Below, piece after piece: positions 1 through 64,000 of a stretch of DNA of 64,000 nucleotides (position 1 is its first letter; every line of letters starts with the position of its first letter). The notes beneath the pieces were generated by a model that saw only the letters and a list, made by a program, of their open reading frames with translations, did no database searches and was not told the origin of the DNA. The stretch spans positions 62,001-126,000 of the forward strand of contig CATOIK010000004.1 in assembly GCA_951800645.1 (NCBI GenBank), given 5' to 3'. Source of the stretch: an uncultured Eubacteriales bacterium (GTDB lineage Bacteria > Bacillota > Clostridia > Lachnospirales > Lachnospiraceae). Made by a program: the position numbers and the translations under genes.

Positions 1-1454
1 TTGCCTACTTCTTCCTTGTCTCCGGTCAGCATAACCAGGTTTCTTACTCCCTGAGCCTTTAATCCGGCCAGGGCCGACTGCACATCCTGGCGTACCGTAT
101 CTGCAATGACGATAGCGCCCAGATAGCCGCTTTCATCCGCCAGATACAGAGTGGTTCCTGCATTCTTTATATTCTCCTCTACGGTTACATTCCGGCTTGC
201 CATCAGCTTCTGATTGCCGATGTAAAGATCCCGCCAGGTTCCGTCAAACAGCACCTTAGCATGGACGCCGTGACCGGAGATTTCCTCTGTGTCCTGAATC
301 CGGGCCGAATCAATTTCTTTCCCAAATGCCTCTTTCACAGACAGCGCAATGGGATGATTAGAATGATATTCTCCCAAAGCAGCCAGCTCCAGAAGGGCTT
401 GCCGTTCTCCGTGAACCGGAAGCACCTCCGTCACCTGGAATTTTCCGGTAGTCAGGGTTCCAGTCTTGTCAAATACTACTGTTTCAAGCTGCCCCATCGC
501 CTCCAGATAGTTGCTGCCCTTCATTAAAATGCCATACTTGGATGCCGCTCCCAGACCTCCAAAGAAGCTTAAAGGAACAGAGATAACCAGCGCACAGGGG
601 CAGGATACCACCAGAAAGCTGCAGGCCCGGTAGACCCAGGTGCTCCAGGACGCATCCGGTAAAAAGGCCGCAGCCTCTGCAGGAATTATCATGCCAAGCA
701 CAGGCGGCACAATGGCTAAAACCAGAGCCAGAACCACCACAATAGGCGTATAAACTCTTGCAAACCGGGTAATAAAATTCTCTGCCTTCGCCTTTCTGGA
801 GCTGGCATTCTCCACCAGTTCCAGAATCTTTGCCACTGTAGAATCGTCAAACAGCCGGGTGGTTTCCACCTCTAAAACACCGCTTAAATTGATGGAACCG
901 CTGACAATAGAATCCCCTTCTCCTATTTCCACCGGCATGGACTCACCGGTCAAAGCCTTGGTATCCAGACTGGATTTTCCCTTCCGAACGATACCGTCAA
1001 GAGGCACCTTTTCGCCAGGGCGGATTACAATGGTATCGCCCATATTTACCTCATAGGGATCCACCTGCCGCTCTACGCCGTCCTCCAAAAGATTGGCATA
1101 TTCCGGATTTATATCCATCAAATGGGTGATGGACCGGCGGGATTTATTGACTGCGTAGTTGTTGAACAGTTCTCCCACCTGATAAAACAGCATGACTGCA
1201 ACAGCCTCCTCTAAAGAGCCTACAATAATTGCCCCTAAAGTTGCCACCGTCATCAGGAAATTCTCATCAAACACCTGGCCGTTTTTGATGTTGCGGACTG
1301 CCTTTAAAGGAATATCATATCCTGCTGTCAGATAGGCAACCATAAAGGGAATACAGGCCAGACCGCTTCGCTTTTCCAGCGCCATTGCCGTCACAAAAAA
1401 CACTGCGCTGACAATCAGCCGTACCGTCATCCGTTTTTGTTTTTTCGTCATCAT
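1..1454 (-). CDS. heavy-metal (Cd/Zn/Pb) translocating P-type ATPase, 3' part outside window
   Basis: Manual minus-strand translation from ATG at 1454 gives MMTKKQKRMTVRLIVSAVFFV...SCPCALVISVP...VVFDKTGTLTTGKF...; CPC and DKTGT motifs; not in the ORF track because it runs off the edge. Confidence 0.93.
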   Translation of the reverse strand, partial: MMTKKQKRMTVRLIVSAVFFVTAMALEKRSGLACIPFMVAYLTAGYDIPLKAVRNIKNGQVFDENFLMTVATLGAIIVGSLEEAVAVMLFYQVGELFNNYAVNKSRRSITHLMDINPEYANLLEDGVERQVDPYEVNMGDTIVIRPGEKVPLDGIVRKGKSSLDTKALTGESMPVEIGEGDSIVSGSINLSGVLEVETTRLFDDSTVAKILELVENASSRKAKAENFITRFARVYTPIVVVLALVLAIVPPVLGMIIPAEAAAFLPDASWSTWVYRACSFLVVSCPCALVISVPLSFFGGLGAASKYGILMKGSNYLEAMGQLETVVFDKTGTLTTGKFQVTEVLPVHGERQALLELAALGEYHSNHPIALSVKEAFGKEIDSARIQDTEEISGHGVHAKVLFDGTWRDLYIGNQKLMASRNVTVEENIKNAGTTLYLADESGYLGAIVIADTVRQDVQSALAGLKAQGVRNLVMLTGDKEEVG

Positions 1455-1479
1455 ATCATCTCACTCCCGGTTCATGGAC

Positions 1480-1704
1480 TTACCGCAAAACCTTAAACTC
1501 TGCCTCCGGCTCTACCTTTTCCGCAATTTTTCTGGCTTCCTCTACCAGCTCATCTGCTCGGCCGTCTTCCACTTCCATAGTCATCCGCTGAGTCATAAAG
1601 CTTAAGGAAACCTCTTTTACACCATCTAATTTTCTTACTCCCTCCTCAATTTTGGCAGCACAGTTTGCACAGCAAAGTCCTTCTAATTTGATAATCTTCT
1701 TCAT
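1480..1704 (-). CDS. heavy-metal-associated (HMA) domain metallochaperone
   Basis: MKKIIKLEGLCCANCAAKIEEGVRKLDGV: CxxC HMA motif; next to the P-type ATPase. Confidence 0.9.
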   Translation of the reverse strand: MKKIIKLEGLCCANCAAKIEEGVRKLDGVKEVSLSFMTQRMTMEVEDGRADELVEEARKIAEKVEPEAEFKVLR

Positions 1705-1732
1705 GGTTTTATCCTCTCCCTTTCTATTATTT

Positions 1733-2119
1733 TTACTCCCCTATGTGTTCCATTCCCTGATTTAAAATGGTCTGAATATGGCCATCTGCCAGGCTGTAAA
1801 ATACGGTTTTCCCTTCCCGCCGGAAGTTTACCAGCCGCATCTGCTTTAAAATCCGAAGCTGATGGGAAATAGCCGACTGTCCCATCTGCAAAAGCGTGGC
1901 AATGTCGCACACGCACATTTCAGACTGACTTAATACATACAGAATCTTGATACGGGTCGAGTCCCCAAACACCTTAAAAAACTCCGACAGATCCAGAAGC
2001 TGCTGCTCATCCGGCATTACCTGCTCTACCTTGCTCACAATCTCATTATGAACATGCATAAACTCACAGGTGCCTTCGTCCACCTCCAGCTCAATCTGCC
2101 GTCTTTGCTCCTCGGTCAT
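1733..2119 (-). CDS. ArsR/SmtB family metal-responsive repressor
   Basis: MTEEQRRQIELEVDEGTC...LLDLSEFFKVFGDSTRIKILYVLSQSEMCVCDIATLLQMGQSAISHQLRILKQMRLV; ArsR ELCVCD-type metal site and wHTH. Confidence 0.93.
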   Translation of the reverse strand: MTEEQRRQIELEVDEGTCEFMHVHNEIVSKVEQVMPDEQQLLDLSEFFKVFGDSTRIKILYVLSQSEMCVCDIATLLQMGQSAISHQLRILKQMRLVNFRREGKTVFYSLADGHIQTILNQGMEHIGE

Positions 2120-2134
2120 AGAATTCCTCCCTCC

Positions 2135-2160
2135 AACATATGAACATCTATTCATATGTT
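2135..2160. promoter_or_regulatory. candidate ArsR/SmtB operator
   Basis: Perfect inverted repeat AACATATGAA-CATCTA-TTCATATGTT directly upstream of the ArsR ATG. Confidence 0.8.
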
Positions 2161-2239
2161 TATATTATCATATTCTTGTGAAATGTCAACTGATTAAATA
2201 AAATTTTATAAATTTGATAGGAAATTCCTATCAAAAAAC

Positions 2240-2362
2240 AAAGAGTCCGGTTCACCGGACTCTCGCGCCGGAGCGCGTCTGCGTCAGCAGACATTTTCCT
2301 TAAGCGCGAAGTACGCATCCCGCGGAGCGTTTTTGTTTCATAGGGAGAACTTTCCTATGAAA
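2240..2362 (+). repeat. multi-hairpin intergenic repeat, copy 1
   Basis: GAGTCCGGTTCACCGGACTC...CGCGCCGGAGCGCG...GTCTGCGTCAGCAGAC...CTTAAGCGCGAAGTACGC...TTTCATAGGGAGAACTTTCCTATGAAA; near-identical to copies at 6952, 14575 and 21738. Confidence 0.95.
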
Positions 2363-2365
2363 TGA

Positions 2366-2455
2366 AAAAGAGTTCGCCGAAGCGAACCCTTTTGTCGGAG
2401 CGCAGTTGCGCAAGCAACCATGTTTCTTAAGCGCAGAGTGCTCATCCTGCAGAAC
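2366..2455 (+). repeat. diverged copy of the multi-hairpin repeat, tandem to copy 1
   Basis: Shares CGGAGCGC, TTCTTAAGCGC and CATCC blocks; hairpin arms differ but still pair: GAGTTCGCCGAAGCGAACCC and GTTGCGCAAGCAAC. Confidence 0.8.
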
Positions 2456-2470
2456 TGTAAATCCCTCACG

Positions 2471-3367
2471 CTACTCCACGCACTTTCTGATAAATCCTTT
2501 CTCTCTGTGAAGCCTTGCATCCGCTTCTTCCCTGGATACTCCCATCAAAATCATAACGATAGCTGTTTTAATAGACATTCCTGCTTCTTTTAAAGCTGCA
2601 ACTGCCACCGCTTCTGAACACTCCGTACTATCCATGATAATGCGTTTTGCCCGATCCTCAAGTTTACGATTCGTCGCTTTCATGTCAACCATATAATTCC
2701 CATAAACCTTCCCGATGTGTATCATAGAAACGGTTGAAATCATATTGAGAATCAACTTCTGACAAGTACCCGCTTTTAAGCGAGTAGAACCAGTCAAAAC
2801 CTCAGGCCCCGCATCCACTTCTATCGCTACATCTGCATAAGCGGATAGAACAGCCTGTTTATTGCAGGAAAGGCTCACGCAAACAGCCCCCACCTCTTTT
2901 GCATATTTCAAGGCGCCAATACAGTAGGGCGTCCTACCGGATGCTGCAATCGCAATCACAACATCCTTTTCGTTCGTACCTACCTCTTTTAAATCACTTC
3001 TGGCCAATTCCTCGGAATCTTCTGCCCCCTCTTTTGCCTGTACAAATGCCGAACTTCCGCCTGCCATAACAGCAATCACTTCATTTGTTGTAGAAAAAGT
3101 AGGCGTACACTCTACCGCGTCCATAACCCCCATGCGTCCACTGGTTCCGGCACCTGCATAAATCAGCCTGCCGCCAATTTCCAAGGCATGCACAACATAT
3201 TTAACAACCGCTTCTATCTCAGGAATCGCTTCCCGGACAGATCCAATGACATTTGCATCCTCCTGATTCATTAAAATGAGTAATTCACGGATACTCATTT
3301 TATCCATATCTGCTGATCTTGGATTGCGCATCTCTGTGTTCAGATGCGCTAACTGTTCCTCACACAT
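2471..3367 (-). CDS. murQ: N-acetylmuramic acid 6-phosphate etherase
   Basis: LNTEMRNPRSADMDKMSIRELLILMNQEDANV...GGRLIYAGAGTSGRMGVMDAVECTPTF; MurQ SIS fold. Confidence 0.95.
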   Translation of the reverse strand: MCEEQLAHLNTEMRNPRSADMDKMSIRELLILMNQEDANVIGSVREAIPEIEAVVKYVVHALEIGGRLIYAGAGTSGRMGVMDAVECTPTFSTTNEVIAVMAGGSSAFVQAKEGAEDSEELARSDLKEVGTNEKDVVIAIAASGRTPYCIGALKYAKEVGAVCVSLSCNKQAVLSAYADVAIEVDAGPEVLTGSTRLKAGTCQKLILNMISTVSMIHIGKVYGNYMVDMKATNRKLEDRAKRIIMDSTECSEAVAVAALKEAGMSIKTAIVMILMGVSREEADARLHREKGFIRKCVE

Positions 3368-3386
3368 TTTTGCTCCACCCTTTCGT

Positions 3387-4238
3387 TTATTTGTCTTCAT
3401 TATGATCGCCTTTAGGCATATAAGTCTTCTTGACCTGAATGGTTGTCTCTTCGTAGTGCTGATTCAGATACATGGTATAAAGAATATCCACAACATTTAA
3501 CTGCGATATACGGGAAGACATCGCGCCACTTCGGATCAAGAACTCCGAGGCAGCCACATAGAGATTATAGTCTGCAAGCCTCGCCAGCTGTGAATCTGCA
3601 AATCTGGTAATTGCAATGAGTGTTGCTCCTTTAGCCTTTATCGTCTTTGCACATGTAATCATTTCTTCTGTAAGGCCGGAATAGCTGATAATAATACCGA
3701 GGTCGTCTTTGCTCAAATTTTTTGCATATAATAGCTGCAGATGCCAATCCTCTCCCAAATAGCAGCACTTGTTAATACGCAGAAATTTCATATACGCATC
3801 TCTGGCTACCAGATAAGAAGACCCCATGCCAAAAAGGGCAATACACTTACTTTTATCCAATAATTCTACACATTGCTGTAAAACCTGCTCATCCAGAAGC
3901 TTTCTGGTTTTTTCCAATGAGACAATATTTTTATATGTTACTTTCGTAATAATTTCTTCTAAAGTATCTGTCTTTTGTATATCTTCTTCCAGTTCGGTTT
4001 CCTTTCTAACTGCCAACTCAGCTGTCAAGGATTTTTGAAACTCGCGATACCCCGAAAAGTCCATTTTCTTACAAAGACGAATAACCGTAGCAGGTGAAGA
4101 AAATGAGGCTGCTGCCAGTTGATGAATATTACAGGCAACAGCCTCCTCTGGCTGTTCCAAGACAAAACGAACCACCAGTCGCTCTGCGTTACTTGCCTTT
4201 GCTTCGTATTCTTGAAAGCGAACAAGCACACTTTTCAT
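3387..4238 (-). CDS. RpiR/MurR family transcriptional regulator (HTH + SIS)
   Basis: N-terminal HTH ASFSSPATVIRLCKKMDFSGYREFQKSL and SIS domain GMGSSYLVARDAYMKFLRI. Confidence 0.9.
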   Translation of the reverse strand: MKSVLVRFQEYEAKASNAERLVVRFVLEQPEEAVACNIHQLAAASFSSPATVIRLCKKMDFSGYREFQKSLTAELAVRKETELEEDIQKTDTLEEIITKVTYKNIVSLEKTRKLLDEQVLQQCVELLDKSKCIALFGMGSSYLVARDAYMKFLRINKCCYLGEDWHLQLLYAKNLSKDDLGIIISYSGLTEEMITCAKTIKAKGATLIAITRFADSQLARLADYNLYVAASEFLIRSGAMSSRISQLNVVDILYTMYLNQHYEETTIQVKKTYMPKGDHNEDK

Positions 4239-4244
4239 AAAATA

Positions 4245-5576
4245 CTATTCCTCCGGATCTGTAAACCCAAGCAGCATCGCAAAGAAAAATCCCGCTGCAT
4301 AGGAAATTGCCACACCAATGAGATATTTAATCGGACTTGTTGTAATCAAAGACAGCTGAAGTCCAGACAACTCCGGAATCTTAGCTGCAACCTTCATAAT
4401 TGCCATTGCACTGCCGCCAACGGCGCCGCCCAGGCAGGATGCTAAAAACGGTTTTCCAAGAGGAATGGTAACCCCCCACATCAATGGCTCGCCAATACCA
4501 AGCATACCAACAGGAAGGGCATTTTTGCAGACTTTTTTCAGCCGTTTATTTTTTGTCTTCAGATATATATAGAAAGCAGCTCCTACCTGTCCGGCACCTG
4601 CCATACAGGTAACCGGAAGCAGATAGGTCACACCAAAATCTGCAATCAGCTGGGCATTAACGGCAATCAGTCCGTGATGCATACCTGTCATAACAAGCGG
4701 TAAATAAACCAGCGTTGCCAATCCTGCAAGTGCAGGTACATTGTAGATAATATAATGCACGAAACCGCCAACAGCGTCAGATATAAATCCTGCCAGAGGC
4801 TGAAATACAATAAGTCCTGCAAAAGTCATTACGAAAATAGTAATCAGCGGAGTCAAAAAAGTGTCCAATATCTCTGGAATTACCTTACGAATTGCTCTCT
4901 CCAATTTCGCGCCCAGCGCCGCAACGATCAAAACAGAGATAACGCCGCCGCGCCCTGCAGCACACTCAATTCCCAGCACATGTATTCCGGTGATAGCTCC
5001 AGCATTCAAGATAGAAGCTAAAATTGCGCCCAGAATCGGAGAACCGCCAAATTCTCTTGCTGTATTATAGCCCACAATAATCGGCAGAATTGTAAATACA
5101 GAATATGCGATCGCTGATAAAATCTTACCAAAGTCTGTCTCTTGCAAACCCGGAAAAAATACATATCCCGCCTCATAAATAGCTACCATCAGACCACAGG
5201 CGATAAATGCAGGAATAATTGGTACAAACACATGTGCAACCTGCTTTAACCCCCGTTTAAATGGAGTATTGTTCTTCTCCTTATTGGCCTGCTTCAAAAG
5301 CTCTGCTTCTTCTACCTCTTCACTCTTAATACCAGTCATATCAGAGATCGTGTTTGCAATTCTTGCTGATTTTCCAGGGCCTACAACCAGCTGAACACTG
5401 TTACCCTCTACCACAACCCCCATTACCTCGTCCAATTTTCCAAGGGCTTCCTGATTACACTTTTTCACATCTGCCACCGTCATTCTAACGCGGGTATAGC
5501 AATTCTGGATCGATTTCAGATTTTCTTTTCCGCCAATAAATCCAACAATTTCCGGAGCTATATTTTGGTTACTCAT
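4245..5576 (-). CDS. PTS EIIBC, MurNAc/sucrose-family (MurP-like)
   Basis: IQNCYTRVRMTVADVKK IIB motif plus EIIC; operon with murQ and RpiR; no EIIA in the protein. Confidence 0.88.
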   Translation of the reverse strand: MSNQNIAPEIVGFIGGKENLKSIQNCYTRVRMTVADVKKCNQEALGKLDEVMGVVVEGNSVQLVVGPGKSARIANTISDMTGIKSEEVEEAELLKQANKEKNNTPFKRGLKQVAHVFVPIIPAFIACGLMVAIYEAGYVFFPGLQETDFGKILSAIAYSVFTILPIIVGYNTAREFGGSPILGAILASILNAGAITGIHVLGIECAAGRGGVISVLIVAALGAKLERAIRKVIPEILDTFLTPLITIFVMTFAGLIVFQPLAGFISDAVGGFVHYIIYNVPALAGLATLVYLPLVMTGMHHGLIAVNAQLIADFGVTYLLPVTCMAGAGQVGAAFYIYLKTKNKRLKKVCKNALPVGMLGIGEPLMWGVTIPLGKPFLASCLGGAVGGSAMAIMKVAAKIPELSGLQLSLITTSPIKYLIGVAISYAAGFFFAMLLGFTDPEE

Positions 5577-5597
5577 ATTGCTTACCTCCTACATTCT

Positions 5598-6536
5598 CTA
5601 AATTTGCTTCTCGTACCGTGTAAAAGTACGGAATACTTCCAACCCATGGCGTTCATAATATCTTCGCCCCGGATCATCCGTGGTTACAAAATACATTCTG
5701 TAAATCCCTTTCTTGCACATCTCTGCACATTGAACTTCCAGAAGAATTCCACCGATTCCTGCATTTCTTTCCTTTTTTCCAATTCCAATCGGGCCGAACC
5801 GCATGGGATTGCCGTCAATAGCACGCATACAGAATCCACAAATGTTTCCTTCTCTGTTCAATACCAGTTGAATGACATCCTCTGCAGTTTCATTTTGCAT
5901 AGCAATTAACGCATTTCTTTTCCAGCCTCCGCCAAATTCTCTCCGAAGAAACTCCAGCAATTCCAGCGTATACGAATAGTTGAAGGCAATAAAACGATAC
6001 CCCTTTTCTTCTGCCTCCCTCTTTTTCTGCTGCGTTTCTTCTGAAAGTCTGTATCCATGAAGATTTTTTCCCATAGAATAGTGTTGGTCCTGCGCCAGAT
6101 AACCATGCTTTTTAAAGAACTCAACTGCCTGCAGATAGTTCACAGAATCCACACCTGGAAAGAAATAATTTGGAGAATATGCTCCCAGTGTAAGACTCTT
6201 ACAACCTCGCCTCTGAAGTTCTGCCTCACAGATGTTTAAAAGTTTCCCTCCTATTCCTTGACGCCAGTATGCCGGATCTACGAACAACACATTGATCCAT
6301 CCGCGCTCTGGCTCTAATCCCCGCTCCAGGTAAGGGAATTTACGCTTTGTTCCATAGATAAAGCCTAAAATCCGGTCATTTTCCTCGGCAACCCAGCTTA
6401 ATTCCACATCAAAATTTTCATCTAGGATTGCCTGTCTTCGGAACCTTCTCACATCAATCGTATCAACCACACAAGAACGGTTCCACAATTCTACAACCTT
6501 TTCTTCGTCTTCCTGCATGTAGTGTCGAATTTCCAT
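5598..6536 (-). CDS. tandem GNAT-domain N-acetyltransferase
   Basis: Two GNAT-like halves: FVDPAYWRQGIGGKLLNICE and GPIGIGKKERNAGIGGILLEV. Confidence 0.8.
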   Translation of the reverse strand: MEIRHYMQEDEEKVVELWNRSCVVDTIDVRRFRRQAILDENFDVELSWVAEENDRILGFIYGTKRKFPYLERGLEPERGWINVLFVDPAYWRQGIGGKLLNICEAELQRRGCKSLTLGAYSPNYFFPGVDSVNYLQAVEFFKKHGYLAQDQHYSMGKNLHGYRLSEETQQKKREAEEKGYRFIAFNYSYTLELLEFLRREFGGGWKRNALIAMQNETAEDVIQLVLNREGNICGFCMRAIDGNPMRFGPIGIGKKERNAGIGGILLEVQCAEMCKKGIYRMYFVTTDDPGRRYYERHGLEVFRTFTRYEKQI

Positions 6537-6582
6537 GCACACCCCTCCTTCTCATCTTTTTTGCCGGCTTGATGATAATTTC

Positions 6583-6610
6583 ATTATAGGGCGCGAAATG
6601 TTTTTGTCAA
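6583..6610 (-). promoter_or_regulatory. sigma-A-type promoter of the mur operon
   Basis: Minus strand TTGACA-N16-TATAAT upstream of the GNAT gene. Confidence 0.75.
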
Positions 6611-6625
6611 TATTTTATGTATTAT

Positions 6626-6642
6626 ATGAAATATTTTTTCAT
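6626..6642. promoter_or_regulatory. candidate RpiR operator
   Basis: Inverted repeat ATGAAA-TATTT-TTTCAT just upstream of the -35 box. Confidence 0.45.
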
Positions 6643-6951
6643 TCTTTGGATATTTTATGCATATATGCAACTATATTCTGACTATTTTTCAATATTGGTG
6701 ATTTTTATGATTTTATCTCCATGCGTTACCGTTACAGTCAATGCTATCGGCCGGGCTATAAATGTAAGGAAAAGCAAAGCTTAACAACATAACCTCCACT
6801 GTAAAAATTGTACATCCTTCATCAAGTCACAAAAGAAATCGGGTCAAGAAGAACTCCTGCCGCTTTTCCCAAAAGAAATCCGCAAAACAAGCCGATTCTC
6901 AGCTGGCATAAAAACATATACGGAACGGAAATAGGACCCAATTTCCTAGAA

Positions 6952-7075
6952 TAAAGAGTCCGGTTCACCGGACTCTCGCGCCGGAGCGCGTCTGCGTCAG
7001 CAGACATTTTCCTTAAGCGCGAAGTACGCATCCCGCGGAACATTTTTGTTTCATAGGGCGAACTTTCCTATGAAA
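6952..7075 (+). repeat. multi-hairpin intergenic repeat, copy 2
   Basis: Near-identical to copy 1; abuts the rpsI terminator. Confidence 0.95.
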
Positions 7076-7107
7076 AAAACTCCCCAGAACTAAAGTCCTG
7101 GGGAGTT
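7074..7107 (-). terminator. intrinsic terminator of rplM-rpsI
   Basis: AACTCCCCAG/CTGGGGAGTT stem followed on the minus strand by a T run. Confidence 0.88.
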
Positions 7108-7140
7108 GTAAACTGTATTGAATTGTCCTGAGACAAGAGA

Positions 7141-7530
7141 TTATCTCTTTGAGAACTGAGGTGCTCTACGGGCTGCCTTGAGACCGTATTTCTTTCTCTC
7201 TTTCATTCTCGGATCTCTGGTCAGGTAGCCAGCCTTCTTCAGAACCGGTCTGTAGTCAGCGTCTGCCTGTAAGAGCGCTCTGGAGATGCCGTGACGGATT
7301 GCACCAGCCTGTCCGCTGAAGCCGCCGCCGCGAACATTTACCATAACATCGAACTTGTCGGTGGTCTCAGTAGCAACCAGCGGCTGACGAACAACCAGCT
7401 TTAAGGTTTCCAGACCCAGATACTCGTCAATGTCTCTTTTATTGATGGTGATTTTACCGGTACCGGGTACCAGGTATACTCTTGCGATAGATTTTTTTCT
7501 TCTGCCTGTTCCGTAATATTTATTTGCCAT
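7141..7530 (-). CDS. rpsI: 30S ribosomal protein S9
   Basis: [23 protein letters not shown]...[16 protein letters not shown]. Confidence 0.98.
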
Positions 7531-7557
7531 GATAACTTCCTCCTTTCAGACCTTTCA

Positions 7558-7992
7558 TTAAAATTTGATTTCCAGAGCTTCCGGCTTCTGAGCTGCGTGC
7601 TCATGCTCTGGACCTGCATATACATGCAGCTTGGTCATCATGCTTCTGCCTAAAGGTCCTTTGGGAAGCATACCCTTAACAGCCAGCTCAACTACGCGCT
7701 CCGGCTTCTTAGCCAGCATCTCGCGCAGGGTGGTCTCTTTCATACCGCCAACATATTCAGAATGGCTGTAGTAGATCTTCTGATCCAGCTTCTTGCCGCT
7801 TACTTTTATTTTCTCTGCGTTTACGATGATCACATAATCACCGCAATCCATGTGAGGGGTGAAAATCGGTTTGTTCTTACCTCTTAAAACTTTTGCTACT
7901 TCTGAAGCCAATCGTCCTAATGTATATCCGGTAGCATCAACTACATACCATTTTCTTTCAATCGTCGCTGGACTAGCCATAAAACTCTTCAT
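7558..7992 (-). CDS. rplM: 50S ribosomal protein L13
   Basis: [29 protein letters not shown]. Confidence 0.98.
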
Positions 7993-8039
7993 TGGTCAAC
8001 CTCCTGTTTCATTCCATGATCCATAATCAACTTTATAGT

Positions 8040-8075
8040 AAAATGCCTACTCCGGGGCTTTGGCTTAAGCATTTT
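8040..8075 (-). promoter_or_regulatory. candidate r-protein (L13-type) leader hairpin
   Basis: AAAATGC...GCATTTT stem between promoter and rplM start; position as expected for an L13 leader. Confidence 0.5.
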
Positions 8076-8096
8076 CACCTAGCGTCACAGTTATAC

Positions 8097-8125
8097 ATTA
8101 TATCCCACACTTTCAAGCGTGTCAA
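8097..8125 (-). promoter_or_regulatory. rplM-rpsI promoter
   Basis: Minus strand TTGACA-N17-TATAAT, perfect consensus. Confidence 0.85.
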
Positions 8126-8163
8126 GCATTTTCTCCCAGTGTTTTCAAGGTTTCTCTCCATTT

Positions 8164-8844
8164 TCAAGACTTTTCATCCGCCAGGATGCCGCCGCGGCCT
8201 GTATAGGCCGGAACAAATCTATAAAGCAGTTGGGAAATCTGCCGGATAAAGAATCCGGAGATATGGCCTACGATGAACGCCGCAATAATGGTGCCTTCCC
8301 GTACGCCCCAGATTTCTCCCTTTACCAGCAGCGATACAATTATGGCAGATACGACCATTCCCAGGTCAAAGGCCACCTTTACACAGCCGAAGTGCCAGCC
8401 CTTCAAGCCGGCTATCGTGCGCACTACACCCTCTGCCGGCAGAATCAGCACATTGGGAATAACCTCCAGGGCGATGCCCAGACCCAGAAAACCGCATCCC
8501 AAAAGCAGCACTGCAATCTGTTCCAGATAAGAAAACAGCTCCCAGCCAGAAAATGCGAATACCCAAATATCAATGAACGCAGAAAACAGAAGCGTTGCCG
8601 GAATCTGGAGAAACTGAATCTTCTGGAAATTCTTTCCCTGCAGCAGCATCTGAATCAAAAACATACTGCAGTTGACTGCCATAACAAAGACGCCCAGGCT
8701 ATAGGGGAAAATATAGCTCAGTACATAAGACAGACTGGTAATCGGCGATGTGCCCAGCCCCGCTTTTGTGATCAGGCCGATTCCCAAAGCCGAGACAATC
8801 ACCCCCAATGCAAATAATCCGTAACGCTTTGCCGCATTATTCAT
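8164..8844 (-). CDS. YczE/YyaS/YitT-like integral membrane protein
   Basis: MNNAAKRYGLFALGVIVSALGIGLITKAGLGTSPITSLSYVLS; multi-TM. Confidence 0.7.
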   Translation of the reverse strand: MNNAAKRYGLFALGVIVSALGIGLITKAGLGTSPITSLSYVLSYIFPYSLGVFVMAVNCSMFLIQMLLQGKNFQKIQFLQIPATLLFSAFIDIWVFAFSGWELFSYLEQIAVLLLGCGFLGLGIALEVIPNVLILPAEGVVRTIAGLKGWHFGCVKVAFDLGMVVSAIIVSLLVKGEIWGVREGTIIAAFIVGHISGFFIRQISQLLYRFVPAYTGRGGILADEKS

Positions 8845-8992
8845 TTTTATGTCCTCCGCTTTCTGCAATTCTATCTAAATAATTTTTATTATACCTAATC
8901 ATTTTTGTTTATGATACCATAATTTTACATGCCCCTGCAATGGGCATTCCTCCAGAACTTGCCTGCTATTTTCGGCAATATAAACAAAAATA

Positions 8993-9061
8993 GGGATGCT
9001 GGAAAATTCAGGCGTGAACATTTCTGTATCCATGTTCCCACGCTGTTTTTTCCAGCATCCC
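8993..9061 (-). terminator. long two-tier hairpin, probable terminator of the ecf-truA operon
   Basis: GGGATGCTGGAAAA...TTTTCCAGCATCCC enclosing GCGTGaACAT/ATGTtcCCACGC; followed on minus by TATTTTTGTTT. Confidence 0.65.
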
Positions 9062-9070
9062 TTCTGACAA

Positions 9071-10186
9071 TCAAACACCTGAACCGCTGTCTACTGCGCA
9101 GTACCAGACCAGGCCAGCAATTTCTTCCGGAGAAAGCCCCCGGCTCTGAAGCCGCTCTGAAATTTCCGGTTTGCATCCCGGATTTTTTTTCGTTTCCTCC
9201 AGCACATAGTACCTATACCGGTCTCCTGCCTTAAGCCGTCCCGGTTTTCCTTCCAGATCTGCCACAAAAACCTTTCTGGCGCCGTTCTGGAACTGATGAT
9301 GAATATTGCGCCGCAGCACTCCTTCCCATTCAGCGTCTTCACAACGCTGTATCAAAAAACAGGAGCTTCTCTCCGATGCAATCTCCGCCTGATAAATCTC
9401 ATACTCCCAGTGGCGGTTGGCCCTGCAGCGCCAGGCGGCCAGTTCTGTTTCATACTCCATGCTGGCTAAGGTCAGGCCTCTGGCTAATGCCGTCCGTCCC
9501 GCCTGCCGCCGGTCTCTGGCCTCCAAAATTTCTTCCATATGCTCCGGCGGATAAGCTCCCGTGCCAACCTCCATTAAGGTTCCCACAACAATCCGCACCA
9601 TATTATAAAGGAATCCGCTTCCGCTGATACGAACCACAATCATATCATGAGGCTCCCGCTCCACTGTCAGGCTGTAGATGGTCCGCACTGTCTCCTCTGC
9701 CTGACTTCTGGATGTACAGAAGCTTTTGAAATCATGCTCCCCAATCAGATACCGGGCCGCCTGCTGCATCTTTTCCACATCCAGAGGAAAATAACAGAAA
9801 TGTGAATACAGCCGTTCCAGCGGCATGGCAATTTTCCGGTTTAAGATGCGGTATTCGTAAGTCTTGATGCAGTTGGCCTTCCTGGGATGCCAAGTAAGAG
9901 GCACCTCCTGCGAGCACTGAACCCGAATATCCTCCGGCAGTCTTTGATTTAAAGCAACACAAATCTTGTCTGCTGGCATCCGGTTTTCCGTATCAAACAC
10001 TGCCACATTTCCCCTGGCATGAACCCCGGAGTCTGTGCGGCTGGCGCCGATTACAGCAATTTCTTCTTTTAACAACTCCGACAGATGCCGATTCAACTCT
10101 TCCTCAATCGTCACTCCGTTAGGCTGTAGCTGCCATCCGCGGTAATTGGTGCCGTCGTAGGCCACCACCAGCTTTACCCGCTTCAT
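9071..10186 (-). CDS. truA: tRNA pseudouridine(38-40) synthase TruA with C-terminal extension
   Basis: VVAYDGTNYRGWQLQPNGVTIEEELNRHL...GASRTDSGVHARGNVAVF; 371 aa. Confidence 0.93.
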   Translation of the reverse strand: MKRVKLVVAYDGTNYRGWQLQPNGVTIEEELNRHLSELLKEEIAVIGASRTDSGVHARGNVAVFDTENRMPADKICVALNQRLPEDIRVQCSQEVPLTWHPRKANCIKTYEYRILNRKIAMPLERLYSHFCYFPLDVEKMQQAARYLIGEHDFKSFCTSRSQAEETVRTIYSLTVEREPHDMIVVRISGSGFLYNMVRIVVGTLMEVGTGAYPPEHMEEILEARDRRQAGRTALARGLTLASMEYETELAAWRCRANRHWEYEIYQAEIASERSSCFLIQRCEDAEWEGVLRRNIHHQFQNGARKVFVADLEGKPGRLKAGDRYRYYVLEETKKNPGCKPEISERLQSRGLSPEEIAGLVWYCAVDSGSGV

Positions 10187-10983
10187 AGCACTGCCCTCAC
10201 TGCCAGAACTGCTGCAAAATAAACAGCGTAAACCAGATAACCGATTCGGTCCTGTCTCGCATATTTAAGAGGCTTCATTTTCGTCCGCCCTACTCCACCG
10301 TGATAGCAGCGGGCCTCCATAGCCATAGCCAGATCCGTTGCCCGCCGGAAAGCAGAAATAAACAGCGGCACCAAAAGAGGCACCATACTCTTTGCCTTCT
10401 GAATCAGATTGCCTGTCTCAAAATCAGCTCCCCTGGCCATCTGGGCCTTCATGATTTTGTCCGTTTCCTCCACCAGAATAGGAATGAACCGCAATGCAAT
10501 GGACATCATCATGGAAACCTCATGGACCGGAACACCCACTTTATTTAAAAATCCTAGGCTTTTTTCCAAACCGTCTGTCAGCTCATTCGGCGTCGTAGTC
10601 AAGGTCATCACCGAAGAACCAATCACCAGATAAATCAGCCGCAAGGCCATAAAACCAGCTATTTTAAGGCCTTCCCAGGTCAGCTTCAGAAACCCAAGCT
10701 GAAACAGCACCGTCCCCGGCGTCAAAAACATATTAAAACTGACGCTGATTAACAGAATTACCACAATGGCCTTTAATCCCCGTACAATGAAGGAAACAGG
10801 CACATGAGAGAGGCGGATTACCACTGCCAGAAACAGGGTTGCCACTGCATAGGCCGCCAGATTGTCTGCCAGAAACAAAGACACAATAAACACCAGCGTG
10901 CCAAACAGCTTTGTCCGGGGATCCAGCCGGTGAATCACCGAATCCACCGGGTAATATTGTCCTAAAGTAATATCTCGTATCAT
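10183..10983 (-). CDS. ecfT: energy-coupling factor transporter transmembrane protein
   Basis: VIHRLDPRTKLFGTLVFIVSLF; ARGAD...; operon with ecfA1/A2. Confidence 0.93.
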   Translation of the reverse strand: MIRDITLGQYYPVDSVIHRLDPRTKLFGTLVFIVSLFLADNLAAYAVATLFLAVVIRLSHVPVSFIVRGLKAIVVILLISVSFNMFLTPGTVLFQLGFLKLTWEGLKIAGFMALRLIYLVIGSSVMTLTTTPNELTDGLEKSLGFLNKVGVPVHEVSMMMSIALRFIPILVEETDKIMKAQMARGADFETGNLIQKAKSMVPLLVPLFISAFRRATDLAMAMEARCYHGGVGRTKMKPLKYARQDRIGYLVYAVYFAAVLAVRAVL

Positions 10984-11029
10984 TTCGTTACGCTCTTCTT
11001 TCTATAGAGAATGCAGCCATATCCTGTCA

Positions 11030-11875
11030 TCAGCCCAGCAGCCTCAAAATTTCATCTCTGGCTTCCTCCACCGTTGTAATATCCTCCGCAATGGGAACCC
11101 CATGGCGGCGTAAATCCTGCACAATGTAGGTAATCTGCGGAGCCGCCAGCCCAATGGCCTCCAGCTCCCTGTAATGAGAAAATACCTCTTTGGGCGGCCC
11201 GTCAAACAGCTTCTCGCCCCGGTTCATGACCAGAAGGCGGTCTGCATACCGGGCCACATCCTCCATACTGTGAGACACCAGGATGATAGTCAGGCGTTTT
11301 TCTTTATGAAGGGCTGAAATCTCATCCAGAATCTCATCCCGCCCTTTTGGGTCCAACCCGGCCGTAGGCTCGTCCAGAATCAATACCTCCGGCTGCATAG
11401 CCAGTACGCCCGCAATGGCTACCCGGCGCTTCTGGCCGCCGGACAACTCAAAGGGAGACTGCTGCCAAAACCGTTCATCCAGTCCCACCTGGATAAGCGC
11501 CTCTCTGGCCCTCTGCTCCACTTCCGCTTTCGACAGTCCCTGATTTTTCGGTCCAAAGCATACATCAGAGAACACATCTACCTCAAACAACTGATGCTCC
11601 GGATACTGGAATACCAGTCCCACCTTGCTGCGAAGCCCCCGCATATCATAACCGTCCTGGTAAATATTTTCATTATTATAATAGAGGGCGCCGCTTTCCG
11701 CCCGCAAAAGTCCGTTCAGATGCTGAATCAGAGTGGACTTTCCAGAACCGGTGTGACCAATCAGCCCGATAAACTCTCCATCCTGAATCTGAAAGCTGAC
11801 ATCCTTTAAGGCATACTGCTCATAAACTGTGCCCGCCCCATACAGGTAATTCAAATGCTCTGCTCTGATTGCCAT
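11030..11875 (-). CDS. ecfA2: energy-coupling factor transporter ATPase
   Basis: Walker A GHTGSGKST, LSGGQKRRVAIAG, Walker B LILDEPTAGLDP. Confidence 0.93.
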   Translation of the reverse strand: MAIRAEHLNYLYGAGTVYEQYALKDVSFQIQDGEFIGLIGHTGSGKSTLIQHLNGLLRAESGALYYNNENIYQDGYDMRGLRSKVGLVFQYPEHQLFEVDVFSDVCFGPKNQGLSKAEVEQRAREALIQVGLDERFWQQSPFELSGGQKRRVAIAGVLAMQPEVLILDEPTAGLDPKGRDEILDEISALHKEKRLTIILVSHSMEDVARYADRLLVMNRGEKLFDGPPKEVFSHYRELEAIGLAAPQITYIVQDLRRHGVPIAEDITTVEEARDEILRLLG

Positions 11876-11876
11876 C

Positions 11877-12767
11877 TCACTCCACCTCCAGACTTACCTG
11901 CTCCGGAAACTTTTCTTTCATTAAAGGAAGCAAGGCCCCCATCAGTTCCTCCATAGTCAGAATGCCGTCCGGTAAAGGAAGGCCAGCCTGCTTTAACTCC
12001 CAGGCCAGCTCCGTCACCTGAGGTACATCCAGCCGGTAGGTTTTCAGCTCCTTTACCCTGGAAAATACCTGCCTGGGGGTTCCGTCCATCACCAGATGAC
12101 CGTCGTCCATAACAATGACCCGGTCTGCGTCAATCACTTCTTCCATGTAATGGGTAATCAGAAGCACCGTTATGCCCTCTTTCCGGTTCAGGTCATGAAG
12201 TGTAGCGATGACCTCCCGTCTGCCGGTAGGGTCCAGCATAGCTGTAGGCTCGTCCAGAATGATGCACTCCGGCCTCATAGCCATCACCCCGGCAATGGCT
12301 ACCCGCTGCTTCTGGCCGCCGGACAGCTTGTTGGGAGATTTCAGCCGATAAGCAGTCATCCCAACCGCCTCCAGGCTTTCATCTACCCGCCGCCAGATTT
12401 CGTCTGTAGGAACGCCCAGATTCTCCGGGCCAAATCCCACATCCTCCTCCACAATGTTTCCGATAATCTGGTTGTCCGGATTCTGAAACACCATGCCTGC
12501 CGTTTTCCGGATGTCCCAGATGCAGCTGTCGTCACGAGTATCCATGCCGGAAATCCACACGGTTCCATCAGTCGGCAGAAGAATGCCGTTTAACTGTTTG
12601 GCAAAGGTAGACTTTCCGGAGCCGTTGTGGCCCAGAATTGCCACAAAATCCCCTTTCTGGATGTCCAGGGTCAGCTCGTCAATCGCCCGGCTGACCTCCT
12701 CCACCTGGTCCGCCTCATCCCTGCGGACATAGTCGTATATCAATCTGGAAGCCTTGATGATTCCCAT
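11877..12767 (-). CDS. ecfA1: energy-coupling factor transporter ATPase
   Basis: GHNGSGKSTFAKQLNGILLP, LSGGQKQRVAIAG, IILDEPTAMLDP. Confidence 0.93.
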   Translation of the reverse strand: MGIIKASRLIYDYVRRDEADQVEEVSRAIDELTLDIQKGDFVAILGHNGSGKSTFAKQLNGILLPTDGTVWISGMDTRDDSCIWDIRKTAGMVFQNPDNQIIGNIVEEDVGFGPENLGVPTDEIWRRVDESLEAVGMTAYRLKSPNKLSGGQKQRVAIAGVMAMRPECIILDEPTAMLDPTGRREVIATLHDLNRKEGITVLLITHYMEEVIDADRVIVMDDGHLVMDGTPRQVFSRVKELKTYRLDVPQVTELAWELKQAGLPLPDGILTMEELMGALLPLMKEKFPEQVSLEVE

Positions 12768-12931
12768 ACTCTGCGGTCCTTTCTGATAATGCCTTTCACA
12801 TTTCTTATGCGTTCCTCAATTTTAAGCGAAATCCGGGAAACAGTCAAGTATAACAAGTTTCTCTTTTCCATGGCCTATACATCCTCAATCATTTTCTTTC
12901 TATTCGTTTTTAATAAATTGGCTGCTGGAAT

Positions 12932-14425
<1,494 letters not shown>

Positions 14426-14574
14426 CTATCTCCTTATAATTTTTTCTATACTTCAATAAAATTTAGCCCTGTTTTGTCCTTCACTGACGCTATAATCAGA
14501 CTGGATTCTACAGGATCAATAAAGTTCTTATCCATGGATATTCCCTTCTCCTCTGTTTCCATTTTTACTTTAAA

Positions 14575-14697
14575 AAAGAGTCCGGTTCACCGGACTCTCG
14601 CGCCGGAGCGCGTCTGCATCAGCAGACATTTTCCTTAAGCGCGAAGTGCGCATCCCGCGGAGCGTTTTTGTTTCATAGGGCGAACTTTCCTATGAAA
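14575..14697 (+). repeat. multi-hairpin intergenic repeat, copy 3
   Basis: Near-identical; differs in the loop of the third hairpin (GTCTGC-ATCA-GCAGAC). Confidence 0.95.
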
Positions 14698-14706
14698 GAA
14701 CCAAAA

Positions 14707-14799
14707 GAGAGCACGGCATAAAACAACATTTCTGTTGCAAATGCAATGCTCTCCTCTCAGCATTTCTCTATTCAATTACTTTTTACTGGCTATATTATA
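14707..14799 (-). promoter_or_regulatory. glpK promoter (-10) and leader hairpin
   Basis: Minus strand extended -10 TGATATAAT (14794-14799) followed by GAGAGCA...TGCTCTC hairpin (14707-14753) ending in CTTTT. Confidence 0.5.
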
Positions 14800-14862
14800 T
14801 CACAACTAGAACTCTGCCGCAACAATTTTTCCTATCTTCCAGCGCTCCGTGCTTCCCTTATC

Positions 14863-14891
14863 TTGCAAAGTATTCTTCTGTATAGTAAAAT
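14863..14891 (+). promoter_or_regulatory. promoter of the TM1266-like gene
   Basis: TTGCAA-N17-TAAAAT. Confidence 0.6.
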
Positions 14892-14932
14892 CTATATCAG
14901 GTTTAAATTTCTGTTTAAGGAAAGGAGTCCCT

Positions 14933-15193
14933 ATGGAAGCTGCAGAAACAAGAATCGCCCTGGTAGGCATCGTAGTGGAAAGTCCGGAGTCTGTAGAACT
15001 TTTAAACGAAATTCTCCACGACTACCGCCAATACATTATCGGACGGATGGGCATCCCTTACCGTGAAAAACAAATCAGCGTCATCAGCATTGCCTTAGAC
15101 GCCCCGCAGCCGGTTATTTCTGCTTTAGCCGGGAAGATTGGACGGCTGGATGGGGTCAGCTCTAAGACTGTGTATTCTGGGGTACGAGGGTAA
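14933..15193 (+). CDS. TM1266-family (iron-only hydrogenase system regulator-like) protein
   Basis: MEAAETRIALVGIVVESPESVELLNEILHDYRQYIIGRMGIPYREKQISVISIALDAP; AAAGGAG RBS. Confidence 0.72.
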   Translation: MEAAETRIALVGIVVESPESVELLNEILHDYRQYIIGRMGIPYREKQISVISIALDAPQPVISALAGKIGRLDGVSSKTVYSGVRG

Positions 15194-15203
15194 AATAGAT
15201 ATA

Positions 15204-16466
15204 CTATCTTACCCAAACCCCCTGCTCATTCACATAGAAAGTATCAATCCAGGTATTCACTGCCTTGTGACCGCTGCCGGGATAGAAGTAATACCAGCTT
15301 CCTGCCACTTCCATCCAGCCTTCTGCCATGGCGCCGCTTGAAGTAAAGTAATAGGTTTTTCCATTTACATCAGCCCAGCGGTCTTTCAGCATACATCCCA
15401 AAAATGCATCCTGAGTAGGATTCATATAGTACCATTTCTGGTTCCAAAGCACCCATCCGGTCACCATAGCGCCGCTGTCATTTAAGTAATAGGTCTGGTT
15501 GTTCATATTCTGCCAGCCAGTTACCATCCGGCCGTCATCCCGGAACAGATACCACAGGCCTCCTACCTGCGCCCAGCCGTTCCTGTGATAGGAACCGTCC
15601 GGATAATAATAATACCAGCTATTGCTGATATACTGCCAGCCTACCCTGGTGTTGCCGCTGGAACCGCCGGAAGGACCGCCGCTGGCAATGCTGTTATTCT
15701 GACCGCTGCCGTCAGACACATCTTCCTCTGCCAGGTAAATCTCTTCGGACTCTACCCATTCACTGCTTTCACCGTAATCATCCTGCTTATTGGTTTTGGC
15801 GATAGTACGCACCCGGAAGGTGTAGGTTCCCTTCTTCGTCATGTAGGGATAAAAATTATAGCTGTGGGATGTGGTCTCTGCAGAGTGAACCTTGGTGGAC
15901 CCCCGCCGAAGCACCACTTCGTAGCGGCCTGTGCCGCCTTCCTCCGGCGCCTCCCAGCGGGCAGTACCCCTGGCGTTATCCTTCCAGTAAGCATCCTCCG
16001 GCGGAGCAAAGGTTCCTTCAATGGCCCGTACCCGCAGCCGCACAATCAGATTTCCGTCTTTCTTACTGGTGCTGACATAGCTTCCGGAACGAACACTTAC
16101 ATTACTGGAACGGTAAGTGCCTTTAAACGCATACTCATCCTCATCCGCAGGAGTCAGCGTTACCTGCATCTCCGGCGTATCCCCCACATTCATAATTCTG
16201 GAAGTGGAAGTTTTCCACTCTGCGTCGGAAATATAATACCGGTCAGAGGAGGTAGTCACACAAATATCCCCATCTGAAACATTTCCACTATTTCCGGCAG
16301 CATCTATGCTAATATCCGGCAGTGTGCTGCCTGCTTCTAATTTGGAATCAATCCGAATGGATACACTGGAGATAGCTTTCTCCGCCGCCTGGCTCACCAT
16401 TACCCCGGCTGCGCTTAACACTCCGGCCAATACCAACGCCCATAACTGTCTATACCTTACCTTCAT
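15204..16466 (-). CDS. secreted protein with C-terminal cell-wall (choline-binding-type) repeats
   Basis: Signal peptide; repeats GWQYISNSWYYYYPDGSYHRNGWAQVGGLWYLFRDDGRMVTGWQ. Confidence 0.88.
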   Translation of the reverse strand: MKVRYRQLWALVLAGVLSAAGVMVSQAAEKAISSVSIRIDSKLEAGSTLPDISIDAAGNSGNVSDGDICVTTSSDRYYISDAEWKTSTSRIMNVGDTPEMQVTLTPADEDEYAFKGTYRSSNVSVRSGSYVSTSKKDGNLIVRLRVRAIEGTFAPPEDAYWKDNARGTARWEAPEEGGTGRYEVVLRRGSTKVHSAETTSHSYNFYPYMTKKGTYTFRVRTIAKTNKQDDYGESSEWVESEEIYLAEEDVSDGSGQNNSIASGGPSGGSSGNTRVGWQYISNSWYYYYPDGSYHRNGWAQVGGLWYLFRDDGRMVTGWQNMNNQTYYLNDSGAMVTGWVLWNQKWYYMNPTQDAFLGCMLKDRWADVNGKTYYFTSSGAMAEGWMEVAGSWYYFYPGSGHKAVNTWIDTFYVNEQGVWVR

Positions 16467-16604
16467 AGTAACCCCTCTTTCTATCCTGTACAGTGAAATT
16501 GCACACATTCAACTGATTCTTTGTAATTTCATTATATATTGCCCGGATTACACCGTCAACTTACAATATTCTTACCTTATTTCTACAAAGCTTTGCTGAA
16601 AAAC

Positions 16605-16651
16605 GAAAAAAGCAGAAATATGCTGAAAAATTCAACTCAGCATCTTTCTGC
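16605..16651 (-). terminator. terminator of the tct-MBL operon
   Basis: GCAGAAA-ATGCTGA/TCAGCAT-TTTCTGC stem, TTTTTT on minus. Confidence 0.85.
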
Positions 16652-16661
16652 TCTTCTACAT

Positions 16662-17501
16662 TTATTTGTCCATCAATGCTTTAACCTGACGAACACGCTC
16701 CTCAATAAAGTCTGCCCATACAGTCGAATCCAGATAAGGCTGGTTTGCATGGCTGTAGGTTCCTGCCCTGTCTGTAATCTCAATCTGATTGGGATGACTG
16801 GGAAGGGCAATGTCTACAGGGATGGCTTTCATCTTTTCCGCATCTGCCAGGAACCGCTCCCGAAGCGCCGGGGTCAGATACCTGCTGGCAGCATAATACC
16901 CATCATTCATGGTATTGGCCCCAACGCCGCCGTGCATCGCTATCTTATACTCCGCTCCGGTAACCGGATTGGTTTCTGTCCAGAAAAAGCTGGTGCAGCC
17001 AATGGTATGGCCCGGTGTCAGCACGGTGTGAATGGTGATATTTCCCAGAGTAATCGGTTCATCTTCAGAATAATACCGATCTACTGTAAACATCTGAGGA
17101 TGAGAATCCGGATCCAACACCACCGTTTCCTCCGGACACTGCTCCATAAATTCTGTATCCTCTTTGGACATATAAAGTTCTGCCCCTGTCAGCTCCTTCA
17201 TGGCTCGTGCTCCGCCGCAGTGGTCAAAATGGGCATGGCTGATCAGGATTTTTTTGATGTCTTTCGGGCTGTAGCCTAAGCTGGTAATAGAATTCACCAG
17301 CAGATACAGGCTTTCCGGAATTGCCGTATCAATCAGGATCAAGCCGTCTCCTGTATCAATCAGATAACACCCTACCCAGGTCTGTCCTGCTACATACCAG
17401 GTCTGAGGAGATACCTGAAAAGGTTCTATCGCCAGAGTCCAGGGGTTATAGGCGAGAGTCGCCACCGGATCTTTCGTAGCTGGAATACAACGAAAACTCA
17501 T
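16662..17501 (-). CDS. MBL-fold metallo-hydrolase (class B3-like)
   Basis: VGCYLIDTGDGLILIDTA...ILISHAHFDHCGG...TPGHTIGCTSFFW; HxHxDH motif. Confidence 0.88.
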   Translation of the reverse strand: MSFRCIPATKDPVATLAYNPWTLAIEPFQVSPQTWYVAGQTWVGCYLIDTGDGLILIDTAIPESLYLLVNSITSLGYSPKDIKKILISHAHFDHCGGARAMKELTGAELYMSKEDTEFMEQCPEETVVLDPDSHPQMFTVDRYYSEDEPITLGNITIHTVLTPGHTIGCTSFFWTETNPVTGAEYKIAMHGGVGANTMNDGYYAASRYLTPALRERFLADAEKMKAIPVDIALPSHPNQIEITDRAGTYSHANQPYLDSTVWADFIEERVRQVKALMDK

Positions 17502-17502
17502 C

Positions 17503-19008
17503 TTATCCTCTCTCCTTTCCAATAGTTCCCTTTAACCTCTGAAGGATTGCACGAATAATCGGTGAAAATATGCAGATAAGTGCAATTACCATCAGCACAC
17601 CAGATACCGGACGGGTAAAGAAGCTGGTCCAGGTTCCACTGTACTGGAAGGCCTTCAGCATATTCTTTTCCAGGGTGGGGCCCAGGATAAAGGCCAAAAT
17701 CAAGGGAGAGGTCGGCAGTCCGCCAAAGTGCATAGCCACACCAACTGCACAAAACGCCATCATCATACCGCATTTATACAGGTTTCCGGAATCTACATAA
17801 GCAGACGCCAGGCAGATTACCAGCAGAGCCGGATACATGTAAACACTGGGTACTTTCAGAATATAGGGGAACCACCGTTTGCCCAGCGCCTGCATCAGCA
17901 GAACAATCGCTGCTACTGCCATAACCGTAGTAAACATCAGATAAACCACATCACCACTGTTGGCAAATACCATGGGGCCCATCTCTAAACCGTGAATAGT
18001 CAAAGCACCAATCAAAAGGGCTGTAGTGGAGTCTCCCGGGATTCCAAGGGCTGCCATAGGAATCATAGCGCCGCCAATCGCAGCATTATTTGCTACCTCC
18101 GGAGCCCAGATACCGCCGGCTGCTCCATTTCCGTACTCTTCTGGATGCTTTGACGCATTTTTAGCAGAAGAATACGCTACCAGGTTGGAAAGGCCAGAGC
18201 CCATACCCGGTAAAAATCCAATTCCAAGTCCAATCAGGAATGAGCGGATAATATTGCCCATTTCTTCCTTGAAATCCTGAATTCCAAGGCCGAAGCCCTT
18301 CAAACCTTTTCCATCCACCTCCGGCGCCGGGCTGAATCCCTTTCCGAAGGTTACCAGAATATGGCTCACTGCAAAAATACCGGTCAACACTACAATCATG
18401 CCAAGGCCGCTCAGCAGATACATATTTCCAAAAGTAAACCGCAGTTCTGCGTCAATGGGGGAATATCCTACACAGGCAAATAAAAGCCCGATACAGCTGG
18501 AAGCCAGTCCTTTAAACATATTGCCTTTGGAAATAGCCAGTACCATGGTCATTGCCACCAGGCAAAGAGCCGCGTACTCCCATGCTCCCATAGCAAAGGC
18601 AAAATCCGCTACCTTCTCTGCCAGCAGCATAGCTGCCAGGGCGCTGAAGAAGGTGCCTGTAAAGGATGCAGTCATACCGATAGCCAGCGCCTTGGACGCC
18701 TGACCTTTCTGAGCCATGGGATGTCCGTCCCAGCAGGTAGCTACTGCAGAAGCAGAGCCAGGGATACCTAAAAGTACGGAGCCGATAAATGCACCGGAAC
18801 ATCCGCCAATCCAAAGAGACAGCAGAAAGATTATTGCCGTTGCATGATCCATCGTATAAGTCAGCGGCATAAACAGCATGACTGCCATGGTTCCGGACAA
18901 TCCGGGAATTGCTCCGAATACAATTCCCACAAAGGTTCCCACCACCATCAGGATCAAATTCATAGGTATCAGAAATTGAGATACAATGTAAGGAATATAA
19001 CCAATCAT
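17503..19008 (-). CDS. tripartite tricarboxylate transporter, TctA family
   Basis: FGAIPGLSGTMAVMLFMPLTYTMDHATAIIFLLSLWIGGCSGAFIGSVLLGIPGS. Confidence 0.95.
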   Translation of the reverse strand: MIGYIPYIVSQFLIPMNLILMVVGTFVGIVFGAIPGLSGTMAVMLFMPLTYTMDHATAIIFLLSLWIGGCSGAFIGSVLLGIPGSASAVATCWDGHPMAQKGQASKALAIGMTASFTGTFFSALAAMLLAEKVADFAFAMGAWEYAALCLVAMTMVLAISKGNMFKGLASSCIGLLFACVGYSPIDAELRFTFGNMYLLSGLGMIVVLTGIFAVSHILVTFGKGFSPAPEVDGKGLKGFGLGIQDFKEEMGNIIRSFLIGLGIGFLPGMGSGLSNLVAYSSAKNASKHPEEYGNGAAGGIWAPEVANNAAIGGAMIPMAALGIPGDSTTALLIGALTIHGLEMGPMVFANSGDVVYLMFTTVMAVAAIVLLMQALGKRWFPYILKVPSVYMYPALLVICLASAYVDSGNLYKCGMMMAFCAVGVAMHFGGLPTSPLILAFILGPTLEKNMLKAFQYSGTWTSFFTRPVSGVLMVIALICIFSPIIRAILQRLKGTIGKERG

Positions 19009-19020
19009 CTGCGTACCTCC

Positions 19021-19491
19021 TTAATCAAACAGCAGTCCGCCCGGCAGGGTCATTCCAAACAGCGGAACATACATGCCGTAGACGATCAGGCTGACTGCTA
19101 CAGAAAACAGGACTCTGGCCCAGGGTTTGGTTGGCAGATTGCTGGCTTTTGAGAAATAAGTAGTCAGCACATACAAAACCACCATGCTGGCAATCACAAA
19201 GCCCACATATTTCATCGCCAGCACATAGCCACAAAGAACAGCAAAGGACACTGCAATACGAATCATGCCGGCTTTGCTCATAAGAGCCTTGCTTTCTTCC
19301 TTCTGCCGGCAGCCGTTTACAAAGGTTCCGGCTCCGCATACTATCAGGCCAAACACAGCGATACCTGGCAATAACTTGGGGCCCGGATACGCCGCTGTAA
19401 AAGGCGTCTCAAACTGACTGATCAAACAGGCAGACACCAATCCGACAAGCACCAGCGCTGCGCCGGTAATCTGATCTTTTTTTGCTTTCAT
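19021..19491 (-). CDS. tripartite tricarboxylate transporter, TctB family
   Basis: Small multi-TM protein between TctA and TctC. Confidence 0.85.
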   Translation of the reverse strand: MKAKKDQITGAALVLVGLVSACLISQFETPFTAAYPGPKLLPGIAVFGLIVCGAGTFVNGCRQKEESKALMSKAGMIRIAVSFAVLCGYVLAMKYVGFVIASMVVLYVLTTYFSKASNLPTKPWARVLFSVAVSLIVYGMYVPLFGMTLPGGLLFD

Positions 19492-19515
19492 GTTTCGGCA
19501 CGCTCCTTTGTTTTC

Positions 19516-20559
19516 TTATTTCTTCAAGCCAAGTTCTGCACAAACTACATCCAGTTCTTCCTGCTGACCTTTCATGGTTGCCTGGGCTTTTTCATAGGGA
19601 ACGAATTCCATTGCCATACCGGCTCCTTCCAGAATTTCTCTGGTTTTCTCATCCTTTGCTGCAGCGTCAAACATTGCTAAGATTGCCTGAGCAGTAGCAT
19701 CGTCCATTTCCGGATTTGCCAGAAGGTAGAAATATGTACCAAATACACAGTCATATCCCAGTTCCTTAAAGGAGGGAACATCTGGAATGAGGCTGTTTCT
19801 TCCACCCTCCTCTGTTGCAGAGAAACATGCAAGCGCATTTACCTTTCCTGCCTCAATGTACTGTTTCGCCTGGTTTGCATTTACCAGTGCGCACTGAATG
19901 CTGCCGCCTACTAAAGCTGTCAGCTTATCTGTGTCAGAACCAGCCTCTACATATTTCAGTTCAATTCCCAGTTCCTTACACATCATACCTGACATAATAT
20001 GAGCGGAACCGCCGGTCTCTACACCAATCATCATGCTTCCGCCGGCTGCCTTAGCTGCCTCAACAAATCCATCCAGATCTGTTATATCTCCTGTCGGAAC
20101 TACCAGAACATAGCCGCCTTTTTCTACAGGAGTTGCTGCACCGATTACTTTAAATTCCTCATGTCCTACATGATCATAAACGCCGGTAGCGGTCTTAATG
20201 CACATGGTAGTATGGAAAAACAGGAGCTGGCTTCCGTCTGCCTTGCCGTTACGAACAGTTTCCATAGCTACAACGCCGCTTCCATCTGTGTTGTTTACTA
20301 CCGTGGTGTTACTGTCAAAATTGCTGTTGATATAAGCAGTTAATGCCCTGGCTGCCACATCTGTGCCGCCGCCTGCAGATGCCGGAACCTGCATCTCAAT
20401 CTTTTGGGGAAGGGAAGCGGATGCTTCCTGCCCCTCTGCAGCACCCTTGGCTGCTGTTTCCTTCGCTGCCGGCCCGCTGCTGTCTGCAGAACCGCTGCAG
20501 CCAGTCATGGAAAACGCCATCATACCTGCCAGTACCAATGCCAACATTCTTTTCTTCAT
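19516..20559 (-). CDS. tripartite tricarboxylate transporter substrate-binding protein, TctC family
   Basis: Lipoprotein signal MAFSMTGCSG; VPASAGGGTDVAARALTAYI. Confidence 0.93.
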   Translation of the reverse strand: MKKRMLALVLAGMMAFSMTGCSGSADSSGPAAKETAAKGAAEGQEASASLPQKIEMQVPASAGGGTDVAARALTAYINSNFDSNTTVVNNTDGSGVVAMETVRNGKADGSQLLFFHTTMCIKTATGVYDHVGHEEFKVIGAATPVEKGGYVLVVPTGDITDLDGFVEAAKAAGGSMMIGVETGGSAHIMSGMMCKELGIELKYVEAGSDTDKLTALVGGSIQCALVNANQAKQYIEAGKVNALACFSATEEGGRNSLIPDVPSFKELGYDCVFGTYFYLLANPEMDDATAQAILAMFDAAAKDEKTREILEGAGMAMEFVPYEKAQATMKGQQEELDVVCAELGLKK

Positions 20560-20659
20560 AACTCTCATCTCCTGAATTTACTATTTATTTTGCTATTTTC
20601 CTTCACGCGCTTGAAGAACTTTGATAAATTTATTATAATCATGATATGGACTTAGTTCA

Positions 20660-20676
20660 ACTTATCATTTATAAGT
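20660..20676. promoter_or_regulatory. candidate LysR-type operator
   Basis: ACTTAT-CATTT-ATAAGT dyad in the divergent tctC/lysR intergenic region. Confidence 0.5.
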
Positions 20677-20780
20677 ATTGGACTTAATATTTTTAATTTT
20701 TGTTGTTAAATTGTGCATTCTTGTCATATAATACGCCCTTTTTTTATTTAAATGTTACATAAAATCAGGAGGAAATTTCT

Positions 20781-21713
20781 ATGGATTTACATCAGATTCA
20801 ATACATTCTGACTATTGCAGAGAAACAGAGTATCAGCAAAGCTGCGGAAAGTCTTTTTATCACTCAGTCTGCCTTAAACCAGCAGCTTTTAAAGCTGGAA
20901 AATGAACTGGGAGTTCCTCTGTTTGAACGGCGGAACCGGTCCATGATTCCTACTGCAGCCGGACAGGTATACCTGGATGCTGCCCAGCAAATGGCAGACC
21001 TGAAACGAAAGACCTATAAAATCATTCAGGATATTGCAAACGAAAACTCTGGAGAAATCCGTCTGGCCTACACACCGGAAGTAGGCGCCCGCATGTTTTC
21101 TGCAGTATATCCTATATTTATCAAAAAATACCCAGATGTTACCTTTCAGATTCACGAAGCCCGTGGAAAAGAAATCAAAAAACTGCTGCTTAATAAAACT
21201 GTAGATCTGGCCCACATAAGCTACTTTGACTTCAGCCGCAGTCCGGATCTGGAATACCTGGACATCGACTCGGAATACATTGTGCTGGGGCTTCCATCCA
21301 GCCATCCGCTGGCCTGCCTGGCTGGTGAAAACAGTCATCAGCACCTCCCTTTAATTGATCTAAACCTGCTGAAAGACGACGCCTTTGTTCTTGCAGACAG
21401 AAGTACGCTGATACGGGACGCTCTGGACTACACATTTTCAAAAGCGGGTTTTTCTCCAAAGATCTTATTTGAGTCTGCCAGTTCCCAGACTCTTATCAAC
21501 ATGGTACAGGCTCAGATTGCACCTGCTTTCTTTCCTCAGTCCTATGTACGCCCGGATCCTTCTATCGTTTACTTTAAAGCAGCCCCCTGTTTTGCCTGGT
21601 GCCGCAGCGTTGCCTTCCGTAAAAACTCCTATTTAAGCAAACCGGAGAAATACTTTATTGCTCTTTCCACCGATTTTATGCGCGGAATTGTGCAAAAAGG
21701 AAAATGGGAATAA
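20781..21713 (+). CDS. LysR family transcriptional regulator
   Basis: MDLHQIQYILTIAEKQSISKAAESLFITQSALNQQLLKLENELGVPLFERR. Confidence 0.95.
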   Translation: MDLHQIQYILTIAEKQSISKAAESLFITQSALNQQLLKLENELGVPLFERRNRSMIPTAAGQVYLDAAQQMADLKRKTYKIIQDIANENSGEIRLAYTPEVGARMFSAVYPIFIKKYPDVTFQIHEARGKEIKKLLLNKTVDLAHISYFDFSRSPDLEYLDIDSEYIVLGLPSSHPLACLAGENSHQHLPLIDLNLLKDDAFVLADRSTLIRDALDYTFSKAGFSPKILFESASSQTLINMVQAQIAPAFFPQSYVRPDPSIVYFKAAPCFAWCRSVAFRKNSYLSKPEKYFIALSTDFMRGIVQKGKWE

Positions 21714-21737
21714 GGAAATGTCTGCCGCCAGGCACAT

Positions 21738-21862
21738 AAAAAGAGTCCGGTTCACCGGACTCTCGCGCCGGAGCGCGTCTGCGTCAGCAGACATTTTCCT
21801 TAAGCGCGAAGTGCGCATCCCGCGGAGCGTTGTTGTTTCATAGGGCGAACTTTCCTATGAAA
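21738..21862 (+). repeat. multi-hairpin intergenic repeat, copy 4
   Basis: Near-identical to copies 1-3; abuts the rplQ terminator. Confidence 0.95.
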
Positions 21863-21865
21863 CAA

Positions 21866-21895
21866 CAAAAAGCCGGTGCATTTCTGCACCGGCTT
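21866..21895 (-). terminator. terminator of the alpha operon (rplQ)
   Basis: AAGCCGGTGCA-TTTC-TGCACCGGCTT, T run on minus. Confidence 0.88.
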
Positions 21896-21912
21896 CTCTT
21901 TATGCCTTATAA

Positions 21913-22449
21913 TTAAACTAACTCTAACAGCACTTCCATAGCGCCGTCGCCCTTACGCTGGCCGATCTTTACGATACGGGTATAACCACCGTTGCGGGAA
22001 ACATACTTCGGAGCAACCTCATCAAAGAGTTTTGCCGGAAGATCTACGGACTTGGTGTTTTTCTTTCTGCCTGCTGCTGCAGCCGGAACCTCTGTTACAT
22101 CGTACAGAACCTTCAGCATCTGACGGCGAGCATGCAGTCTGGACGGGTTGTCCTTCTTAATCTCTTTCTGAACTTCATCATAAACGGTAACCTTCTTGCC
22201 GTTTACTACTTCTTTTACTCTCTTACCGTTTGCATCCTTGCGGGCAACCTTAGCGGTAACGGTAACAGTCTCAAAGTTATCTTTCTCTTTTACAGCCAGT
22301 GCGATCAGACCCTCAGCAACCTTACGGATCTCTTTTGCTCTTGCCTCAGTGGTCTTGATGCTGCCATGATACAGCAGTGCAGTTACCTGGCTGCGGATCA
22401 TTGCTTTTCTCTGACTGGAAGTTCTTCCAAGCTTTCTATAACCTGCCAT
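21913..22449 (-). CDS. rplQ: 50S ribosomal protein L17
   Basis: MAGYRKLGRTSSQRKAMIRSQVTALLYHGSIKTTEARAKEIR. Confidence 0.98.
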   Translation of the reverse strand: MAGYRKLGRTSSQRKAMIRSQVTALLYHGSIKTTEARAKEIRKVAEGLIALAVKEKDNFETVTVTAKVARKDANGKRVKEVVNGKKVTVYDEVQKEIKKDNPSRLHARRQMLKVLYDVTEVPAAAAGRKKNTKSVDLPAKLFDEVAPKYVSRNGGYTRIVKIGQRKGDGAMEVLLELV

Positions 22450-22650
22450 TTTATTTTCCTCCTGAAATTACGGAGTGCGGTCTGCGCTCGTTGGACTTAT
22501 CAGACCACAACACCTGTGTTTATGATACCCACCCCTGCTCGTTGGACTTACGAGGCTGGCACCCTACTAATGTATTGGCTTCCACTGCAAAAAAGGGGGA
22601 AACCCGAACTCCGCTTACGCCCCGTTTGGGCAGCGTTCGCTTCACTCACT

Positions 22651-23610
22651 TCACTCCTCACTGGGGTTCAGTTGAAGTCCTAATTCTTTTAACTTTGCCA
22701 ACACTTCCTCTAAGGACTTGCGGCCAAGGTTTCTCACCTTCATCATATCCTCCGGAGTTCTGTTGCACAGCTCCTCCACAGTATTGATGCCGGCGCGCTT
22801 CAGACAGTTGTAAGAACGAACGGACAGTTCCAGCTCGTCAATATTCATCTCAAGCACTTTTTCTTTTTCATTATCTTCCTTCTCTACCATGATCTCAGCA
22901 GTATTGGCAATCTCAGAAAGATTGATGAACAGACTCAAATGCTCGCTTAATACCTTCGCAGCCAGGCTGACAGCCTCATCCGGCGCCAGGGTTCCGTTGG
23001 TGTAAACATCCAAAGTCAGTTTATCGTAATCGGTAACCTGACCAACACGGGTGTTTTCGATTGCCATATTTACGCGCTCAACCGGAGTGTAAATGGAATC
23101 AATCGCAATAACGCCAATCGGCAGTTCGTCGTTTTTGTTCTTGTCTGCGCTTACATATCCGCGGCCCTTAGTGATAGTCAGTTCCATGTAGAACTTGGAA
23201 TCTGCGCCGCCGCTTAAGGTGGCGATCACCTGTTCCGGATTCATGATTTCGATGTCCGGATCAGCCTGGATGTCAGCAGCAGTGATGACGCCTTCACCCT
23301 CAAACTCGATGTAGGCAGTCTTCACTTCATTGCTGTCGCTGTTGTTCTTAATAGATAAGCTCTTGATGTTCATGATGATTTCACTTACATCCTCTTTCAC
23401 TCCGGGGATGGAACTGAACTCATGCAAAACGCCGTCGATTTTCACCTGGCTGACTGCAGCGCCCGGCAGAGAAGATAACATAATTCTTCTCAGGGAGTTG
23501 CCTAACGTGGTGCCGTAGCCTCTCTCCAGCGGTTCAACTACAAACTTGCCATATTTCTTATCATCTGAAATTTCAACAATCTCAATGTTTGGTTTTTCAA
23601 AATCGAACAC
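22651..23610 (-). CDS. rpoA: DNA-directed RNA polymerase subunit alpha
   Basis: [50 protein letters not shown]. Confidence 0.98.
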
Positions 23611-23739
23611 GATTATAGCCCCTCCTTTTTGGGTAATCTATCGAGGGAATTTTAGTACTCGTTTAAGAAGTTCTTTTTGCTTTGCTTAAAGAACAGCCTT
23701 CTCACTAAACTCAGTCTTACTTCGTTAAGCGTTCAGCCC

Positions 23740-24333
23740 TTATTTGGAGTACAACTCGACGATAAGCATTTCGTTTACCGGAACATCAATCTCATCTCTG
23801 GTGGGCAGCTCTTTTACAACGCCCTTTAAGTTCTCCTGGTCAACATCCAGCCAAGCCGGAACCAGACGACCTGCAGTGGTCTCCAGAACATCTTTGTATC
23901 TCTGAGAAGATTTAGCCTTCTCTCTCACTTCGATTACATCACCAGCCTTTACCAGGTAGGACGGAATGTTTACACACTTGCCGTTTACCAGGATGTGCTT
24001 GTGGTCAACGATCTGTCTGGTCTCCCGTCTGGTGCGGCCAAATCCCATACGGAAAACCACATTGTCCAGTCTTCTCTCCAGAAGGATCATCATGTTCTCA
24101 CCAGTCTGGCCGTCCATTTTCTCAGCCTTGGTGTAGTAGTTGCGGAACGGCTTCTCTAATACGCCGTAGATGAATTTTGCTTTCTGCTTCTCGCGTAACT
24201 GGAGACCATACTCGCTTACTTTTCTGTTAGCTCTTTTTAATTCTCTGTTTGATTTTTTATCAATTCCTAAATAGATTGGATCCAAACCAAGAGATCTACA
24301 TCTTTTAAGAACAGGAACTCTATCTACTGCCAC
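23740..24333 (-). CDS. rpsD: 30S ribosomal protein S4
   Basis: [32 protein letters not shown]4 domain [32 protein letters not shown]. Confidence 0.97.
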
Positions 24334-24348
24334 TTTTAGTACCTCCTA

Positions 24349-24750
24349 TCAGACTCTTCTTCTTTTCGGCGGGCGACATCCGTTATGGGGAACCGGAGTC
24401 ACATCCTTAATGCTAGTTACCTCAATACCGCATGCGGAAAGTGCGCGGATTGCTGCTTCACGGCCTGAACCAGGTCCTTTAACCATAACATCTACAGATT
24501 TTAAGCCATGTACTAAAGCTGCTTTGGCAGCAGTCTCTGCAGCCATCTGTGCTGCATATGGAGTAGATTTCCTTGAACCTCTAAATCCCAGACCACCGGC
24601 ACTAGCCCAAGACAATGCATTACCCTGTGCATCGGTCAGAGTAACGATTGTGTTGTTAAAAGAAGACTGAATATGTGCCTGTCCGCGTTCAACGTTTTTC
24701 TTTACACGCTTTTTTGTCACTTTTTTAGTAGTGGACACTTTTTTAGCCAT
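24349..24750 (-). CDS. rpsK: 30S ribosomal protein S11
   Basis: [37 protein letters not shown]. Confidence 0.98.
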
Positions 24751-24906
24751 TTTAAACTAACCTACTTTCTTCTAACTTGAATCCTGTTTCCTGTTTTTAA
24801 AACATGCAACGAGATTCGTACATCGTGTGTCTAAAGATGTTCTCCTCTCACAATCTGGAGAACGGCTTTCACACCAAGCTCATAGCATTCGCTAAGTGTT
24901 TAATGC

Positions 24907-25275
24907 CTATTTCTTCTTGTTTGCTACAGTCTTACGAGGACCTTTGCGGGTTCTTGCATTGGTTTTGGTCTTCTGACCACGAACCGGCAGACCTTTTCTG
25001 TGACGGATTCCGCGATAGCAGCCAATCTCCTGCAGTCTCTTGATGTTCATTGCGATTTCTCTGCGCAGATCACCCTCAACTAACTGAGTGTCAGCAATTA
25101 CTGCTGCCAGCTTCTTCACTTCGTCGTCGGTCAGATCCTTGACACGAGTGTCCGGATTTACTCCTGCCTCTGCAAGAATGCGGTTTGCACTTGTTCTACC
25201 AATACCGTAGATGTAAGTCAAGCCGATTTCAACACGCTTTTCTCTTGGTAAATCAACACCAGAAATACGGGCCAT
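24907..25275 (-). CDS. rpsM: 30S ribosomal protein S13
   Basis: [30 protein letters not shown]. Confidence 0.98.
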
Positions 25276-25349
25276 TTGTGTAGTACACCTCCTGTAATTT
25301 TTTCAGAACGGAAACTTCCGTTCAAGTAGCGCTCAGCTTGCGCTTCGCT

Positions 25350-25463
25350 TTAACCTTGTCTCTGCTTGTGCTTAGGATTTTCACAGATTACTCTGATACT
25401 GCCTTTGCGTTTGATGATTTTGCATTTTTCGCAAATCGGTTTTACTGATGATCTCACCTTCAT
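25350..25463 (-). CDS. rpmJ: 50S ribosomal protein L36
   Basis: Manual translation [37 protein letters not shown] (37 aa; below ORF track cutoff). Confidence 0.97.
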
Positions 25464-25619
25464 GGCAATTCTCCTTTCTCCTAATCTCCCTCTCCCCTGG
25501 GCATTTACAACGCTTCGGGGTGTTTCACTTGCATATATCTATATGACACAGATATATTGGTGCATCCGGGTGGAATTTTAGGCAAACTTCACCCAGAATC
25601 TCAACAAAGTCGCCATAGT

Positions 25620-25648
25620 ATTATATCATTGCCTTTTATAATATGCAA
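25620..25648 (-). promoter_or_regulatory. internal promoter for rpmJ/alpha operon
   Basis: TTGCAT-N17-TATAAT on minus with TGA extended -10. Confidence 0.7.
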
Positions 25649-25800
25649 GCATTTTTTGTAATTTTTGCTTTTCGTCGTGCCATTCGCAATTTGCCTTGCA
25701 AATTACTCATGTCGGACTTGCGTCCTATAAAAATGTTTGTGTTCACGGCCCTTGGTGAGCCAGCTCACCATGTCCGTTCTCACTAACATTTTTGCACGAC

Positions 25801-26019
25801 TTATTTGTCTCTCCAAATGATTCTTCCTTTTGACAGGTCGTAGGGGGATAACTCAATGGTTACTTTGTCTCCCGGCAGGATCCGGATATAGTTCATACGC
25901 AGTTTTCCGCTGATATGGGCCAGAACCTGGTGGCCGTTTTCTAACTCTACCTGGAACATGGCGTTGGGAAGCTTCTCTACAACAGTTCCTTCAATTTCAA
26001 TCACATCTGCTTTTGACAT
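25801..26019 (-). CDS. infA: translation initiation factor IF-1
   Basis: [53 protein letters not shown]. Confidence 0.98.
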
Positions 26020-26030
26020 GGGTTTACCTC

Positions 26031-26282
26031 CTAAATGCAGTAATGGCTTTTGCAGCTTGCAAGCGCTCTTCGGATGTTTTCATCCGTCAGGGCAGCGGCG
26101 CCTATAACCGGCGTCCTGTCTGCCTGGATATGTTTCTTATTCTTCCGCTTGGGAGCGGCCACTGTCCTGACCTTACCGTCAGCCACAGTCACAAACCGCC
26201 CCAAGTCAGAGAGAATAATATAATACTCATCTTTGTCATGTCCGGCCAGGGATCTGGCCAGGCAGCCTGCCTCACATCTCAT
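26031..26282 (-). CDS. KOW-domain / L14e-like RNA-binding protein between map and infA
   Basis: [53 protein letters not shown]. Confidence 0.75.
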
Positions 26283-26295
26283 CTCCCACCGCCTT

Positions 26296-27045
26296 CTACA
26301 GGGAGAGAATCTCAGGCTCGCCCTCCGTAATGAGAATGGTATTCTCATAATGGGCAGACAGGGAACCGTCATCCGTCACTACTGTCCAGTCGTCATCCAT
26401 CCATACCACATCCGGACGGCCTGCATTGATCATAGGTTCAATGGCCAGGGTCATGCCCGGCACCAGCCGGATGCCCTTGCGGTTCTGCGCAAAGTTGGGA
26501 ACCTCCGGATCCTCGTGGAGATGTTGCCCAATCCCATGCCCTACCAGATCCCGGACTACGCCGTAGCCGAAGCTCTCTGCGTAGGCCTGAATAGCAGAGG
26601 ATATGTCATTGAGATGATTGCCAGCTTTTGCGAATTTAATCCCTTCAAAAAAACTTTCCCTGGTAATCTGGATCAGTTTCCCCGCCTCCGGCGTAATCTG
26701 CCCTACCGCATGGGTCCGGGCTGCGTCGGAGTGGTATCCCTTCCAGATCACACCAGCGTCCAGGCTGACAATATCTCCCTCCTGGATAATCCGGTGCTTG
26801 CTGGGGATTCCATGCACCACCTCATCGTTGACCGATACACAGATGGAGGCAGGATAGCCATTGTAGTTTTTAAAGGAAGGGATGCAGCCATGACTGCGGA
26901 TCAGCTTCTCTCCCAGCCGGTCAATGTCCATGGTTGTCATACCCGGCTTAATCGCCTTTCCCAGTTCCTCATGTACGCTTGCCAGAATTTTTCCAGCCTG
27001 GCGCATCAGTTCAATTTCTCTCGCAGATTTAATGGATACTGACAT
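26296..27045 (-). CDS. map: type I methionine aminopeptidase
   Basis: MSVSIKSAREIELMRQAGKILASVHEELGKAIKPGMTTMDID; GHGIGQHLHEDP. Confidence 0.97.
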   Translation of the reverse strand: MSVSIKSAREIELMRQAGKILASVHEELGKAIKPGMTTMDIDRLGEKLIRSHGCIPSFKNYNGYPASICVSVNDEVVHGIPSKHRIIQEGDIVSLDAGVIWKGYHSDAARTHAVGQITPEAGKLIQITRESFFEGIKFAKAGNHLNDISSAIQAYAESFGYGVVRDLVGHGIGQHLHEDPEVPNFAQNRKGIRLVPGMTLAIEPMINAGRPDVVWMDDDWTVVTDDGSLSAHYENTILITEGEPEILSL

Positions 27046-27048
27046 AAT

Positions 27049-27693
27049 TTACACTCCCAGAATATTCACGATGTCTTTAAACACCTCGTTCAGATCCTGG
27101 GTGCCGTCTACGGTATGCAGGATCCCTTCATTCTTGTAGTAGTCGATCAGCGGCTGGGTCTGGTCGTGGTACACAGTAAGCCGTTTCTGAACTGTCTCCG
27201 GCTTATCATCGTCACGCAGCACCAGTTCCTGGCCGCACGCATCGCAGATTCCCTCCACCTTTGTGGAGTTGAAAACGATATGATAAGTAGCGCCGCAGCC
27301 TAAGCAGGCTCTCCGGCCGCCCATCCGGGTTACGATGGCCTCGTCAGGAACATCCACATCGATGGCGTAGTCCATCTTCTCCCCCCGCTCCTTTAAGGAA
27401 GCTGTCAGGCTCTCTGCCTGGGGAATGGTTCTGGGAAAGCCGTCCAGCACATAGCCGTTTTCACAGTCAGCCTGGCTGATCCGATCCAAAAGCATCCCGA
27501 TGGTCACTTCATCCGGCACTAGCTGGCCCTGATCCATATAGGATTTGGCCTTCATGCCCAGCTCCGTGCCGCCCTTTATGTTGGCGCGGAAAATATCTCC
27601 GGTGGAAATATGGGGAATTCCGTACTTTTCGGCAATCTTTTTAGCCTGAGTACCTTTTCCTGCCCCTGGTGCACCTAACATGATAATCTTCAT
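27049..27693 (-). CDS. adk: adenylate kinase (zinc-binding lid type)
   Basis: [30 protein letters not shown]; lid CLGCGATYH...CDACG. Confidence 0.97.
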
Positions 27694-27765
27694 ATCGTCT
27701 CATCCTCCTTTTATAAATACATTTTAATTGTTTCCCTTACCCGCAAAATACCTCTAAAAATGAAA

Positions 27766-27800
27766 ATAAGCTGCTGCCCATTATACGCGCAGCAGCTTAT
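27766..27800 (-). terminator. hairpin (attenuator/terminator) between secY and adk
   Basis: 12-bp perfect stem ATAAGCTGCTGC/GCAGCAGCTTAT followed on minus by TTTCATTTTT. Confidence 0.7.
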
Positions 27801-27808
27801 CTTTATGC

Positions 27809-29125
27809 TTAATCAGCCAGGAATCCCTTGTAGTTCCGAACAACCATCTGAGACTCAATGGACTTGATGGTTTCCAGGGTAACACTGACAATAATGATCA
27901 GGGATGTACCCAGGAAGGACAGCTGCCCTACGGAAAACAGTCCGGAAATCATAATCGGGATGATGCTGACGATAATCAGGCCAACCGCCCCGATAAATAC
28001 AAGGTAGTTTAAAATCTTATCCAGATACTCAGAAGTCGGCTTGCCAGGACGGATACCCGGAATAAATCCGCCGGACTTCTTCATATTATTGGCAACCTCC
28101 AGGGGATTGAAGGTGATAGAGGTGTAGAAATATGCGAAAAGCACAATCAGCACCAGGTAAATCACCAGACCGATGGAGTACCACGGCATCTCAGGACGGA
28201 ACCAGGAAGAAGAATTCAGCGCCATCAGGATATGACCTCCGACAGTGCTGTAATCTACCGGGAAGAACTGAGAAATAACTACCGGGAAAGACATAATGGA
28301 GGAAGCGAAGATTACCGGGATAACTCCAGCAGTATTGACCTTCAGCGGAATGTGGGAGGACTGACCACCCACCAGCTTTCTGCCAACCATTTTCTTGGAA
28401 TACTGTACCGGAATCCGGCGCTCGCCATCCTGCAGCAGCACAACAAATGCAACCATCGCTACCAGCACAGCCAGAATCAGGATTGCGATGGTAACTGTGG
28501 CGCCAATGTTCTTGCCGCTTAAGAAAACATTGTAAATGGTGTTTACATCTGTGGGAAGGGAAGACACAATGTTGAACAGCAGGACGATGGAAATACCATT
28601 GCCTACGCCGTTCTCTGTGATACGCTCGCCAATCCACATCAGGAATGCACTTCCTGCAGTCATGGTAGCAACTGCAACCAGTACGCTCCATACACTATAC
28701 TCAACCAGCAGACCCTGGCCTCCGAAGCCTACTGCCATGGCAGCAGACTCGATCAGAGCCAGACCTACAGTCAGGTATCTGGTATACTCTGCAATTTTCT
28801 TTCTTCCATCTTCACCCTCTCGCTGCATCTCTTCCAGCTTCGGAATTGCGATAGTCAGAAGCTGCATGATAATGGAGGATGTGATGTAGGGGGTAATACT
28901 AAGAGCCAGTACGGACATGGAGGAGAAAGATCCGCCAGTCATGGCATTGAAAAAGCCAAAGGCGTTATTTTCCTGGCTTGCAAAAAAGTTTGCAAAGAAG
29001 TCAGTCTTTACGCCCGGTACCGGAATCTCAGACCCGATCCGAATCACCACCAGCATCAGGAAGGTGAAGATCAGTTTTTTTCTGATCTCCTTAACCTTCC
29101 ATGCATTTCGGAGTGTTCTCAACAT
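27809..29125 (-). CDS. secY: preprotein translocase subunit SecY
   Basis: MLRTLRNAWKVKEIRKKLIFTFLMLVVIRIGSEIPVPGV; multi-TM. Confidence 0.98.
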   Translation of the reverse strand: MLRTLRNAWKVKEIRKKLIFTFLMLVVIRIGSEIPVPGVKTDFFANFFASQENNAFGFFNAMTGGSFSSMSVLALSITPYITSSIIMQLLTIAIPKLEEMQREGEDGRKKIAEYTRYLTVGLALIESAAMAVGFGGQGLLVEYSVWSVLVAVATMTAGSAFLMWIGERITENGVGNGISIVLLFNIVSSLPTDVNTIYNVFLSGKNIGATVTIAILILAVLVAMVAFVVLLQDGERRIPVQYSKKMVGRKLVGGQSSHIPLKVNTAGVIPVIFASSIMSFPVVISQFFPVDYSTVGGHILMALNSSSWFRPEMPWYSIGLVIYLVLIVLFAYFYTSITFNPLEVANNMKKSGGFIPGIRPGKPTSEYLDKILNYLVFIGAVGLIIVSIIPIMISGLFSVGQLSFLGTSLIIIVSVTLETIKSIESQMVVRNYKGFLAD

Positions 29126-29126
29126 A

Positions 29127-29567
29127 TTAGATCACCTCGCAGGTTCCACCTAAAGCCTCAATTTTTGCTTTTGCACCCTCGCTGAATGCATCAACTTTTA
29201 CGGTCAGCTTTTTGGTTAATTCACCATTACCCAGGAGCTTAACGCCATCTCTCGGATTTTTAACGATACCGCACTCCATCAGAGTCTCAACGGTTACCAC
29301 TGCATCGTTGTCAAAACGCTCTAAAGCGCTTACATTGATACCAACGATGTGCTTCGTATTACGGTTGGTAAAGCCTCTCTTGGGAATTCGTCTGTATAAC
29401 GGCATCTGACCGCCCTCGAAACCAGGTCTGGTTGCGCCGGAACGCGCCTTCTGACCCTTGTGGCCCTTACCGGCAGTTTTTCCATTGCCTGAACCGTGAC
29501 CACGGCCTCTTCTGAAATTATCACTGTGCTTAGAACCTGCAGCAGGCTGTAAATTGGATAAATCCAT
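29127..29567 (-). CDS. rplO: 50S ribosomal protein L15
   Basis: [44 protein letters not shown]. Confidence 0.98.
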
Positions 29568-29593
29568 TTCGTTGCACCTCCTTACTTCGATTA

Positions 29594-29776
29594 TTAGATT
29601 TCTTCTACTTTTACAAGATGTTTTACATGCCAAATCATGCCTCTTACGGCCTCATTGTCCGGAAGCTCAACAGTCTTATTAAGCTTTCTCAGACCCAGAG
29701 CTTCACAGGTTGCTCTGTGCTTCGGAACAGCGCCGATAGGAGATTTCACTAATGTTACTTTTAACTTCTCTGCCAT
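29594..29776 (-). CDS. rpmD: 50S ribosomal protein L30
   Basis: [44 protein letters not shown]. Confidence 0.98.
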
Positions 29777-29789
29777 TTCATTGCCCTCC

Positions 29790-30299
29790 TTAGCCTAAGA
29801 TTTCTTCTACGGATTTACCGCGAAGCTTTGCATACTCCTCCGGAGTCTTGATCTGGGTCAGACCGTTCAGTACAGCAAGTACAACATTGGTCTTATTGTT
29901 GGAACCCAGAGATTTTGCACGGATGTTCTTGATGCCTGCCAGCTCCAGTACGGAACGGGCCGGGCCGCCGGCGATGATACCAGTACCTTCCGGAGCTTTC
30001 TTAAGAAGTACAGAAGAACTGCCGAACTTAGCGATAATATCGTGAGGAATGCTCTTGTTCTCGTCTACCGGAATCTCTACCAGATTCTTGGTAGCTGCCT
30101 CTTTACCTTTGCGGATTGCCTCCGGAACCTCGCCTGCCTTACCAAGACCTACGCCAACATGGCCGTTGCCGTCGCCTACTACTACCAGAGCAGAGAATCT
30201 CATGGTACGACCACCCTTTACGGTCTTGGATACACGCTTGATTGCTACTACATTGTCGTTTAACTCAAACTGATTTGGGTCAATAATTGTGCGCTTCAT
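29790..30299 (-). CDS. rpsE: 30S ribosomal protein S5
   Basis: [43 protein letters not shown]. Confidence 0.98.
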
Positions 30300-30315
30300 G
30301 CCGTTCTCCTCTCTA

Positions 30316-30684
30316 CTAGAATTTCAGACCAGCTTCTCTAGCTGCGTCTGCAAGTGCCTGAACCTTGCCCTGGTAAATGAAACCGCCGCGGTCAAATACA
30401 ACTTCCTCGATTCCCTTCTCCAGTGCTCTCTTAGCGATCAGAGTGCCAACATAAGCTGCTGCAGCAGTGTCATTGGTGTGCTCTAACTCTGCCTTTGCTG
30501 CTTTCTCAACAGTAGATGCTGCTACCAGAGTATTGCCGACTGAATCGTCAATAATCTGAGCATACATATGATTATTACTTCTGAACACAGCCAGACGCGG
30601 TCTCTCTGCAGTACCTGCAAAGCGGTTACGCAGTCTTTCGTGCTTCTTTACGCGAACTTCGCTTCTTGATTTCTTGCTAACCAT
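30316..30684 (-). CDS. rplR: 50S ribosomal protein L18
   Basis: [31 protein letters not shown]. Confidence 0.98.
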
Positions 30685-30701
30685 TTCTGCATCCTCCTTA
30701 A

Positions 30702-31244
30702 TTATTTCTTACCAGTCTTACCAACTTTGCGTCTGATAGTCTCATCAGCATACTTAATACCTTTGCCCTTGTACGGCTCAGGTCTTCTCTTGTCTCTGAT
30801 TTCAGCAGCATACTGGCCAACCTTCTCTTTATCGATACCTTTAACGGTGATCTTGTTCTGACCCTCCAGAACAGTCTCAACGCCTTCCGGATCTTCCATC
30901 TCTACCGGATGGGAGTAGCCCAGGTTCAGGGTTAATTTCTTACCCTGCTTGGATGCTCTGTAACCTACGCCGTTAACCTCAAGAACCTTCTCATAGCCGT
31001 TAGTTACACCGACAACCATGTTGTTGATCAGGGTTCTGGTCAGACCGTGAAGGGATTTCATCTTCTTTAAGTCATTGGGTCTGGTTACTACAATGTGGCC
31101 ATCCTCTTCCTTGATGTCCATCTCAATGGGAAGCTCTCTCTCAAGAGTACCCTTCGGACCTTTTACAGTCACTTTATTGTTATCTGCAATCGTTACAGTT
31201 ACACCTGCCGGGATTGCGATTGGCATTCTTCCGATTCGTGACAT
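30702..31244 (-). CDS. rplF: 50S ribosomal protein L6
   Basis: [34 protein letters not shown]. Confidence 0.98.
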
Positions 31245-31356
31245 GCCTGTTACCTCCTACTTAAATTTTCGGAAAACACATATGCGTGTTTTCTGTTTTC
31301 AGCCTCTCTTAAAATTATATCAGAAAGCACTTGCGCACTTATTAAGCGCTTAATGC

Positions 31357-31752
31357 CTACCAAACAAATGCCAGAATTTCTCCGCCTACGCCCAACTGAC
31401 GAGCTTCCTTATCGGTAATCACGCCCTGGTTGGTGGAAATGATAGCGGTACCCAGGCCGCCCAGAACCTTCGGCAGATCTTCCTTGTTTGCGTATACACG
31501 CAGACCCGGCTTGGAAATTCTCTTGATGCCGCTGATAACCTTCTCGTTCTTGTCAGCGCCATATTTTAAGGTAATGCGGATGGTCTTGAATGCGCCATCC
31601 TCTACGATGTCATACTTCTGAACATAACCCTCTTTTACCAGAATGTCAGCAATAGCCAGCTTCATTCTGGAAGACGGTACATCTACTGTATCATGTTTTG
31701 CAGTGTTGGCGTTACGGATTCTTGTAAGCATATCTGCAATCGGATCACTCAT
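31357..31752 (-). CDS. rpsH: 30S ribosomal protein S8
   Basis: [38 protein letters not shown]. Confidence 0.98.
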
Positions 31753-32037
31753 AGTCATGATAGATATTCCTCCTTAATTGTTGTGGTGGTTTCCTGTTTG
31801 GACCTTGTCCACAGGAGCTGAGGCATCTTAAAAACCTGCGGTTTTCTCGATGTCGCTTGGCTTCCGAAAATGGTGCAATCAGGATAGTTCCCGCTGCACC
31901 GTTGGAAGCGGCGCTTTTGCGCCGGGAACCGTCCTGCGATTCCCATGAGATCTGCCAAGTGAGATTTCGCTCCTGCAAACAGGGCGTAATCTCCTTCATC
32001 AGCTTTCACTTCCAACTCCCTGGCTTAGTGCTGAACC

Positions 32038-32223
32038 TTACCAGCTTGCTTTCTTCACACCAGGGATCTGTCCCTTGTATGCTAATTCTCTGAAGCAGAT
32101 ACGGCAAATGCCATATTTTCTTAAATATGCATGCGGGCGTCCGCAGATTCTGCAGCGATTGTACTCTCTGGTGGAGAACTTCGCCGGACGCTGCTGCTTA
32201 ATCTTCATAGAAGTCTTTGCCAT
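32038..32223 (-). CDS. rpsN: 30S ribosomal protein S14 (zinc type)
   Basis: [48 protein letters not shown]. Confidence 0.98.
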
Positions 32224-32238
32224 GGATCTTTCCTCCTG

Positions 32239-32778
32239 TTATTTTGCAAACGGCATGTTAAATAATGTCAACAGTTCACGAGCTTCTTCGTCAGTCTTTG
32301 CAGTAGTAACGAAGATGATGTCCATACCTCTTACCTTGTCTACCTTATCGTACTCGATCTCCGGGAAGATTAACTGCTCTTTGATGCCCAGAGCGTAGTT
32401 GCCGCGGCCATCAAATGCGTTAGGGTTCACACCGCGGAAGTCACGCACGCGGGGAAGTGCCAGGTTGATCAGACGATCAGCAAACTCATACATCTTCTCG
32501 CCGCGCAGGGTAACCTTACATCCGATCGGCATACCTTCTCTGATCTTGAAGTTTGCAACAGACTTTTTAGCTTTGGTAGTCACTGCCTTCTGGCCGGTGA
32601 TCAGCTCTAAGTCTCTAACTGCAGAGTCCAGAACCTTAGCGTTCTCTTTTGCTTCACCAACGCCCATGTTAATAACGATCTTATCTAACTTCGGGACTTC
32701 CATGATGTTCTTATATCCAAATTTCTTCATCAGAGCTTCAACCATCTCGCTCTGATACTGCTCTTTTAATCTAGCCAA
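32239..32778 (-). CDS. rplE: 50S ribosomal protein L5
   Basis: [32 protein letters not shown]. Confidence 0.98.
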
Positions 32779-32800
32779 CTCTCGTTCCTCCTCTCTGCAA

Positions 32801-33100
32801 TTAGTCGATTACTTTACCGGTTGCCTTAGCAACACGGACTTTCTTGCCATCCTTCACTTCAAAGCCAACACGGGTTGCCTTACCGTCAACCACCAGCATA
32901 ACATTGGAAATGTCCATAGCAGCTTCCTGATGGATGATGCCGCCCTGGGGATTGCCTGCGCTGGGCTTAGAGTGCTTGGTAACCATGTTGCAGCCCTCAA
33001 CGGTAATCTTGCCGTCTTTTACCTGCAGCACCTTACCGGTTTTATCTTTATCTTTACCTGCGATAACCTTTACCAGATCATCTTTCTTAATTTTCTGCAC
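32801..33100 (-). CDS. rplX: 50S ribosomal protein L24
   Basis: [32 protein letters not shown]. Confidence 0.98.
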
Positions 33101-33114
33101 AGTCGGGCACCTCC

Positions 33115-33483
33115 TTACAGTACTTCCGGAGCCAGAGATACGATCTTCATAAACTGCTTCTCGCGTAACTCTCTTGCTACCGGCCCAAAGATACGAGTTC
33201 CTCTGGGGGTCTTGTCGTCTTTGATGATAACTGCTGCGTTCTCATCGAATTTGATGTAAGAACCGTCTTTACGACGTGCGCCTTTAACGGAACGCACAAC
33301 TACGGCCTTAACCACATCGCCCTTCTTTACAACGCCGCCTGGTGTTGCATCTTTAACGGAAGCAACGATGACATCACCGATATTTGCATATCTTCTGGTA
33401 GAGCCGCCCATAACGCGGATGCACAGTAACTCCTTTGCACCGGTGTTATCAGCAACTTTCAGTCTTGTCTCCTGCTGAATCAT
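33115..33483 (-). CDS. rplN: 50S ribosomal protein L14
   Basis: [39 protein letters not shown]. Confidence 0.98.
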
Positions 33484-33590
33484 GCCTGATACTCCTTCCT
33501 TATTCGCTTAATTCTCGCTCATTTACGAGAACCGCTAACTCCGCTGCGCTTCATTTGCGCAGCCAAACGATATACTGTATCGTTTCTTAA

Positions 33591-33851
33591 TTATCTAGCC
33601 TTCTCGATAATCTCAACCAGTCTCCATCTCTTATCTTTAGACAGCGGTCTGGTCTCCATAACTTTTACGGTATCACCCTTGCCGCACTCGTTGTTCTCAT
33701 CGTGTGCTTTTAATTTAACAGTCTTCTTAACGATCTTACCGTATAAAGGATGCTTAACGTGGTCTTCGATTGCAACTACGATGGTCTTATCCATCTTGTC
33801 GCTTACAACTTTACCAACGCGGGTTTTTCTTAAATTTCTCTCCACGGTCAT
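33591..33851 (-). CDS. rpsQ: 30S ribosomal protein S17
   Basis: [39 protein letters not shown]. Confidence 0.98.
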
Positions 33852-33864
33852 GTCTGCTCCTCTC

Positions 33865-34080
33865 CTATGCCAGCTTAGACTTCTCAGTAATAACAGTCTG
33901 AATTCTGGCGATATTCTTGCGAACCTCTTTGATTCTGCTGGTATTATCTAACTGATTGGTTGCATTCTGGAATCTCAAATTGAAAAGTTCCTTCTTTGCA
34001 GCTACTAATTCTGCGTTCAGCTCTGAAGCTGATTTTGCCTTTAAGCTTTCTACGTATTTATTAGTTTTCACTGTTATCAC
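33865..34080 (-). CDS. rpmC: 50S ribosomal protein L29
   Basis: [45 protein letters not shown]. Confidence 0.97.
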
Positions 34081-34492
34081 CGCCTTCTAAATCTGCCTTA
34101 GCAACGATCTTGCACTTGCAGGGTAACTTGTGCATAGCCAGACGCAATGCCTCGCGTGCGGTCTCTTCCGGAACGCCAGCGATCTCGAACATTACTCTGC
34201 CCGGTTTAACAACTGCAACCCAGTACTCCAGAGCACCTTTACCGGAACCCATACGAGTCTCAGCCGGTTTTGCAGTTACTGGTTTGTCCGGGAAAATCTT
34301 AATCCAGACTTTACCGCCACGCTTAATGTAACGGGTCATAGCCACACGGGCTGCCTCGATCTGGTTGGACTTGATCCAGCACGGCTCAGCGGCCACCAGG
34401 CCGAACTCACCATAGTTAATTTTATTTCCTCTTAAAGCTTTACCGGTCATGGTTCCGCGGAACTGTTTACGGCGCTTTACTCTCTTAGGCAT
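34061..34492 (-). CDS. rplP: 50S ribosomal protein L16
   Basis: [34 protein letters not shown]. Confidence 0.98.
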
Positions 34493-34497
34493 TAACA

Positions 34498-35154
34498 TTA
34501 TTTATCGCTCCCTTCCTTTTTTCCCTTAGTAGGAAGAACTTCGCCCTTGTAGATCCAAACCTTAACGCCCAGCTTGCCGTAGGTGGTATCTGCCTCAGCG
34601 AAACCATAGTCAATATCTGCTCTTAATGTCTGTAACGGAATAGTACCCTCGCTGTAGAACTCGGTACGGGCAATATCTGCACCGCCAAGACGGCCGCCTA
34701 CAGCAGTCTTGATACCTTTAACGCCAGCCTTCATGGAACGGCCCATGGTAGACTTCATAGCGCGGCGGAAGGATACACGGTTTTCCAACTGCTGAGCAAT
34801 GCTCTCAGCTACTAACTGTGCGTCCCGATCCGGTCTCTTGATCTCTTTGATGTCGATAAATACTTTCTTATCGGTCAGCTTCTGAACCTCGCCTTTCAGC
34901 TTCTCGATCTCTGCGCCGCCTTTACCGATTACAAAGCCCGGCTTTGCGGTGAAGATGATGATCTTAACACGATCAGACGCTCTCTCGATCTCGATTTTGG
35001 AGATTCCTGCGCTGTACAGTCTCTTCTTTAAGAAGGTACGGATGTTGTAATCCTCTACCAGGCAATCAGCGAAGTTGCCTTCAGCATACCATTTGGAATC
35101 CCAGTCTTTAATAACACCGACTCTTAAGCCGTGTGGATTAACTTTCTGTCCCAT
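34498..35154 (-). CDS. rpsC: 30S ribosomal protein S3
   Basis: [32 protein letters not shown]. Confidence 0.98.
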
Positions 35155-35163
35155 ATTTGCCTC

Positions 35164-35550
35164 CTATCTCTCATTAAGCACGATGGTGATGTGGCTGTTT
35201 CTCTTCTCGATTCTGTAAGCCCGGCCCTGTGCTCTCGGTTTTACTCTCTTCATGGTCGGCGCCTTGTTAGCGTAGCACTCCTCTACATACAGGTTAGCCG
35301 GATCCATGTTATTGTTGTTCTCAGCGTTTGCGATAGCTGATTCAAGTAATTTCTTAATTAAAGAAGAAGCATATCTGGGATTGTAGGTTACAATACCAAG
35401 TGCGGTCTGCACATCTTTGCCTCTGATGGCATCTAATACGAAGCATGCCTTCTGAACAGATACCCGTGCATAAGACAACTTAGCGCTCGGTCTGGTGTCC
35501 TTCTGGGCATTTCTCTCTCTCTTAATCTGACTTCTATGTCCTTTAGCCAT
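35164..35550 (-). CDS. rplV: 50S ribosomal protein L22
   Basis: AKLSYARVSVQKACFVLDAIRGKDVQTALGIV. Confidence 0.98.
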   Translation of the reverse strand: MAKGHRSQIKRERNAQKDTRPSAKLSYARVSVQKACFVLDAIRGKDVQTALGIVTYNPRYASSLIKKLLESAIANAENNNNMDPANLYVEECYANKAPTMKRVKPRAQGRAYRIEKRNSHITIVLNER

Positions 35551-35579
35551 TGCTAATAACCTCCTTTCAATCCTGACGA

Positions 35580-35858
35580 TTATCGTTTGGATTTCTTCTC
35601 GTCTTTTCCATGTCCTCTGTAAGTTCTGGTAGCTACGAACTCACCCAGTTTGTGGCCAACCATATCCTCAGTAACATATACCGGAACATGCTTTCTGCCA
35701 TCATGAACTGCGATTGTATGTCCAACCATCTGCGGGAAGATTGTGGAACGGCGGGACCAGGTCTTGATTACCTGATGCTGTCCTGCTGCGTTCATTGCGT
35801 CAACCTTTTTCAGTAAGTGCGCATCTGCAAATGGTCCTTTTTTTAATGAGCGTGCCAT
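35580..35858 (-). CDS. rpsS: 30S ribosomal protein S19
   Basis: [54 protein letters not shown]. Confidence 0.98.
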
Positions 35859-35876
35859 AGGTTTAAATCCTCCTTA

Positions 35877-36722
35877 TTATTTAATGGTCTTTCCGTCGCG
35901 TCTTCTTACAATCAGCTTATTGGACTGTTTGTTTTTCTTTCTGGTCTTCAGTCCCAGAGCAGGCTTGCCCCAAGGAGTAGACGGACCCGGACGGCCGATA
36001 CCGGTCTTACCTTCACCACCACCGTGGGGATGGTCATTCGGGTTCATAACGGAACCGCGAACTGTCGGACGGATACCCATGTGACGCTTTCTACCAGCCT
36101 TACCGATGTTGATCAGGTTGTGGTCGCCGTTGCCAACTACACCGATGGTAGCGCGGCAGATAATCGGAACCATTCTCATCTCGCCGGAAGGAAGTCTTAA
36201 GGTTGCATATTTACCTTCTTTAGCCATTAACTGAGCAGCGTTGCCAGCGGAACGAACCAGCTGACCGCCCTTGCCCGGATACAGCTCAATGTTGTGAATC
36301 TGCGCACCAACCGGAATGTTAGCCAGCGGTAAGCAGTTACCCACCTTAGCCTCTGCATGCTCACCACTCATAACCTTCATGCCGTTGGTTAAGCCTGCCG
36401 GAGCCAGGATGTAGGACTTCTCGCCGTCTGCGTAGCAGATTAAAGCGATGTTAGCAGTTCTGTTGGGATCGTACTCGATACCGATAACAGTTGCCGGAAT
36501 GCCGTCCTTTGCATTTCTCTTAAAGTCGATGATTCTGTATTTTCTTCTGGAACCGCCGCCACGGTGTCTCACAGTGATCTTACCCTGGTTGTTACGGCCA
36601 GCGTTCTTCTTTAAAGAAGTAACCAGAGACTTCTCCGGGGTGGACTTAGTGATCTCACTGAAGTCAGAACCGGTCATGTGTCTTCTGGAAGGTGTATATG
36701 GGGTATATGTTTTAATTCCCAT
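35877..36722 (-). CDS. rplB: 50S ribosomal protein L2
   Basis: [33 protein letters not shown]...[19 protein letters not shown]. Confidence 0.98.
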
Positions 36723-36956
36723 GATTCAAACTCCTTTCAATTCCGTACACGACTTATTTCAGCATTTTGCAACGCCTCCGCGTGTATCTCTTTATCACAG
36801 CGCGATATAGGTGTTATTTGTCATCCCGCTGTATAGCTTCATTTTTCATCATCCGCTCAACTAAGCTCAACCTTCGCCTTCGGTTCGGTTTCACCAAGTT
36901 CCGGGATGGGCTTTTACACTAAACTCGCACACTGCGTGCTCATTAAGTGCGGAACC

Positions 36957-37256
36957 TTACAGACCTGCGAAGATTTCGATCTCTTTGCTGTCCTCGGTCA
37001 ACTGAACGATTGCCTTCTTGGTAGCTGCGGTCTTACCAAAGGTCATGCCGCGTCTCTTGTTCTTGCCGTCCATGTTCATGGTGTTTACACTTTTCACTTT
37101 GGTTCCCGGAAACATTTTCTCAACTGCTTCTTTGATCATGCTCTTGTTAGCCTCGGTGTGAACCAGGAAAGTGTATTTCTTCTCTGCCATAGCATTCATG
37201 CTCTTCTCGGTAACTACCGGTTTGAGGATGACATCGTAGTACTGAATGTTTGCCAT
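36957..37256 (-). CDS. rplW: 50S ribosomal protein L23
   Basis: [44 protein letters not shown]. Confidence 0.98.
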
Positions 37257-37876
37257 TATGCGTACACCTCCTCGATATTTGCAACAGCGGTCTTGGTAGC
37301 CACTACCGTGTTGTATTTCAGAATGTCATATACATTGATGGTATTGACATAAGCGGTCTTTACAGTCGGGATGTTCTTAGCGGACTTAACAACATTGTCG
37401 CTGTCCTCGCCAACCACTACCAGAGCCTTCTGAACCTTTAAGTTGTTCAGTACATTCTGGAACTTCTTGGTCTTGATCTCGTCTAACTTTAACTCATCCA
37501 CAACGATGAACTTGTTTTCCTGAACGCGGCTGGTCAGAGCAGACTTCAGAGCAGCTCTCTTTTCCTTCTTGTTCAGGGTGATAGTGTAATCTCTGGGGGT
37601 CGGAGCGAATACTACGCCGCCGCCGGTCCACTGAGGAGCTCTGGTTGAACCCTGACGAGCATGTCCGGTTCCTTTCTGTCTCCACGGTTTTCTTCCGCCG
37701 CCGGATACCTCAGAACGGGTTTTTGCTTTCTGGGTGCCCTGACGCTTATTAGCAAGCTGTGCAACTACTGCCATGTGTACCAGATGCTCATTGACCTCTA
37801 CACCGAATACAGCGTCGTTTAAATCCATCTTGCCAACTTCATTGCCTTCCATATTGTAAACAGATACATTTGCCAT
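37256..37876 (-). CDS. rplD: 50S ribosomal protein L4
   Basis: [45 protein letters not shown]. Confidence 0.98.
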
Positions 37877-37907
37877 TTAAGTGTTCCTCCTTTCTCGTCA
37901 AAGCCGA

Positions 37908-38537
37908 TTAGGCTTTCACTGTTTCTTTGATCGTTACTAAAGATTTCTTCGGTCCCGGAACAGCGCCCTTTACCAGAAGCAGGTTGTTTTCAACATCAAC
38001 CTTAACGATCTCAAGGTTCTGTACGGTTACCTGTTTGCTGCCCATGTGACCCGGCATCTTTTTGCCCTTGAATACCTTGCTGGGGTCGGAACATGCACCG
38101 TTGGAACCAGCGTGACGATGGTACTTAGAACCGTGAGCCATCGGTCCGCGGGACTGGCCATGTCTCTTGATGGCGCCCTGGAAACCTTTACCCTTGGAAA
38201 CAGCAGTTGCATCGATCTTGTCGCCTGCAGCGAAGATGTCTGCCTTGATTTCGTCCTTTACAGAGTAGTCCTCTGCATTGTCGAAACGGAACTCTCTAAC
38301 AAATCTCTTGTAAGCGACACCTGCTTTGTCGAAGTGTCCCTTTAACGGTTTGTTAACTAATTTTTCTCTCTTGTCAACAAAGCCAACCTGTACGGCCTTG
38401 TAGCCATCGTTCTCCTCAGTCTTAACCTGGGTTACCACGCAGGGACCAGCCTGAAGAACGGTTACCGGAACTAATACACCGTCTTCATTGAAGATCTGGG
38501 TCATTCCGACTTTAGTAGCTAAGATAGCTTTCTTCAT
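37908..38537 (-). CDS. rplC: 50S ribosomal protein L3
   Basis: [35 protein letters not shown]. Confidence 0.98.
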
Positions 38538-38587
38538 TTCTTTTCCTCCTTACAGCGGATTACCGTAACCGGCAATCATACTAAAGC

Positions 38588-38905
38588 TTATTTCTGTTTC
38601 ATTTTGATGTCGATATACACACCAGCCGGCATTTCCAACTTAGACAGAGCGTCTACCGTCTTCTGGCTCGGAGTGGTAATATCGATAAGTCTTTTGTGAG
38701 TTCTCTGCTCGAACTGCTCTCTGGAATCTTTGTACTTGTGAACTGCACGCAGAATCGTTACTACCTCTTTCTTGGTGGGTAACGGTACCGGACCGCTCAC
38801 CTGAGCTCCCGTCTTCTTTACGGTCTCGATGATTTTTCCAGCAGACTGATCAACCAACTGATGATCATAAGCCTTCAATGTGATTCTCATTACTTGACTT
38901 GCCAT
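38588..38905 (-). CDS. rpsJ: 30S ribosomal protein S10
   Basis: [48 protein letters not shown]; start adjusted from ORF track. Confidence 0.98.
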
Positions 38906-39142
38906 AAAAAAAGTCGCCTCCTTTTCGCACTTTTGGGTTAAGTACGACAAGCGGTGACTGTACACATCTCCGTGTGTGTCATAGCAGACTCACACTGCGT
39001 TACTGCATTTACCTTCGTTCCTACAGCTGTTAAATTGGTACAGTGACTTGTCGTCAGTTTCCTAACTTGACATTCGCTCCACGGAAAACCTGCCATTTGG
39101 CAGCAACCTCACGCTTCACAGCTATCATGTCACAGCTTTTCT
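38906..39142 (-). promoter_or_regulatory. S10 operon 5' leader (~230 nt, structured)
   Basis: Long untranslated leader between promoter and rpsJ with CTGCCA/TGGCAG hairpin. Confidence 0.5.
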
Positions 39143-39171
39143 AATATATCATGGATTCCAAAGAAATGCAA
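39143..39171 (-). promoter_or_regulatory. S10 operon promoter
   Basis: TTGCAT-N17-TATATT on minus. Confidence 0.7.
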
Positions 39172-39294
39172 GTGTTTTTTTTATTTTTCTTGTGCGGCCA
39201 GATAGAGACAGGACGCAGCAGTTTTTCTTCCTGCTGCGCCCTGTTTCTTCCTATTATAGTGCTTCTTTTTATATGGCTTCTTTTCAGCCAGTGC

Positions 39295-40662
39295 TTAATC
39301 CCAGTAATCCCAGTCCGGCTCAATCGGAGCGTTGTAGGTTCTGTCATCTGCACTCTCCCCATCCTCCTCTAAGAGGATGCCGCTGCTATTGACCTTGTAC
39401 TTAATGCCGTCACTGTCCTTTACAGTGGTGTTCCGGGCAATCCGTCCGGAAGAATTTACTACATAATTATTACTGCCAATGGTAATCACCTCATACCGGG
39501 TGCCGGACTCTGCCTTCTGCAGACGGCCCATATAATATAAGTAATTATCATGTACGCCGGTGTAGCCCCGTCCGGTATTTGTAAAATAATACTGTCTGGT
39601 CTCTCCACTATCGTCAATGTAGAATTTGCCCTTCAGCATACTGCTCTGTTCTCTGGTTCCGAAGTAGTAGGAGGTGTAGGTTTCTTCATTGCTTCCAATG
39701 TAAACCTTCTGCAGTCCATACACCGGTACACCGTTGTTTCCAAACAGATAAGTATTTCCGCCGATTTTCTCCAAATCCTTGGTAGAGGCAGTACCCTTGT
39801 CCGGCCCAACTTTCGGGATCCCCTTGTTGTTAAAGTAGAACCACTCTACATCATTCTCATACTGACTCTGAAGGTCCTCCGGCGGCTCTGTGGAATACCA
39901 TCCGGTACGAACCTGTCCATTTTCATTTACAAAGCGGTAATCCTCGATGTTATCCGAATCAGTTCCATTTACGCATACCCAACCGGTCTGCATGGCGCCG
40001 TCCTCTGCCAGGCAGTAATAAACGCCGTTGATGCGCTTCTGCTTAAAGTTATCATCGTCATCATTCGGAACTACCTTCTTGCCGTTGGTGCCGAAGTAGA
40101 ACCAGTAACGGCCATCATCGTCCGAGGTGTCAAAGGGGCCGTTTTGCTCCTCCTCATGGTAATCCTCATTCGGGCGATACAGCTTCTGCCAGCCGGTCTG
40201 CATAACGCCAGATTCATCACAGTAGTACATGTCGTCCAAAATCCAGCCAGTCTGCATGACACCGTTGCTGTCAAAGTAGTACCAGGAACCGTTAATCTGC
40301 TCCCACCGCTCCTTGATACATTTTCCGGTGCTGTTAAAGTAATACCAGTCATAGCCGGAGGGGTTGTCTGCATTTGTTACCTGCAGCCATTTTCCCGCCA
40401 CCATAATGCCGTTGGCGTCCACATAGTAGTCGTCTCCGTCTACCCAGGTGTCTACTGCCATGACGCCATTTCCGTTTATATATCTCCACAGACCGTCATT
40501 TCCCTGCTGCCATACATTGTACTGGCGGTTTCCGGCTGCATTATAATATGCCCAGTTGTTTCCTTCCTGCACCCAGCCTGCCGCTGCCATTGCCGTAATT
40601 CCGGCTGTGCCAAGGCTCATGACTGCTGTCAGGACAAGGACTGCCCAACCATGTTTTTTCAT
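39295..40662 (-). CDS. secreted cell-wall-binding (choline-binding-type) repeat protein
   Basis: Signal peptide MKKHGWAVLVLTAVMSLGTAGITAMAAAGW; repeats GWVQEGNNWAYYNAAGN..., GSWYYFDSNGVMQTGW. Confidence 0.9.
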   Translation of the reverse strand: MKKHGWAVLVLTAVMSLGTAGITAMAAAGWVQEGNNWAYYNAAGNRQYNVWQQGNDGLWRYINGNGVMAVDTWVDGDDYYVDANGIMVAGKWLQVTNADNPSGYDWYYFNSTGKCIKERWEQINGSWYYFDSNGVMQTGWILDDMYYCDESGVMQTGWQKLYRPNEDYHEEEQNGPFDTSDDDGRYWFYFGTNGKKVVPNDDDDNFKQKRINGVYYCLAEDGAMQTGWVCVNGTDSDNIEDYRFVNENGQVRTGWYSTEPPEDLQSQYENDVEWFYFNNKGIPKVGPDKGTASTKDLEKIGGNTYLFGNNGVPVYGLQKVYIGSNEETYTSYYFGTREQSSMLKGKFYIDDSGETRQYYFTNTGRGYTGVHDNYLYYMGRLQKAESGTRYEVITIGSNNYVVNSSGRIARNTTVKDSDGIKYKVNSSGILLEEDGESADDRTYNAPIEPDWDYWD

Positions 40663-40969
40663 AGTAACATGCTCCTTTACCTCATTCCGTAGTATATCTA
40701 TCTTTCATTTTATCAAGATATAGTCAATATGTTCTAGATACAAAAACTCCACTTTGATTTAAAACTAGAAAAGATAGGAACTATTCACTTATTTTATAAT
40801 AATCGGAAATTATAAAAAATGCAATACCTTACCGCTGCCTTTTTACAATTTCAAGGAAATGTGCCATATGTAAATAACTACCGCTTCTTGCCAGCCTAAC
40901 AACCTAGAGCCCGGATTCTATAATATATCTTCTGGCATATCTCGCTTTAAAAGCTTATCCGAGGATATT

Positions 40970-40999
40970 CTAAGCAACCTTTTTCAACTCACTTGCCAT
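40970..40999 (-). pseudogene. 9-codon remnant ORF (MASELKKVA*), possible 5' end of a deleted second recombinase
   Basis: ATGGCAAGTGAGTTGAAAAAGGTTGCTTAG; overlaps the stop of the preceding 17-aa ORF. Confidence 0.35.
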
Positions 41000-41042
41000 C
41001 AGTATCAATCTCCTCTTTTTGTTTTCGAACTTCCTCAATCAT
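40989..41042 (-). CDS. 17-aa ORF coupled to recombinase stop (ATGA overlap)
   Basis: MIEEVRKQKEEIDTDGK; ATG overlaps recombinase TGA. Confidence 0.35.
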   Translation of the reverse strand: MIEEVRKQKEEIDTDGK

Positions 41043-42541
41043 AAATTCCACTCTATCTGCATATGATCATTACCAAACAAACTTATTTTACGAATATAAG
41101 CTCTGGCGACCATGCGTTTATCTTCAAAACTCAGTTTTGAAAAATCAAGCATAGGGATTTTCATCTGGCATTCCCGGTTAATTTCTGCTTCTATTTCGGC
41201 TTTCTCCATAGCTCGTTTTTCTATTTCCTGATTTAAAATTTTTAATGTTGTTTTACTCATATCACCAGTTCCAATAATATGAAGAAAATTCCCCAGTTCT
41301 TCCTCCAACTTAATTAGTCGAAGCTGTTTTTGAGGATCGATAGCAAAAGATTCCGTACCTATGATTGCTGCTATTGATTCATTTCTTTTGTTTTCTTCAA
41401 TAATTTTAATAAGCTGCTCTTCAACCAAATTCTCAAGCATATTATAATCATAATGGCAGGCTTTCCCTTTACTACAATTTCCTTCTCTTTTTTGAGAACA
41501 GTATGCGTACTTATGAACTACTCCAGTTTTCTTACTTTTGTATTGAGAACCAGTAAGGCTATACCCGCAAAATCCACATTTACACAAGCCTAGAAGCCAA
41601 GATATTTTTCCAGTTCCTCTACGCCGGTCGTGCTTTTTTCGCTTTGCTTTTTCTTGACACCCTATCCACACTTTTGAATCAATATACCCTTCCCATACAG
41701 CAACAGATGCCCTTATGTCCCCGCCCTGCTTTTTAACAAGCAAGCATCCATGCTCTCCGGTCCACAATTCCGGCTGTGAAGTAATAATATATCCCTTCTC
41801 TTTGAAGTATTGATATAAGGTCAAATCTGCCCGCACCGGTGCAGTATTTTGTATGCGTCTCGACACCATCATTGCACTCCATCTTTTTCCTCTCGCAGTC
41901 AAAATATTATTCTGATTAAGAGTATCTCTTATCGTTCCAAGAGAAGAATTTTCTTCATAATAGTATGTATTCATTATGTAAATATTGATTTGCATATCTC
42001 CGTTTGCTTTTACTGATGATATTGAATGTCCAAACGCTTCCTGCTCTTTTATATTATTAAACCCATATGGTGCCGGCCCCGAGACCCAATACCCACGCTT
42101 AACACGAGCTTCCACATTATCCAAAATTCTGGCTGATATATTCTGTCGCTCTAATCTGGCTATAATTGCCAAAGAGGACATCATATACTCTCCCATAGGT
42201 GTCGTTGTATCAAACGGTTCCGTAGCAGATGTAAACCCCACATGATAACGCTGAAAGAAATCAATAAGGCCAAAAAACTCGTACATGGACATCCTGGACA
42301 AACGATCCAAGCGATATACAACAATCTTGTTAATGACTCCTCTCTCCACATCCCGGAACAGGCGCTGTAACTCCGGACGCTTCATGGTGCTTCCCGACCA
42401 TCCCGGATCACTATAATATCGAATCTCATTGCTACACAAGGGCTTGGCTATATCAAACTGTGTCTGGATAGATAAACTATCCTCTTTTTCGACAGACTGT
42501 CTGGCATAAATAGCATCATATTTTTTCACCTCAGCTATCAT
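41039..42541 (-). CDS. large serine recombinase (resolvase N-term, recombinase domain, zinc ribbon, coiled coil)
   Basis: YDAIYARQSVEKEDSLSIQTQFDIAK...YYSDPGWSGSTMKRPELQRLFRDVERGVINKIVVYRLDRLSR...; CKCGFCGYSL Zn ribbon. Confidence 0.95.
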   Translation of the reverse strand: MIAEVKKYDAIYARQSVEKEDSLSIQTQFDIAKPLCSNEIRYYSDPGWSGSTMKRPELQRLFRDVERGVINKIVVYRLDRLSRMSMYEFFGLIDFFQRYHVGFTSATEPFDTTTPMGEYMMSSLAIIARLERQNISARILDNVEARVKRGYWVSGPAPYGFNNIKEQEAFGHSISSVKANGDMQINIYIMNTYYYEENSSLGTIRDTLNQNNILTARGKRWSAMMVSRRIQNTAPVRADLTLYQYFKEKGYIITSQPELWTGEHGCLLVKKQGGDIRASVAVWEGYIDSKVWIGCQEKAKRKKHDRRRGTGKISWLLGLCKCGFCGYSLTGSQYKSKKTGVVHKYAYCSQKREGNCSKGKACHYDYNMLENLVEEQLIKIIEENKRNESIAAIIGTESFAIDPQKQLRLIKLEEELGNFLHIIGTGDMSKTTLKILNQEIEKRAMEKAEIEAEINRECQMKIPMLDFSKLSFEDKRMVARAYIRKISLFGNDHMQIEWNL

Positions 42542-42686
42542 CAATTTTCTCACTCTTCTTCTTTTGTTTTTCTTCTAACTTTCTTTTATTATATAATTTA
42601 ATAGACAGGTGTGCATTAAGTTCCTGTATAACACGCTTACGGGCCTCCAGCTCATCATAATGTGGATAAATATGCTCTATTTTCAA
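42531..42686 (-). CDS. 51-aa ORF overlapping the recombinase start
   Basis: TTG start: MKIEHIYPHYDELEARKRVIQELNAHLSIKLYNKRKLEEKQKKKSEKIDDS; stop overlaps recombinase start by 11 nt. Confidence 0.5.
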   Translation of the reverse strand: MKIEHIYPHYDELEARKRVIQELNAHLSIKLYNKRKLEEKQKKKSEKIDDS

Positions 42687-42861
42687 GGTTTTCCCCCGCT
42701 TTCAATCGTTCATTCTTACCCATTTTGCAGCATTTTTCTTCTAAAAATAAACCAGCGAAAAACATTGTTTGTAATAGTTTCATTTCTTCAACAAATAAGA
42801 ATATTACATCCAAATAAAAAGCAACCATCAGTAATAACCGACTGATGATTGCTTGATGAAA

Positions 42862-43284
42862 TCATGTAAATATTGTTAGGGTTCCGGTTCTTATCTCTGT
42901 GTACTCTGTTTTAAAGAAATACCTTGATGTTCCATAGCCGCCCTCAGAACTATCAATGCAAGTATTCTTTAGTTCCCCAAATGCCATAAGGCGAGTATTG
43001 TAATCTGTGAAATCTTTACATGCAACAACCAGTTTTTCTTTACCGTTAATACAGTATGTGCCCAGTAAAGTTTGCTGCGCATCTATCCCCAGCATTTCAT
43101 AAATATGACATGCGATATACTCAGAAAGTCTACTGTTTCAATATGACATATCCGGAACATTCAGAGCTGAGGGAGGAAACTTGAGCATGTAGTGACTCCC
43201 TTTATAGATGATACTGATTTTCCCACCATTGGAACCTGCATAAGCTCTAAATGGATCTATTTCACATTTTGTAAAGTCAATCAT
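42862..43284 (-). pseudogene. HipA/CtkA-like kinase N-terminal fragment, disrupted by in-frame TGA and truncated
   Basis: MIDFTKCEIDPFRAYAGSNGGKISIIYKGSHYMLKFPPSALNVPDMSY*NSRLSEYIACHIYEMLGIDAQQTLLGTYCINGKEKLVVACKDFT...; TGA at 43138-43140, same frame on both sides. Confidence 0.7.
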
Positions 43285-43299
43285 AACAACCTCCTTTTC

Positions 43300-43503
43300 T
43301 CATATACCCAAATATTTCTTCCTCAAATACTTAGCCTGTTCCTCCGTAATTTCATCAGAATAAAATGCCGAATTGATAGAGCCCCAAACCTCATCCAGCA
43401 AACAGTCCAGCACACTGGAATTTGTCTTTATGCCTTCCACCAATGCATCGATGTCATCTTGAAGATATTTAGGCAAATCTACCTCCAAGTAGCTTTTATC
43501 CAT
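43300..43503 (-). CDS. small protein of the HipA-like module
   Basis: MDKSYLEVDLPKYLQDDIDALVEGIKTNSSVLDCLLDEVWGSINSAFYSDEITEEQAKYLRKKYLGI; upstream of the pseudogene. Confidence 0.6.
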   Translation of the reverse strand: MDKSYLEVDLPKYLQDDIDALVEGIKTNSSVLDCLLDEVWGSINSAFYSDEITEEQAKYLRKKYLGI

Positions 43504-43535
43504 GGCTGTATCCTCCTACTGTTTACAATGATTCT

Positions 43536-44351
43536 TCAAATTTCTGGTTCTTCGTGTCTCACTTTCATAGTCAAATTTTTTGACACTTTTCTTAAATCAG
43601 GAATCACATTCATATAGCGATTTAATTGATGTTTTAAAACATTCAAACCTCTGGATTCGGAACTCTCGGACAGTACTTCCTTTAATTTAGGATAATTCAG
43701 CTTCAAACCGAAACCTGCCGCATAGGCCTGCATTTCGAGATTGGCGGCAAATGGCTGTCCTGTAACCTTCTCAAGATTTTCTTCCAAATCATCCGAATCA
43801 AACCGGTTCCAATCACTAAGCAACGCATTTCCGTTGTCAAAAATAGGCGCCGTTCTGCATAATCCTCTTTCTGCATCAACTACGATACCCAAATTGTTAA
43901 AATGTCGGTCTGTATTCAAAGTCAGCATGTCCAATGTCAAGATTTTGGATAAATAATCTGTACAGTCAACATTCGTATACTCTTTTACCAACTCAATCGT
44001 AAATTTAATTCTATCTGGTATCGTATCGATAGTCCGTATTCGATCTGTCAGATTGCCTCCCTCATAAATTTCATAAATACGCTGAAAACTCAAAAAACTC
44101 TCTCCGGATTCTATAAAGTTCTTAGACCTGCAACCTGGACGGCCATTGATACAGCATTCTTCATATCGCACAAAATCAGTCACATTGGAACATTCCAGTA
44201 CTTTTGATATAAGAGATTCTGCAAGTCCTTCGTATCCTATATTATTGACTTTATACCAATAACCTTTATCATAATACTTCGGTTGGGTTCCCTTACTACT
44301 CCCTTGAACCATTACCAGGGCTTCCGGACTCAATACATAATTTTCTTTCAT
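43536..44351 (-). CDS. HipA-like kinase-fold protein
   Basis: KILTLDMLTLNTDRHFNNLGIVVDAERGLCRTAPIFDNGNALLSD: HipA-type catalytic (DRHxxN) and metal-binding (DNG) motifs. Confidence 0.75.
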   Translation of the reverse strand: MKENYVLSPEALVMVQGSSKGTQPKYYDKGYWYKVNNIGYEGLAESLISKVLECSNVTDFVRYEECCINGRPGCRSKNFIESGESFLSFQRIYEIYEGGNLTDRIRTIDTIPDRIKFTIELVKEYTNVDCTDYLSKILTLDMLTLNTDRHFNNLGIVVDAERGLCRTAPIFDNGNALLSDWNRFDSDDLEENLEKVTGQPFAANLEMQAYAAGFGLKLNYPKLKEVLSESSESRGLNVLKHQLNRYMNVIPDLRKVSKNLTMKVRHEEPEI

Positions 44352-44686
44352 CGAACTCTCACCTCCTGCCAGGTCAGGGTTTCACCTGGAAATCTAATCC
44401 AGTAGGTATCTTCATAGGTAATCCCATGAGTTATTTTTGCCCACTCCCATGGATTATTATCTTTCATATCTGCCTGAGTCAGAATTTTCTTAAGATCTGC
44501 CCGGCCATCTTCATAACAACGGCCTTTCAGGAATTGATACACTCGCTCCATATCCAATTTTGTACCGCTAAAAGGCTGCAAAATGGAATCTGGAATCAAT
44601 TTCTCAATGTCCACTTTTTTCTTATCATCCGATATTTTTACATTTGCTACCGGTTGATCCATACACATTACTGTGAACTCTATCAT
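44348..44686 (-). CDS. partner protein overlapping the HipA-like gene
   Basis: MIEFTVMCMDQPVANVKISDDKKKVDIEKLIPDSILQPFSGTKLDMERVYQFLKGRCYEDGRADLKKIL; 4-nt stop/start overlap with the kinase. Confidence 0.6.
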   Translation of the reverse strand: MIEFTVMCMDQPVANVKISDDKKKVDIEKLIPDSILQPFSGTKLDMERVYQFLKGRCYEDGRADLKKILTQADMKDNNPWEWAKITHGITYEDTYWIRFPGETLTWQEVRVR

Positions 44687-44794
44687 GCTTTCACCCCTAT
44701 CACTGCTTGGGTTTATTTTAACATCATTCCCGGAGTATGGCAACTTTAACATCATCAGTCGATTATTCAATTTTCAATGTGCTAAAAATACATG

Positions 44795-46336
44795 CTACGG
44801 CTCGCAATCACATCCTATTGCAGAATGCCGCACTTTTCCTTTTTCAGCGGCTTTATCCTTAATATAGCTTGACACGGAATCAATCTCTGCAGGATTCAGC
44901 CACTTTTCCGCTCCTTCCGGAACCTTCACACATCCCTTGCTGTTCAATTCAAAAAACTTTCCAGCTGCCTGCATAGACTTCACTTTACCTCTAAGTTCTG
45001 GAGCTAACTCTCTGTATCGCACATTTTCTTCTGCCGGTCCTGGCATTACAATCTGCGCAATCTGTTCGGCCACCATCTTCACATCCGGATGCTGTCCCAT
45101 CAGGACATCCAGATTATCTACTGAAGAAATCCCCTGCTGAGTAATTGTAAACATAGCAAACCGTTTTGATTCAATCTCCGGGAAATGAAATCCCAGTGTG
45201 CAAACTTCTCTTTGATTTTGAGCTTCTGTAAATTTCTTTATAGCCTCCTCCGGCGATGAATGATATGTAATTTTATCTCCCAATGTAAAAAACTCTAATC
45301 GCCCAAGAGATTCTGCACCTTTTTCCTGATTATTGCTTTGCTGTATTGCCTTATTTTCATCTTGAACAGCCTTATCTTTCATTTCAAAAGATAGGTGATT
45401 ATTCTTCTCTGCTTCAGCAAGAGGCAGCAATTCGGCGTGATATTCTAGGTAGTCCGCTGCCCGCTCTGCCTCTCGAATCGCCCTAATCAATACATCCGGC
45501 TGCTTTTTTATTCCCTGTATCCAAGCCTGAACATATGCCGCATGATTATCAATATGGTACTGAGTCTGCTCTATTGGAAGATGGATTCCCATAAATACAG
45601 AGCCAAGTTCTGCTACAAGTTCCTCATATGCATACGCTTGTGAACCAAATGTATTATCCAATGGACGATTTAAGCGATTTGCCGCAGCTGTTGCGTGGGT
45701 CAGCTCATGCAATGCTGTAACATTATATTCATACTCTGAAACAAACGCCTGTTGCTCCGGAAGATGAATTCTATCCTCTGCCGGACTGTAAAAAGCATAT
45801 TTCCCACCATCATTTAAAATCTCCACTCTCATACTTGCTGATATTTTTGCAACGATGTCATTTAATGGCGGAATCGGATTTGATGATAAATCTGGAAGCG
45901 GTTCCAAACCGTCGATAAATTTCCCATTGAACACAGTATAATACCGGGGATAAATGTTAATGTCTAAATCAACATCCGGGGTCTGCGCCCGTAACTGTCT
46001 ATATTCCCCCCATGTAATAAACTTTTTTTCTTTTTCATCAAAAGGCATCCAATACTCTATCTTTTCCCCTTTTGCGCCTTTCTGCAGTTTCCAGCCCTTA
46101 TCCTGAATCTGCTTAAATGTAGCCCATCTGGAATCTGTGTAGCCTTTTTTCTGAGCCATCATATACAGATAAAGCTGATTGATTCCTCTGTAGGTGTTTC
46201 CTGTCAATGCATTAGATTGTATCACTGAAACAGTATTCCAACCACACTTCCAATCCAATGATTGTTTCTCAAGAGACTCAACAAACGCATCTGCCACATC
46301 CTGCCGGTACTCTTTAACTTTCGGATTCATCCTCAT
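44795..46336 (-). CDS. ArdC-like antirestriction protein with zincin-type metalloprotease domain
   Basis: NTYRGINQLYLYMMAQKKGYTDSRWATFKQIQDKGWKLQKGAKGEKIEYW...YNVTALHELTHATAAANRLNRP; HExxH-like HELTH motif. Confidence 0.85.
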   Translation of the reverse strand: MRMNPKVKEYRQDVADAFVESLEKQSLDWKCGWNTVSVIQSNALTGNTYRGINQLYLYMMAQKKGYTDSRWATFKQIQDKGWKLQKGAKGEKIEYWMPFDEKEKKFITWGEYRQLRAQTPDVDLDINIYPRYYTVFNGKFIDGLEPLPDLSSNPIPPLNDIVAKISASMRVEILNDGGKYAFYSPAEDRIHLPEQQAFVSEYEYNVTALHELTHATAAANRLNRPLDNTFGSQAYAYEELVAELGSVFMGIHLPIEQTQYHIDNHAAYVQAWIQGIKKQPDVLIRAIREAERAADYLEYHAELLPLAEAEKNNHLSFEMKDKAVQDENKAIQQSNNQEKGAESLGRLEFFTLGDKITYHSSPEEAIKKFTEAQNQREVCTLGFHFPEIESKRFAMFTITQQGISSVDNLDVLMGQHPDVKMVAEQIAQIVMPGPAEENVRYRELAPELRGKVKSMQAAGKFFELNSKGCVKVPEGAEKWLNPAEIDSVSSYIKDKAAEKGKVRHSAIGCDCEP

Positions 46337-46406
46337 AGCTGTCTCCCTCCATCAGTTCTTCTTCTGAAATAGTGTCGGTATCAATAAAAATAATGGTTCC
46401 TTCCAT
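46314..46406 (-). CDS. 30-aa acidic ORF overlapping ArdC-like start
   Basis: MEGTIIFIDTDTISEEELMEGDSYEDESES with upstream GGAGG RBS. Confidence 0.4.
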   Translation of the reverse strand: MEGTIIFIDTDTISEEELMEGDSYEDESES

Positions 46407-46441
46407 GATTTTTCCTCCAAATTAAATATGAAAAAACTACT

Positions 46442-46504
46442 GAATATTGATTAACCGATAGCTTCTCATATTACAATAGGCCATTTTTCGGTTAATCAAT
46501 ATTC
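46442..46504. repeat. 17-bp perfect inverted repeat (29-nt loop)
   Basis: GAATATTGATTAACCGA ... TCGGTTAATCAATATTC; minus-side followed by GTAGTTTTTTC. Confidence 0.85.
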
Positions 46505-46528
46505 TATTTCCAAGGTTCACACTTCACA

Positions 46529-46840
46529 TCAAATTCCCAGATACAGCATCAGCTGTTCCCTTGCCATCTGGTAAATTTCAAACAATTCTGCCCGTGGTTC
46601 CGGATATACCAGCGCAACAATTCCAATAAATGCAAAGATGATAAGCAATATGGCTGCACAAATCCTGATTAAACCGGCTAATACTTTAACCGTAAACTTA
46701 AAAGTGTTTGATTTTTCAACTACTACAACTTCTTTGTCCGGCGCTATATCATACTTTTCTTTTAAACTTTCCTGTTTCTCCTCAAAGGAACGCTCTTCTA
46801 TGACTTTTTGCTTTAAATTAGGCTTATACTTTCCGGCCAT
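46529..46840 (-). CDS. small single-TM protein
   Basis: MAGKYKPNLKQKVIEERSFEEKQESLKEKY...FKFTVKVLAGLIRICAAILLIIFAFIGIVALVYP; overlaps the 3' end of the giant ORF. Confidence 0.7.
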   Translation of the reverse strand: MAGKYKPNLKQKVIEERSFEEKQESLKEKYDIAPDKEVVVVEKSNTFKFTVKVLAGLIRICAAILLIIFAFIGIVALVYPEPRAELFEIYQMAREQLMLYLGI

Positions 46841-49800
46841 CAGATGCCACCTCCTTTTTCTTATTTCTGGACAGAATGTAAAGAATCAATGCGACCAAAA
46901 GCAGTAACATCAGCAGTGCAATAACAGATGCCAAAATCTTATTTTGCATAATCCAGTCCAACAAAGACTCCCAAAGGCTCTTTTTACCAGCATTATCTGA
47001 ATCTTCTCCTGATTCCAATTCGGGCTCTGTAATTTCCGGGACAACCGATGCTTCTAGAACATATTTAGCGTGTATTTCTTTTGCGCTGAATGCTTCTATG
47101 CTCACAAGCCCCTCATATCTGGCTGTAACCGTAGCAACCATTTTACGACCAGTCGCCATAGCCTGGCGATATACGATGCCTTCTGTCTCCCATGGCTCTG
47201 ATGTCCATTCCACAGCATCAATTACATATGCTTCGGGGTTAAGTCCCATATAATCCAACAGAGCATCTTCATATCCTTCAAATGGATTTTCCTCTACATT
47301 TGGAATTAGCTCATTGCCCATGGCGTAATAATCCGCATCCGAATCTTCTACGATTACTGGGAAATAGAAGTCATTTTCCCATCGGTAATCCGTGTATTCA
47401 TAATCCTTCAGGGGAACAGTCTTGATTACGACCGCCCCTGAATTATCATTTAACACTTCCACTTCTGCCTGAGCTGGGATCTGGTCAGCTGCCTCCACAT
47501 CCTCATAGGTAATTATGTCCGATGCAGTTATCATCTGTTCCGGCAGCTCCACTTCAACTACTTCATAGTTTTCAAGCCGATAGCTCTGTCCATCTTGCTC
47601 TATGTATTCCTCAGGAATATGATTTTCTGGGTCATCTGAAAATGGCGCTGATATGGAGGTAATCGTCTCTGGCCCGGTTCGTGCTATTTCCGTTTCTGCA
47701 GCTTTACTCTGAAATGCAAATGCAAACAGAAAGAAAATTGTCAGAAGTATTCCTGTCAATACGAGATATGACCAGCGTTTCTTAGTAATATTTCCGTCCC
47801 CTCCTTGTCCCTCTAATTTTTCCTTTTTCCACAGCACAAGCAGCAGCCATGCTGCAGCCATGAAGATAAGTGCATGCACAACCCACGAAATAGAAGACCA
47901 ATCCCCTGTGCGAGGCAATCCTGGAATAATTACTCCGTTCAGTCCGAATGCACTAAATCCTCGACCGCTGAGCCGATGGGTATAAGAGGCATGTACTTTA
48001 CCAATCTTGATAGGTTGCTTAAAGTTATAAATAACAGTTGTTCCGCTTACGCTTCCATCTGGATGTACCGTCAATTCATAAATCGTGTCATCCAACTTGT
48101 AACCGTCCGGTGCCTGCATCTCCTGAACATGGTAAACTCCTGTTCTGTCCGGAGCAAAATTTAGAATACCATTTTCATCCGTCCTTCCGGTTGCAACATA
48201 TCCGGTATCGTTCCAGATTTTAAATACGGCCCCAGAAAGTGGATTCTTATACTCTCCATCCAACTTCGTCAGTATGATGTCGGGTGCTTTCACATTCCGG
48301 ATACTCTTGATCTGGCTTTCCAAGCGTCCGTTTACTATCTTGAAGCTATATAATTCTGGATTTATCAGGTACCCTTCCGGAGCTTTCACTTCGCGGAATG
48401 TATAGCTGCCATCCGCAGGAAGTTCTATTTTTATCATACCGGCATCATCCGATATAGCTGTCGTATAAAGCGAACCATCCGAATCATAAAATTCAAAAGT
48501 AGCTCCCGGCAGATAGATTCCATCTTCTGACATTTTCCGGAATGTAATGTAGGATGTAGAAGGAATATCACCTCCCAGCTTTTTATTTTTAGCCGTTAAT
48601 ACCAATGTTTCTGCGCCACGAGGAACTTTAAACTCTAAATCCGCCATTCGGTTGTAGCCTGCAGGCGCTTTCACCTCGTGCAGATAATACACCTTATCGG
48701 CTATCAGTTTTCCTGTTACCTGATGAGACTCCGTCATCGATGTCCACGAATCATAAATCACACCATATTCATCAAGAATCTGGAATTCAGCACCCACCAG
48801 TGGTTTTCCTGTTGCTTCACTGACTTTAAGGATTTCAATCTGTGTTTCTGCATTTTTCATCTGAACTTTATCAATGCTGCCATCCAGGCTTACCTTAAAC
48901 TTCACTTCAAGCGCATAGGAAAAACCATCTGCAGGACGCCGCTCAACAAGGATATATTCCTCCCCTGCACTCAAAACTCCAACTATTTCTTTCGGCTTAT
49001 CCGTAGATACCCAGGAAACTACTTCTTTTCCATCTTTATCCAGGATTGCCATGTGGTTGCCTGGCTGCTCTCTCTCGCCGGTAATATCCGTTTTTGAAAC
49101 AATTACATGCGTAGGCTTATCAACCATAACCACAATATCGTTTCCACCGTCCTTACTAATCGTGAAAGGCATATCTTCCGCATAGGCGTATCCCGAAGCC
49201 GGGGTTACTTCGTGAAGATAATACTTCTGTCCCGCAATAAGTTGGCAAAGAATCTTCACAAAGTCCGTTTGAGATTCAAAAATCAGTTCCTGTCCTTTGG
49301 CAAAGTCTTCTGTCGTATTGGCTGCTGTCGCGGGGGATTTATCCTCATTTAAGATTTGTAGCATGGCTCCTTTTATGGGTTCCGCATTAGAACCGGTTGC
49401 TATCGCTACTTTCCTTACTTCTAATTTCGTTTCCTCATCACGCATCTGAATTTTGTCAATGCTGCCATCCAAACTCACTTTGAATTTAATCTCCTTCGCA
49501 TAGGCAAATCCGTCTGCTGGCCGCCGCTCAACAAGGGTATATTCCTCTCCTGCCTTTAAAACTCCAACGATTTCTTTCGGTTTATCTGTGGAAATCCAGC
49601 TTAAAATCACATCTCCAGCCTTATCACAGAGTTCCATTTCACAGCCTGGAACTTCCTCCTCACCGGTAATCTCTGCTTTGGACGCCTGAATATAAGTCGG
49701 TTTGTTCACCATGACAATAGCGTCCACCGTTCCATCTTGATTTACCGTAAATGGTATATCTGCAGCATAAGAGTACCCGTCTACCGGCTGTTTCTCCCGG

Positions 49801-52800
49801 AGAATATAGGTTTCTCCCGGAGTAAGGACGCCCTCTAACTGATGCGGTTTATCTGTTGATACCCATGATGCAATTTCATTACCTGCTTTATCCAGTATAG
49901 CCATGTGGTTTCCCGGCTGTTCTGCATTGTTCGTAATATCCTGCTTGGAAATAATAACCTTCGTCTTTCGATCTGACGCAATAATATGCTCTATCGACGC
50001 CATATCATTCAGTTCTATCTGCAGCTTATTACTCTCCAATACAGTTCCATCTGTATAAGCAGTCGTTTCTGTAAGCAGATAGCTCTTGCCCTTTTTGAAC
50101 AACTCCCGCTCCGATGTGTCTGGCAGCCAGCGTGTAAATACCGCACAGCTTCCAGCCCCTTCAGGAACTGTCCCGGTTGTTCCCCAGGCTGTTACCTCTC
50201 TGCCATCCGCTTCCCGGATTACTTCGTAGTGGATTCCTTTATACAGGCCCGGATCGATTGTAATATACTCATTACCTGCAAGAGTAACCGTATCTCCGCT
50301 CTTTATTGTTCCTGTACGGCTTCCATCAAATGCATACCGGCCCTTCAATTCCTTACCTGCAGCTGAGTATAGACGAATCGTAAAGCGGCTTGTCTCATCT
50401 GCATAAAGTCGTTTTCCGGAACCGGTCAACTCATTATGGATTGTAAGCCGATCTTCTTGAAGAACCGGCACCGTTTTTGTGGCAGCAACGGTACCGCCGT
50501 TATGCTTCAGAACTGCCGTAACGGAAGCTTCCTGTCCGGACGCCTCAGTCATAAATGAAAGAGTCCGGCTCTCCAGAGGTTTCACTGATCTTTCGGTAAA
50601 AGTAATATGATTCCCTTCACATACTCCGGTTCCTGGATCAAGCACAGTAGTATTTTCATCCGTTCGGATTGTCAGATTCATATCACAAGTAATATTTGCA
50701 GTATTAACAATCGTAACCGTGTTCCATACAGCCTGCGTCGGGTCAAGCGCATCTCCCGGCTTTCCATTATGATTTCGCATTGTAATCCTTGGATTCTCGG
50801 GTGATACATTATTTTTGATAATTTGTTCCGGTACATTTTCACTGGGCCGGAAAGATGCAATTTCTATTCCATCTGCATATGCCAGGGAAAGTGTGACATT
50901 TTCCGTCTTCCTTCCTGGAACCCGAAAGGTTCCGTCTTCTGCAAAATCAATAATCCGTGTGGTTCTGGCTGTCACAGCTTCCGTCCCATCAGAATATAAA
51001 GTTCGTTCTGTAATGGTATAAGCTGCTCCATCCTGCAGACCGTCAAACTCGTGAAGCACATAGTCGTCTTCGCTCGCCGTCCAGACAGCAATCACCGTTC
51101 CTTCCGCATCCGTCACGGTATTTGTCACTTTTACGGCATATCTGCCTTTCAATGTCACGGATTGGATTGAATCCATATCTTTGCTATCTGTATCCACATG
51201 CTCGGTTCCGGATGTAATATAAGATACTGTAATCGTATTTAACCGATTGCTAATATTAACAATCCTCCGTCCGTCTGCTGACAATGTGAACATGACCGGT
51301 TTCATCAGATTGTAACCTGCGGGAGCCTGCAACTCCTTCAGCAGATAACTGCGACCTGCAATCAGCCCTTCCAACACATGAGCGGTCTCATCCTGCCTGG
51401 TTGTCCAGGCCTCCACTGGATTCGCTTCATCATAAACCAAATTATCTTCTTCATCTCGACCAGTAATCTCATATACGGCCAGCTTTGCTCCGGCTACAAA
51501 AGTACTATTACTGTTATCATCGCCCAGTGCATCAAAATCTTTCTTACTGATAGATACTCTTGTTTTTTCGTCGGTTACCACTATGGATTCTTCTGCAGAT
51601 TCTCCCCAGGCATAGGATACTCCCTGCTTATCCGGAGCAAACTGCCATTTAAAAATCTGGGTATTGACAGAAAATCCATCCGGCGGCGTCACTTCACGCA
51701 GCTTATACCAATAAGGTTGTATGCTTCCATCCTTCTGAATTTCTCCTATAGGAAGACCGCTTACCTTAACTTTCCCTGTCTGACTGCTTACACTGCGCGT
51801 CAGCACCGGTGTCCGCATATCATTCTGACAATACGCTGTCAACTCAAAAACGGCTCTGGAAAGCTGCGTACCTTCCTTATCAGTTTTGACAATCTCAACG
51901 GTTCCTTCCACCGGTACATCCGTTACCCGGATTATACGGATTTCGTCCTCTTGCCGATATTCAATCCGAACCGGCTCAAAGGTTGTATAATAGCCTGGAC
52001 TGTGAAGCTCTGCCAAATAGTAAATCCCGCTGTCCAGCCGCTTAATCGTATGTGGCTTCAGATCGCCCTGGACATATCCATCCGGAATCCTGTTATTGAT
52101 GAAATCCCGCTCTGTATATACACCATCCTGACCGGTTATCCAATCGGTTTCCAGGTATTCCGGTGCCTGAACAAATTCCCCGGCACCATCAGCACGATAC
52201 AGCCCCAGATGAGCACCTGTCAACTCTCCCTTTCGGTCTTTCACCTCTTTGGATATGATAAGCTGGCCTTCCTGATTCTCTACATGGTAACGCTGCACAT
52301 CTACAGTATCTATAACCGTCAATACCATATCTTCTGCCTTTGCATAGCCCTTAGGCGCAAGCGTTTCCACCAGAACATATTTTGCGCCGGATGGCAGATA
52401 ATTCAGACGGCGTCTTCCTTCTAATGTCTGATAAGAATTTGCATATCTGTTTACTTCCGGAAGCTGCCGATAATCAAACTGATACTCGAATGTGAAATCT
52501 CGTCCTGTTTTTCTCCCTGTTTCTCCATACACTGTGATACGAATGTCGTGTTCATCCGATGTTCGATACAGCACTACTGCAGAGGTTGGGAAAATGCTTT
52601 CTGCCCCGCCGGACATGGAAGAACCCAAGATTTCCGCTGATACAAATTCAGCTGTCCGTATCTGTCCATTGGATTCCCAGGATACGCTGGTTCCAGCCTG
52701 AACGCCGTAATTACGGTACATCTCCTCAAATGCCGGGATAAAACCTTCATAATCCTCTCTATCTCCACTCACCCAGGAATCCACTGCCTTACTTTTATAA

Positions 52801-55800
52801 TACTGCGGCTTCCCATCACGATAGATAACTGCTCCATTCTCGTCCAGCTGTGCCTCATACAAGGTAAACTCTGCTCCGGCCAGTAGTTTTTTCTCCGCAT
52901 CCTCCAGATAGTATTTCTCCACTTCCACCTTGGTATGATCATCATACATAACGAAATTTTGAACATCAGGTGTATTACAAATTTCCACCTCAACCGGTTC
53001 ACTGGCTATAAATCCTGATGGTACTTTCAATTCTTCCAGCACATATAACCCTTCCGGAAGTCCCTCTAAGTAGAGCGGAGAACCACCGGTTGTCCAGTTT
53101 GCCGTCAACACCTCCGGAGTTCCTGCACGATTATTAGTGGACAAATATCTTATCGGTTTCTCATCTTTCTTTTTCAGATAATACCCCTGAGGATAAGTAA
53201 CTGTATCCGATGTATAAACCTTTTCAGCTGCATACAAGGCAATTTCAGCGCCGGGCAGACTGCCAAAACTATAAGTCCCCATTCCTTCTGTTGTGCTGCC
53301 AATCACTTTTGGATGCCCGAAAATCGCCATCTGATTCATGTCCAGAACATCAACCGTGTATTTTTCCACTCCGTCAACCTTATCAATGACTTCTTTAATG
53401 GTTTTATCCACCATTGTCACATTCTGAGACTTGGCCGTCTCCAAAACAGAGATGCCGGTTGGCATGCCTTTCAAATATCCATCCGGAGCTTTTAATTCTT
53501 CCATGATGTAATATCCTGCAGGCAAACGCTTCAGAATATCTGCCTGGCCGTCTGTCTTCTGATCATGGAACGGATCGTTTGGCGTCTTGTCAGAAGTCAC
53601 CCAGGTATTTTCCAGAATATAGCCCTCTCCCAAACGATGATACAGCTTCTTCCGGCTCTGTTCCTGAACCGTATCATCTCCGTCATACAGTTCTTCATGC
53701 ATATTGATACGATAAGCCGCATGATTGTATTCTTCCAGGTTATCACTATCCTGCTGACGGACAAAATCACCGTTCCGGTCATACAAATCCGTGCTCTTGT
53801 CATAGGTTTCTTCACTGCGCTGATAGTATTTCGGTAAACCATGGCTATCGTATACCGGATTCATCTGCTTTTCAAAGTGTCCATTATTGTCATCCATCAG
53901 AACTTCATCATTCATATTCTGGCCTGCCTGGTTTGTATTGACGCTGGTTTCCTTATGACTTTCCTCACCGGTCTCTGACTTCCAGGTACCAGTTATATAG
54001 CCGGATTCTGTATGCTCATAAGATGGCCGATCTTCTGCAGGGATGTCCTGGCCAGAATTATTTGAAACATCCAGCGTGATGTCCTCTCTGTATCCTTCCT
54101 GATTCTCGCCAACCGTTGCAATGCGGGATGTGGTAATTTTATCTCTGGCGATAATATTTCCATGTTCATCTCTACGGATATTTACTGCCCAGACAAGGAT
54201 CTGTTCCTTTCCATCTGATGTCAGCTCCAACACATAAGCCATACCAGTATAGGGATCTACCAGCGCATCACGGTTTCCGTCCCGGTCTAGATGATATACA
54301 AGCGTTCCTTCTCCAACTTCCAGAACCTTATCCTTTGCAGAATAACGAATCTTCGTGAAATCTCCGCCCACAAATTCCAGATACGGCGTTCCGCCTTTAA
54401 ATGCGAAAATAGAATATTCACTATCCGTCTTATTAAAATTGTGTTTATCTGACTCAATCTGCTCCAGCGGTATCCTCTTGTAATTTCGGTCATATCCGTA
54501 AAGAATCTTCTGACCGTCTACTATTTCAGTAACAGTTACTGCCAGGCTATCCAAGTCATAATAGAGAATGTCTGTATCTGGGCGCTGGATTGTTTCTGCT
54601 CTCCAGATATTTCCCTCTGCTTCAACAACTTCTTCTTTATCATTGACACCTGCTGGGTACTTCACTTCATAGAGATTACCATTTTCGTCTCGTTCCTGAA
54701 CAAACTCAACTTTTTCACCGGCGTATCCTTCTTTTACATACATCCTGGTTACATTATTCGTAAGATTCCGCTCAATAACCAGACCTTCATAAGCAAGATC
54801 CTCCGTGTCTCCCGATGGATTAAGAGCAATCGCATCAAACAAGGTCACCGTTGCACCAACTACATAGCGGTTTACATCGTCTGCAGTCTCCAGTTTTTGT
54901 GTAATATAGCCGTATCCGGCAAAGTTTCTGCCTTCATAGACAAGTTCCACTTGCTCGCCTGCAGCTTTCCGACTGGAAAGATACTCCAAAATTCCTTTTT
55001 TCCAGGCATATCCCAGATAATTGCCATTCTCATAGGCATATACCAAAGTTGGGTCATTCCCAATCTCAACCAGCTTTCCATCCACACGGCCGCTTACTTT
55101 GTATGTCACTGTTTTATCGTCCGTAGTATTAGCCGTATCCGCACTGGATTCCTTCACTTTTTCTACCCGCAGCTTAATTGGGTAGTTCTCCACATTCACA
55201 CTTGCCACATTAACAACATCCTGCGGTTTTGTCGCATTCGCAGTCTGGTCATCCGATGGATACTCATAGATTGCAGCCACAACCCTCTCATCTTTGTTGC
55301 CTTCTTTATAATAAGCAACCTGATCAGAATATACTTCTAATGCAATCGGCTTACTTCTGGCATAACCGGCAGGCGGCTTTACCTCAGCAATAACATAGGC
55401 TCCCGCACCAAGCGGCTGCGGTGTTTCCAGATAGCCCACCGTCTGGTCTGCATAAACAAGGGATTTGTTCTTATCCTCGTCTTTCATAAGCCCATCACGG
55501 ACCGTCGTGTAAGATTTCATTGCTACGGTGTGGTTGCCCTTCGCATCTCCAAGATAAATCTGCTCAGCCTCTTCACAGATGGGTGTTCCTGCAGGAACAA
55601 TGCCGGTATAAAGATCCCCCAGTTCAACCTCCTTTCCGGTAATCCGGTCAATCCAGCTTGCACGGCGCTTTATAGGTCGAATATCTGTTGCGCCCATAGC
55701 CGTCAAAAATTCCTTTGTACCGCTTATCAAAGTAGCTTCCTCGTAGAACAGCACCTCTCCAGTTCCATCCGGACGCTCATCCCTCTGGGCCGCATAGATG

Positions 55801-58800
55801 TTGAAAATAGCGCCGTCATGCAGGATGTTCTCATGGGTTTCTGAATCCAGCTTTTCTATACGGAGTCTGGCTGTAAAGAACCGGTTCCGAAGCTTTGTAT
55901 AAGCGTAGCCCTTGTAGGAGCTTTCTCCGTTTGCCTGCAGTCTTGTTTCCCTTTCTTCTGTTGCTGCATTTTCAGGCGCTGCAATGCTCCAAGGAACAAG
56001 CATTGGCGCATATTTTCCCTCGTAAGCGATTGCTGCTCCCTGCATGGTCACAACCTGATCTTTAAACACTCTGCCCGGCTGATTTTCTTCCGTTACCGGC
56101 CCGCCTGGGAATGGCACATTGTCTGCAGTTCCTTTATTTTCTGCGACAGAGCTGTAGCGATAATACTTAGCAACCTTTCCTCTGCCGCTTAAGCCTTCAG
56201 TGAGATAATAAGGTACATCTGCCGTGGTACGGTCATCCTGGAGATTATAGTAGTTCTTGCAGGGTTTGAACTCGCTTTGCGTAAGTGCAAAGTAATCTCC
56301 CATTCCTGTTCCGGTTACACCGTTTCGGATGGAGTCTATATCCATGCCGTACTTATAGACCTCAAAATCACCCTCAGCGTTTCTTCCCTTGATCAGATGA
56401 AGGGCTTCTTCGTTGAAACGGATCTTATACCGCCGCTCCTGCTCATTTTGAGCCATGGATGAGGAATAGTTATAATAGTCATTTGTTATCTCCGGCGACT
56501 GCTGGGAGCCTTCATAGCTGGCGTAAACAGACGGCAGGAACACTTCCTTCGGTTTATCCATCTGGTAATGACGATTCTTAAAATCCTCAAGGCCAGCATA
56601 CTTTGGCTGCTGTTCCACCACCACATAGGTACCGTAGGGCAGCCTTGCGGATGTACCGTAATAATAACCCTCGCTGGTATTGTCTGCAGTTCCATGAAGG
56701 GTGTCGGCAGAAAGGGTCGTAAGGTCGTTATCTCTGCCTCCATTTTCTTCGCTGTCCCATGCCACTGCATAGATTTCATCCAGATCATAAGCAAAGAATG
56801 GCTTCAAATAATTCTCGGACTTGATGATCGCTGCCCGCAGCGCCTCATCATAAAGCTCGTCAGAATAGTTTACCGTTCCGTCAGCATCCTCTGTTTCTGC
56901 ATTATTTTCCAGAACCGGGCGCACCAGCTTCTTGATCTCATCGTCCAAATACCAGTCAATGGCAAACTGGCGCACCATGTCGGAAACCCTGGCATTCTCT
57001 ATGGCATTATCATTTCGGTTTGCCTGGTTTCCAATGGGCTTCCAGGAAGTATAAGTGGGAGCTGCCTCATCCCACTTATCGTTGTTTGCCACGGCGATTC
57101 CATCAAAGAACTTATCATAGTTCAACGCTTCAATCGTTCTGGCCTTTTCTCCGTCCTCCATCTCAATGAGGACGGTTTCAAGAACAGAGGTATATCCGGC
57201 ATTCTGATCTTCGTTGATCAGGCCGTCCTGATAGCTGTAAAGTGTGCCGTTTGCAATGATTGCATCGCGAGAATCCTTGTATAACGGTGCAATCTTATGA
57301 GGTACCCTGGTATAAATCTTGTTTACAAGAGCCGGAAAAGCAGCATTGACCTTCAACGGATCCACTTCTTTGCCTGTCCGGTCAAGCCATACAACATTTC
57401 CATCATTATCCCGGTACAGGCCTTCCAGATTTGACTTCAGATAAGTCTTAAAACGGAAGTTATCCATTTTTAATGCCTCAGCCTTTGTGCCAAGAAGGCC
57501 GCCGAAGGTCTCCGTAAACCAGTCCTTGTGGACATCTCCGTAGGAATTGGTATTGTTGTAGGAGGTGTCATGGATGGTCTTTGTGACTTTGATCTCTTGT
57601 GTAATGGCCCGCTCTTTTACCGGATTTGGGGCCTCATGGGTATTTCCGTCTTCCACAAGATTGTGGTTGCCGTTATAAATCAGCCGCTGGTTTTTGATAA
57701 AGGAAGCGTCCTTATCAAAACCGGCCGCCGTATGCACGCCTGTACCGGCCCCCTGGATCCGCACCAGGTACTCGGATACCTTAACAGAATCTCCTGCCTG
57801 GTATCCCCACACATTGTTGTCCCCGATTTTTTCTATGTCGGCTGCTGTAAGGGTTTTGCTTCCATCCGGCAATGCGATGGTAAAGCCGGAGGTTTTTTCT
57901 CCGGAAAGGTCTGCATCCTTCGCTCCTGCATGGAGAATGTACTGTTTGGAAACCTCATCGTAGTAGACATAGGTACTGCCTGTCGGATCTTTTACCTCCT
58001 CTCTGGAACCTACCACAGCTACCTTGGAGGAAGAAACATCTGTCTGCTCCACTACCTGGTCTTCATAAATGGTCTCGTAAACCCTGCGGCGCACTGGCTC
58101 ATGTCCTGCCCAGCTGCCGTTTCCGTCCTGATACCAGTAATCATAGATTACCTCGCCGGTGCTGTACTTTAAATACTCGGTTCCGGGCCGGTAGGTATAC
58201 GCATTCTGAGGCATACCGTTTTCATCAATGGTAAAGTCCGGTCTTAGATAAATCTGATATTTTCCGGAATTTCCCGGCAAGGCGTTGGCCACGATGCTCT
58301 CGCCGCTGTACTCTCGCATCACATAGCGATTGGTTGCCTCGCTTAGTTTAAAGAGATAGGCGTTTGTAATCTCACCAGCATCATTCTTTCGATAAAGCAG
58401 GGCTTTCTTTGGATTCATACCGGCCGCAATGCAGACTGTGGTGTTAGAACCATCCATGGTGATCCCCTGCAGGCTACCGTAGGTATAGACCTCTTTAGAC
58501 ACAAAGTAATTAAGAATCGCATCAATAAGAGACTTATTGGTCGTCACACCATCTATGTTAATGGTAAACTCCGGCATACCGTACCGCTCCCCTTCCGGTT
58601 CGTCAAAAACGGAATGATCAGGAGTGGAATAACCGTCCTTATAAGGTGTATCCACGCCAATCTGGCGAAGCATCTGTTCTAATTCATACTTCACATAGCG
58701 CAGGTTTTCATCATCGTCAGTGAAACTGCTAAGGTAAGCTGCCGCATCTTCGGGCGCTGCACTGTCGTAGGTAATGGTCTCTGCCTCATAACCGATTCCG

Positions 58801-61800
58801 CTATAAAGTACCGGAAAGTCCTTCTCTGCATCAGGATTTAAAATCTGGTTTCCATCTTTATCCCGCTTGGATATGGTATTGTCCTTTGCCGTCTCATAAA
58901 GCGGTTCTTCCGTGGCATATACCCACTGGCCGCCTACCGGAACCTGCACCGTAACGCTGCTGGTTTTCACATTATCAAAATAGAAGTCCGCTCCCTCCGG
59001 AATTCCGTCAAACACTACATCAAAACCGTTTACCGCCCCATTGGAGCGGATTTCCACAGAAAGCAGATTTTCCCGGTTTCCGTAAGCCTCATTTGCCTCC
59101 GGGAAAGTCACTGCATGCATCAGCTTCTGCTCAATCCAGGCAGTTCCCACCGGATAAGATTTGGAATCCTGGGTTTCTCCGTAGTCATTCCGGTTTTCGT
59201 CTGTGGCATTCGTTATCTCCATATTTTTTCCGGTGATGGAAAGCTCATAACCTTCGGACCGGGTCAGCTCCTTGATATAATAGCTTCCAAGAATCAGAGG
59301 GCGTCCAATCCAGCAGTCTCCGTTGACGGTCACATTGTCCCGATATATCCGGCCGGTTTCCTCATCCTCATACTCCTTGCGATAACCGTCCATGTCATAC
59401 AGGTTTTTAGGATACGCTTTTCCAGTGTACTCTATCTGGCCGGTCTTATAGTGATAGATGCTGTGAGGCTTCTCCGTAATGGTAAGAAACGATGCGTCTC
59501 CATTCTTATCGGTTGTGGCTACTGCCACCAGGTCATTGGCATCAAAGACAATGCCGGTGCCTTGTTTCACAGAGCCGTCTGGGTTCCGCTGGGTATCTGG
59601 GCCATAGATGGGGTCTGCGGCAAATAGGCCATAAACAGCGCCTTCCAAAGCAGCGTCTCCCTGAGTATCGCCGTAGGCGTCATATTCTTTTGTTTCTCCT
59701 GCAGCAAGCTCCATGTCCTTTTTGTTGATGTGGATCTGACCGGGAACACGGTGGTCATACACAATCCAGGAATGAAGCATCTTGTCGGCTGGGCCTGGAT
59801 CTACGGCAGGCTGGCTGTCGCCGATGGGGGAATCCAGGTCAATATATCCGCCGCCATCTTCGGAAGTAACCGCAAACTGGTTCTCTCCTTTGTCCGCTCT
59901 GTCAGAGGGTTTGGCTGCACGGAACAATGCTGCAGGCTTTTTCTTGTCTTCCGTATTGGACGGAGTGGCTCTGTAGGAATTGCTTGGGGTTGCAGTAAGG
60001 GTCTGTCCTTTATCTGTCGCTGTATTGGATGGACTAGCAGAATCAATGTTATTCTGGCCAGTTCCCTGGCTATTGTCCCCATCAATCTTCAGATCATTTT
60101 CCAGGACTTCTTCATCCAGAGCCGGGTCATAAACCTCGTCATACTCTGCCACTACATTTATGGCGATACTTTCCCCGGAAGCCAGGGATTCCGGAAGGCC
60201 AATAAACCGGCGCAGAGCCTGGACGGCTTTGTCGCCAAAACTTAAATCATAGTCTTCCGTCAGGTACGGACTGCCGGCGGAAGACTCAGAATCCGTAGCT
60301 GCTCTCCGCTTTATGGGCTGGCCGGATATGGTGTTGATGAGATGGGCAGCGCCGGCCGCTCCCGCTTCTTCTCCTTCCTCATCTTCCTTGCCGTCCCCGG
60401 ATAACTGATCTCTGGCATAACCTTCCACGATGATGTCCTCATTGCTGCACTTCGTCCATTCGTAAGACTTTCCTGCCTCGGAAGATGCAGTGGTAATGAT
60501 CTCAATCGGCACATCATCCGGATGGCCGTTCTGACCGTGGATGATGTACCCGTTTCTGGCTTCTACCTCCCGGAAGGTATAGGAATAGCGTAGGTTAATG
60601 AAGTTTTCATAGGCGCTGTCTCTGGCCTGCCTACATCCGGATTTTTCAAATGCCTGGGCCTCACTGGCCGCCTTTGTACCGCCTACAATCCAATGATGAT
60701 GGGTACCGCTGCTTTTTCTGGCAGCGGTATCACATTCCTTTACGGCAGCTCTCCATTCCTCCATTAAAGCCTCGTACTCTGCCATGGCGTCCTCATAATC
60801 GGCCTGTGCATCCGGGTCATCCCCCGCAGGCGGATCCGGCTCCGGCGGCTCCGGATGGCCATTACAATAAGTATGCCGAAAATCATAGTAACGCTGGTCG
60901 GAATGGGAAATGCAGCCATTCTCGTCCGTCTTCATATCATCCTCAAAAATCAGCCAGTTTTTCCATGTGGTGGGTGCCTCCCGCATATTCGCCTCTGCCA
61001 AAGCCCCGCCGGTTTCATCGTCTCCAAGTTCCGTCTGATCCGGAAATGCCTCCAATACCTGCCAGATAGCATTTTGCAGAGGATAGCCAGTTTCGTAGTC
61101 CTTTTTCGTCAGCTCCACATGGTAGTTGCTTTCAAAGGTTTCTGAATGCTGATAAATCTTTACATCAATTCCCTCTCCGCCGTTTAAATGTCCGTTGTCT
61201 TCGCCGGTGTCCGGCAATATGGGCTGTCCGGATGTTTTTCCAGTTGTAATATAGAATACCGGATAGCTTTCTTCTACATGGCCTTTTACCCTGGCAAGCT
61301 GCTGTGCGCCGGGCCAGGGGGAGCCATCCGCTTTGCTGGCTTTGAAATACTCAATCCGTCCGGATACTTCCAATACCTTGAAGATAGCAGGATTATAGGT
61401 GACTTTTATAATTGTTGGCGGATGCTTGTCCGTTTCTCCAACAGCCGGAGGAAGACCGGTATCTGCCTCCAGCCACTGAAGAAAAATTCCGGTGGTTCCT
61501 TCCACTACCTGAGGTTCATATCTTTTTCCGTTATACTCATAGGGAAGCGCCTGGAAATCGCAGTATTCTTTAAAATACTCCCAGTCCTTTACTCCAGCTT
61601 TTTCAAATAATTTTTCTTTGCTGATCACGCCGGGGCTTTCCAGAAGTTTGTACATGGGAAGTGCTGTCTCCGGGGTTTTGTGTACCATAACCGTATCCAA
61701 CACTTCCTTGGCAGACTTGGCTCCTTCCGGGACATTGTCCAGCATGGCGAATTCATTGATTTTCTGGTTTACCCAGGCGTTTTCACCTTCTTTCCAGGCT

Positions 61801-62207
61801 ACTTTTTTGGCTTCATCTCTTGAAATAGACCGAGGAAAATGCCTTTGGATAATAGTCCAATCCCCATCATAACTTCCAAATGCTCCTATATAAGCCCAGA
61901 AAAGCTTTTTCTGTTCCAAAGTTCCTTTCGCGTAGTCTACATCTGCGTTAATCTTGGAATAATCCATCTGGCTGTTTGCCGCTGCGCCATGATTCAGGCA
62001 GAGAAACCAGCTATCGCTCCCCTCTCCTTCTACTCTCCCTTTCAAATAGGGACTTCCCGGCGTACCGGAATTTACAAAAGCAAGGCCAAACCCATAGGCT
62101 GTCAGATTACCTGGAAGATAGGGCAGCATGGACATGTTTAACATAATCCCAGCCAGGGCTGCCGCTACTATTCGTTCCCCTTTTCCTTTAAAAATAGTTT
62201 TCCTCAT
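46824..62207 (-). CDS. giant (5127 aa) multi Cna-B/SpaA-domain surface protein fused at its C-terminus to a second signal-peptide/TM protein
   Basis: N-terminal signal peptide; many Cna-B signatures (LPAGYYIMEELKAPDGYLKG, GAEFTLYEA, LHEVKAPAGYN); LPRTG + TM + KKEK at residues ~4764-4800; then KKRWSYLVLTGILLTIFFLFAFAFQSKAAETE and a final TM. Confidence 0.9.
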   Translation of the reverse strand: MRKTIFKGKGERIVAAALAGIMLNMSMLPYLPGNLTAYGFGLAFVNSGTPGSPYLKGRVEGEGSDSWFLCLNHGAAANSQMDYSKINADVDYAKGTLEQKKLFWAYIGAFGSYDGDWTIIQRHFPRSISRDEAKKVAWKEGENAWVNQKINEFAMLDNVPEGAKSAKEVLDTVMVHKTPETALPMYKLLESPGVISKEKLFEKAGVKDWEYFKEYCDFQALPYEYNGKRYEPQVVEGTTGIFLQWLEADTGLPPAVGETDKHPPTIIKVTYNPAIFKVLEVSGRIEYFKASKADGSPWPGAQQLARVKGHVEESYPVFYITTGKTSGQPILPDTGEDNGHLNGGEGIDVKIYQHSETFESNYHVELTKKDYETGYPLQNAIWQVLEAFPDQTELGDDETGGALAEANMREAPTTWKNWLIFEDDMKTDENGCISHSDQRYYDFRHTYCNGHPEPPEPDPPAGDDPDAQADYEDAMAEYEALMEEWRAAVKECDTAARKSSGTHHHWIVGGTKAASEAQAFEKSGCRQARDSAYENFINLRYSYTFREVEARNGYIIHGQNGHPDDVPIEIITTASSEAGKSYEWTKCSNEDIIVEGYARDQLSGDGKEDEEGEEAGAAGAAHLINTISGQPIKRRAATDSESSAGSPYLTEDYDLSFGDKAVQALRRFIGLPESLASGESIAINVVAEYDEVYDPALDEEVLENDLKIDGDNSQGTGQNNIDSASPSNTATDKGQTLTATPSNSYRATPSNTEDKKKPAALFRAAKPSDRADKGENQFAVTSEDGGGYIDLDSPIGDSQPAVDPGPADKMLHSWIVYDHRVPGQIHINKKDMELAAGETKEYDAYGDTQGDAALEGAVYGLFAADPIYGPDTQRNPDGSVKQGTGIVFDANDLVAVATTDKNGDASFLTITEKPHSIYHYKTGQIEYTGKAYPKNLYDMDGYRKEYEDEETGRIYRDNVTVNGDCWIGRPLILGSYYIKELTRSEGYELSITGKNMEITNATDENRNDYGETQDSKSYPVGTAWIEQKLMHAVTFPEANEAYGNRENLLSVEIRSNGAVNGFDVVFDGIPEGADFYFDNVKTSSVTVQVPVGGQWVYATEEPLYETAKDNTISKRDKDGNQILNPDAEKDFPVLYSGIGYEAETITYDSAAPEDAAAYLSSFTDDDENLRYVKYELEQMLRQIGVDTPYKDGYSTPDHSVFDEPEGERYGMPEFTINIDGVTTNKSLIDAILNYFVSKEVYTYGSLQGITMDGSNTTVCIAAGMNPKKALLYRKNDAGEITNAYLFKLSEATNRYVMREYSGESIVANALPGNSGKYQIYLRPDFTIDENGMPQNAYTYRPGTEYLKYSTGEVIYDYWYQDGNGSWAGHEPVRRRVYETIYEDQVVEQTDVSSSKVAVVGSREEVKDPTGSTYVYYDEVSKQYILHAGAKDADLSGEKTSGFTIALPDGSKTLTAADIEKIGDNNVWGYQAGDSVKVSEYLVRIQGAGTGVHTAAGFDKDASFIKNQRLIYNGNHNLVEDGNTHEAPNPVKERAITQEIKVTKTIHDTSYNNTNSYGDVHKDWFTETFGGLLGTKAEALKMDNFRFKTYLKSNLEGLYRDNDGNVVWLDRTGKEVDPLKVNAAFPALVNKIYTRVPHKIAPLYKDSRDAIIANGTLYSYQDGLINEDQNAGYTSVLETVLIEMEDGEKARTIEALNYDKFFDGIAVANNDKWDEAAPTYTSWKPIGNQANRNDNAIENARVSDMVRQFAIDWYLDDEIKKLVRPVLENNAETEDADGTVNYSDELYDEALRAAIIKSENYLKPFFAYDLDEIYAVAWDSEENGGRDNDLTTLSADTLHGTADNTSEGYYYGTSARLPYGTYVVVEQQPKYAGLEDFKNRHYQMDKPKEVFLPSVYASYEGSQQSPEITNDYYNYSSSMAQNEQERRYKIRFNEEALHLIKGRNAEGDFEVYKYGMDIDSIRNGVTGTGMGDYFALTQSEFKPCKNYYNLQDDRTTADVPYYLTEGLSGRGKVAKYYRYSSVAENKGTADNVPFPGGPVTEENQPGRVFKDQVVTMQGAAIAYEGKYAPMLVPWSIAAPENAATEERETRLQANGESSYKGYAYTKLRNRFFTARLRIEKLDSETHENILHDGAIFNIYAAQRDERPDGTGEVLFYEEATLISGTKEFLTAMGATDIRPIKRRASWIDRITGKEVELGDLYTGIVPAGTPICEEAEQIYLGDAKGNHTVAMKSYTTVRDGLMKDEDKNKSLVYADQTVGYLETPQPLGAGAYVIAEVKPPAGYARSKPIALEVYSDQVAYYKEGNKDERVVAAIYEYPSDDQTANATKPQDVVNVASVNVENYPIKLRVEKVKESSADTANTTDDKTVTYKVSGRVDGKLVEIGNDPTLVYAYENGNYLGYAWKKGILEYLSSRKAAGEQVELVYEGRNFAGYGYITQKLETADDVNRYVVGATVTLFDAIALNPSGDTEDLAYEGLVIERNLTNNVTRMYVKEGYAGEKVEFVQERDENGNLYEVKYPAGVNDKEEVVEAEGNIWRAETIQRPDTDILYYDLDSLAVTVTEIVDGQKILYGYDRNYKRIPLEQIESDKHNFNKTDSEYSIFAFKGGTPYLEFVGGDFTKIRYSAKDKVLEVGEGTLVYHLDRDGNRDALVDPYTGMAYVLELTSDGKEQILVWAVNIRRDEHGNIIARDKITTSRIATVGENQEGYREDITLDVSNNSGQDIPAEDRPSYEHTESGYITGTWKSETGEESHKETSVNTNQAGQNMNDEVLMDDNNGHFEKQMNPVYDSHGLPKYYQRSEETYDKSTDLYDRNGDFVRQQDSDNLEEYNHAAYRINMHEELYDGDDTVQEQSRKKLYHRLGEGYILENTWVTSDKTPNDPFHDQKTDGQADILKRLPAGYYIMEELKAPDGYLKGMPTGISVLETAKSQNVTMVDKTIKEVIDKVDGVEKYTVDVLDMNQMAIFGHPKVIGSTTEGMGTYSFGSLPGAEIALYAAEKVYTSDTVTYPQGYYLKKKDEKPIRYLSTNNRAGTPEVLTANWTTGGSPLYLEGLPEGLYVLEELKVPSGFIASEPVEVEICNTPDVQNFVMYDDHTKVEVEKYYLEDAEKKLLAGAEFTLYEAQLDENGAVIYRDGKPQYYKSKAVDSWVSGDREDYEGFIPAFEEMYRNYGVQAGTSVSWESNGQIRTAEFVSAEILGSSMSGGAESIFPTSAVVLYRTSDEHDIRITVYGETGRKTGRDFTFEYQFDYRQLPEVNRYANSYQTLEGRRRLNYLPSGAKYVLVETLAPKGYAKAEDMVLTVIDTVDVQRYHVENQEGQLIISKEVKDRKGELTGAHLGLYRADGAGEFVQAPEYLETDWITGQDGVYTERDFINNRIPDGYVQGDLKPHTIKRLDSGIYYLAELHSPGYYTTFEPVRIEYRQEDEIRIIRVTDVPVEGTVEIVKTDKEGTQLSRAVFELTAYCQNDMRTPVLTRSVSSQTGKVKVSGLPIGEIQKDGSIQPYWYKLREVTPPDGFSVNTQIFKWQFAPDKQGVSYAWGESAEESIVVTDEKTRVSISKKDFDALGDDNSNSTFVAGAKLAVYEITGRDEEDNLVYDEANPVEAWTTRQDETAHVLEGLIAGRSYLLKELQAPAGYNLMKPVMFTLSADGRRIVNISNRLNTITVSYITSGTEHVDTDSKDMDSIQSVTLKGRYAVKVTNTVTDAEGTVIAVWTASEDDYVLHEFDGLQDGAAYTITERTLYSDGTEAVTARTTRIIDFAEDGTFRVPGRKTENVTLSLAYADGIEIASFRPSENVPEQIIKNNVSPENPRITMRNHNGKPGDALDPTQAVWNTVTIVNTANITCDMNLTIRTDENTTVLDPGTGVCEGNHITFTERSVKPLESRTLSFMTEASGQEASVTAVLKHNGGTVAATKTVPVLQEDRLTIHNELTGSGKRLYADETSRFTIRLYSAAGKELKGRYAFDGSRTGTIKSGDTVTLAGNEYITIDPGLYKGIHYEVIREADGREVTAWGTTGTVPEGAGSCAVFTRWLPDTSERELFKKGKSYLLTETTAYTDGTVLESNKLQIELNDMASIEHIIASDRKTKVIISKQDITNNAEQPGNHMAILDKAGNEIASWVSTDKPHQLEGVLTPGETYILREKQPVDGYSYAADIPFTVNQDGTVDAIVMVNKPTYIQASKAEITGEEEVPGCEMELCDKAGDVILSWISTDKPKEIVGVLKAGEEYTLVERRPADGFAYAKEIKFKVSLDGSIDKIQMRDEETKLEVRKVAIATGSNAEPIKGAMLQILNEDKSPATAANTTEDFAKGQELIFESQTDFVKILCQLIAGQKYYLHEVTPASGYAYAEDMPFTISKDGGNDIVVMVDKPTHVIVSKTDITGEREQPGNHMAILDKDGKEVVSWVSTDKPKEIVGVLSAGEEYILVERRPADGFSYALEVKFKVSLDGSIDKVQMKNAETQIEILKVSEATGKPLVGAEFQILDEYGVIYDSWTSMTESHQVTGKLIADKVYYLHEVKAPAGYNRMADLEFKVPRGAETLVLTAKNKKLGGDIPSTSYITFRKMSEDGIYLPGATFEFYDSDGSLYTTAISDDAGMIKIELPADGSYTFREVKAPEGYLINPELYSFKIVNGRLESQIKSIRNVKAPDIILTKLDGEYKNPLSGAVFKIWNDTGYVATGRTDENGILNFAPDRTGVYHVQEMQAPDGYKLDDTIYELTVHPDGSVSGTTVIYNFKQPIKIGKVHASYTHRLSGRGFSAFGLNGVIIPGLPRTGDWSSISWVVHALIFMAAAWLLLVLWKKEKLEGQGGDGNITKKRWSYLVLTGILLTIFFLFAFAFQSKAAETEIARTGPETITSISAPFSDDPENHIPEEYIEQDGQSYRLENYEVVEVELPEQMITASDIITYEDVEAADQIPAQAEVEVLNDNSGAVVIKTVPLKDYEYTDYRWENDFYFPVIVEDSDADYYAMGNELIPNVEENPFEGYEDALLDYMGLNPEAYVIDAVEWTSEPWETEGIVYRQAMATGRKMVATVTARYEGLVSIEAFSAKEIHAKYVLEASVVPEITEPELESGEDSDNAGKKSLWESLLDWIMQNKILASVIALLMLLLLVALILYILSRNKKKEVASDGRKV
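48856..49100 (-). repeat. Cna-B module repeat unit (DNA-level direct repeat)
   Basis: Encodes SWVSTDKPKEIVGVLSAGEEYILVERRPADGFSYALEVKFKVSLDGSIDKVQMKN; close copy at 49440-49690. Confidence 0.75.
49440..49690 (-). repeat. Cna-B module repeat unit (DNA-level direct repeat)
   Basis: Encodes SWISTDKPKEIVGVLKAGEEYTLVERRPADGFAYAKEIKFKVSLDGSIDKIQMRD. Confidence 0.75.
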
Positions 62208-62231
62208 AATATGTTCCCTCTTAAAAAGAAG

Positions 62232-62266
62232 AAACGACAGCTACCAATTTCTGATAGCTGCCGTTT
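62232..62266 (-). terminator. hairpin between transglutaminase-like gene and giant gene (terminator/attenuator)
   Basis: AAACGaCAGCTA/TAGCTGcCGTTT stem followed on minus by TTCTTTTT, ~25 nt before the giant gene ATG. Confidence 0.7.
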
Positions 62267-62289
62267 TATTAAGTCTTTTCTTTTTATCT

Positions 62290-63459
62290 TTAATCAAAAT
62301 AGATTGTTACCTTTTTACCACTCAAATGGGCTTTTCCCGGAAACGCTGCCAGAACCTCCTCATTAGTTGGGGTCTGGTATCCGCTTCGTTCACAAAATTC
62401 GGCAATCCCAGAATAATACTCTTTATTAGAACCATACTTTGACTCTTCCCAGTCAAAGACACGGAAGAAACGATCTTTGGTAGTTGGCTCATGCCTAACC
62501 CATACACCGTTGACCCGGTAAATCGGGAAACCATGATTCCCAATAATATCTCCAGAAACTACCAGGTTTACACAATTGGCAAGTAAGCCCGCTGCCGATG
62601 AGTAACCACCACAGTTACATTTTCCATCAACCAAACACCCAATCGCTGTTGATGCATCACCCCAGTCACTTACTGTCTGTCCGAAATCATTTACACTGTA
62701 GGTGGTGTCATCGTAATAGTCTGCCCTTGCAATGCGTTCAGAAATCCTCACGGCTTTTTCAAAATCCGAAGCATTTCTCCAGTCAAAGCTGTTCATAAAA
62801 GCCACTATTTCACTTTTCAAAGCATCTATCCTTCCACGATTGGCATCTGCATACTCTTTTCTACCGGTATCTGAAATACCTGCAAGCTCGGCAACTGCAA
62901 TCAATTCTCTTGGAGGAAAACAACCGCTCAGCGGCAACATGCTATCCATTGCTAAGGCATCCTGCATTATTATTTCTGATGTACCTGTATGATGATACTG
63001 TTCGTTCCAACGATTATCTGAATCCGGATCAATCTCCCATAAGTAATCTGCATCCCATTTCCACATCACTTCGCCATTCGCATTCCTTACAAAATAATCT
63101 TTTAAATGTGCCAGCGGCGCTTCCTCATTTCTCTGAGACATATCCGTAACGGCGGAAGCGCCAACGATCTTCGTCTGCACCACCCCATCCACCACCCACG
63201 CTCCGGAAGCGTCCACCTGGTAGTTATCCGGGGTGGTGGTATTTTGGAGAAGCATACCGTCTTCATTGAAATAGTAGCTCTCTGATACGCCGTCTCCGTT
63301 TCCGTCAATCCAGTGCCAGCCGCCTTTCGCATAAGTGCCGTCATCGTTCTGGTACTTGTAGGAGCCGTCTGCGCCCTGCCAGGTTCCGGCAAAGGCTGTA
63401 GTAGGAAATAACATGGCTGCTGCCATGGATATGGCAATCATTCGTTTCGTTCTTTTCAT
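62290..63459 (-). CDS. secreted transglutaminase-like protein with N-terminal cell-wall-binding-type repeat
   Basis: Signal peptide; GTWQGADGSYKYQNDDGTYAKGGWHWIDGNGDG; core DGKCNCGGYSSAAGLLANCVNLVVSGDIIGNHGFPIYRVNGVWVRHEPTTKDRFFRVFDWE. Confidence 0.75.
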   Translation of the reverse strand: MKRTKRMIAISMAAAMLFPTTAFAGTWQGADGSYKYQNDDGTYAKGGWHWIDGNGDGVSESYYFNEDGMLLQNTTTPDNYQVDASGAWVVDGVVQTKIVGASAVTDMSQRNEEAPLAHLKDYFVRNANGEVMWKWDADYLWEIDPDSDNRWNEQYHHTGTSEIIMQDALAMDSMLPLSGCFPPRELIAVAELAGISDTGRKEYADANRGRIDALKSEIVAFMNSFDWRNASDFEKAVRISERIARADYYDDTTYSVNDFGQTVSDWGDASTAIGCLVDGKCNCGGYSSAAGLLANCVNLVVSGDIIGNHGFPIYRVNGVWVRHEPTTKDRFFRVFDWEESKYGSNKEYYSGIAEFCERSGYQTPTNEEVLAAFPGKAHLSGKKVTIYFD

Positions 63460-63556
63460 TCTACTCTCCTCCTTAAAAAATAGGGTTTGCTCTTACTTTT
63501 ATAGTTAAGCAGGACTTCCTGACATCGTTTTCTCATTTACACTTTATCATCCATAT

Positions 63557-64000
63557 CTACAATTCCAAATCCTCGCTAAAATTTCTCTGCCGCTGAATTG
63601 TCTGGGGATAAACAAAATCTCTCGCTATGCTATAATATGCCTCCTGTTCCTGCTGAAAGTATGACGCCAGATCCTTCATTTCACCTGTCTGCTGTGCCTT
63701 ATTCAGGACATGATAATACAGAATCTTATTTTTATCCTGGATAATGAAAGGAACCAGGTCATTTTTTATACATTCCTTAAAAAGGAAAATACGGCCTGTC
63801 CGTCCATTGCCATCCTGGAATGGATGAATCCGCTCAAATTCCGAATGGAGCTTTGCCAAATCCAGTATGGTATGGCTGTCTTTTTCGTGATAATCTGCAA
63901 GCATTTTCTTCATTCTTTCCGGTACTTCCTCTGGCAAAGCGGTTTCAATATTAGAAACCATATTCCGCCGGTTTTTATATTCTCCCACCGGGTAGCCGTT
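63557..64000 (-). CDS. Fic/DOC family protein, 5' part outside window
   Basis: HSEFERIHPFQDGNGRTGRIFLFKECI: HxFxDGNGRxxR AMPylase motif; reading frame continues past 64000 (NGYPVGEYKNRRN). Confidence 0.9.
   Translation of the reverse strand, partial: NGYPVGEYKNRRNMVSNIETALPEEVPERMKKMLADYHEKDSHTILDLAKLHSEFERIHPFQDGNGRTGRIFLFKECIKNDLVPFIIQDKNKILYYHVLNKAQQTGEMKDLASYFQQEQEAYYSIARDFVYPQTIQRQRNFSEDLEL

Follow-up and report, generated by a model that had tools for sequence, protein, structure and literature searches.

The intergenic region between murQ and an ArsR/SmtB-family regulator gene was characterized in the window (the whole 64,000-nucleotide stretch of DNA analysed). Read in the sense of the repeat, murQ (N-acetylmuramic acid 6-phosphate etherase) is followed by a diverged repeat unit, a full canonical copy (copy 1) and a short third unit, past which lies the regulator gene (Table 1). 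Copy 1 starts immediately after the T-tract of the diverged unit, which now appears to be the visible terminator of murQ. A first-pass annotation of this DNA had described a canonical and a diverged copy in tandem, with shared blocks and with hairpin arms that had changed on both sides and still paired. Blocks and arms of both units were located where it had placed them, and both copies are real; the adjacent unit was refined to a diverged copy minus the 5' hairpin, and a third unit consisting of that hairpin only was added.

Table 1. Features of the murQ locus and further full copies of the element in the window.
Feature	Position	Strand	Basis or remark
ArsR/SmtB-family regulator gene	1733-2155		past the H1-only unit in sense
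H1-only unit, TTTGATAGGAATTTCCTATCAAA	2213-2235	-	after copy 1 terminator; by eye; resembles other H1-only copies
Full canonical copy (copy 1)	2237-2362	- (sense strand)	covariance model R1, 151.6 bits, E 2.7e-34
3' hairpin AGAGTCCGG-TGAA-CCGGACTCT with T-tract, the element's rho-independent terminator	2237-2263	-	
Hairpin H4, CGCGC-TCCG-GCGCG	2264-2277	-	covarying; elsewhere arms inverted, CGCC/GGCG type
Hairpin H3, TCTGC-TGAC-GCAGA	2278-2291	-	covarying (covariation analysis)
A-tract, proposed guide able to base-pair with the preceding terminator's T-tract	2330-2334	-	DNA fold; base -1 weakly associated with its pairing partner
5' hairpin H1, TTTCATAGG..CCTATGAAA	2336-2362	-	arms covary across species
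Terminator of upstream diverged unit, T-tract TTTTTCA, landing site of copy 1	2363-2389	-	
Diverged copy without H1, right after murQ stop codon	2366-2453	-	BLAST, 70% identity
murQ	2471-3400		upstream of diverged copy in sense
Further full copy, after terminator CTCCCCAGGACTTTAGTTCTGGGGAG and T-tract	6950-7075	-	covariance model
Further full copy, T-rich stretch upstream without clear hairpin	14572-14697	-	covariance model
Further full copy, after terminator AGCCGGTGCAGAAATGCACCGGCT and T-tract	21738-21862	-	covariance model

An open reading frame at 6822-7043 (ADADALRRESPVNRTL...) crosses a copy of the element. A protein reading of the element was rejected: the frame has no NCBIfam match and is disrupted by indels between copies. 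Lacking a family match, the frame is probably not a true gene, and many such entries may stand in databases. The sole Rfam match in the window is an S10-Clostridia ribosomal protein leader (39048-39127, minus strand). The first-pass annotation had given the repeat no family name, and Rfam searches at gathering and at permissive thresholds returned no match to a described family for the element.

The element is a chain of hairpins of about 126 nt, the 3' end of which is a rho-independent terminator. In sense order, H1 is followed by C-AAAAA, a small hairpin (CGC-TCC-GCG), GGATGCGCACT, a GGAAnATG stretch, H3, H4 and the 3' hairpin with its T-tract. In the minus-strand sense the arms of copy 1 read GAGTCCGG-TGAA-CCGGACTC and GTCTGC-TGAC-GCAGAC, and those of the adjacent unit GGGTTCGC-TTCG-GCGAACTC and GTTGC-TTGC-GCAAC; between species, the arms of H1 occur as TTTCAT/ATGAAA, TATCAT/ATGATA, CTTTAT/ATAAAG and TCTTAC/GTAAGA. 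Copy 1 folded better than all of its 200 shuffled versions (z -6.3), and the adjacent unit gave a weaker signal (z -3.0, 1 of 200 shuffles as good). Covariation was assessed at 29 base pairs, with 22 diverged copies drawn from many species. Standard pairing was kept in 97.9% of base-pair cells, and double-sided changes were found in 16 of the 29 pairs and in 81 cells, as compared with shuffle means of 9.8 and 21, respectively. When the partners were slid by 1-3 columns as a control, the signal collapsed to at most 7 pairs and 15 cells with double changes. Covariation in the hairpins is thus beyond chance, and on this wider alignment the earlier proposal that selection acts on folding, not on protein, was borne out. 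Neither outcome that the annotation had named as a refutation, an absence of covarying pairs or a match to a described family, was observed.

The own genome (G000; 2.4 Mb, 83% complete) contains at least 69 copies by the criterion of the left hairpin: a pattern for H1 with up to 3 mismatches matched 69 places, while its reversed control matched none. A pattern from the middle of the element matched 59 places, and BLAST listed 46 matches. Sequence was inspected in stretches around the copies and at some contig ends. Among full copies the median pairwise identity is 95.1% and some pairs are 100% identical, which indicates that the family was recently active or recently homogenised. The 3' side was shortened in 17 of 60 copies, 9 of these at positions 28-40, and the 5' side almost never. 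Many contig ends coincide with a copy, and the element breaks assemblies.

Two other repeats were seen next to copies or T-tracts. In the own genome, a repeat ending in GGTGCTAAGAACCGAAGCATGGAAG abuts the foot of H1 in at least four copies (L031:1-95, L111, L051 and L108), and two further contigs, probably L014 and L015, start at the very base where the two meet; it is probably an IS that targets H1. Another repeat (TTTACTGTGAAACATTAACTTCCGGGTGGCC), at the contig ends L106 and L181-L183, also occurs after T-tracts, once directly behind an element.

The main new finding is where the copies lie. Terminators were called strictly, by a stem of 5 or more, a loop of 3-10, a T-rich tail and a 3' stem end 3-12 nt from H1. 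Of the 61 copies that have host sequence upstream and could be scored, 45 lie behind such a terminator. Shifted positions at the same loci gave 0-3 hits in about 57, and dinucleotide shuffles a mean of 1.3 in 61 (maximum 5). Most of the 16 copies that failed the rule have terminators by eye, with longer loops or bulges, as in the pheS T-box terminator; for a few copies, such as window 14572-14697 and G000:C4:43897, inspection by eye revealed no clear terminator. The orientation of the element is always that of the upstream terminator. Tandem copies, direct repeats throughout, are a consequence of this choice of site: the second copy lies behind the terminator that the first one carries. The same arrangement was found at 29 loci, in about 29 other genera, nearly all with a T-tract upstream and most with a clear terminator stem. 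A T-tract lies on the left side of nearly all copies, and the target apparently centres on it, since about 3 of the 13 copies listed for G008 follow a T-rich stretch that shows no clear stem. Comparison of the T-tracts before and after the element revealed no consistent match that would indicate a target duplication.

By DNA search the element was present in 24 of 61 genomes (own and relatives; copy numbers for relatives are lower bounds) and in none of 24 other families of the order, each represented by one genome. The covariance model detected it in 149 of 299 genomes of the same family of gut bacteria, that is, in half of those sampled, nearly all of different genera and sometimes with tens of copies. 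The exact core was also found in one other MAG, from an uncultured Faecalicatena, which makes Lachnospiraceae the most probable family. A plasmid collection yielded no match, and among phages only 9 unannotated gut contigs matched (74-89% identity; including MT835858, MT836815 and MT837746), which could be either prophage or bacterial DNA.

Occupancy of orthologous sites differs between species. At rpsO-pnp, secG-rnr and a third site (gene names read from sequence context) a copy is present in the own genome and the terminator is empty in relatives. The pheS T-box terminator is followed by copies in at least six species, and these differ in subfamily and length: full in G008 and G001, H1-only or short in G000, G010 and G014, and with an internal deletion in G002. 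As each copy belongs to its species' own subfamily, the insertions were probably independent. Each copy separates the T-box terminator from pheS (L246 in G008, L254 in G001, L104 in G000 and others), and two are full-length with their own terminator ahead of this probably essential gene. In G293, three loci (L321, L324 and L326) carry tandem pairs from two subfamilies, with GAGTCCGG and GAATCCCGC terminators, in the same order and with similar H1 arms.

These differences in occupancy bear on whether the repeat is mobile at all. A regulatory RNA or terminator module that had been domesticated, propagated through gene conversion and duplication and retained to insulate transcription or stabilise mRNA 3' ends, could account for the strong covariation, which extends to every hairpin, the internal H3 and H4 among them, and for the apparent use of the diverged unit 2366-2453 by murQ. 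Such a module would hardly produce sites that vary in occupancy by species and have unrelated flanks, or copies behind the terminators of tRNA, T-box and protein genes alike, and we regard it as highly improbable. Among the three identities offered by the first-pass annotation (REP/BIME, small RNA, miniature mobile element), the last fits best; the decisive feature, insertion right after rho-independent terminators, had escaped that annotation. We conclude that the repeat is very probably a high-copy, non-autonomous mobile element that homes to terminators.

By definition, the palindrome of a REP sequence has a conserved tag, GTAG or CGTC, at its foot (PMC8266576). The repeat resembles a REP/BIME family, moved by a RAYT (TnpA-REP), in being high-copy, intergenic, palindromic and occasionally tandem. 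On inspection of the alignment, however, none of its hairpins (H1, H3, H4 and the 3' hairpin) has such a tag at the base, and the element, about 126 nt with several hairpins, occurs in a single orientation, without the inverted, alternating pairs of a BIME. Nor did the search that the annotation had suggested for an associated Y1/TnpA-REP-type transposase find a Y1 gene in the own genome, at 83% completeness. Membership of this class is therefore extremely improbable.

How would a terminator-homing element move? Insertion is in a single orientation, right after the T-tract of a rho-independent terminator and without a recognisable target duplication. Landing there would leave the upstream gene uninterrupted, and every copy would restore a terminator, which may serve as the next landing site; dozens of copies may be tolerated because landing is harmless and the terminator is renewed. 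With less certainty, the element would travel as folded single-stranded DNA, with an IS200-type Y1 (HUH) transposase acting in trans to excise and insert it. The T-tract of the terminator would be the left cleavage and target site, read by pairing with the A-tract GAAACAAAAA 5' of the internal hairpin. We consider this reading as a whole, a terminator-homing element for which an IS200-like Y1 transposase, acting on folded single-stranded DNA, is the probable mobiliser, to be reasonably probable. The assignment of a Y1/IS200-type enzyme as mobiliser is in itself tentative.

These steps have a parallel in IS200/IS605, where a Y1 transposase excises DNA in folded single-stranded form and inserts it 3' of a short target. 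The target of IS608 is retained on the left side of the insertion and is recognised by a guide located 5' of the hairpin (PMC5934647), and bases are neither gained nor lost on insertion of IS200/IS605 elements (PMC7923331). By the terminator rule, 13 of 17 IS200-clade elements in relatives directly follow a terminator, as compared with 0.4 expected, unlike the IS605-type elements, of which 2 of 9 do so. The IS200-clade elements also have an A-rich block ahead of the first internal hairpin; their ends differ from those of the element except for GAAACAAAAA. The IS200-clade elements behind terminators are at L113, L115-L118, L124, L132, L133, L138, L302, L304, L305 and L315, with a TnpA start like HTKW.CKYHIVF. 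When the element was folded as single-stranded DNA with its upstream T-tract, the T-tract paired with the A-tract and lengthened H1 (z -6.65). Across genomes, base -1, next to H1, is complementary to its partner within the element more often than not associated by chance (Fisher tests, p 0.0014 and 0.013, uncorrected for relatedness), and A-C mismatches are frequent in G000; this association is only suggestive of guide pairing.

The enzyme is not proven, because several element-rich and nearly complete genomes lack Y1. It is present in 16 and absent in 9 of 25 element-rich genomes; the nine are G278, G311 (closed), G293, G242, G195, G228, G223, G283 and G158, some of them complete. None of the 69 H1 sites of the own genome runs into a transposase gene or belongs to an autonomous copy with the same ends, no convincing guide sequence was found at the right end, and the presence of the element and of IS200 across the genus showed no clear correlation. 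In three cases a Y1 or RVT_1 locus of a relative is flanked by the element, each being an IS200 or a group II intron next to a copy; these were not counted as association because they are at about chance level for so common a repeat. The simplest view is still that of a mobiliser prone to loss, for which orphan REP families are the model.

The polarity of shortening, noted above, is not predicted for a DNA transposon unless selection guards the terminator side. Retention of the H1 end with loss of the far end is the polarity of reverse transcription, and it raises the alternative of a SINE-like retroelement, in which an antisense RNA would be copied from the nicked 3' end of the T-tract by a terminator-preferring reverse transcriptase, group IIC-like or other. 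The T-tract could prime on the A-tract of the element, and group IIC introns insert behind terminators (PMC7923331), a target position that the element shares. Group II introns were also found at the same junctions as the element (L158 in G019 and L145 in G010), one beginning right after the element's terminator and the other ending right before H1. Against this mechanism, RVT_1 is absent from G000, G001, G002, G004 and G008, the last 99% complete with near-identical copies, no promoter that could drive an antisense RNA was seen, and selection that preserves the terminator of the host gives just as good an account of the polarity. We regard reverse transcription as improbable. Identity of the element with a group IIC intron was rejected: it has no domain V, no RVT_1 intron-encoded protein and no Rfam match, and G000 has no RVT_1.

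Three genomes that carry copies (G223, G283 and G004; 98-100% complete) have neither Y1 nor RVT_1. An integron integrase acts on attC, and in a comparable way a mobiliser of neither class, of a kind so far not connected with such repeats, for example a host or phage HUH enzyme, a DDE enzyme or a site-specific recombinase, might act on terminator hairpins. The copies are cassette-like, each with a hairpin at its 3' end behind which new copies join. No candidate gene was found, however, and these genomes may simply have shed the mobiliser once the last burst was over, in the manner of orphan REPs; an enzyme outside both classes is unlikely. Rather doubtful, too, is the more general form, in which a mobility system with an enzyme new to such repeats uses rho-independent terminators as att sites. 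The element would read the hairpin and T-tract of the terminator through its A-tract guide, insert itself and leave a fresh terminator as the next target, and it would have spread family-wide without needing Y1 or a reverse transcriptase.

If the favoured reading of a mobile element that homes to terminators is true, it points to a strategy of general use to genomic parasites, which is to home to terminators, bring one along and land without harm. The copies are located intergenically and in regulated leaders such as that of pheS, so readthrough may change there. The element is also a case of structure-guided DNA insertion that is open to testing. No published description of it was found in the open-access literature, to which the search was confined (subscription journals were outside its scope).

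Several known systems share part of this anatomy. Like REP, BIME and REPIN sequences with their RAYTs, the element reaches tens of copies per genome, is intergenic and palindromic and expands in species-specific bursts; unlike them, it lacks the tag and inverted pairs, is longer, carries a terminator and lands behind terminators. Integron gene cassettes with attC sites resemble it in that the unit ends in a hairpin behind which tandem arrays extend, but no integrase is known here and the element has neither an attC consensus nor a cargo gene. Group IIC introns likewise land directly behind rho-independent terminators, and group II introns share junctions with the element; at 126 nt it is devoid of their domain V and encoded protein, and several genomes rich in it are without RVT_1. 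Non-autonomous (MITE-like, PATE-like) derivatives of IS200/IS605 have in common with it hairpins near both ends without terminal inverted repeats, no visible target duplication, a single orientation, a T-rich target on the 5' side and an A-rich block as a possible guide. The element differs from these in having no transposase found in its own genome and no parent IS with the same ends, in its hairpin-dense, covarying middle and in a target that is a whole class of structures, the terminators. It would thus be a non-autonomous bacterial mobile repeat that is new in its target and its anatomy.
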